Below are positions 1-33,480 of a DNA stretch of 33,480 nt, one piece after another. This DNA is from Spirochaetales bacterium (GTDB taxonomy: Bacteria; Spirochaetota; Spirochaetia; DSM-2461). Below the pieces are notes generated by a model. It was given only the letters and a program-made list of their open reading frames with translations. It did not search any database and had not been told where the DNA came from. Positions within the stretch are counted from its first letter, which is position 1. Every line of letters starts with the position of its first letter. The position numbers and the translations under genes are program-made. Where the stretch lies: positions 1 to 33,480 of the forward strand of contig JAFGPQ010000008.1 of the NCBI GenBank assembly GCA_016936115.1, written 5' to 3'.

Positions 1-732
1 GGGGGCATACAGACCTGCCGCAAGCTGATTGACGAGGGATGGATCGGCAAGCCCTTCGGATCGGTCGCCTTCATGGTGGGAGGCGGCCCGGCGGAATTCC
101 ATCCCAGCCCGGACTTCTTCTACAAAACCGGCGGCGGTCCCCTTTTTGACATGGGTCCCTATTTCGTCACCGCCATGATCAATCTCTTCGGCGCCGCCCG
201 CAAGGTGAGCGCCTTCACCTCAACCCCCTATGAGGAGAAGACAATCCTGGGACCGGTACGCTATGGAGAGAAGATCAAAGTGGAAACCCCCACATACATC
301 AACGGTGCCCTGGAATTTGCCAACGGGGTCAGCGCCAACCTGCTCACCAGCTTTGATTCCCACGGGGGCTACCCCAATTCGGGACTCCCCTTCCTGCAGA
401 TCTTCGGCACCGAGGGAACCCTTATCGTTCCCGACCCCAACACCTTCGGCGGTCCTGTGAAGGTCAGACGCTTCGCCGGCGAAACGCTGGATATGCCGCT
501 TAGCCACGGGTTCACTGAAAACAGCCGGGGAATCGGCCTTTCCGATATGGCTGCCTCGATTAACGCGGGAAGAAAGGCGCGGGTGAGCGCCGAGCTGGCT
601 TATCATGCTCTGGACATTATGTGCGGATTCTACGATTCCGCCGACAAAGGCGTCCACGTCACCCTGGAGAGCAGCTGCTCCCGGCCGGAGCCCCTGGCCC
701 GGGTCCTGCCCAAGAATTCAACGGAAGCATAG
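1..732 (+). CDS. Gfo/Idh/MocA family oxidoreductase, C-terminal part (5' truncated by window edge)
   Basis: Frame is open from base 1 (GGIQTCRKLIDEGWIGKPFGSVAFMVGGG...). GGGPLFDMGPY matches the conserved GGG..D.G.H/Y region of the Gfo/Idh/MocA C-terminal domain. Confidence 0.85.
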   Translation, partial: GGIQTCRKLIDEGWIGKPFGSVAFMVGGGPAEFHPSPDFFYKTGGGPLFDMGPYFVTAMINLFGAARKVSAFTSTPYEEKTILGPVRYGEKIKVETPTYINGALEFANGVSANLLTSFDSHGGYPNSGLPFLQIFGTEGTLIVPDPNTFGGPVKVRRFAGETLDMPLSHGFTENSRGIGLSDMAASINAGRKARVSAELAYHALDIMCGFYDSADKGVHVTLESSCSRPEPLARVLPKNSTEA

Positions 733-741
733 GAGAAACAA

Positions 742-1572
742 ATGAAGAAAGCAAAAGTAGCGGTACAGCTCTATTCGGTAAGAGAAGACCTGGAGAAGGA
801 TTTCTACGGTGTCCTGAAACAGGTAAAAGAGATGGGATACGCCGGTGTGGAATTCGCCGGATTTTACGACCAGCCCGCGAACAAGGTTAAGAAAGCCCTG
901 GACGACCTGGGCCTGGCCGCCGTTTCCAGTCACGTCCCCCTGGACGCGCTGAACGGAGATGTGGACAGCATCATCGCCTACCACAAGACCCTGGGCTGCG
1001 ATTTCATGGCCATCCCCTGGCTCGATGAGTCGCGCCGGCCCGGTACGGACAAGTGGCCCGAAGTGGTCTCCCAGGTCAAGGCCATCGGCAAGGCGGCGAA
1101 AGCAGCGGGCATTCAACTCCTTTACCACAACCACGACTTCGAGTTCCTGAAAATTGACGGGGAATACGCCCTGGACCGGCTCTACGGATCAATCCCCGCT
1201 GACCTGCTGGCCACCGAAGTGGATACCTGCTGGGTCAGCGTAGCCGGGGAAGATCCTGCAGCCTACCTGAGAAAGTACGCCGACCGCTCCCCGGTGGTGC
1301 ACCTGAAGGACTTCATCAAAGAGGGCGATGCGGACAATATGTACGCCCTGATCGATGAAAAGGGCAAGGACGACACCACCGCCGTGGTGGACCGATCCAC
1401 CTTCGACTTCCGCCCCCTGGGACTGGGCCAGCTGGCGCTGGAAGAGATTCTTAAGGCAGTGGATGACATCGGCAGCGAATGGATCGTGGTGGAGCAGGAC
1501 CGGTCCACCGAACGGCCTCCCATGGAAGCCATCAAGATCAGCCGGGAGACACTGGCGAAGTTGGGGTATTAG
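742..1572 (+). CDS. sugar phosphate isomerase/epimerase (xylose isomerase-like TIM barrel)
   Basis: 276 aa. AVQLYSVREDLEKDFYGVLKQVKEMGYAGVEFAGFYD, LLYHNHDFEF and VHLKDF are typical of this family. AGGAG upstream of the ATG. Confidence 0.9.
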   Translation: MKKAKVAVQLYSVREDLEKDFYGVLKQVKEMGYAGVEFAGFYDQPANKVKKALDDLGLAAVSSHVPLDALNGDVDSIIAYHKTLGCDFMAIPWLDESRRPGTDKWPEVVSQVKAIGKAAKAAGIQLLYHNHDFEFLKIDGEYALDRLYGSIPADLLATEVDTCWVSVAGEDPAAYLRKYADRSPVVHLKDFIKEGDADNMYALIDEKGKDDTTAVVDRSTFDFRPLGLGQLALEEILKAVDDIGSEWIVVEQDRSTERPPMEAIKISRETLAKLGY

Positions 1573-1594
1573 ATCCGACAGGGTTCAATGCTAT

Positions 1595-1622
1595 GGGGCT
1601 GTTGCCGAAACGGCAGCAGTCC
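1595..1622 (+). terminator. hairpin downstream of the sugar isomerase gene (no clear U-tract)
   Basis: GGGGCTGTTGCCG-AAA-CGGCAGCAGTCCT, about a 12-bp stem with two G.U pairs. Not followed by a T run. Confidence 0.4.
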
Positions 1623-1833
1623 TATGGGAAGTATGCTACCATTGATTTGCGGAGTAATTTTAAATGGCTAAGCCATTGCTATTATTTGTCAAAAATTTTC
1701 TTCACTTATTTATCACATAAAATTCACTAAACTTAGATTAATAAACCGTTAAGGGCTATTCATAATAACAGGGGAATTCCTTTCTTGCTGTCATCTTCAT
1801 CGCCCTGAAACCTCATAAGGCTTACATAACGGC

Positions 1834-2952
1834 ATGCAGATCAACAGGAAAGAACAAAACATCATTCAGAATCTTCTTTCATTATCCACCCAGGTCAAAT
1901 CTTTAGACCGATTTTTACAAGACTTCTCAAAAGGTATTGCAGATTTAATAGAGTGTGATTATCACGGTATCGTATTGCTGCCCCATAAGCCATTAAGCAA
2001 CCGATACCAGTTCTTCTCTAATAATCCTTCCAATTTTGATGATATTTATCAGCAGGAGTTTATCGACAGGGATATTCTCTTGGAAATCCTCTTGAATAAT
2101 CCCAGGCGAATTCATTCTTATTTGCTTCAGAATAAAGATAATGAGATCTTGGGAAAGTTTCAAAGAGAAGTTAAGGAGATAAGACCCGCCGAAGATTTCT
2201 GTTATACCCCCATAAATCACAATAACAGTATCATTGGTTTCTTAGGCCATGCCAGGGGAGAAAAGGATAATCGGCTGATAACCGGAAAAGAGCTCAACCT
2301 GATAAGTATGATGCTTCCCGTTTTACATGCTGGTGTCGAATTTTTCTCACTGAAAGATCAGCTCTGTCTTCAGGAAATGGAAAGGGATAAATGTCCCCTC
2401 TTAGCTTCAATAATGATATCACCCTTTGGTGAGCTGGATATCCTCTATGACGGTTCCTCTGAGGTTTTCAGGGAAATACTGAATATTCCTGAACTCATTC
2501 CTGAATTGATAATGAAAAACAGCCATGTAAAGAGAGTCTACAATGCTCTCATTCATAATACTTCTCAGGAAACAGAAAAAGCTGTTATTCACCATTATGT
2601 AAAGAAATATATCCTAAAACTCCTTATACGAAAAGGAAATGATAATCCCATTTCCCCCGGATCCATTGTCATTTCCCTTGTAGAAGACGTTTCCCAATAT
2701 AATTATAGCGATTTTTCTCATAGATACGGGTTAACGAAAAGAGAATCGAGTGTTGTAGAACTTATTACAAGAGGGTACAGCAATCGTCAGATATCAACCT
2801 GCTGTCACATTGCGGAAACCACTGTAAAAAGGCATGTCAGTAATATTCTGGAAAAAACATCCGCCCGATCCCGGTTTGAATTGATATCTACTCTGGGCTT
2901 AACCTCCGGATCGTTGGATCCGCCTCGTGATGCCACTTTTTTAGTGGAGTAA
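1834..2952 (+). CDS. LuxR-type HTH transcriptional regulator with N-terminal GAF-like sensor region
   Basis: C-terminal LTKRESSVVELITRGYSNRQISTCCHIAETTVKRHVSNILEKT is a LuxR/GerE HTH. N-terminal ~200 aa resembles the downstream paralogue. Confidence 0.85.
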   Translation: MQINRKEQNIIQNLLSLSTQVKSLDRFLQDFSKGIADLIECDYHGIVLLPHKPLSNRYQFFSNNPSNFDDIYQQEFIDRDILLEILLNNPRRIHSYLLQNKDNEILGKFQREVKEIRPAEDFCYTPINHNNSIIGFLGHARGEKDNRLITGKELNLISMMLPVLHAGVEFFSLKDQLCLQEMERDKCPLLASIMISPFGELDILYDGSSEVFREILNIPELIPELIMKNSHVKRVYNALIHNTSQETEKAVIHHYVKKYILKLLIRKGNDNPISPGSIVISLVEDVSQYNYSDFSHRYGLTKRESSVVELITRGYSNRQISTCCHIAETTVKRHVSNILEKTSARSRFELISTLGLTSGSLDPPRDATFLVE

Positions 2953-2955
2953 TTG

Positions 2956-4044
2956 ATGGATATATTTATCACGAAAAGAGAAGAGATTCTGATAAATGAG
3001 ATATTCCAATCGATAGCAAACAATAATACGGTTGAAGGCTTTCTTGCTGATTTCATGAAAATAAGCCATAGCTTATTACAATCTGAGACCTATGGATGTT
3101 TCATTTTTAATAACGGCTTTACCGAAAGAACACTCTCTGTTGATAATAATCCTTCTGATTATTCAAAGGCATATTTTAACGGGTTGATTGATCTGGATAT
3201 GTTATTCAGTAATGTGATTTCTGAACGGAATAATTTCCCTAATTACCAACAACTTGTTTATTCTCAACCGGATGCTCAAATATTCTTTAATGAGAGTAAT
3301 AAAATAAAAAAACATGGTGATTATTGCTACCGTCCTTTACGCTTCAGAGGGCAGATAATCGGCTTCTATGGATATGTTCTTCCTGAGAAAGGTAAGAATA
3401 CTTTCTCTACAAAGGATCTATCAATAATGAATATGATCGAACCCTGTGTTTATAATGGAATCTCTCAATCTTTAATGAAAGAGAAGATGCAGATGCTGGA
3501 TCAGGTAAAAGGATTACCTAATAAAACGGGTATTTTCTTTTTGTATCCAGAGGGAATGATTGACATCCCTAAAAATACAAATTGGGAGATCATTTGTGAC
3601 GCTTTGAAAATGGAAAATGTGAACTCATTATCCATTCGGAATCATCCTATAATGAATAGTATAATTGATAGTTACAAGAAAACGCCGAATAGCCCTTCGT
3701 TTTGTTGTCAATTAGTGGGAAGAAGTCAAACTAATTATACAGTGAGGATTATGACAAATCCCAACTCCAAAATGCAAAGCAACGACTCTTTCATTTATAT
3801 GATATCCATAGAAAAGGATAGTTCAATCTATTCATATAATAGTTTCTCTCATAATAATCAGCTAACTGTGCGAGAGCAGGATATAATGAAAAGTATTATT
3901 AGAGGCTTATCAAATCGAGAGATTTCAGAGTATTTCGGCATAGCAGAATCCACGGTTAAAAGACATATATCACATATATTCGAGAAAACGGAATGCAAAA
4001 ACCGTACTCAGCTTATATTGTCCTATATTAAAACGGTTCAATAA
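2956..4044 (+). CDS. LuxR-type HTH transcriptional regulator, paralogue of the preceding gene
   Basis: C-terminal LTVREQDIMKSIIRGLSNREISEYFGIAESTVKRHISHIFEKTECKNRTQL. ATG at 2956 is preferred over the TTG at 2953. The gene starts 3 nt after the previous stop codon. Confidence 0.85.
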   Translation: MDIFITKREEILINEIFQSIANNNTVEGFLADFMKISHSLLQSETYGCFIFNNGFTERTLSVDNNPSDYSKAYFNGLIDLDMLFSNVISERNNFPNYQQLVYSQPDAQIFFNESNKIKKHGDYCYRPLRFRGQIIGFYGYVLPEKGKNTFSTKDLSIMNMIEPCVYNGISQSLMKEKMQMLDQVKGLPNKTGIFFLYPEGMIDIPKNTNWEIICDALKMENVNSLSIRNHPIMNSIIDSYKKTPNSPSFCCQLVGRSQTNYTVRIMTNPNSKMQSNDSFIYMISIEKDSSIYSYNSFSHNNQLTVREQDIMKSIIRGLSNREISEYFGIAESTVKRHISHIFEKTECKNRTQLILSYIKTVQ

Positions 4045-4045
4045 A

Positions 4046-4074
4046 AAGGGGCTGTTGCACTGCAGCAGCCCTTT
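4046..4074. terminator. putative bidirectional terminator between convergent LuxR and RpiR genes
   Basis: AAAAAGGGGCTGTTGCA-C-TGCAGCAGCCCTTT: GC-rich stem with A tract upstream and short T tract downstream, between convergent genes. Confidence 0.65.
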
Positions 4075-4106
4075 CGCATATTGACCTGAAGAGAACCGCT
4101 TGATCC

Positions 4107-4880
4107 TTAGGAAATATTACTATGGCAATACTCCTGCGAGATAATACTGCTGATAAGAAGAAGCTGGTAGGGATGGCACAGCTGATTCTGCTTTGATGAG
4201 AATTGAATATTTCTGTATACCATTGGATTGTCCGGAAGAGTCCTCGCGCCGGAGATCAGGTAGATTCTGGGGCGGTTCGCCCGGTTGATCGAATCCAGGC
4301 CCAGCCCCTCGCTGAAATAGGAAGCGGTATAGCTGAAGATAATGACAAGATCACTCTCGTCAGCTGTAGCAAGATGTTTCTTCTGCTCGTCATAGGCAAG
4401 TTTCGTGTTTATCATTTTTTTTTGCATCAGCAGATCCACCTGAAGATTGATGGCAGCTGATTCGGCCTTCAGCAAACCGAAGGCTGAGACCTTTTCATAG
4501 GTCTTCATATCCCGGACCAGCTCCGAAATAATATCGAAATCCAGAGAGTTCATTCCCTCCTCCATAGAGGATTCGACTTTTCCAATAAGATCATTCGCCC
4601 TCTCTCCGGGGGATAGCTTTTGCGATGCGCTTTCAAACCGGAATCGGGAATCCCGGAGTATTTCCTTCAGCTCGTGAAAATCGGAAAGACCGATCTCCCG
4701 GCAAAACCGGGAAATCGAACTGACGGAAACATGGCAATCATCGGCCAGGGAACTTATGGTTAGCGAATTGACTTTATCATGGCGGGTCAGAAGATACAGG
4801 GCTATTCTGTTATTCGTATAATCATCGGGCAGACTGGCCATTTTCGATAGCAGCACAATAGGCATTTTGTCATAGATCAT
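4107..4880 (-). CDS. RpiR/MurR family transcriptional regulator (HTH_6 + SIS)
   Basis: 257 aa. SISRFCREIGLSDFHELKEILRDS is the RpiR HTH; downstream SIS-like region with DLVIIFSYTASYFSEGL. Confidence 0.85.
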   Translation of the reverse strand: MIYDKMPIVLLSKMASLPDDYTNNRIALYLLTRHDKVNSLTISSLADDCHVSVSSISRFCREIGLSDFHELKEILRDSRFRFESASQKLSPGERANDLIGKVESSMEEGMNSLDFDIISELVRDMKTYEKVSAFGLLKAESAAINLQVDLLMQKKMINTKLAYDEQKKHLATADESDLVIIFSYTASYFSEGLGLDSINRANRPRIYLISGARTLPDNPMVYRNIQFSSKQNQLCHPYQLLLISSIISQEYCHSNIS

Positions 4881-4914
4881 TCCGGACCTCCCCCGAGACC
4901 CACCGCTCCAAACC

Positions 4915-5481
4915 TTAGCTTCGGGCCAATAGCTTATTATACAGCATTCCCTCTTTCAGGGGGGCGCTATTTCCTCCGAGGACATCAAGGAGAGTATAGG
5001 CGAATTCCATTGTTACCGCCGGCCCCTGCCCGGTTATCAAATGCCCGTCTATGACTACTAATTCATCCACATATTCCGCATCGGCAAAGAGATCGCGGTA
5101 TTTATCGGCGGGATAAGACGTCAGCTTTTTTCCACTGGATATTCCGGCTTCACTCAGCACCATAGGCGCGGCGCAAATAGCTGCCACGTATTTTTCCGAA
5201 TCCCTGCTAAAAGCACGTACGGTCTCAATGACTTTTGAGGAATTTCTCAGGTTTTCTGCGCCGGGAAGGCCGCCCGGCAATACTACCATATCGTAATTCA
5301 TTATTGAGTCATCAAGAACCCCGTCTGCGACAACGCTGATTCCGTGCCCGCCCGTCACAACGGAGTCTCCGCTGATGCTTATGGAATCACATTTCAGTTT
5401 GCCTCTTCTCAGGATGTCAATAAGGAAAAGAGATTCCCCCTCTTCATAACCCTCGGCTAATAATACAGCAATTTTCTTCAT
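4915..5481 (-). CDS. DJ-1/PfpI family protein (ThiJ/glyoxalase III-like)
   Basis: Likely start MKKIAVLLAEGYEEGESLFLIDILRRG at 5481 with a GAGGAG SD. Nucleophile-elbow region VAAICAAPMVLSEAG and DMVVLPGGLPGAENL. Confidence 0.88.
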   Translation of the reverse strand: MKKIAVLLAEGYEEGESLFLIDILRRGKLKCDSISISGDSVVTGGHGISVVADGVLDDSIMNYDMVVLPGGLPGAENLRNSSKVIETVRAFSRDSEKYVAAICAAPMVLSEAGISSGKKLTSYPADKYRDLFADAEYVDELVVIDGHLITGQGPAVTMEFAYTLLDVLGGNSAPLKEGMLYNKLLARS

Positions 5482-5529
5482 TGTTCTGCTCCTCTTAAAA
5501 TATTCCTTCAGAACCGCCAATATGGTCGA

Positions 5530-6789
5530 CTAATTCTGAAATTCTTTAAAATTACATGATACGGCACTCTTTCCGAATCGGATTTGTCTGATTATTGCTA
5601 ACAGCAAAAGGCAAAATATCCCCATTGATGCGGCAAGAGTCAGGTTGGTTCCGTAGGATCCGGTATAATCGAAGAGATAGCCGTTTATGGTTAATGACGC
5701 TGCATTTCCTATGCTGATGAGCAAATACATAACGGGATAAACCGAAACGTAACCGTCCGCCCCAAAGATGTCGCGCACAATGAGAGAAATCCCGACTGTG
5801 CCCACAGCATACACTGTCCCGAAAAGGAAGGAAGCTGAAAGAATCCATATCGAGCTTCCATTTCTATAATATAATACCAAAAGACAGGCGACTGACAGAG
5901 AATTCAGCATGAGCATAGCCATGACAGCCCTTACGGGATCGGTTTTATCGCTAATATATCCGAGAAGTACCTTGAAAATGATATTTCCCATCATAACCGC
6001 TGAAATCATCAGGGAGCCGGTTGTCAGGGAATAGCCCAGGCTAACAGCATATCCGGGAAAATGCTGCGCCATACCGGTTAGAGCGGGAACGAAAAAGGAT
6101 AGCAATGATACCGTCACGAAGAATACAGGGGCCGATTTCGCTATGCCCCTATTACCGGTTCGATTAGTGTTTTTCCCTTGAGTTGGTACATTGGATGTTT
6201 CACGTACGGCGGGCGAGGGTTCTTTCTCAAGAAAAAGCAAGGTTCCCGGAAGAGCTAATAAAATAATGCACAGCCCGGCTATCTGGTAGGTTTCCCGCCA
6301 ACCGTAACGCTCAATGAAATGACTGAACAGGGGACTGAAGAAAGCACCCGCAAGACCGCTGAAACTCAATGCTGTCCCGATGGCGAATCCCTGACGTTCC
6401 GTAAACCAATTCCCGATAATATATGTGATCACCACGAGGGAGAACAGACTGCAGCCAATTCCCCGTAGTGCTCCCAGAACGTAGAAGCAGGTTATGCTTT
6501 CACACCGGGACATCAGAGCCGTTGACATTCCGGCAACAATAATCCCCGCACTTATCAGGCCCTTCGCATTGTATTTTCGTATAATCCGTATTGTCAGGGT
6601 AGATAGAGAACCGATAAGAATACTTGAAATAGTAGTCTGCAAAGCAAATTGACCGATTCCGATGCCAAGAGCCGATGAAACGGGCAGAAAAAAGACTCCG
6701 CTTGAGTTCAGGCATATACCGACAGAACCGGCCGATAGTCCGCAGCATGTAGCGAGGATGTACCACTTCCGGAAATCTTTATTTAACAT
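5530..6789 (-). CDS. MFS transporter (OFA/monocarboxylate-type)
   Basis: 419 aa, many hydrophobic segments. GALRGIGCSLFSLVVITYIIGNWFTERQGFAIGTALSFSGLAG is an MFS signature region. Confidence 0.88.
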   Translation of the reverse strand: MLNKDFRKWYILATCCGLSAGSVGICLNSSGVFFLPVSSALGIGIGQFALQTTISSILIGSLSTLTIRIIRKYNAKGLISAGIIVAGMSTALMSRCESITCFYVLGALRGIGCSLFSLVVITYIIGNWFTERQGFAIGTALSFSGLAGAFFSPLFSHFIERYGWRETYQIAGLCIILLALPGTLLFLEKEPSPAVRETSNVPTQGKNTNRTGNRGIAKSAPVFFVTVSLLSFFVPALTGMAQHFPGYAVSLGYSLTTGSLMISAVMMGNIIFKVLLGYISDKTDPVRAVMAMLMLNSLSVACLLVLYYRNGSSIWILSASFLFGTVYAVGTVGISLIVRDIFGADGYVSVYPVMYLLISIGNAASLTINGYLFDYTGSYGTNLTLAASMGIFCLLLLAIIRQIRFGKSAVSCNFKEFQN

Positions 6790-6839
6790 GCTTTCAAGTC
6801 TAGATCAATTGAAAAAGGGCAGCAATCGTTTCGGGCGAA

Positions 6840-6858
6840 GTTTCCAAAATCTGGAAAC
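6840..6858. promoter_or_regulatory. inverted repeat GTTTCCA-AAATC-TGGAAAC, candidate operator upstream of the MFS-pfpI-rpiR operon
   Basis: Perfect 7-bp arms with a 5-nt spacer, 51 nt upstream of the MFS start codon. Confidence 0.45.
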
Positions 6859-7036
6859 CGATGCCAAAGCTCGGTACTAGTTATCTTGGATTTCAATAAA
6901 AGGGTATAGCCTTTCCGTCCGCATTCTCGAAGGCTTCCATTGGGAGAGGATGAGCATCACCCAGCAGGGTTGTGTCTGATTGACAGCAATACTTCCTTTA
7001 TTGACTTTTGTAATAGGGTTGTATTATAAGTTACAT

Positions 7037-7741
7037 ATGAATAGGATGAACAGGATCAATACTTCACAGATCAAAAATCTGGTTTATGAGCAGTGCAGGA
7101 ACATGATTATGGAGGGACATTGGCTTCCCGGAGATAAACTCCCTTCTGAAAACCAGCTCTGCGAGCAGCTCGGTGTCAGCAGAGTGTCCATCCGGTCCGC
7201 TCTCCAATCGATGGAAGCTCAGGGATTGATTGAAATAAGGAGGGGAGAGGGCAGTTTTGTCAATCACTTCAATCTTTCCAATCAATTGGATCTGCTTATT
7301 CCCATTCTTGCGCTGGACAAAAAGGATGTGATGGAAGTACTGGAATACAGAATCATTATGGAACCGGGCATAATCCCCTATGTGCTTGAACGGATAAAGC
7401 CCGGAGATATAGAGTCTCTGGAGAAGATATACAATAAAATGGAGGCTTCGGTAGGAGATATCCGAAAGTTCGCCTCTCTGGATGAACAGTTCCATCTGAA
7501 GCTGATCGATATTATTTCCAATAAAGTCATAGAGAAGGTGTACCGTATCCTTTTCGAGATTTTCAACTCGACATGGCTTGAAATCTGCGAGGTCCTTGGT
7601 GTTGAGGACGGCCTCCATTATCATCATGAGCTGATTAGAGCCATTAGGGACAAGGATGTTGCTCAGGCGACAATCCTGATGCACGAGCATGTGGAAAGAA
7701 CCCATTCAAGAATGAGTAAATATTACTCAGAGAAGAAATAA
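7037..7741 (+). CDS. GntR family regulator, FadR/FCD subfamily
   Basis: N-terminal GDKLPSENQLCEQLGVSRVSIRSALQSMEAQGLIEIRRGEGSFV is the GntR wHTH; C-terminal FCD-like helical domain. Start codon uncertain; the ORF extends to 6980. Confidence 0.9.
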   Translation: MNRMNRINTSQIKNLVYEQCRNMIMEGHWLPGDKLPSENQLCEQLGVSRVSIRSALQSMEAQGLIEIRRGEGSFVNHFNLSNQLDLLIPILALDKKDVMEVLEYRIIMEPGIIPYVLERIKPGDIESLEKIYNKMEASVGDIRKFASLDEQFHLKLIDIISNKVIEKVYRILFEIFNSTWLEICEVLGVEDGLHYHHELIRAIRDKDVAQATILMHEHVERTHSRMSKYYSEKK

Positions 7742-7828
7742 GCCCTGGGATGATTTAATTCTCACAATCTGATCCTTATTCTCAAATCCCCTTTTCAGAC
7801 CGGAAACACATGTTTTTTGAAAAAAAAC

Positions 7829-7864
7829 TTGACAAGTAACATGTAGGTTGTATCATATCTGATA
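7829..7864 (+). promoter_or_regulatory. sigma70-like promoter with overlapping palindrome, upstream of the transketolase operon
   Basis: TTGACA (7829-7834), 16-nt spacer, TATCAT (7851-7856). Palindrome TATCA-TATC-TGATA (7851-7864) overlaps the -10. Confidence 0.6.
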
Positions 7865-7935
7865 TGCAAAGGGAGACTTTAACTCCCGAGTTGTATTACA
7901 TATTACATGCTACAGAAAAGGGGGGAGATGGACAA

Positions 7936-8775
7936 ATGTCAGCTCAGGAAGAATTGATTTTGCATTTGAAGAAGAAATCCGTATTAATGCGTATGGATCT
8001 GCTGGAAATGCTGGAACCTGGAAAGGTAGGGCATTTGGGTGGCAGCAGTTCCATGATAGATATCATAGCGACGCTGTATTTTCACAAAATGAACATATCC
8101 GCATCGGAACCGAAAAATCCCAACCGAGATTATTTCATCATGAGTAAGGGACACTCCGTTCCTGCACAATATGCCGCACTGGCGGAAGCGGGTTTCTTCC
8201 CTAAGAAAGAATTCCGGAAAATGAAAACTCTGGGGGGGATGCTTCAGGGGCATCCGGACATGAGCACGCCGGGCATTGAAGCCGTTACCGGTTCACTGGG
8301 TCAGGGACTCTCTGTAGGGGCGGGTATCGCCTACAGCCTTAAGATAATGAACGGCTGGAGCAATCAGGTCTATGTAGCCTGCGGTGACGGGGAAATGGCC
8401 GAAGGCCAGCTATGGGAGGCGGCTTCTTTCGCGGCCTGTTATAAGCTCTCCAATCTGACAATGTTTCTGGACCAGAACAGCCTGCAGGCCTGCGGCCCCT
8501 GTTCAGAAGTTATGTGCATTCCCGATCTTGCCGCTAAATGGAGTGCTTTCGGTTGGGATGTAATCGAGATCGACGGGCATGATTTGGCTCAGATCATTAA
8601 TGCCCTGAACCATGATTCCGGTACGAAACCCAAGGCTATCGTTTCCAAAACCGTCAAGGGAAAAGGATTTTCCTTTGCCGAAAACGTTGTCGGATTTCAT
8701 AATGGCGCGATGACCCGGGAACAGTATGAGACGGCTCGGAATGACCTGGAATCTCTTTGGGAGGAATTGAACTGA
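7936..8775 (+). CDS. transketolase, N-terminal (TPP-binding) subunit
   Basis: SKGHSVPAQYAALAEAGFF, GSLGQGLSVGAGIAYSLK and GDGEMAEGQLWEA are TK N-terminal motifs. ATG at 7936 preceded by GGGGGGAG. Confidence 0.93.
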   Translation: MSAQEELILHLKKKSVLMRMDLLEMLEPGKVGHLGGSSSMIDIIATLYFHKMNISASEPKNPNRDYFIMSKGHSVPAQYAALAEAGFFPKKEFRKMKTLGGMLQGHPDMSTPGIEAVTGSLGQGLSVGAGIAYSLKIMNGWSNQVYVACGDGEMAEGQLWEAASFAACYKLSNLTMFLDQNSLQACGPCSEVMCIPDLAAKWSAFGWDVIEIDGHDLAQIINALNHDSGTKPKAIVSKTVKGKGFSFAENVVGFHNGAMTREQYETARNDLESLWEELN

Positions 8776-9704
8776 TGGCAGAATTTGCTAGTTTGAGAGA
8801 AGCCTATGGAAAGGCGCTTGTTCGTGTCGGAAAAATGAATCCGAATGTGGTCGCCCTGGATGCGGACCTGGGGAAATCCACCTTTTCCAGAACCATTATG
8901 GAACTGGGAGAGGAAAGGTTTGTTGAAGTCGGTATAGCGGAACAGAATATGGCTTCCCTTTCCGCCGGCATGGCTCTTTCGGGAAAGGTGCCTTTCTTTA
9001 GTTCCTTCGCGGTTTTTTCGACCGGACGAGCCTACGATCAGATCAGGAGTTCCATTTGTATTGCTAACCTGAATGTCAACATCTGCGGCTCCAGCGCCGG
9101 TCTCTCAGATTACGGTGACGGAAAAACCCATCAGTCCATTGATGATATCGCAATTATGAGCGTCCTTCCCAATATGACTGTTTTCGTGCCGGTAGACGCC
9201 AACCAGGTGGACGGTATGGTAGAAGCCATGATGAACTATCAGGGGCCAAGTTATATCCGCATTCCCCGGAACGATCTGCCGGTTGTCACCAGCCCCGGAG
9301 CTTACAGGATCGGACAGGTGGATGTTCTGAAGCCCGTCGGAGAAGTGGCTGTTTTTGCCTGCGGCGGCGCTGTGCATGATGCGCTGACTGCCTCTGAAAA
9401 GCTTTCCGATAAGGGCATAAGGGCGGGAGTCATCAGCCTGGGAACGATCAAACCTTTCCCTGTGGAAGAAGTCAGAAAGATAGCATCCGGCGCAAAGGGA
9501 GTCGTCATTGTGGAAGAACATAACGTCATAGGCGGCCTGGGCAGCGCCGTGAAAAGCGCGCTGGCGGGAATGCCTTTGAAAATAGACCATCTAGGAATTG
9601 AGGATCAGTTCGGTCAGTCTGCCGAGAATTACGAAGTTCTGCTCGAAACGTATGGTCTGACGGCTGAGGATATCGAAAACAGAATACAGTCATTAATGGC
9701 TTGA
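8775..9704 (+). CDS. transketolase, C-terminal (pyrimidine/C-domain) subunit
   Basis: VALDADLGKSTFSRTIMELGEERFVEVGIAEQNMASLSAGMALSGKVPFFSSFAVF. ATGA overlap with the upstream gene. Confidence 0.93.
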   Translation: MAEFASLREAYGKALVRVGKMNPNVVALDADLGKSTFSRTIMELGEERFVEVGIAEQNMASLSAGMALSGKVPFFSSFAVFSTGRAYDQIRSSICIANLNVNICGSSAGLSDYGDGKTHQSIDDIAIMSVLPNMTVFVPVDANQVDGMVEAMMNYQGPSYIRIPRNDLPVVTSPGAYRIGQVDVLKPVGEVAVFACGGAVHDALTASEKLSDKGIRAGVISLGTIKPFPVEEVRKIASGAKGVVIVEEHNVIGGLGSAVKSALAGMPLKIDHLGIEDQFGQSAENYEVLLETYGLTAEDIENRIQSLMA

Positions 9705-9718
9705 AAGAGGAGAAAACA

Positions 9719-10603
9719 ATGAAAATAGGATTTATCGGTCTTGGAATCATGGGAAAGCCCATGGCAAAGAACCTTATTAATGCAGGTTATGAACTCACCG
9801 TATTCGATATGGTACAGGCGAATCTTGATGAAGTGGTTGCACACGGTGCTGCCCGCGGTTCCTCTTCGAAGGATGTGGCGGAAAAAAGTGATCTGATCAT
9901 TACCATGCTGCCCAACTCACCCCATGTGAAAGAAGTGGTACAGGGGAAGGACGGTGTCCTTGAAGGCGTGAAAGAAGGCACGATTTTTGTGGATATGAGT
10001 TCCATTAATCCTCTCGTTTCGCAGGAAGTTGCCGCCGCTCTGGCTGTGAAGAATGTGGAAATGCTTGATGCGCCCGTATCGGGGGGAGAGCCTAAGGCTA
10101 TCGACGGAACTCTGGCCATCATGGTCGGCGGTAAAGAAGAGGTCTTCAGGAAAGTAGAAGGAATCCTGAGCATCATGGGGGGATCTGTCACTCTGGTCGG
10201 GGAGATCGGAAGCGGAAACGTGACGAAGCTTGCCAATCAGATCATGGTGGCGGGGAATATCGCCTCTATGGCCGAAGCTCTGGCTCTGGCGACAAAAGCC
10301 GGCGTGAATCCGGAAAAAGTCTATCAGGCGATACGGGGCGGTCTGGCGGGCAGTACGGTTCTGGACGCCAAGGCGCCCATGGTGCTGGAGGGCAACTTCA
10401 AACCCGGTTTCCGAATCGAACTGCATATCAAGGATCTGAATAATGCTCTGGATACGGCGAAGGAGCTGAATATTCCCACGCCCATCACAGACCAGACTAT
10501 GAAAATCATGCAGGATTTGAAACAGGACGGCAAAGAAAAAGATGATCACGGAGGCATGGCACAGTATTACGAAAAATACGGCCGGGTGCAGATTCGCAAG
10601 TAG
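9719..10603 (+). CDS. 3-hydroxyisobutyrate dehydrogenase family; 2-hydroxy-3-oxopropionate (tartronate semialdehyde) reductase-like
   Basis: MKIGFIGLGIMGKPMAKNL, APVSGGEPKAIDGTLAIMVGG, GSGNVTKLANQ and IRGGLAGSTVLDAKAPM resemble GarR/GlxR. SD AGAGGAG. Confidence 0.88.
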   Translation: MKIGFIGLGIMGKPMAKNLINAGYELTVFDMVQANLDEVVAHGAARGSSSKDVAEKSDLIITMLPNSPHVKEVVQGKDGVLEGVKEGTIFVDMSSINPLVSQEVAAALAVKNVEMLDAPVSGGEPKAIDGTLAIMVGGKEEVFRKVEGILSIMGGSVTLVGEIGSGNVTKLANQIMVAGNIASMAEALALATKAGVNPEKVYQAIRGGLAGSTVLDAKAPMVLEGNFKPGFRIELHIKDLNNALDTAKELNIPTPITDQTMKIMQDLKQDGKEKDDHGGMAQYYEKYGRVQIRK

Positions 10604-10654
10604 TCGCAGGTACAGGCTGATAGAGAAGAAGGGTGAGGAGATAAGGAGTTTCTA

Positions 10655-11215
10655 ATGTCAATTACAAAGGATTCGGGGGAGCTGAAGCCCAGCCTCCTGA
10701 GCTCAGTCCCTTTAGTCGCCGGGATTGAAAAAGTTATCGTGAGAATCGTACAGGCTGTCATCGGCGTGCTGCTGGCTCTGATGGTCGCAGTTGTTTTCTC
10801 CAATGTGGTAGCCAGGTATCTTCTCAATTCCGCACTGGCGTGGTCGGAAGAAATATCCCGCTTTATGCTGATCTGGCTGGCTTTTCTCGGTGCTGTTATT
10901 GCCTATATAAAGGGAGAGCATCTCGGATTGGATGTGATGGTTAAAATCCTTCCCCCGAAGGGCGCGGCGCTCCTGCAGTTTCTTGCGAACTGCCTGGTCC
11001 TATATGCTGTTTTTGTTATTTTTACGGGAGGTTTGGATCTAACTATGAACTCCTTAAGCAGCGGATGGACTTCACCCGCCGCCAATGTCTCCTACGGTTT
11101 AGTCTACAGTATTGTCCCTGTCAGCCTCATCCTGTTCTTCTATTTTTCTGTTGTCAAGTTGATTGACAGCCTGATTCTTCTCCTGGCAAGCCTCAAAGGG
11201 GGGAACAAATGCTGA
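10655..11215 (+). CDS. TRAP transporter small permease (DctQ-like)
   Basis: 186 aa membrane protein; YLLNSALAWSEEISRFMLIWLAFLGAVIAYIKGEHLGLD. AAGGAG SD. Confidence 0.92.
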   Translation: MSITKDSGELKPSLLSSVPLVAGIEKVIVRIVQAVIGVLLALMVAVVFSNVVARYLLNSALAWSEEISRFMLIWLAFLGAVIAYIKGEHLGLDVMVKILPPKGAALLQFLANCLVLYAVFVIFTGGLDLTMNSLSSGWTSPAANVSYGLVYSIVPVSLILFFYFSVVKLIDSLILLLASLKGGNKC

Positions 11216-12486
11216 TACTTTTTCTCGTCGCTCTCTTCGGATTCATATTGATGAATGTTCCCATCGCTTTTGCCCTTGTCCTCACGTCCATAGTCCTGAG
11301 TTTCTTCTTCGGATCTTTTTCGCCGGCTCTCCTGGCACAGAACATAGTAAGGGGAATTGACAATTTTCCCATAATGGCCATCCCTTTCTTTCTCCTGGCG
11401 GGAGAGATCATGAACTATGGCGGGATTTCCAAACGGATCGTCGCCTTCGCCCAAACCATTCTGGGGCATATCAGGGGCGGTCTGGGGTATGTTACCGTCC
11501 TTGCCAGCATGCTTTTCGCGGGTGTCTCCGGCTCGGCGGTCGCCGATACTTCGGCCATGGGATCTCTTCTGTACCCCGTGATGGAGAAGGAAGGATACAA
11601 CCGGGAAAAAAGCGCGGCCCTTTTCTGTGCAGCCGGTACGATCGGCCCCATCATCCCTCCCAGCATCCCCATGATCCTCTTCGGCGTTATCGCCAATGTC
11701 TCCATTATCGATCTCTTCCTCGGCGGCATAATCCCCGGAATCCTTATCGGCTTCGGCCTGATGTTCGGCTGGTGGGTCCACACGAAGAAAGCGCATTACA
11801 AAGCCGACGGTAGACTGGACATCAGGAATATACTCCGGGCGACCAAAGACGCCTTCTGGGCCATACTTCTGCCCTTTATCATCCTGGGCGGAATCATCTT
11901 CGGTATATACACTCCCACGGAAGCCGCCGTTATCGCCGTTGTTTATGCTTTCATAATCAGCATGTTTGTGTATAAAGAACTGAAACTGTCGATGATACCC
12001 GAACTGCTTGTGAAATCCGCCAGGATGACCGCCGTTGTCATGCTGGTTTGCGGGGCCGCCACCGCAGCCGCCTATCTGATCACAATAGCCCAGATCCCCC
12101 AGCTGCTTTCCAATGCCCTGATTTCATTTGCCGGCGACAGCCCGATCCTGCTCATGCTTCTGATCAACATTCTGCTGCTGCTGGTGGGGTGCGTGATGGA
12201 CCTGACTCCGGCCTTGCTGATTCTTGGTCCCATGCTGATGCCCATTATACTGAAATTCGGGCTGAATCCTGTCTATTTCGGTGTCGTGATGATCTGTAAC
12301 CTCTGCATCGGGCTGATCACACCACCCGTGGGAAATATACTTTATGTAGGCTGCAGTATCTCCGGGCTTTCCATCTCCCAATTAAGCAAAGCCATAATCC
12401 CCAATATCCTTATTATGATCATAACGCTGCTGATCATTACCTATATCCCCGGGCTGATTATGTTCATACCCAATCTGGTTAATTAA
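11209..12486 (+). CDS. TRAP transporter large permease (DctM-like)
   Basis: 425 aa; IPFFLLAGEIMNYGGISKRIVAFAQTILGHIRGGLGYVTVLASMLFAGVSGSAVADTSAMG and PTEAAVIAVVYA. Overlaps dctQ by 7 nt. Confidence 0.96.
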   Translation: MLILFLVALFGFILMNVPIAFALVLTSIVLSFFFGSFSPALLAQNIVRGIDNFPIMAIPFFLLAGEIMNYGGISKRIVAFAQTILGHIRGGLGYVTVLASMLFAGVSGSAVADTSAMGSLLYPVMEKEGYNREKSAALFCAAGTIGPIIPPSIPMILFGVIANVSIIDLFLGGIIPGILIGFGLMFGWWVHTKKAHYKADGRLDIRNILRATKDAFWAILLPFIILGGIIFGIYTPTEAAVIAVVYAFIISMFVYKELKLSMIPELLVKSARMTAVVMLVCGAATAAAYLITIAQIPQLLSNALISFAGDSPILLMLLINILLLLVGCVMDLTPALLILGPMLMPIILKFGLNPVYFGVVMICNLCIGLITPPVGNILYVGCSISGLSISQLSKAIIPNILIMIITLLIITYIPGLIMFIPNLVN

Positions 12487-12552
12487 GGGCTATGCCCTGA
12501 ATTATAAATTCTATACTTCCCTCAGGGGAGGAAAATACGAAAGGAGTTTTTT

Positions 12553-13557
12553 ATGAAAAAAGTATTGGTTCTTGTACTGTCGGTACTGATTTGTGCGACA
12601 GGCGTATTCGCGAATGGCCAGAGCGAGGCGTCTTCGGATAAACCTATCGTTCTGAAAATTTCCAATGGTGTTAATGAACTGCATCCCTCCTATCTTGCCG
12701 CCGTGAAATTCGGTGAGATTCTTGATCAGAAACTTCCCGGGAAATTTGATGTTCAGGTTTATGCCAACGCTCAGCTCGGCGATGATGTGAGAGCGACAGA
12801 GGCGACGCGGATGGGAAACCTGGAGATGGTCTGCACGTCCTCGTCTCCCCTTGTCGGTCTCGTTTCAGAATTCATGGTTCTCGATCTTCCCTTCCTGTTC
12901 CCCACCTCAGAAGATGCCGATAAGGTTCTGGATGGAGAAGTCGGGGCGTATCTGGCCAAAAAACTGGAAGCTAAGGATCTTAAGCTTCTGGCCTATTACG
13001 AAAATGGATTCAGACAGCTTACCAACAGCAAAAGAGAAGTTCAGTCTCCCGAAGATCTTGCCGGCCTGAAGATCAGAACCATGGAAAATCCCATTCACCT
13101 CGCCGCCTGGAAAGCTCTGGGAGCTAACCCCACGCCCATGCCCTTCAGTGAAGTTTTTACCGCTATGCAGCAGAAAACCATCGATGGACAGGAAAATCCC
13201 ATTCCGACGATTTATCTCCAGAAATTCTATGAAGTTCAGGGCTACACCACCTTGACCGGCCACGTATACGGCCCGCACATCCTGTTGATGAATAAGAAAC
13301 TGTTCGATTCCTTCACAGCGGAAGAGCAGAAAATCATTCTGGATGCGGCCCATGAATCCGCACTGTTCCAGAGAAAAACGAACAGGCAGATGGATGTCGA
13401 TTACGTACAGGAACTGAGAAAAGAAGGCATGGTTGTAACCGAACTGTCTCCGGCTCAGAAAAAAGCCTTCCAGGATGCCGTACAGCCGATCTATACTCAA
13501 TTTGAAGATAAAATCGGTAAAGACGTCATCACAATGATTCAGGATGCATTAAAGTAA
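12553..13557 (+). CDS. TRAP transporter substrate-binding protein (DctP-like), exported
   Basis: Signal peptide MKKVLVLVLSVLICATGVFANGQSEA; GLKIRTMENPIHLAAWKALGANPTPMPFSEVFTAMQQKTIDGQENP is the DctP signature region. Confidence 0.96.
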   Translation: MKKVLVLVLSVLICATGVFANGQSEASSDKPIVLKISNGVNELHPSYLAAVKFGEILDQKLPGKFDVQVYANAQLGDDVRATEATRMGNLEMVCTSSSPLVGLVSEFMVLDLPFLFPTSEDADKVLDGEVGAYLAKKLEAKDLKLLAYYENGFRQLTNSKREVQSPEDLAGLKIRTMENPIHLAAWKALGANPTPMPFSEVFTAMQQKTIDGQENPIPTIYLQKFYEVQGYTTLTGHVYGPHILLMNKKLFDSFTAEEQKIILDAAHESALFQRKTNRQMDVDYVQELRKEGMVVTELSPAQKKAFQDAVQPIYTQFEDKIGKDVITMIQDALK

Positions 13558-13566
13558 ATCACCCGT

Positions 13567-13589
13567 CCCTCCTCTTCCGCAGAGGAGGG
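13567..13589 (+). terminator. stable hairpin downstream of dctP
   Basis: CCCTCCTCT-TCCGC-AGAGGAGGG, perfect 9-bp stem followed by ATTTCCCTT. May be a partial terminator or an mRNA 3' stabiliser. Confidence 0.55.
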
Positions 13590-13609
13590 ATTTCCCTTAG
13601 GAGTAAACC

Positions 13610-14353
13610 GTGTTACTGAAAGATAAAATAGCTCTCGTTACGGGGGGTGCCCAGGGATTGGGCAGCCAGATCGCCAGAAAATACATTGCCGAGGGAGCTA
13701 TTGTTTATATATGCGATGTGAAAGAAAAAACGCCAGAGGCGGTATCTCTGGAAAACAGCGGAAAGGGCTTCTACAGAAAACTGGATGTTACCGATGAGGC
13801 CCATTGGAGCGGCGTTCTGAAAGAGATTTCTGAAAAGCATGGGAAGATTGACATCCTTGTCAATAACGCCGCTGTCAATATAAGGGAAACGATTGAGGAT
13901 ATGGATGCGTCCCACCTGGATTTGATGATGGATATCAATATCAAAGGCCCCTTTCTGGGGATAAAGCACATCATCCCCTATTTCAGAAAAAACGGCGGCG
14001 GTTCGATCATCAATATGTCATCCATATGCGGCCTCGTTGGCCACAAGTACACCCCAGAGGCCTATACCACCACGAAAGGGGCGTTAACCCTTTTGACAAA
14101 ATCAGTCGCCGTCCGATACGCAAAAGACAATATCAGAACGAATTCAATACATCCCAGCACTGTCGATACGCCCCTTGTACAGGAATTGTTCAAGGATCCT
14201 CTCAAGAAGAAAGAAAGATTTGACGAAGTGCCCCTTGGCCGTCTTGCCACAGGCGACGACGTATCCCACGCCGCTCTCTTCCTGGCCTCCGATGCTTCAT
14301 CATTCATCAACGGCCTTAGTCTCACCGTAGACGGCGGTCTGACGGCATACTAG
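13610..14353 (+). CDS. SDR family oxidoreductase
   Basis: GTG start after AGGAG. TGGAQGLGSQIARKY (Rossmann), NNAAVN, YTTTK catalytic motif, C-terminal FINGLSLTVDGGLTAY. Confidence 0.93.
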   Translation: MLLKDKIALVTGGAQGLGSQIARKYIAEGAIVYICDVKEKTPEAVSLENSGKGFYRKLDVTDEAHWSGVLKEISEKHGKIDILVNNAAVNIRETIEDMDASHLDLMMDINIKGPFLGIKHIIPYFRKNGGGSIINMSSICGLVGHKYTPEAYTTTKGALTLLTKSVAVRYAKDNIRTNSIHPSTVDTPLVQELFKDPLKKKERFDEVPLGRLATGDDVSHAALFLASDASSFINGLSLTVDGGLTAY

Positions 14354-14388
14354 AAAAAGGGAGGGCTGTTGCCAGCCCTCCCCCTTTT
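14354..14388. terminator. bidirectional intrinsic terminator between convergent SDR and beta-helix genes
   Basis: AAAAAGGGAGGGCT-GTTGCC-AGCCCTCCCCCTTTT: 9-bp GC stem flanked by A and T tracts. Confidence 0.8.
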
Positions 14389-14389
14389 C

Positions 14390-16369
14390 CTACAGCTTAA
14401 TCTTCCCCGACCCCGCTGCAAAGGGACCGGGTATCACGTCGTCGACCCCCCGGTGGTTACCGAAGTAATCCGTGTCAAAGCGAATAGCCGTCCCGTCAGC
14501 GTTCTCAAATGCGGCTTCCGGTTCGAAAGCCTTTCCCAGGATTTCCGTATGGATCATCCGGTCTTTGAAGTCCTTGAGATAATCATAGATATTGGTTTCC
14601 AGGGAATACTGGCCCTCTTTTTCCACCAGCTCCACCTTGGCCCCTTTCTCAACGACCAGACCCTTCTCTTCGTGCTTCCAGGGTTGGGCTCCGTTCAAAT
14701 AGACATTGCCTTCGCTCCAAACGGGCAGATGGCCGAAATGGGCCGATTCCAGGGTCCGCATATTCGGCCGCTGGGTAAAATCGAACTGGGCGATCCACTC
14801 CCCATAGGTGGGGTACTCGTCAAAAACGCTGGTACCCACAAGCCGATTCTCCCGTCTGTCATTGCTATGATCCTGGTCATCGTATGTTACATAATCCTCG
14901 GAGGGCCATTTCTGAACGAAAATATTGTTGTAGAAGCGGTCGTCCCCGTGGAGGAAGGTCATCATACCCATAACTTCCGTACGGTGGGGGATGTGATAGG
15001 GGGTATAGCGCCAGCTCGTCCCGCCGCCCACATCGGTAAGGGCTCCGCAGATCAGGTTATGAACCATGGCCACCCCCTGGGTGGCGAAGCGCAGGCTCGC
15101 GTCGGAAAGCAGGATATTGTTGTCGATGAGCGTGGGGCCGTGGCTCACTTCCACGAACAGATCCATGGACATCATGCTCCCCGGCAGATTCTTCGCGAAG
15201 GGGGGGCGCTGGTTGTCGTGCAACAGGTTCTGGGTGATCCTCGTCCCCTGGGCTTCCCAGTCGCACCAGATGCCCATTGTGCAGTGGTGAATGTGGTTAC
15301 GCTGGAAGAGCACGTCTATGGCCGCATGAATCTTGATTCCGGCGATTTCCGCGCCCCCCAGTTCCATCATATTGTTGATATGGTGGATATGGTTGTCTTC
15401 GATGACGCTGAAGACGGCGCCCATGCGGCCGATGATGCCTCCCTGTTCGCAATGGTGGATGTCGCAGCGCCGGACGATGTGGCTGCCCACGGTCTCCTTC
15501 ATCCATCCGTGGTATTGGCCCCGGCAGACCGCATCCCTTTCCATCTGGGTGGGGCTTTTCACCTGCTTAGTCGTGAAGTAATGGTCATTATCCGGATCGT
15601 AATACTTTCCCAGGGAAATACCGGCGCACCGGCTGTTGGAGATCTCGCAGTCCTCGATAATCCAGCCCTTGCTCCAATGGGGGCCGATCATACCGTCCTG
15701 ATAGGCGGCGGGGGGCGCCCAGTTCGTGGCGGCCTTGTTGATATTGAACCCCGATACGGTATGATAGCCAATGCCGGTAACGGAGGGCATGAAGCACTTG
15801 CGCCGGACATTGATCTCCACGTTTTCCTCATTGGGATTCTTCCCCTGGAAATTACCGTATATGACCGTTTCGTCCCCGTCCTGTTCGGTATACCACTTGT
15901 AAACCGACTCCTCCGGCACCCAGCTGCACTCATAGACGCCGCCCTTGAGGCACTCCTCCAATGTAACTGTCTCATACAAGGCCCTGTCGTTCAGGTAAAC
16001 GCAGCCCGTATGCTTATTGGGAGCCGCGAAATACCAGTCCCCGTAAACCAGGGTATCGTAGGGATTGTAATCGCCGAATACGCTGTTGCTGATCCGGCAG
16101 ACCCAGACATTATCCTTGTAGGGCTGCCAGGACTTTACCTGCTCCGCCCCGGTAATCACGGCGCCCAGGGGCGTGGTGCTCGTATACGTAATACGCGCCT
16201 CTTCCGTACCGGCATGGACAGGATTGACATATTCCCGATAGATTCCCGGGGCAACCAGCACCTCATCGCCGGGAAGGGCCAGCTTGGCCGCTTCGTTGAT
16301 ACGCTTGAAAGGGCTGCCGGCGGTACCGTTTCCGTCCTTATCCGCATTTGCATTGACATAATATTTCAT
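14390..16369 (-). CDS. right-handed parallel beta-helix glycosidase, GH120-like beta-xylosidase
   Basis: 659 aa, no signal peptide. MKYYVNANADKDGNGTAGSPFKRINEAAKLALPGDEVLVAPGIYREYV, WDWEAQGTR-like CDWEAQGTR and FVEVSHGP match my recollection of Thermoanaerobacterium XylC (GH120), including its Asp and Glu catalytic contexts. SD AGGAGG. Confidence 0.78.
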   Translation of the reverse strand: MKYYVNANADKDGNGTAGSPFKRINEAAKLALPGDEVLVAPGIYREYVNPVHAGTEEARITYTSTTPLGAVITGAEQVKSWQPYKDNVWVCRISNSVFGDYNPYDTLVYGDWYFAAPNKHTGCVYLNDRALYETVTLEECLKGGVYECSWVPEESVYKWYTEQDGDETVIYGNFQGKNPNEENVEINVRRKCFMPSVTGIGYHTVSGFNINKAATNWAPPAAYQDGMIGPHWSKGWIIEDCEISNSRCAGISLGKYYDPDNDHYFTTKQVKSPTQMERDAVCRGQYHGWMKETVGSHIVRRCDIHHCEQGGIIGRMGAVFSVIEDNHIHHINNMMELGGAEIAGIKIHAAIDVLFQRNHIHHCTMGIWCDWEAQGTRITQNLLHDNQRPPFAKNLPGSMMSMDLFVEVSHGPTLIDNNILLSDASLRFATQGVAMVHNLICGALTDVGGGTSWRYTPYHIPHRTEVMGMMTFLHGDDRFYNNIFVQKWPSEDYVTYDDQDHSNDRRENRLVGTSVFDEYPTYGEWIAQFDFTQRPNMRTLESAHFGHLPVWSEGNVYLNGAQPWKHEEKGLVVEKGAKVELVEKEGQYSLETNIYDYLKDFKDRMIHTEILGKAFEPEAAFENADGTAIRFDTDYFGNHRGVDDVIPGPFAAGSGKIKL

Positions 16370-16427
16370 GTGAACCTCCTGGAATGAAAAAATATATCTT
16401 CATTTATTCTGTGACGTAATAACACGG

Positions 16428-17993
16428 TCAGATCTGTCTCTTTCCGTTTCGGTATGATGTGGGTGACTCGCCGGTATGCTTTTTAAAGGCCAGGGAGAAA
16501 TAGTTGCAGTCCCTGTATCCGACCAGGGCGGCGATCATTCCGCTCTGTAAATTCGTTGTTTCAAGAAGGGCCTTCGCCTTTTCGATACGCTTCTCCGTAA
16601 TGTATTTGTTGCAGCCCGTTCCGCAGACCTTTTTGAAAAGCCTGGAAAAGTAATTCTCCGAAAGAAACATCTCTTCGGCAATGATAGAGACGGAAAGATC
16701 CTTATCCAGATTGCTGCCGATATACTGCTTCGCCGCTTCGATAAGCTCGTGGCTGCTCTCTTCCCGGCTGTTTATCAGATCGTTTATGAAGGTCCTCGTA
16801 AAGGAGAAAGCCTCATCCCTGTCGGCATCGGCTATGGAAAGAAGCAGATGTTCCAGCAGCTTTTCCGTTTTGTGCCCCGAATCCACCGCATATCCGAAGT
16901 AAATGGCTGAAGCGATCTCAAAACAGCATTTCCTGACAAACCCGGTGGCCAGGTTATAGGCTTCGCACGCCTCTTCAAAGGAGTCAAAGGCTTCCATGAG
17001 GATCGGGATATTCGCCGTATTGGTCACCATGGTATTTTTCTGCTCTTCCAGAATGCGGTTGAAGAGATCCAGCCGCTTCACCGAATTCCTCTCCTGCAGA
17101 ATTCTGGTTTCCCCGGGCAGTTTGCTTTCGATGAGAAACATGGCGTCGTTATAGGATGTGTTCAGGTTCCTGAAGCCGGTAACGAGACTCCCCATGACGA
17201 TTTTGGGATGGAATTTATACTCATCCACCAGAATGCTGTTCAGTTTTTCCACCTTCTCGAGAATCTCTTCGGACTCCTTGTCCTGGAAAAGCACCAGGAC
17301 GATACGGTCGTTCTTGTCTATGAAGGTGATGCCCGTGCCCTTGGAGTCGAACATTCCCAGGCAGATGTTCTTTATAGAGAGAAGCCTGTAGGATTTGTCG
17401 TCATCGCTTATATTCGTATAGAGGACCGGAATAAGCACCACCACCTGCATGGATGTGTCCGTCGGATACTGGTATTCCCCCATGAATGACTGATACTCCC
17501 TTTCCGAGGCGAAGCCGTGGATAAGCTTTCCCATGGTTATCTCCAGCTTGAGCTGCTCCTCCACGCCGATCTTTCGCCTCAGAAGCCTCTGATGCTTCTG
17601 TTCGGTGAGGCGGTTATCCCGGATTTTCGTCAGCTTGAAGATGGATTGGGCCAGTGTGTCCTCGTTCACCGGCTTGAGAAAGAAATCCTCCACTTTCATG
17701 CGCAGGGCCTGCTGGGCGTACTCAAAATTGTCATAGCCGGTGAAGACAATGATGTCTATATCGGAATCGGTCTTCTTTATCTCGTCGATCATCTCCAGTC
17801 CGGAGAGCCCGGGCATGTTGATATCGGTCAGAAGGATATGAATCTCCTCGCTCCTGATGACCTCCAGGGCTTTCTCCGCGGAAACGGCGGTGTATACCTG
17901 GGAGATATTGATGTTGCTCCAGGGCATGGCCGCCTTTATGCCGTCCCGGATCATTTTCTCATCATCCACAATCAAAACGTTATACATGTTCAT
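16428..17993 (-). CDS. response regulator with AraC-type HTH output (YesN-like)
   Basis: MYNVLIVDDEKMIRDGIKAAMPW receiver start, LLTDINMPGLSGLEMI phosphoacceptor region, C-terminal AraC HTH FSRLFKKVCGTGCNKYITEKRIEKAKALL...VGYRDCNYFSLAFKKHTGESPTSYR. Confidence 0.93.
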   Translation of the reverse strand: MNMYNVLIVDDEKMIRDGIKAAMPWSNINISQVYTAVSAEKALEVIRSEEIHILLTDINMPGLSGLEMIDEIKKTDSDIDIIVFTGYDNFEYAQQALRMKVEDFFLKPVNEDTLAQSIFKLTKIRDNRLTEQKHQRLLRRKIGVEEQLKLEITMGKLIHGFASEREYQSFMGEYQYPTDTSMQVVVLIPVLYTNISDDDKSYRLLSIKNICLGMFDSKGTGITFIDKNDRIVLVLFQDKESEEILEKVEKLNSILVDEYKFHPKIVMGSLVTGFRNLNTSYNDAMFLIESKLPGETRILQERNSVKRLDLFNRILEEQKNTMVTNTANIPILMEAFDSFEEACEAYNLATGFVRKCCFEIASAIYFGYAVDSGHKTEKLLEHLLLSIADADRDEAFSFTRTFINDLINSREESSHELIEAAKQYIGSNLDKDLSVSIIAEEMFLSENYFSRLFKKVCGTGCNKYITEKRIEKAKALLETTNLQSGMIAALVGYRDCNYFSLAFKKHTGESPTSYRNGKRQI

Positions 17994-19773
17994 ATCCCTG
18001 ATTTGTTGTGTTCGGCAGTTTTATACGGACGGTTATGCCCGTATCTTCATTCCGGTAATACTCCAGCCCGTACAACTCACCGAAGAGAATCTTGATACGC
18101 CGGTTCACATTCCGTATGCCGTAGCCGAAATTATCGTTGAAGTCGTTTATGTGCTCATTCAGCTCCCGCACCCTGTCCTCTTCCATGCCTATGCCGTCGT
18201 CGGATATCTCCAGATAGATGAAGGATCCCTCATTCAGCCCTTTCATGGTCACTCTACCCGTCTCCCCCTCCTTCACCCGAATCCCGTGATAGAGGGCGTT
18301 CTCGATGATGGGCTGAAGGGTCATTTTGGGTATGAGGATCTGCTGGATCCAGTAGGGGATATCGGTTTTGAGATTGATTATGCCGTCGTAGCGCATGTTT
18401 TGAATCGTCAGATAGCTGTCTATCTGTTCCAGCTCGTTTTCCAGGGAGATGATGTCCTCCCCTTTGCTCAGGCAGTTCCTGTAGTAGTTCGACAGGGCCT
18501 GCACCAGAACGGAGGCTTTGTTATTCCCGTCCACGATAGCCTGCCAGTGGATGCACTCCAGGGTGTTGTAGAGAAAGTGGGGCTGAATCTTGGACTGGAG
18601 CTCATTGAACTGTATCTGGTTGAGCTGCTGCTGCTCCAGGATGACCTGAGTCATGAGAGTGTTGATCTTCTCCACCATAGAATTGAACCCGTTTACCAGG
18701 TTGGCGAAATCCACCCCCAAGTTTTCGGAGCAAATGCGCACGTTCAGATCCCCCTCGGCCACGGCGTTGAATCCTTCCAGCATGGTCTCTATGGGCTTAT
18801 AGGTTCTGTTCACCACTTTTTTTGAGATTACCATTCCCATAAGGGTGAGCAGAACAAGAGCGAGCAGTATGATGCAGATGATGATGAGGATATTCCGGTA
18901 CATCTGAAAAAGGGGAATGGTGCTGACCACGTAGTAGTTCCATCCGTCTATCTTCTGGTAACTGTACAGGGTTTTATTGGTATTGAAAAAGCCCTTATCC
19001 CCTGTGATTTTCTCAAAGGGTGAGAAGGCTGTCCCGATAATATCGAAATTCTCGCTGTAAAAAACATGAAAGCCCGTATCTATGAGCAGGATTTCCGGGT
19101 CAAAACCATTCGCGTGGGCCTTTGATTTATCAATGAACACGCTGGGGTCGAAAAGCATGCAGAGCATTCCGTACTCCACATTGATTTTCGTAACAGAGTA
19201 GATGGGCATGTAGATATTAATCTTAAAGGCGTCTTTCTGGTAGGAATCATTCAGATTAATGCGCAGGGTCCCCTTTTCACAGGCCAGGAAGCTCTCTTCG
19301 AAGTCGGAGGGAAAAACCCGACTGAATCTGGTCTGGATAATCGTACTGGGAGCCTTGTACAGTATCTCCTTTGAGTTATTTTTGACTATGGCGATAAAAT
19401 CCAGATTGGTATACATATACTGGATATTCCGCATGGTGCTTTTCGTATTCTCCACAAGCTCAAAGTAATCCCTGTCGGCCAGATCCATGTCGCTCTCCCC
19501 GACCTGGACGTAACTCTGTACGAATTTGTCCAGCAACAGCGCTTCCGCCATTGCCTTGTAATTATCCAGATTATATTTATAATTGGCTGCTATGCGCGAG
19601 AGCTGGCTCTCTGTGATCTGGTTTGTCTGATTGATGTAGGAAGAGATATAGAAGGCACTGAAAATGGCCAGCGTGATCAGGGACAACCCGCCGATCAGAC
19701 TGGTTACAAGAACGAGTATTTTCTTATTAAGGTTCCATTTATGGAATTTATTGAAAAAACCTTTACCCACCAT
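17980..19773 (-). CDS. sensor histidine kinase, YesM-like (HisKA_7TM-less, HAMP, His_kinase)
   Basis: Two TM segments, HAMP-like linker, LQSKIQPHFLYNTLECIHWQAIVDG H-box, IIENALYHGI N-box, ISDDGIGM. Overlaps the response regulator start. Confidence 0.93.
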   Translation of the reverse strand: MVGKGFFNKFHKWNLNKKILVLVTSLIGGLSLITLAIFSAFYISSYINQTNQITESQLSRIAANYKYNLDNYKAMAEALLLDKFVQSYVQVGESDMDLADRDYFELVENTKSTMRNIQYMYTNLDFIAIVKNNSKEILYKAPSTIIQTRFSRVFPSDFEESFLACEKGTLRINLNDSYQKDAFKINIYMPIYSVTKINVEYGMLCMLFDPSVFIDKSKAHANGFDPEILLIDTGFHVFYSENFDIIGTAFSPFEKITGDKGFFNTNKTLYSYQKIDGWNYYVVSTIPLFQMYRNILIIICIILLALVLLTLMGMVISKKVVNRTYKPIETMLEGFNAVAEGDLNVRICSENLGVDFANLVNGFNSMVEKINTLMTQVILEQQQLNQIQFNELQSKIQPHFLYNTLECIHWQAIVDGNNKASVLVQALSNYYRNCLSKGEDIISLENELEQIDSYLTIQNMRYDGIINLKTDIPYWIQQILIPKMTLQPIIENALYHGIRVKEGETGRVTMKGLNEGSFIYLEISDDGIGMEEDRVRELNEHINDFNDNFGYGIRNVNRRIKILFGELYGLEYYRNEDTGITVRIKLPNTTNQGYEHV

Positions 19774-19836
19774 ATTACCTTCAGATGTACAGAATTATAC
19801 CATCTCCCCCGGCCTTTTAGATATACCTCGGGCAAA

Positions 19837-20676
19837 TTATCCTTTCACGGCACCCGCCATCAGACCCTTGACGAGCTTCTCCTGCAGAATGATGAAGAGT
19901 ATGATCATGGGCAGAACGGTTAAGACCAGCACGGACATAATAACAGGAATGTTCATGGAGTGCTCCCCCTTGAAAGCCGATATGGCGAGGGGCAGGGTCT
20001 GGGCTTTCCTGGACTGGGTGAGCGTATTGGCGAAGGCGAATTCGTTCCATATAGCGACACCGTTATAGATGGCAAGAGTGGACAGCCCCGGCTTGGACAG
20101 GGGAAGAATGATATGAAAGAAGGTCATGAACTTCCCGCACCCGTTAATCTCGGCCGATTCTTCCAGGGACGCCGGTATGGATGCCATGAAAGTGGTGAGA
20201 ATATAGCAGGAAATGGGTATGGCGAAGGCCACGTAGGGACCTATCAGGGCGAAGATCGAATCGTAGGTTTTGATAACCGTGGACATCTTGAAGATGGGAA
20301 TAAGGGTCACATGGATGGGGATGGACATGCAGGCCACGATAAGGGCGTAGATGGGCCCCCTCAGTTTAAACTTCATCCTCGACAGGGGATAGGAGGCGCA
20401 CGCCGTGAAAAAGAGAAGGATGGTCAGACAGATGCCCAGCAGAATGACGCTATTGAAAAAATAGCTCAGAAATCCGTTTTCAAGAACTCCGATGAAATTA
20501 GTGGGAAACCAGGAGTCGGGAAGTTCGAAAACTCCCTTCTGGAGCATCTCGAATTGCCCCTTGAAGGCGTTAATCACCATAAACAGAAAGGGGATGGCCG
20601 TAACCATCAGCCAACAAACCGCCAGAACGGCCGCAATAGTCCAAGCTATATTACTTTTTACTCTGTTATTATTCAT
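19837..20676 (-). CDS. carbohydrate ABC transporter permease (MalG-like)
   Basis: 279 aa; EESAEINGCGKFMTFFHIILPLSKPGLSTLAIYNGVAIWNEFAFA is the EAA-loop region. Confidence 0.94.
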   Translation of the reverse strand: MNNNRVKSNIAWTIAAVLAVCWLMVTAIPFLFMVINAFKGQFEMLQKGVFELPDSWFPTNFIGVLENGFLSYFFNSVILLGICLTILLFFTACASYPLSRMKFKLRGPIYALIVACMSIPIHVTLIPIFKMSTVIKTYDSIFALIGPYVAFAIPISCYILTTFMASIPASLEESAEINGCGKFMTFFHIILPLSKPGLSTLAIYNGVAIWNEFAFANTLTQSRKAQTLPLAISAFKGEHSMNIPVIMSVLVLTVLPMIILFIILQEKLVKGLMAGAVKG

Positions 20677-21577
20677 TGTTCGAAGACCCGTTCCCTTTTA
20701 ATAGTGTCTGCATCATCAAGGCAAATCCCGTTACCAGGATGAACATACCCGCCGCTGCGGTGGAGCCGTATCCCATTTTGAAGTGGGTGAAGGAGAGCTT
20801 GTACATATAGGTAGCCATGAGCTCCGTCGCAGTTCCCGGGCCGCCCCCGGTCATGGCGTAGATGAGATCGAAGTACTTGAGCGATCCGATCAGTGATAGA
20901 ATACAGGCGGACTTTATCATGGGACTCAGCAGAGGCAGGCCTATATGGAAAAAATATTGTCCCCGGGTAGCCCCGTCAATAATGCTTGCCTCATAAATGT
21001 TTATATCGATGTTGCCGTATCCGGCGAGAAAATATACCATATAAAAAGGGATATACTGCCAGGCGACTACGCTTATTACCGCGTACAGTGCCTGGGGGGC
21101 GCGGCCGAGAAGATCCACCTTGCCTCCTCCCAGGGCTTGGGAGAAGGTGGTGATAATGCCGCCGGTCGTGGCGAGGGCGTAGGAAAAGAGAAATCCTATG
21201 GCCACGGAGGACATAAGAAGGGGAAGGAACCAGGCTACTTTGAAAAGATTCACCTTTCTTCCCGCCGCATCGAGAAAAGTAGCCAGAGCTATGGCTACTG
21301 GAATCTGGATACCTATGGAGCAGACCATGAGGGTGAGGTTATTTTTAAAGGCAAACCAGAACACCTTGTCATGGATCAGCATTTTCCAGTTCTCCATGCC
21401 GATGAATTCCCTGTTTTTCGAAATGCCGTTCCAGTCGAACAGGCTGATACTGAATGTTGATACTATAGGATAGATAATGAAGATGGCCATTATCAGGATA
21501 ACCGGCGCCAGAAAAACCGTCGCGGCGATGCGAACGCTTCTCTGTCGGCTCTGCACAAGGGATGCGTTTTTTTTCAT
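20669..21577 (-). CDS. carbohydrate ABC transporter permease (MalF/UgpA-like)
   Basis: 302 aa; EASIIDGATRGQYFFHIGLPLLSPMIKSACILSLIGSLKYFDLIYAMTGGGPG. Confidence 0.94.
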   Translation of the reverse strand: MKKNASLVQSRQRSVRIAATVFLAPVILIMAIFIIYPIVSTFSISLFDWNGISKNREFIGMENWKMLIHDKVFWFAFKNNLTLMVCSIGIQIPVAIALATFLDAAGRKVNLFKVAWFLPLLMSSVAIGFLFSYALATTGGIITTFSQALGGGKVDLLGRAPQALYAVISVVAWQYIPFYMVYFLAGYGNIDINIYEASIIDGATRGQYFFHIGLPLLSPMIKSACILSLIGSLKYFDLIYAMTGGGPGTATELMATYMYKLSFTHFKMGYGSTAAAGMFILVTGFALMMQTLLKGNGSSNNE

Positions 21578-21621
21578 TTTACTTCCTTCGTCTCACGAAA
21601 TGAAATTGTCCTTTATTAAAT

Positions 21622-21659
21622 AGGGAGCCCGCGCTATCCTTTCAGACAGGGGACTCCCT
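21622..21659 (-). terminator. hairpin between ABC substrate-binding protein and permease genes
   Basis: AGGGAG...CTCCCT outer stem with an adjacent CC/GG pairing after one mismatch; lies in the SBP-permease gap of the minus-strand operon. Confidence 0.4.
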
Positions 21660-21669
21660 TTTTCGAAAT

Positions 21670-23025
21670 CTAGTTTTCTCTCATAGCCTTGTTAAGTTCG
21701 GCGTTCGCCTCGGCAGGGGTCTTCGTTAAGCCGAAGATCTCCTGACAGGTGTTTTTATGAGTTTCTCCCACGGCAGGGGGAAGGTACTGGTCGTACCAGA
21801 GCTGCACGTTGCTGGCGCTGGAGAAATCCGCCCAGATTTTCTGCATACAATGATCTTCGATGGTATCACCCATGCCCACGATGGAGGGAATCCGTCCCGT
21901 AGCCAACTGTTCGTTGTTATAGGTATCGTCATTGTAGAACTGGGTTGCCAGGATAAAGGCGGCATCCAGTTTTTCCTGGTCATCATGGATATTGAAAGAG
22001 AAACCGTTACCGATAGAGGTTCCCACGACAATATTCTGCGGCTTATCGCTGCTGGCCAGGTTGGGGAACCGGAAGTAATCCATATTGTTTACGTACCACT
22101 CCTCATTATCGTTTCTCATGGAACCGGCCTGCCAGGAACCGTGTAGCATCATGGCCGCTTCTTCCGTGTAGATAAGCTGTCTGTCCTGACCGTCATCCGT
22201 ATTCAGGCTGTTCACGCCGTCGGGGAAATAGCCCGCTCTGACCCACTCCTGGATTTTTTCGCCCGCATACTGGAAGGCGGGGGATTCGAAGGATCCGGAA
22301 CCGTCCACGGCTGCGTTGAACTCATCCACACCGCCGAAACGGGTGGCCAGATACATAAAATACATGGATCCGGTCCATTTGTTCTGGTTGGCCAGGGAGA
22401 AGGGAATGTACCCCGCATTCTTGAGGGTTTCGCAGGCGGCTTCCAGCTCGGCAATGGTTTGGGGAACGCCTATGCCCAGTTTGCTGAATATGGTCTTGTT
22501 ATAGAAAACGCCGCTTCCGCCGATTCCACCGAAGGGTACCGCGTAGATATCCCCTTTGTACGAACTCTGTGCGATGGCCGCTTCCAGAAAGGGAACGTCG
22601 CAATGCTCATTCATCAGGTCGGTGATCGGTACGGCGAAGCCGGAGTCGATATACTCGTTCATGGGACCGCCGCCCCAGTGGATGTACATGTCGGGACACT
22701 GACCGGAACTCATGGAAATAATCAGCTTTTGCTTGTACGTATCGTTCTGGATGTGGGTATTATCCACGGTTACATTCGGATAAGCCGCCATAAAGCGTTC
22801 CACCGCGCTCTCCTGGGTGGATTTAGTGGGATCCTCCGTGGCTATATCCCATAGGGTGATTGTCATCTTCTTTGAGCTGACTCCGAACCCGGCATTCTCG
22901 GTACTTGAGGCTTCCGCACTAATTGTCGACCCCTTGTCTCCGTCGCTTTTCTTCGAGCATCCCGCTGTGAACGCAAGAACGAGAAGGGCGGACAGCACAT
23001 AAACAAAAAACTTCCTTACTGCCAT
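21670..23025 (-). CDS. carbohydrate ABC transporter substrate-binding lipoprotein (family 1 extracellular solute-binding protein)
   Basis: Lipobox MAVRKFFVYVLSALLVLAFTAGCSKKSDG; ITLWDIATEDPTKSTQESAVERFMAAYPNVTV; SD AAGGAGAA. Confidence 0.94.
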   Translation of the reverse strand: MAVRKFFVYVLSALLVLAFTAGCSKKSDGDKGSTISAEASSTENAGFGVSSKKMTITLWDIATEDPTKSTQESAVERFMAAYPNVTVDNTHIQNDTYKQKLIISMSSGQCPDMYIHWGGGPMNEYIDSGFAVPITDLMNEHCDVPFLEAAIAQSSYKGDIYAVPFGGIGGSGVFYNKTIFSKLGIGVPQTIAELEAACETLKNAGYIPFSLANQNKWTGSMYFMYLATRFGGVDEFNAAVDGSGSFESPAFQYAGEKIQEWVRAGYFPDGVNSLNTDDGQDRQLIYTEEAAMMLHGSWQAGSMRNDNEEWYVNNMDYFRFPNLASSDKPQNIVVGTSIGNGFSFNIHDDQEKLDAAFILATQFYNDDTYNNEQLATGRIPSIVGMGDTIEDHCMQKIWADFSSASNVQLWYDQYLPPAVGETHKNTCQEIFGLTKTPAEANAELNKAMREN

Positions 23026-23275
23026 TTTTGAATTCTCCTTATCATAGGTTTTGTCTTGTATGACAAGCTACATGATAACAGCTCGTGGGTGATTGAAAAT
23101 ATAATAATTTGTTCATTATATATAAAATTCTTTCTTCCCCGATTCTGAATAGGCCGATTCATTAAAAACAAGAGGCCTAAATATAGTATCACTATAGTAC
23201 TACATTTTCACTTTTTTACGAGTTCCCGGGGAATTCTATTGACTCTTTCTTTTCTTAGGAGTACCGTATTTTTAC

Positions 23276-23362
23276 ATGAAAAACAAATCCGTAATCAACA
23301 GCATTATTATTTCTCTCATTCTTCTACTAGGGAGAGATCTTTGCAGAGAACGGTCGCTGTAA
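23276..23362 (+). CDS. leader peptide of the leu/ile operon attenuator (28 aa)
   Basis: ATG AAA AAC AAA TCC GTA ATC AAC AGC ATT ATT ATT TCT CTC ATT CTT CTA CTA GGG AGA GAT CTT TGC AGA GAA CGG TCG CTG TAA = MKNKSVINSIIISLILLLGRDLCRERSL. AGGAG at 23257-23261. 12/28 residues are Ile/Leu/Val; immediately upstream of an antiterminator/terminator. Missing from the supplied ORF track. Confidence 0.8.
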   Translation: MKNKSVINSIIISLILLLGRDLCRERSL

Positions 23363-23392
23363 CAGCGCTACACAGGTAAAGCACCCGTTCTC
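23346..23392 (+). promoter_or_regulatory. candidate antiterminator pairing of the leu/ile attenuator
   Basis: GAGAACGG (23346-23353) is perfectly complementary to CCGTTCTC (23385-23392), the 5' arm of the terminator. Confidence 0.72.
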
Positions 23393-23415
23393 GTTAGGAG
23401 GACGGGTTTTTTTTT
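23383..23415 (+). terminator. intrinsic terminator (attenuator) upstream of leuA
   Basis: ACCCGTTCTC-GTTAG-GAGGACGGGT then a T run 23407-23415: 10-bp stem with one G.U. Confidence 0.9.
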
Positions 23416-23542
23416 ACGTGTTCCAAAAGGCATCTGGTGCCGTATGCGTCGTTGGCCAGAGGAATGGTTAGTTTGATTGGATTTGTTAGTTAAGATGAAT
23501 AAAAACTCCGGCTGGGCCGGGGAAACATAGAAGGAGTATAGA

Positions 23543-25087
23543 ATGGATAAGGTATTGATTTTTGACACGACCCTTAGAGACGGGGAGCAGGCGCTGTCCT
23601 CCAGTCTTTCCGTAAAAGAGAAGATTGTCATTGCCCATGCCCTGGCCAAGCTCAATGTGGATATCATTGAAGCGGGCTTTCCTGTCAGTTCCCCCGGAGA
23701 CCTGGAGAGCGTGAGACAGATTGCCAATTCGGTTAAGGGCCCCATCGTGGCGGGACTCGCCCGGGCTGTGAGAAAAGATATCGACGCCTGTGCGAAAGCC
23801 CTGAAGGAGTGTCCCCGCCCCCGGATTCACACCTTCATCGCCACGTCGAACATGCACGTGGAGAGCAAGCTCAAGAAGGGTTACGATGAAGTAATCCAGA
23901 TGGGTGTGGATGCGGTGAGCTACGCGCGGAACTTCTGCGACGATGTGGAGTTCTCCTGCGAGGACGCGGGACGGACAGACCGGGACATGCTCTGCCGCAT
24001 CGTGGAAGCCACGATCAATGCGGGTGCGAAAACCATCAACATTCCCGATACGGTGGGCTACACCGTGGGCTACGAGTTCGGCGACATTATCAAGGACATC
24101 TTCAACCGGGTTCCCAATATAGATAAAGCGACCATTTCGGTGCACTGCCATAACGACCTGGGCCAGGCGGCGGCCAACTCCCTCATGGCCGTCCTGAACG
24201 GGGCCCGTCAGATAGAGTGTACCGTGAACGGCCTGGGCGAACGGGCGGGAAACTGCTCCATGGAAGAGGTTGTCATGGCCATGAGAACACGAAAGGACAT
24301 TTTCGGCATAGACACGGGCATCGTCTCCGAGGAGATCTCCCATACCAGCCGCCTTGTCAGCAAAATCTGCAATGTTCCGGTCCAGCCCAACAAAGCGATC
24401 GTGGGCGCCACCGCTTTCGCCCACTCCTCCGGCATCCATCAGGATGGGGTGCTCAAGAACCGGAGCAACTACGAGATCATGACCCCCGAGTCGGTGGGCC
24501 TCTCGGCGAATCAGTTCCACCTGACCAGCCGCTCGGGACGGCATATCATCAAGCACCGTCTGAGCCTGCTCGGCTACGAGGAGGATTCCTACGATCTGGA
24601 CCAGTTCTACGATAAGTTCCTGGCCCTGGCCGACAAGAAGGGAACCGTTTACGATGACGACCTGGAAGCGATGATGGAGATCGACGGGGACGAGGCGGAC
24701 CGGTACAAGATGGTCTACCTGAACACCACCTCAGGGACCGGCTCCATCCCCTCGGCCACGGTGAAGATTCACGACAACGCCGCTTCCGATGCGGAACCGA
24801 TCCAGGAAGCGGCCACCGGAGACGGTCCGGTGGATGCGGCCTGTAAGGCGATCGACCGGGCGGTTGGCTTCTCCATCAAGATGGTGGACTACGCCCTCAC
24901 CGGACTGACCGGCGGCAAGAACGCCCTGGGCGAGGTGAAGATCATCGCCGAGCACAAGGAACGCCGCTACCACGGGCAGGGCTCCAGCACGGACATAGTG
25001 GAAGCCTCCGCCCTGGCTTATATGAACGTAATCAACAAAGTCGCCCGCATGGAGGGCATAGAGAAAATGAAGGAGATGAAAGCATAA
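23543..25087 (+). CDS. leuA: 2-isopropylmalate synthase
   Basis: 514 aa; FDTTLRDGEQALSSSLSVKEKIVIAHALAKLNVDIIEAGFPVSSPGD, HCHNDLGQAAANSLMAVLNGARQIECTVNGLGERAGN; C-terminal LeuA regulatory domain. SD AAGGAG. Confidence 0.97.
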   Translation: MDKVLIFDTTLRDGEQALSSSLSVKEKIVIAHALAKLNVDIIEAGFPVSSPGDLESVRQIANSVKGPIVAGLARAVRKDIDACAKALKECPRPRIHTFIATSNMHVESKLKKGYDEVIQMGVDAVSYARNFCDDVEFSCEDAGRTDRDMLCRIVEATINAGAKTINIPDTVGYTVGYEFGDIIKDIFNRVPNIDKATISVHCHNDLGQAAANSLMAVLNGARQIECTVNGLGERAGNCSMEEVVMAMRTRKDIFGIDTGIVSEEISHTSRLVSKICNVPVQPNKAIVGATAFAHSSGIHQDGVLKNRSNYEIMTPESVGLSANQFHLTSRSGRHIIKHRLSLLGYEEDSYDLDQFYDKFLALADKKGTVYDDDLEAMMEIDGDEADRYKMVYLNTTSGTGSIPSATVKIHDNAASDAEPIQEAATGDGPVDAACKAIDRAVGFSIKMVDYALTGLTGGKNALGEVKIIAEHKERRYHGQGSSTDIVEASALAYMNVINKVARMEGIEKMKEMKA

Positions 25088-26370
25088 TGGGCAAAACCTT
25101 AGTAGAGAAGATTTTTGAATCCCATCTGGTGGACAACCCCTGCGAGGGCGTTCACGTTCTGAATCTGGATCGGGTATTCTGTCATGAGATCACCACCCCC
25201 CCCGCCATTCTGGACCTTAAGAGACGGGACAAGTACCGGGTATTCGATCCGGACAAGATCAAGGCGGTTATCGACCATGTCACCCCCGCCAAGGACAGCC
25301 TCACCGCCACCCAGGGGAAGATCCTCCGGGACTGGGCGAAGGATATGGGCATCAAGGATTACTTTGACATCGGACGGAACGGGGTCTGCCACGCCATATT
25401 CCCCGAGAAGGGTTTTGTCCGCCCCGGCTTTACGGTCATCATGGGAGACTCCCACACCTGTACCCACGGCGCTTTCGGCGCTTTTGCCGCCGGGGTGGGC
25501 ACCACGGATCTGGAAGTGGGTATCCTCAAGGGAATCTGCGCTTTCAAATCTCCGGAAACAACGAAAATAACCATTACCGGAACCCCCGCCAAGGGAGTTT
25601 ACGCCAAGGACGTGATCCTCTCCGTCATCAAGATGATGACCACCAACGGGGTGACCAACCGGGTCGCCGAGTTCCGGGGCGATTTCGTGGACAACCTGGG
25701 CATGGACGGACGTCTCACCCTGTGTAACATGGCCGTGGAAATGGGCGCCACCAGCGGCGTCTGCCTCCCCGACATGACCACCGTGGAGTACCTCTGGCCC
25801 TTTATCGCCGGGGACTACGCCTCCAAGGAAGAGGCCCTGGCCGACTTCGCCAAATGGCGCAGCGACGACGATGCGGTCTATGCGGACGAGCGGACCATCG
25901 ACATAAGCAAGCTCGTTCCCCAGGTGACCGACGAATACCGCCCCGATGTGGTCAAGGACATCACCGAAATGGAAGGCAGGGAACTGCATCAGATCTACCT
26001 GGGCTCCTGTACCAACGGCCGCCTGGAAGACCTGGCCATCGCCGCGGGCATCCTCAAGGGAAAGAAAGTGGCCGACAACGTGCGCATGATCGTCTCCCCC
26101 GCCACTCCCAAGATCTACTCCGACGCCCTGGAAGCGGGATACGTGAAAATCTTCATGGACGCCGGCGCCTGTCTGACCAACCCCACCTGCGGCGCCTGTC
26201 TGGGTATGTCCAACGGGGTTCTGGCCGAAGGGGAAGCTGCCGCAGCCACCACGAACAGAAACTTCAACGGCCGCATGGGCAAGGGGGGCATGGTTCACCT
26301 GTGCAGCCCCGCCACCGCCGCCGCCTCGGCCATCGAGGGCAAACTGACCGATCCCAGGAGGTACATGTAA
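25087..26370 (+). CDS. leuC: 3-isopropylmalate dehydratase large subunit
   Basis: 427 aa; GDSHTCTHGAFGAFAAGVGTTDLE, GSCTNGRLEDLAIAAGILKGKKV, CLTNPTCGACLGMSNGVLAEGE (Fe-S ligands). Confidence 0.96.
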   Translation: MGKTLVEKIFESHLVDNPCEGVHVLNLDRVFCHEITTPPAILDLKRRDKYRVFDPDKIKAVIDHVTPAKDSLTATQGKILRDWAKDMGIKDYFDIGRNGVCHAIFPEKGFVRPGFTVIMGDSHTCTHGAFGAFAAGVGTTDLEVGILKGICAFKSPETTKITITGTPAKGVYAKDVILSVIKMMTTNGVTNRVAEFRGDFVDNLGMDGRLTLCNMAVEMGATSGVCLPDMTTVEYLWPFIAGDYASKEEALADFAKWRSDDDAVYADERTIDISKLVPQVTDEYRPDVVKDITEMEGRELHQIYLGSCTNGRLEDLAIAAGILKGKKVADNVRMIVSPATPKIYSDALEAGYVKIFMDAGACLTNPTCGACLGMSNGVLAEGEAAAATTNRNFNGRMGKGGMVHLCSPATAAASAIEGKLTDPRRYM

Positions 26371-26906
26371 TGAAAAATTTCGGAGGACAGATCCTCTTTC
26401 TGGACAGAAGCGACATCAATACGGATGAAATCATACCCGCCAAGTACCTGACCGAAGTAGAAAGAGTCGCCATGGGCCCCCACCTTCTGGAGGACCTGAA
26501 GATGGAAGGATTTACCCACATGAGCCAGCCCATGAAGGACTCCACGGTCATTTTGTCCCGGGACAACTTCGGCTGCGGTTCCAGCCGGGAACACGCCCCC
26601 TGGGCCCTGGAAGAGAACGGCTACACCGTGGTCATCGCCCCCAACTTCGCCCGGATTTTCCGGGGGAATATGTATAATAACGGCTGCATGGCCATCGAGC
26701 TGAAGGAAGAGGAGATCGATGAGATTTTCGCTCTCTCCTCCGGTCCCGAGACCACCGGTGTCTCCGCCAGCGTGGATGTGGATGCCCAGACAGTGAGCGT
26801 GAAGAGCTCCAAGGGAGAGAAAACCTACTCCTTTACCCTCTCCAGCTATGACAAGGATCTGGTCATGGCCGGGGGCTGGCTGGAATATGCGGACGCCAAG
26901 TACTGA
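26370..26906 (+). CDS. leuD: 3-isopropylmalate dehydratase small subunit
   Basis: 178 aa from ATG 26370: MKNFGGQILFLDRSDINTDEIIPAKYL...NFGCGSSREHAPWAL...IFRGNMYNNG. The longer ORF from 25854 is read-through of an alternative frame over leuC. Confidence 0.96.
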   Translation: MKNFGGQILFLDRSDINTDEIIPAKYLTEVERVAMGPHLLEDLKMEGFTHMSQPMKDSTVILSRDNFGCGSSREHAPWALEENGYTVVIAPNFARIFRGNMYNNGCMAIELKEEEIDEIFALSSGPETTGVSASVDVDAQTVSVKSSKGEKTYSFTLSSYDKDLVMAGGWLEYADAKY

Positions 26907-27660
26907 TTGGAACCCCTCTCTTTATCTGAAATACGGTAGGGAGAGGCTCCAGCCCACCGTCGATCTGGCCTCACGGATTGACCTGGAAGCGCCGAATCGG
27001 ATTATCGATATCGGCTGCGGTCCCGGAAACAGCACCTCTGTTCTGCGGGGACGCTGGCCGGAAGCGGAAATCACCGGACTGGACAACTCCCCCGCCATGA
27101 TCGAGCGCGCCCGGCAGAGCGGCATTGAAGCGGACTGGATCATTGCCGACGCCTCGACTGCCCAGTTTCCCGGGGAATGGGATCTGATCTTCTCCAACGC
27201 GGCCTACCAGTGGATGGCGGGCCAGTCGGAACTGTTCAGCAAACTCAGGTCCAATCTGATGCCGAACGGTATCATGGCGGCTCAGATTCCCCTCTTTCGG
27301 GAGATGCCCATGAGCGGTGTCATCAGCGAAGAAGCGATTCAGCCGCGCTGGAATTTCGGCGCCGGTAACGGCCATCTTATGATTCACAGCCGGGAGGAGT
27401 ACTATGATATCCTCTCCGGGCTTTTCGAGCATGTGGATCTGTGGGTGACCGATTACATCCATGTGATGCCATCCCATGAAGCGATTCTGGAAATGATGAG
27501 AAGCACCGCCCTGATGCCCTTTCTGGCTCAGCTTGAGTTTGAAGAGGACAGAAGGGCCTACGAAAAGGAGATCCTGAAGAGAATAGGGCGGGAATATCCC
27601 GCCCGGGGGAACGGCAAGGTCCTCTTTCCCTTCAGACGATTATTTTTTATAGCGAAATAA
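26887..27660 (+). CDS. tam: trans-aconitate 2-methyltransferase-like SAM methyltransferase
   Basis: MRTPSTDWNPSLYLKYGRERLQPTVDLASRI...IDIGCGPGNSTSVLRGRWPEAEITGLDNSPAMIERA...YYDILSG...VMPSHEAI...YPARGNGKVLFPFRRLFFIAK closely matches recalled E. coli Tam landmarks. Starts 20 nt inside leuD. Confidence 0.88.
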   Translation: MRTPSTDWNPSLYLKYGRERLQPTVDLASRIDLEAPNRIIDIGCGPGNSTSVLRGRWPEAEITGLDNSPAMIERARQSGIEADWIIADASTAQFPGEWDLIFSNAAYQWMAGQSELFSKLRSNLMPNGIMAAQIPLFREMPMSGVISEEAIQPRWNFGAGNGHLMIHSREEYYDILSGLFEHVDLWVTDYIHVMPSHEAILEMMRSTALMPFLAQLEFEEDRRAYEKEILKRIGREYPARGNGKVLFPFRRLFFIAK

Positions 27661-30376
<2,716 letters not shown>

Positions 30377-30502
30377 GGAAAAAAGAATTAGGAATTAAGA
30401 ACGGGGGGGACGGGTCCACCAGCCCCGGATCCCCTCTTTCCCTACCGGCCCAATCAAATTTCAAAACAGCTTATATATATCTCAAACTGCGGGAGGCTCT
30501 TT

Positions 30503-31240
30503 ATGAGCGAGGACTATGCGAGTAAATCGTCAATTGAAGAAATCCGTGAACGTTTTGACGGGGATGTGGAACGTTTTTCCCATCTGGATACGGGACAGGT
30601 ATCGATCTCCGATGCGGCTCTGATGATGGAACTGATTACACTGGCCGCCTGCCGTACCGTACCGGAAGCAAAACGGATTCTGGATATCGGCTGCGGGGCC
30701 GGCAATAATACGCTCAAGATTCTTTCGTTTATGCCTGATCGGGACTGCGAACTTTTGGATCTGAGCGGGAATATGCTGGCCCGGGCCAAAGAGAGAGTCC
30801 GAGGGGCCACAAAAGGAATGATCCGTACCCATCAGGGAGATTTCCGGACGGTCCCCCTGAAGGAGAGCGGCTATGACATCATTCTCGCAGCGGCCGTTTT
30901 GCACCATCTCCGAAATGATAAGGATTGGGAAAACGCCTTTGAAAAGCTCTTCCGAATCACCGCGCCCGGGGGCAGTGTCTGGATAAGCGACCTGATATCC
31001 CACGAATCACCGGAAGTCCGGGCGCTCATGTACAAGAGGCATGGAGATTTCCTCGAGAGCATCGGTGGTAGTGAATACAGGGAGAAGGTCTTTTCCTGGA
31101 TAGAGAAGGAAGACTCCCCCCGTCCTCTGACCTATCAGACGGAATTGTTGAGAAGGGCGGGGTTTTCCCAGGTTGAAATTCTTCATAAAAACGGAAATTT
31201 TGCGGCTTTTGGCGCGGTGAAAGGGTGTAAGGGAAAATGA
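30503..31240 (+). CDS. class I SAM-dependent methyltransferase
   Basis: ILDIGCGAGNNTLKIL motif I; AAVLHHLRNDKDWENAFEKLFRITAPGGSVWISDL. GGGAGG SD. Confidence 0.88.
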   Translation: MSEDYASKSSIEEIRERFDGDVERFSHLDTGQVSISDAALMMELITLAACRTVPEAKRILDIGCGAGNNTLKILSFMPDRDCELLDLSGNMLARAKERVRGATKGMIRTHQGDFRTVPLKESGYDIILAAAVLHHLRNDKDWENAFEKLFRITAPGGSVWISDLISHESPEVRALMYKRHGDFLESIGGSEYREKVFSWIEKEDSPRPLTYQTELLRRAGFSQVEILHKNGNFAAFGAVKGCKGK

Positions 31241-31932
31241 GCGAACACACGGATAGGATCAAGTCGCATTTTGAGGAGGAAGCGGCCCGGTACGATGAGA
31301 TTATAATCCGGCTGATACCCTATTACGATCAGATGGTGGAAGCGGTGGCCTCTTCCCTGCCCTTCGAACGGGAGCGGGATATTCATATTCTGGATCTGGG
31401 CTGTGGCACGGGGACACTTTCCGCCGCCGTGGGGAATCGTTTTCCCCGGGCTCGATTCACTCTTGTCGATTTATCGGAGAATATGATAGGGCTGGCCGTA
31501 AAGAAATTGGGCGGCAATAGGGTAGACTCCGGGATTACCGGGGATTTTCTCCGCTTCGAGTTTCCTGACTGCTACGACGGGGTAATTTCCTCTCTGGCCC
31601 TTCACCATCTGGAAACGGACAGGGTAAAGGCGGATTTTTTCAATAGGATTTATAACTCCCTAAAGCGGGGGGGAGTTTTCCTGAACGCCGATGTGGTTCT
31701 GGCATCGGAGGAGAATCTCCAGCAGAGCTATATGAAGAAGTGGAGGAATTACATGGGCCGCAGTGTTCCGGAAAGGGAAATAGAAGAGGTATGGCTCACC
31801 AAATACCGTCAGGAAGATCGGCCCGCCCCCCTGACCGATCAGATGACCTGGCTGGAACGGGCTGGGTTTACAAAAAGGGAAATTATCTGGAAATACTATA
31901 ATTTTGCCGTTTATGGAGGATTTTGCTCATAA
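31237..31932 (+). CDS. class I SAM-dependent methyltransferase, related to the preceding gene
   Basis: ILDLGCGTGTLSAAVGNRFPRARFTLVDLSENMIGLA; LALHHLETDRVKADFFNRIYNSLKRGGVFLNADVV. ATGA overlap with the upstream gene. Confidence 0.88.
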   Translation: MSEHTDRIKSHFEEEAARYDEIIIRLIPYYDQMVEAVASSLPFERERDIHILDLGCGTGTLSAAVGNRFPRARFTLVDLSENMIGLAVKKLGGNRVDSGITGDFLRFEFPDCYDGVISSLALHHLETDRVKADFFNRIYNSLKRGGVFLNADVVLASEENLQQSYMKKWRNYMGRSVPEREIEEVWLTKYRQEDRPAPLTDQMTWLERAGFTKREIIWKYYNFAVYGGFCS

Positions 31933-31976
31933 AAAGAGTATGATTGTTATGGGTGGATAGAATTGGGGAGGACGCC

Positions 31977-32723
31977 ATGCATTTATTTATCGCCGGAGCG
32001 ACAGGGGCGACGGGTAAACTGTTAACAGAGGAACTGCTCAAAAGGGGTCATTCCGTTACGGCGGTCGTTCGCTCAGCGGAGAAACTGTCTTATCTTGCCG
32101 GCTATGGTGATCAGCTCCATCTTATTGAAAGGGAAATCCTCTCCCTTGAGACATCCGAACTGGCAGAGATTCTCGCCTCCTGTGACGGGGCAGCCTCCTG
32201 CCTGGGACACAATTTGACCCTGAAAGGTCTCTTCGGACCTCCCCGGCGGCTGGTTACGGACACGGCTGGACTTATTTTATCCGCCTGCCGAGGCCGAGGC
32301 AGCGGCAGGAAGAAAACTCTGAAATTCGTTCTGATGAACACCACGGGAAACAGAAACCGCCGGGAAGTGGAAGAGGTCTACCGTATTTTCGATCGGCTGG
32401 TCCTTGGATTTTTCACCCGCCTGCTGCCGCCCCAGGCGGATAACGAGGAGGCGGCCCGGCTTCTGCAACAGAGCATCAGCGCCGACGATCGGGACCTTGC
32501 CTGGTGCGCGGTCAGACCCGATGCCCTGATAGATGAGCCGGAGCCCTCCCCCCGGGAGATTCATATCTCTCCCGTGAGGAGTCCCGTATTCAATGCGGGG
32601 AAGACCAGCCGCATCAATGTGGCCTGCTTTATGGCTGACCTTCTGGATGACGACCGTCTATGGGAAAAGTGGGCCGGCAAAATGCCGGTGATCTACAACG
32701 TCCCCGCTACCGGTCAAGAATAA
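31977..32723 (+). CDS. NAD(P)-binding Rossmann protein (NmrA/NAD(P)H-binding SDR-like)
   Basis: MHLFIAGATGATGKLLTEELLKRGHSVTAVVRSAEKL; SD GGGGAGG. ATG 31977 preferred over 31944. Confidence 0.85.
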   Translation: MHLFIAGATGATGKLLTEELLKRGHSVTAVVRSAEKLSYLAGYGDQLHLIEREILSLETSELAEILASCDGAASCLGHNLTLKGLFGPPRRLVTDTAGLILSACRGRGSGRKKTLKFVLMNTTGNRNRREVEEVYRIFDRLVLGFFTRLLPPQADNEEAARLLQQSISADDRDLAWCAVRPDALIDEPEPSPREIHISPVRSPVFNAGKTSRINVACFMADLLDDDRLWEKWAGKMPVIYNVPATGQE

Positions 32724-33480
32724 CCGGCATACCGGTACGGGCACTTTCATAAAGGCTGTCCAGGATCTTCATGACAATCAAACCCTCTTCTCCCGTGGCG
32801 ATATGGGGGGTATCGTTCAAAATGGCATCGGCGAAGTGGGCCATGGCCGAAGAAGCCTTCGCCTCCGTTCCGCTCAGGTGCATGTCGAACTGATTACCCT
32901 CCCGGGTCAGGTAGATCTCCGCATCGAAGTCATAGCCCCCGTTTAAATTCTTTTGGACGAAGCCGGCTTTCGTTCCCCACATCTGGGTCCGCATATCCTC
33001 GGCTTCTTTGATATGGCCCGCCCAGGAGGCTTCCACGCTCAAAGAGGAGCCGTTTTTGAATTTGATCATTCCCGCGGCCAGATCCTCCACGGTGAACTCC
33101 TTGCCCTCCCGGTCCGCCGCTTCCCGGGCCAGATAATCGTAGGCGCTTCCCATGACCACCGCCGGTTCGGGGTAGTTCATAAGCCACAGGGCCAGGTCCA
33201 GCCGATGGACGCCCAGATCGATGAGGGGACCTCCCCCGGCCAGATCCTTATTGCCGAACCAGCCCCCGAAGCCGGGCATGCCCCAGCGGCGGTGCCAGAG
33301 GGTCCTACCGTAATACAACTCCCCGAAGGTTCCCCGGTCCACCTCGCGGCGGAGCATCTGCGATTGGGCATGAAAGCGGTAGGAGAAGTTTACCATAAGC
33401 CTCTTCCCGGCTTTCTTTGCCGCCTCGGTCATGATCTTCCCCTCGGCCGCGTTCATGGCCAGGGGCTTCTCGCACAGCAC
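32707..33480 (-). CDS. Gfo/Idh/MocA family oxidoreductase (N-terminus truncated by window edge)
   Basis: Begins in the conserved (V)LCEKPLAMN motif, then MVNFSYRFHAQ and GGGPLIDLGVHRLDLALWLM. Frame is open at base 33480, so the start lies beyond the window. Confidence 0.92.
   Translation of the reverse strand: MLCEKPLAMNAAEGKIMTEAAKKAGKRLMVNFSYRFHAQSQMLRREVDRGTFGELYYGRTLWHRRWGMPGFGGWFGNKDLAGGGPLIDLGVHRLDLALWLMNYPEPAVVMGSAYDYLAREAADREGKEFTVEDLAAGMIKFKNGSSLSVEASWAGHIKEAEDMRTQMWGTKAGFVQKNLNGGYDFDAEIYLTREGNQFDMHLSGTEAKASSAMAHFADAILNDTPHIATGEEGLIVMKILDSLYESARTGMPVILDR

Follow-up and report, generated by a model that had tools for sequence, protein, structure and literature searches.

Leader-peptide attenuation is a classical mechanism, and leaders responding to more than one amino acid exist, as in ilvL. 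In the leuL leader of E. coli and Salmonella, the control codons of a short peptide stand before leuA and an antiterminator competes with an intrinsic terminator, and in the E. coli ilvGMEDA attenuator several branched-chain amino acids are sensed by a single leader. Outside Proteobacteria, short-ORF control of leuA and ilv genes has been described for actinobacterial leader-peptide attenuators (PMC1262725, PMC10272879), which belong to another phylum and have another RNA architecture than the leader considered here. In Sinorhizobium meliloti, the trpL attenuator RNA has the ATG of its leader ORF at the very 5' end and is thus leaderless (PMC7298713), but it concerns Trp in Alphaproteobacteria, whereas the leaderless layout described below is shared within one spirochaete class by leaders for Ile/Leu, ilv, his and trp. 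For the spirochaete Leptospira, leaderless mRNAs have also been reported (PMC5243855), and a prediction of such mRNAs exists for Spirochaetes (PMC3160421). In a literature search that covered mainly openly accessible papers, leader-peptide attenuation was not found described for any spirochaete.

The window, that is, the whole analysed stretch of 33,480 nucleotides, carries a leuA-leuC-leuD-tam-like-leuB-cimA operon, which is very probably under the control of a transcription attenuator that depends on the ribosome and has a leaderless leader peptide. The proposal of leader-peptide attenuation of a combined leucine and isoleucine operon is thereby upheld by the conserved parts, the gene models and the masked folding. 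Its equation with the E. coli leu leader does not hold, since leuL has a Leu run and a -35 box that lies 57 nt upstream of its ATG, whereas the window leader has a mixed Ile and Leu run and a distance of 31 nt; the window leader also differs from the E. coli and Salmonella leuL in its leaderless layout, in the lack of a visible protector hairpin and in an operon that includes cimA. The ilvL leader serves a different operon, with its -35 box 55 nt before the ATG. Attenuation itself is known; what is new is the leaderless layout and the regulon joining leucine and citramalate-dependent isoleucine synthesis. The parts of the leader are as follows.

23239-23244, + strand: predicted promoter -35 box TTGACT, a 5/6 match, ending 31 nt before the leader ATG and aligned in both congeners
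23262-23267, + strand: -10-like box TACCGT, a weak 3/6 match, 17 nt after the -35 box; putative transcription start at about 23274-23276, at the ATG
23276-23362, + strand: leader peptide ORF of 28 codons, MKNKSVINSIIISLILLLGRDLCRERSL, with ATG at 23276 and TAA at 23360-23362, kept in congeners L002 and L003
23303-23329, + strand: control codons Ile Ile Ile Ser Leu Ile Leu Leu Leu, read directly
23346-23353, + strand: antiterminator 5' strand GAGAACGG, within the last codons of the leader ORF, complementary to the terminator 5' arm over 8 bp without a mismatch
23383-23415, + strand: intrinsic terminator ACCCGTTCTC-GTTAG-GAGGACGGGT with a T run, 10-bp stem at 23383-23407 and T's to 23415
23385-23392, + strand: shared arm CCGTTCTC, part of the terminator 5' arm, pairing with GAGAACGG

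The leader ORF was found as predicted, and its codons 10-18 (ATT ATT ATT TCT CTC ATT CTT CTA CTA) form a run for the amino acids that the operon produces. The terminator lies between this ORF and the first structural gene, 20 nt after the ORF end. Its claimed stem and T run were confirmed, with -17.5 kcal/mol (z = -5.4) for the isolated hairpin, and the folding of the whole leader beat 200 of 200 shuffles (z = -4.0). The complementarity of GAGAACGG to the terminator arm also proved correct, and an 8-bp match of this kind has p ~0.002 against shuffles of the same region. The antiterminator and the terminator exclude each other, and a ribosome that has reached the stop codon would cover the antiterminator strand, an arrangement that is strong in the genus and partial across the class. 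The genes that follow the leader are listed below.

23543-25087, + strand: leuA, 2-isopropylmalate synthase of gammaproteobacterial type (NF002084/TIGR00973 over cut-off; tree)
25087-26370, + strand: leuC-type large subunit, aconitase/IPMI family (NF001614 over cut-off)
26370-26906, + strand: leuD, small subunit (TIGR00171 over cut-off)
26848-27660, + strand: trans-aconitate 2-methyltransferase-like (tam-like) gene between leuD and leuB (best NF002463, E 2e-69, below cut-off)
27721-28800, + strand: leuB, 3-isopropylmalate dehydrogenase (TIGR00169 over cut-off)
28793-30376, + strand: cimA, citramalate synthase of the isoleucine branch (TIGR00977, 699 bits against a cut-off of 450)

Yeast Tmt1 methylates 3-isopropylmalate, and therefore a role of the tam-like gene in the leucine pathway is conceivable. 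In congener L204 a gap of matching size occupies the same place.

The conservation suggested as a check on the leuA upstream regions of relatives was found, as the ORF, the antiterminator and the terminator are all kept in both congeners. In these two other genomes of the genus, the Ile/Leu-rich leaders MKGKSVISSITISLIILLGRDMCGERSL and MNNTPNFAITIITLFILLLGKEICGERSL precede leuA, each followed by a terminator after 21 nt, and the antiterminator match amounts to 10 bp in L002 and 9 bp in L003. The alignment shows strong conservation between CTACTAG and GAGAACGGTCGCTGTAA, both included, whereas drift is seen in the spacer and the terminator loop. At the level of the class, leuA-type loci from Spirochaetia genomes were scanned for terminators on either strand, and a leader was called when 10-40 nt upstream of a strong terminator there was the end of an ATG ORF in which 6 or more of 8 codons were Ile/Leu/Val. 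Such an ORF precedes 40 of 67 unique strong terminators, and all 40 pairs are sense-oriented at the heads of branched-chain operons (leuA, ilvBN, ilvD and one at cimA), with a spacer of mostly 16-26 nt. The same scan recovered Proteobacterial leaders as a positive control. Outside the genus the antiterminator is weaker, being individually significant in 12 of 42 leaders with the congeners counted in, and swaps of antiterminators and terminator arms between leaders indicate weak class-wide specificity because a CCTTCC-like motif is common to many arms.

The codon content of the leaders follows the operon, with Ile and Leu codons where cimA is present and Leu codons only where it is absent. The densest 12-codon run contains 2-7 Ile codons in the 16 leaders of operons with leuA and cimA, as opposed to 0-1 Ile and 7-8 Leu codons where leuA occurs without cimA in at least 9 kb of available sequence (three leaders only); this difference in Ile codons gives p = 0.004 with kinship ignored and with a small Leu-only group. 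Val codons are commoner in leaders of operons that include ilv genes (p = 0.004, kinship ignored). In genome G077 the two types coexist: ilvBN-leuA-cimA follows an Ile/Val leader, and a second leuA follows a Leu-only one. Leu-only leaders with a shorter, separate leuA and no cimA are those of L097 and L100.

The position of the promoter bears on how the ribosome reaches the leader ORF. The -35 box, the 17-nt spacer and the -10-like box would place the transcription start on the leader ATG or at most a few bases away from it, and therefore the leader mRNA appears to be leaderless. Since the -10-like box of the window is weak, this reading leans on the relatives. Both congeners have -10-like boxes at the same spacing (TACCGT and TAGCTT), and the -35 box of L002 is a 4/6 match only. 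Across the class, 35 of 46 leaders have a TTGACA-like box (at least 5/6) whose end falls 27-34 nt upstream of the ATG, with observed distances of 29-33 nt, against a mean of 2 and a maximum of 5 of 46 leaders in the shuffled control. A -35 box at this distance occurs at 0/96 structural leuA starts and before 31 of 532 ORFs of at least 250 residues. The set of 46 includes L006 and L086, both without promoter spacing or a convincing run and both dropped from the later arm-swap and sequestration tests; L229, before cimA in a genome of the same family, was set aside as uncertain. The alternative is a conventional attenuator as in E. coli leu, with a start further upstream and a Shine-Dalgarno (SD) motif, AGGAG at 23257-23261, recruiting the ribosome, in line with the description of the ORF in the original prediction as SD-preceded. 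This motif is present in the window and in L002, and four ilv leaders of the class, all of family f9, do carry an SD. AGGAG, however, lies 14 nt from the ATG, between TTGACT and TACCGT and thus inside the 17-nt promoter spacer, and it is not kept in L003; moreover, 41 of the 46 class leaders are without an SD, whereas 88 of 97 structural leuA starts have one, so the SD-preceded description was not sustained and a conventional start is improbable. The four family f9 leaders (L082, L084, L087 and L102) precede ilvN-ilvC-leuA and are without TTGACA at the leaderless spacing. In a Zetaproteobacterial (Ghiorsea) leuA leader (L144, 2827-2904), TTGACA stands 31 nt before the ATG, and therefore the leaderless arrangement may occur elsewhere.

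The second point to be weighed is the state of the leader in the absence of a ribosome. In the classical scheme with 1:2, 2:3 and 3:4 pairings, a protector hairpin makes an untranslated transcript terminate, and such a hairpin had been proposed between TTCTCT and AGAGAA. The position of TTCTCT at 23311-23316 is correct and a strong local hairpin does form over the control codons, but this candidate pairing was rejected by folding, as 23309-23317 pairs with 23330-23338 instead and the hairpin excludes the antiterminator strand. A ribosome-free transcript is therefore predicted to antiterminate, and before the terminator 3' arm is made its antiterminator has a probability of 0.98. No protector hairpin sequestering the antiterminator strand, as in the enterobacterial leu leader, is thus evident in these predictions, an untranslated transcript should read through, and the classical scheme is doubtful here. 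Two further readings leave the leader ORF without a function. A tRNA- or ligand-sensing riboswitch, a T-box or another, could use the same terminator, and a terminator-bearing leader upstream of leuA would fit T-box anatomy as well. Nevertheless, the Rfam T-box model gave no match in the window at gathering or relaxed thresholds, Rfam as a whole gave no match in the window or in 18 relatives and nothing meaningful when thresholds were relaxed, the transcript before the terminator is only ~110 nt long, and the ORF is conserved as codons whose Ile/Leu/Val content tracks the operon, which makes a riboswitch very improbable. The Rfam Leu_leader model likewise gave no match at gathering score, nor did it match the window leader at E values of up to 5. 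Finally, the terminator might end another transcript, with the ORF as one of the hydrophobic frames that are common in AT-rich DNA; this can practically be dismissed, as the neighbouring gene upstream (21670-23025) lies on the minus strand and is divergent, the 40 ORF-terminator pairs of the class all stand in sense at branched-chain operon heads and all parts are kept in the congeners.

From the anatomy, the conservation, the match of codons and operon, the promoter position and the folding competition, all obtained computationally, we infer the following course of transcription start, translation, stalling, readthrough and response to Ile or Leu for the leaderless attenuator. Transcription would start at or close to the leader ATG, and therefore the ribosome would load directly on the 5' end of the RNA. 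With ample charged Ile- and Leu-tRNA, it would reach the stop codon and cover GAGAACGG, and the terminator at 23383-23415 would form. When Ile or Leu is short, it would stall in codons 10-18, GAGAACGG would pair with CCGTTCTC and transcription would enter leuA. Both amino acids may be sensed because LeuCD and LeuB serve leucine and, via CimA, isoleucine synthesis. This stall geometry was compared with equilibrium folding under a masked ribosome footprint that extended from 15 nt before the A-site codon to 14 nt after it. The predicted geometry stood in part: the terminator has a probability of 0.98 with the ribosome anywhere from Arg20 to the stop codon, and the antiterminator reaches 0.38-0.76 for stalls at codons 14-18, but it is not favoured for early Ile stalls (0.00 at codon 10 and 0.19 at codon 12). 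Across the class, the terminator 5' arm is more sequestered in the stalled state than with a ribosome at the stop codon in 36 of 41 leaders, a difference that is partly built in by masking near the arm.

A scan for His-rich and Trp-rich ORFs before terminators, made blind to the promoter, returned His leaders at hisG loci, MNIYTEKRIHHHHLLFS for example, and Trp leaders at trpE loci, for example MNNYAASQNLIFSSWWWLG. In most of them the box lies 29-33 nt upstream of the ATG, and an SD is missing from the convincing ones; therefore the layout looks general for the attenuators of the class. At five hisG loci (L285, L288, L289, L290 and L295), His-rich ORFs with up to HHHHH are followed by a terminator, and TTGACA precedes their ATG by 29-31 nt. 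A terminator likewise follows the Trp-rich ORFs (WWW, WW and WNW) at three trpE loci (L257, L258 and L270), where the distance from the -35 box to the ATG is 30-33 nt. Thus, it is likely that leu, ilv, his and trp attenuators on leaderless leader peptides occur throughout Spirochaetia, with the start fixed at the ATG, no protector, codons tuned to the pathway and joint sensing of Ile and Leu where leuA and citramalate synthase share LeuBCD.

The origin of leuA is a separate matter. In a quick tree, LeuA of the window and its genus is placed with LeuA proteins of gammaproteobacterial type and outside the main spirochaete clade, and on this grouping it was likely acquired by horizontal transfer. 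LeuA of genome G029 (L004) falls in the same group. A joint arrival of the attenuator with the gammaproteobacterial leuA is not favoured because the leader has the spirochaete layout, and the simplest reading would be an acquired leuA placed under a local attenuator. No leader or terminator was found at the genome's own ilvBN (L239).

If the proposed mechanism is true, classical attenuation, with another way of ribosome loading, extends to a major bacterial group, and the response of a two-amino-acid operon to either amino acid would be explained. The many natural examples with one promoter-to-start geometry would provide a test of leaderless initiation coupled to transcription. Moreover, the promoter-ATG spacing together with the terminator could allow leader ORFs that are at present unannotated to be called automatically.

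Follow-up and report, generated by a model that had tools for sequence, protein, structure and literature searches.

A leader-peptide attenuator candidate with isoleucine and leucine control codons before a spirochaete leuA-cimA operon

The window analysed here is a stretch of 33,480 nucleotides from a Spirochaetales bacterium (contig C199 of an assembly of 3.93 Mb that is 91% complete), and it carries a leucine and isoleucine operon behind a short leader. By LeuA identity, the nearest named relatives are Spirochaetaceae SZUA-368 (95%) and Spirochaetales bin_42 (86%). The gene order 3' of the leader is leuA-leuC-leuD-methyltransferase-like-leuB-cimA, extending to position 30376. The features of the locus are as follows.

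23239..23244, forward strand: TTGACT, the -35 box of the promoter for the leader, 31 nt before the leader ATG; the congener box reads TTGATC or TTGACC
23262..23267, forward strand: -10 box TACCGT, separated by 17 nt from the -35 box and by 8 nt from the ATG; congeners have TACCGT and TAGCTT at 7-8 nt
23276..23362, forward strand: leader peptide ORF MKNKSVINSIIISLILLLGRDLCRERSL, 28 residues, stop included in the coordinates (ATG 23276, TAA 23360-23362); orthologues in L035 and L036
23303..23329, forward strand: mixed Ile/Leu control block ATT ATT ATT TCT CTC ATT CTT CTA CTA, in frame (sequence; class-wide comparison)
23309..23338, forward strand: early hairpin predicted in the control region by the minimum-free-energy fold, arms 23309-23317 and 23330-23338
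23346..23353, forward strand: strand 2, the 5' strand of the antiterminator, GAGAACGG, within the ORF just 5' of the stop and complementary to 23385-23392
23383..23416, forward strand: intrinsic terminator with its stem at 23383-23407 and a T tract behind it (fold; covarying stem)
23385..23392, forward strand: strand 3, CCGTTCTC, common to the antiterminator and the terminator, of which it is the 5' arm (folding, duplex energy)
23543..25087, forward strand: leuA, 2-isopropylmalate synthase with LeuA_dimer regulatory domain (TIGR00973, 735 bits)
25087..26370, forward strand: leuC, aconitase-family large subunit (profile match)
26370..26906, forward strand: leuD, small subunit (LeuD domain from residue 173 of an ORF starting at 25854)
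26848..27660, forward strand: methyltransferase, closest to trans-aconitate 2-methyltransferase (match below the curated cut-off)
27664..28800, forward strand: leuB, 3-isopropylmalate dehydrogenase (TIGR00169)
28793..30376, forward strand: cimA, citramalate synthase with LeuA_dimer domain (TIGR00977, 699 bits, cut-off 450)

The profile matches (TIGR00973, TIGR00169, TIGR00977) agree with a preliminary description of this DNA, in which the operon encodes LeuA and CimA, with LeuC, LeuD and LeuB common to both routes. The methyltransferase gene between leuD and leuB is also found in a congener (L158, 5041-5847, with leuA oriented forward), and its product may act on an aconitate-like intermediate, by repair or detoxification. 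The window LeuA shares 57-59% identity with Enterobacterales LeuA and 62% with one distant member of the class, but just ~45% with another genus of its own family, which suggests horizontal transfer of leuA. LeuA matches in four genomes (G092, G150, G114, G176) are reported with one internal TGA, which may reflect a match overrunning the gene end or a real TGA. No attenuator was found 5' of the source genome's own ilvBN.

The anatomy of the leader can be read directly from the sequence. The control block lies exactly where it had been described, with the same codon order and in frame with both the ATG and the TAA, and a recount of the leader codons returned the same 5 Ile, 6 Leu and 1 Val. The ORF, its frame, the position of its stop and the Ile/Leu block are all kept in two congeners (L035, L036), whose leaders MKGKSVISSITISLIILLGRDMCGERSL and MNNTPNFAITIITLFILLLGKEICGERSL differ in sequence while retaining the block and the three strands. 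The locus thus presents a short ORF that looks translated and holds a series of codons for products of the operon, as in ribosome-mediated attenuators, and its control codons stand for two end products of one operon, as in multivalent ones.

A survey of the class allowed these features to be viewed in a wider context. LeuA was searched for in 317 genomes, mostly metagenome assemblies; 80 loci were taken and the 650 bp 5' of leuA scanned. Short ORFs rich in Ile, Leu and Val codons precede 23 of 24 leuA-upstream terminators, as against 4 of 61 other terminators at the same loci. Many Spirochaetia leuA loci had no detectable terminator within the 650 bp, indicating that the attenuator is widespread rather than universal. 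The same pipeline applied to 78 Enterobacterales loci returned a leader and terminator in 76, dominated by leucine (482 Leu, 106 Ile, 119 Val). The comparison set consisted of 58 terminator-linked leaders, grouped by their downstream genes.

Folding of the leader RNA points to two mutually exclusive structures. An RNA starting past the leader stop adopts the terminator fold (-17.9 kcal/mol, z -4.7), and one truncated before the 3' arm of the terminator adopts the antiterminator fold (-16.4 kcal/mol). The duplex of strands 2 and 3 has a calculated energy of -16.1 kcal/mol, compared with -10.4 +/- 2.4 kcal/mol in shuffles (p 0.02). In an alignment of 40 relatives, 8 of the 10 pairs of the terminator stem display changes on both sides. 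With the alignment fixed in a single register, covariation of the antiterminator was no better than in a column-shuffle control, the register varying between families; hence, the antiterminator is counted as supported sequence by sequence, with 34 of 58 leaders beating shuffled sequence at p<0.05 and 24 of 58 lying above that value. The terminator stands between the leader ORF and the first gene, 20 nt past the stop, and the antiterminator that excludes it is placed where a ribosome at the stop could cover it. In the window, strand 2 ends 9 nt before the end of the ORF, and 16 nt lie between the last control codon and strand 2. Across the set, strand 2 lies across or just before the stop, overlapping the ORF end, in 56 of 58 leaders.

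These structures could also belong to an ORF that senses nothing, in front of a plain terminator or of another RNA switch such as a T-box, a riboswitch or the actinobacterial LEU element. In other phyla, switches of this kind often lie 5' of leu and ilv genes (PMC1262725; see also PMC2494555). However, the Rfam search (Leu_leader, T-box, other cis-regulators) gave no family at or above cut-off anywhere in the window, and the ORF, the position of its stop and the block are kept in relatives. The LEU element works through a leucine-codon run that pairs with the leuA Shine-Dalgarno, with a pseudoknot, whereas in the window the intrinsic terminator is strong and leuA has a separate Shine-Dalgarno of its own. 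Moreover, codon content predicts gene content, as described below, which a translation-independent switch does not explain. We therefore regard a non-sensing ORF as extremely unlikely.

The position of the promoter would place the transcription start at or beside the leader ATG. A TTGAC box ending 26-36 nt 5' of the start codon occurs in 45 of 58 leaders, where 0.54 would be expected by shuffling; allowing any in-frame ATG raises the count to 51 of 58. In Enterobacterales leaders, in contrast, the TTGAC box is found at this distance in 0 of 76. A Shine-Dalgarno core precedes just 3 of the 58 leaders, compared with 52 of 58 of the first structural genes downstream. The window itself has an AGGAG at 23257-23261, 14 nt from the ATG, which is a possible, badly spaced Shine-Dalgarno and counts against a leaderless reading. 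Taken together, promoter placement and the lack of a Shine-Dalgarno suggest that most of these leaders are probably leaderless, with transcription beginning at or beside the start codon, and that the window ORF is probably translated without a Shine-Dalgarno.

Just 5' of the leader promoter, all three congeners display a palindromic AGTACT-type motif (23180-23205 in the window; about 7726-7746 in L035). The L035 version is a perfect inverted repeat, GCAGTACTATCCTAGTACTGC. This motif may serve as an operator, adding a further level of control.

Grouping the leaders by downstream genes reveals a close relation between control codons and operon content. Ahead of stand-alone cimA (16 leaders, 11 families), there are 88 Ile and 26 Leu codons, with a mean Leu/(Ile+Leu) of 0.22, and Ile codons outnumber Leu codons in all 16. 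At the other end, leuA without cimA, a small class (4 leaders, 3 families), is preceded by 4 Ile and 34 Leu codons, a mean Leu share of 0.91, and none of the four has as many Ile as Leu codons. Intermediate values are found for leuA followed by cimA (21 leaders, 8 families; 106 Ile, 104 Leu, mean Leu share 0.51) and for ilvB followed by leuA (17 leaders, 8 families; 97 Ile, 87 Leu, 27 Val, Leu share 0.47), the latter class mostly with cimA and not uniform, as G216, G232 and G201, of one genus, have no cimA nearby. In G002, G121 and G284 the contig stops short of the gene that follows leuA, and adjacency of cimA is assumed. The preliminary description would have been contradicted by an Ile block persisting in relatives without cimA in the operon; the block is absent there, with Leu-dominated leaders in G039, G013, G166 and G076, and the best 12-residue block of the four leuA-without-cimA leaders amounts to 31 Leu and 1 Ile. 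Over 30 family-class means, Leu share correlates with gene content at r 0.88 (permutation p<=5e-6), the statistics being at family level only, with anonymous family labels; related genomes are non-independent.

This non-independence is also what would favour attributing the relation to common ancestry or base composition, with no selection for sensing. However, six families contain contrasting operon types, and these differ in the predicted direction (label shuffle inside families, p<=1e-5). Within single genomes the contrast is equally visible. In G039, where leuA and cimA lie apart, the leuA leader is Leu-only, MNAAQSILSLLLLTLLLEKPFQHGVRERTCRS, and the cimA leader is Ile-rich, MNMTVVSPIAIIIGIRSLIWGR; G063, of the same family, has leuA and cimA together behind MSSSTLGIIIILLTADYAARRG. 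In G076 the leader of the ilvB-leuA-cimA operon is of the Ile/Val kind, AIINIIVVVVIL, while that of a second leuA is a Leu leader, QLLLALLGLL. Such two-leader genomes, along with the contrast between G039 and G063, exclude base composition as the cause, and the chassis common to these leaders (see below) stays constant while the codons change. A by-product of ancestry or composition is thus very unlikely, and the comparison instead supports the earlier proposal that the block looks tuned to both end products.

Three of the four Leu-only leaders (L161, L232, L238) are followed by a short LeuA (about 380-390 aa). Of these, the L161 protein was scanned and lacks the LeuA_dimer feedback domain, and attenuation may there take the place of feedback inhibition.

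Codon choice within the block offers a further level of detail. The contrast drawn earlier between the tandem CTA and the CTG-rich neighbouring genes is borne out by the window codon counts: across 21 genes of the window, 20 out of 733 Leu codons are CTA (2.7%) and 47.5% are CTG, and in the window leuA, leuC, leuB and cimA CTA accounts for 2 of 138, with CTG at 57%. In leaders the CTA share of Leu codons is 29%, versus 3% in the relatives' leuA and cimA, and TTA is not enriched. This pattern fits the ranking of CUA as the most sensitive and UUA as an insensitive codon of the leu attenuator, which PMC1183508 gives from theory and a cited Salmonella experiment. Whether both CTA and ATT are rare had been posed as a check: CTA is, and ATT, at 28% of Ile codons, is not, so that rarity is ruled out as the reason for ATT. 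ATT is nonetheless enriched in leaders (59% vs 30%). One tRNA-Leu(TAG) gene was found in the source assembly; a tRNA-Ile(GAT) gene is missing from it, the assembly itself being incomplete (91%).

These codon statistics raise the alternative that leucine alone is sensed, through the CTA pair beside strand 2, with the Ile codons acting as hydrophobic filler or as AT-rich unstructured RNA. CTA is the sole strikingly rare codon of the block, ATT being ordinary, and the CTA pair comprises the control codons nearest strand 2. A precedent exists in the Leu-rich ilv-leu leader of Staphylococcus aureus, which likewise lies before a branched-chain operon and contains three Ile codons but is described as Leu-responsive, Ile acting mainly through CodY (PMC5794164). 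For S. aureus, though, there is no series of leaders following gene content, whereas in Spirochaetia the Ile codons vanish without cimA and dominate with cimA alone. The same holds within G039 and within families, contrasts in which base composition is controlled for. Leucine-only sensing is hence improbable, and we favor a sensor with two inputs.

As a check on loci chosen independently of their codons, we built a covariance model from 40 attenuators, each taken from 18 nt ahead of the stop through the T tract so that the block was left out, and searched it against 148 genomes. The known cases were recovered, along with new loci. At ilvB without leuA or cimA nearby (L342, L347, L330; three genomes of one family, the contig in one ending inside ilvB), the leaders are valine leaders, MVKALVVVLVVVRGMR, SVLVVVVVVARGG and VPVVVVVVVVVIVLGG, in which 29 of 38 Ile, Leu and Val codons are Val, with up to nine consecutively. 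At loci with ilvB and cimA the leaders are rich in Ile (33 Ile, 18 Leu, 2 Val), and three loci of type-II leuA, assigned by TIGR00970/PRK03739 in one and by sequence likeness in two, have Leu leaders (16 of 18), as do the type-I leuA loci without cimA. Among 12 model-recovered leaders, none has a Shine-Dalgarno and 9 have the TTGAC box at 29-32 nt. Matches L305-L308 in the source genome are ordinary gene-end terminators with no branched-chain leaders, and weak matches in relatives (L344, L349-L352, L355, L358-L361) gave no convincing leaders.

The leader terminators also share a motif, CCGYYYYY, present in 51 of 58 and in just 4 of 95 control terminators. The four Leu-only leaders of type-I leuA all fall within the seven that do not have it, and may have a separate origin. 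From these features it appears likely that a leaderless chassis, made up of a TTGACA promoter, strand 2 across the stop and a CCGYYYYY terminator, is widespread in Spirochaetia and was reused before leuA, cimA, ilvB, ilvD and type-II leuA, with the control codons changing to Leu, Ile, Val or a mix of these each time operons joined or split. The preliminary description was silent on both the leaderless layout and this common chassis.

Taking the evidence together, the element is very probably a transcription attenuator of the ribosome-mediated, leader-peptide type that takes two inputs, leucine and isoleucine. Transcription would start at or beside the leader ATG, with the ribosome trailing the polymerase. 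Upon scarcity of charged tRNA-Leu or tRNA-Ile, the ribosome would stall in the control block and leave strand 2 (23346-23353) free to pair with strand 3 (23385-23392), so that no terminator forms and leuACD, the methyltransferase gene, leuB and cimA are transcribed. When both amino acids are plentiful, the ribosome would reach the stop and cover strand 2, allowing the terminator to form. These two ribosome positions are predicted from known ribosome footprints and the 16-nt gap. Dual sensing would suit the operon because it makes both products: LeuA commits carbon to leucine and CimA to isoleucine, while LeuB, LeuC and LeuD serve both.

The attenuation mechanism itself is classical; what sets this form apart is the phylum, the link to citramalate, the way control codons are exchanged from leader to leader, and the probable leaderless layout. 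The leuL leader of E. coli and Salmonella (Rfam Leu_leader) similarly has an ORF ending just 5' of the terminator, an alternative antiterminator and tandem CTA; the likeness to E. coli noted earlier holds, as leuL of an E. coli genome reads CTA CTA CTA CTA. That leu operon, however, senses leucine and contains no cimA, and the window element has no Rfam match. In the enterobacterial ilvGMEDA and ilvBN attenuators, a single leader has codons for several of the amino acids that the operon makes. Both operons, listed in PMC1183508, carry ilv genes, whereas in the window Ile sensing would be tied to citramalate synthase; in Spirochaetia, moreover, Val-only, Ile-only, Leu-only and mixed leaders occur side by side.

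Leaderless counterparts are known from other phyla and pathways. In Corynebacterium glutamicum ilvBNC, the start site and the start codon of the leader are one nucleotide apart (PMC11857589), and that leader likewise has branched-chain codons, but it belongs to a different phylum and operon and is valine-led, MTIIRLVVVTARRLP. The Sinorhizobium meliloti trpL transcript begins at the leader ATG (PMC7298713), but it senses tryptophan, and trans-acting roles of peptide and RNA are described for peTrpL. A 2010 survey found such attenuators only in Proteobacteria, Actinobacteria and, newly, Firmicutes (PMC2965389), and in the open-licence literature we found no paper on leader-peptide attenuators of spirochaete amino-acid operons.

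For the class, these leaders suggest a simple rule: where the genes share an operon, the sensor carries codons for both amino acids, and where they lie apart, each sensor has those for its own. Spirochaetia thus offer many natural replicates for studying how regulatory input changes when operons fuse or split. The leaders would also predict downstream function, an Ile leader pointing to citramalate synthase and a Leu leader to isopropylmalate synthase, a distinction often mistaken from sequence alone.
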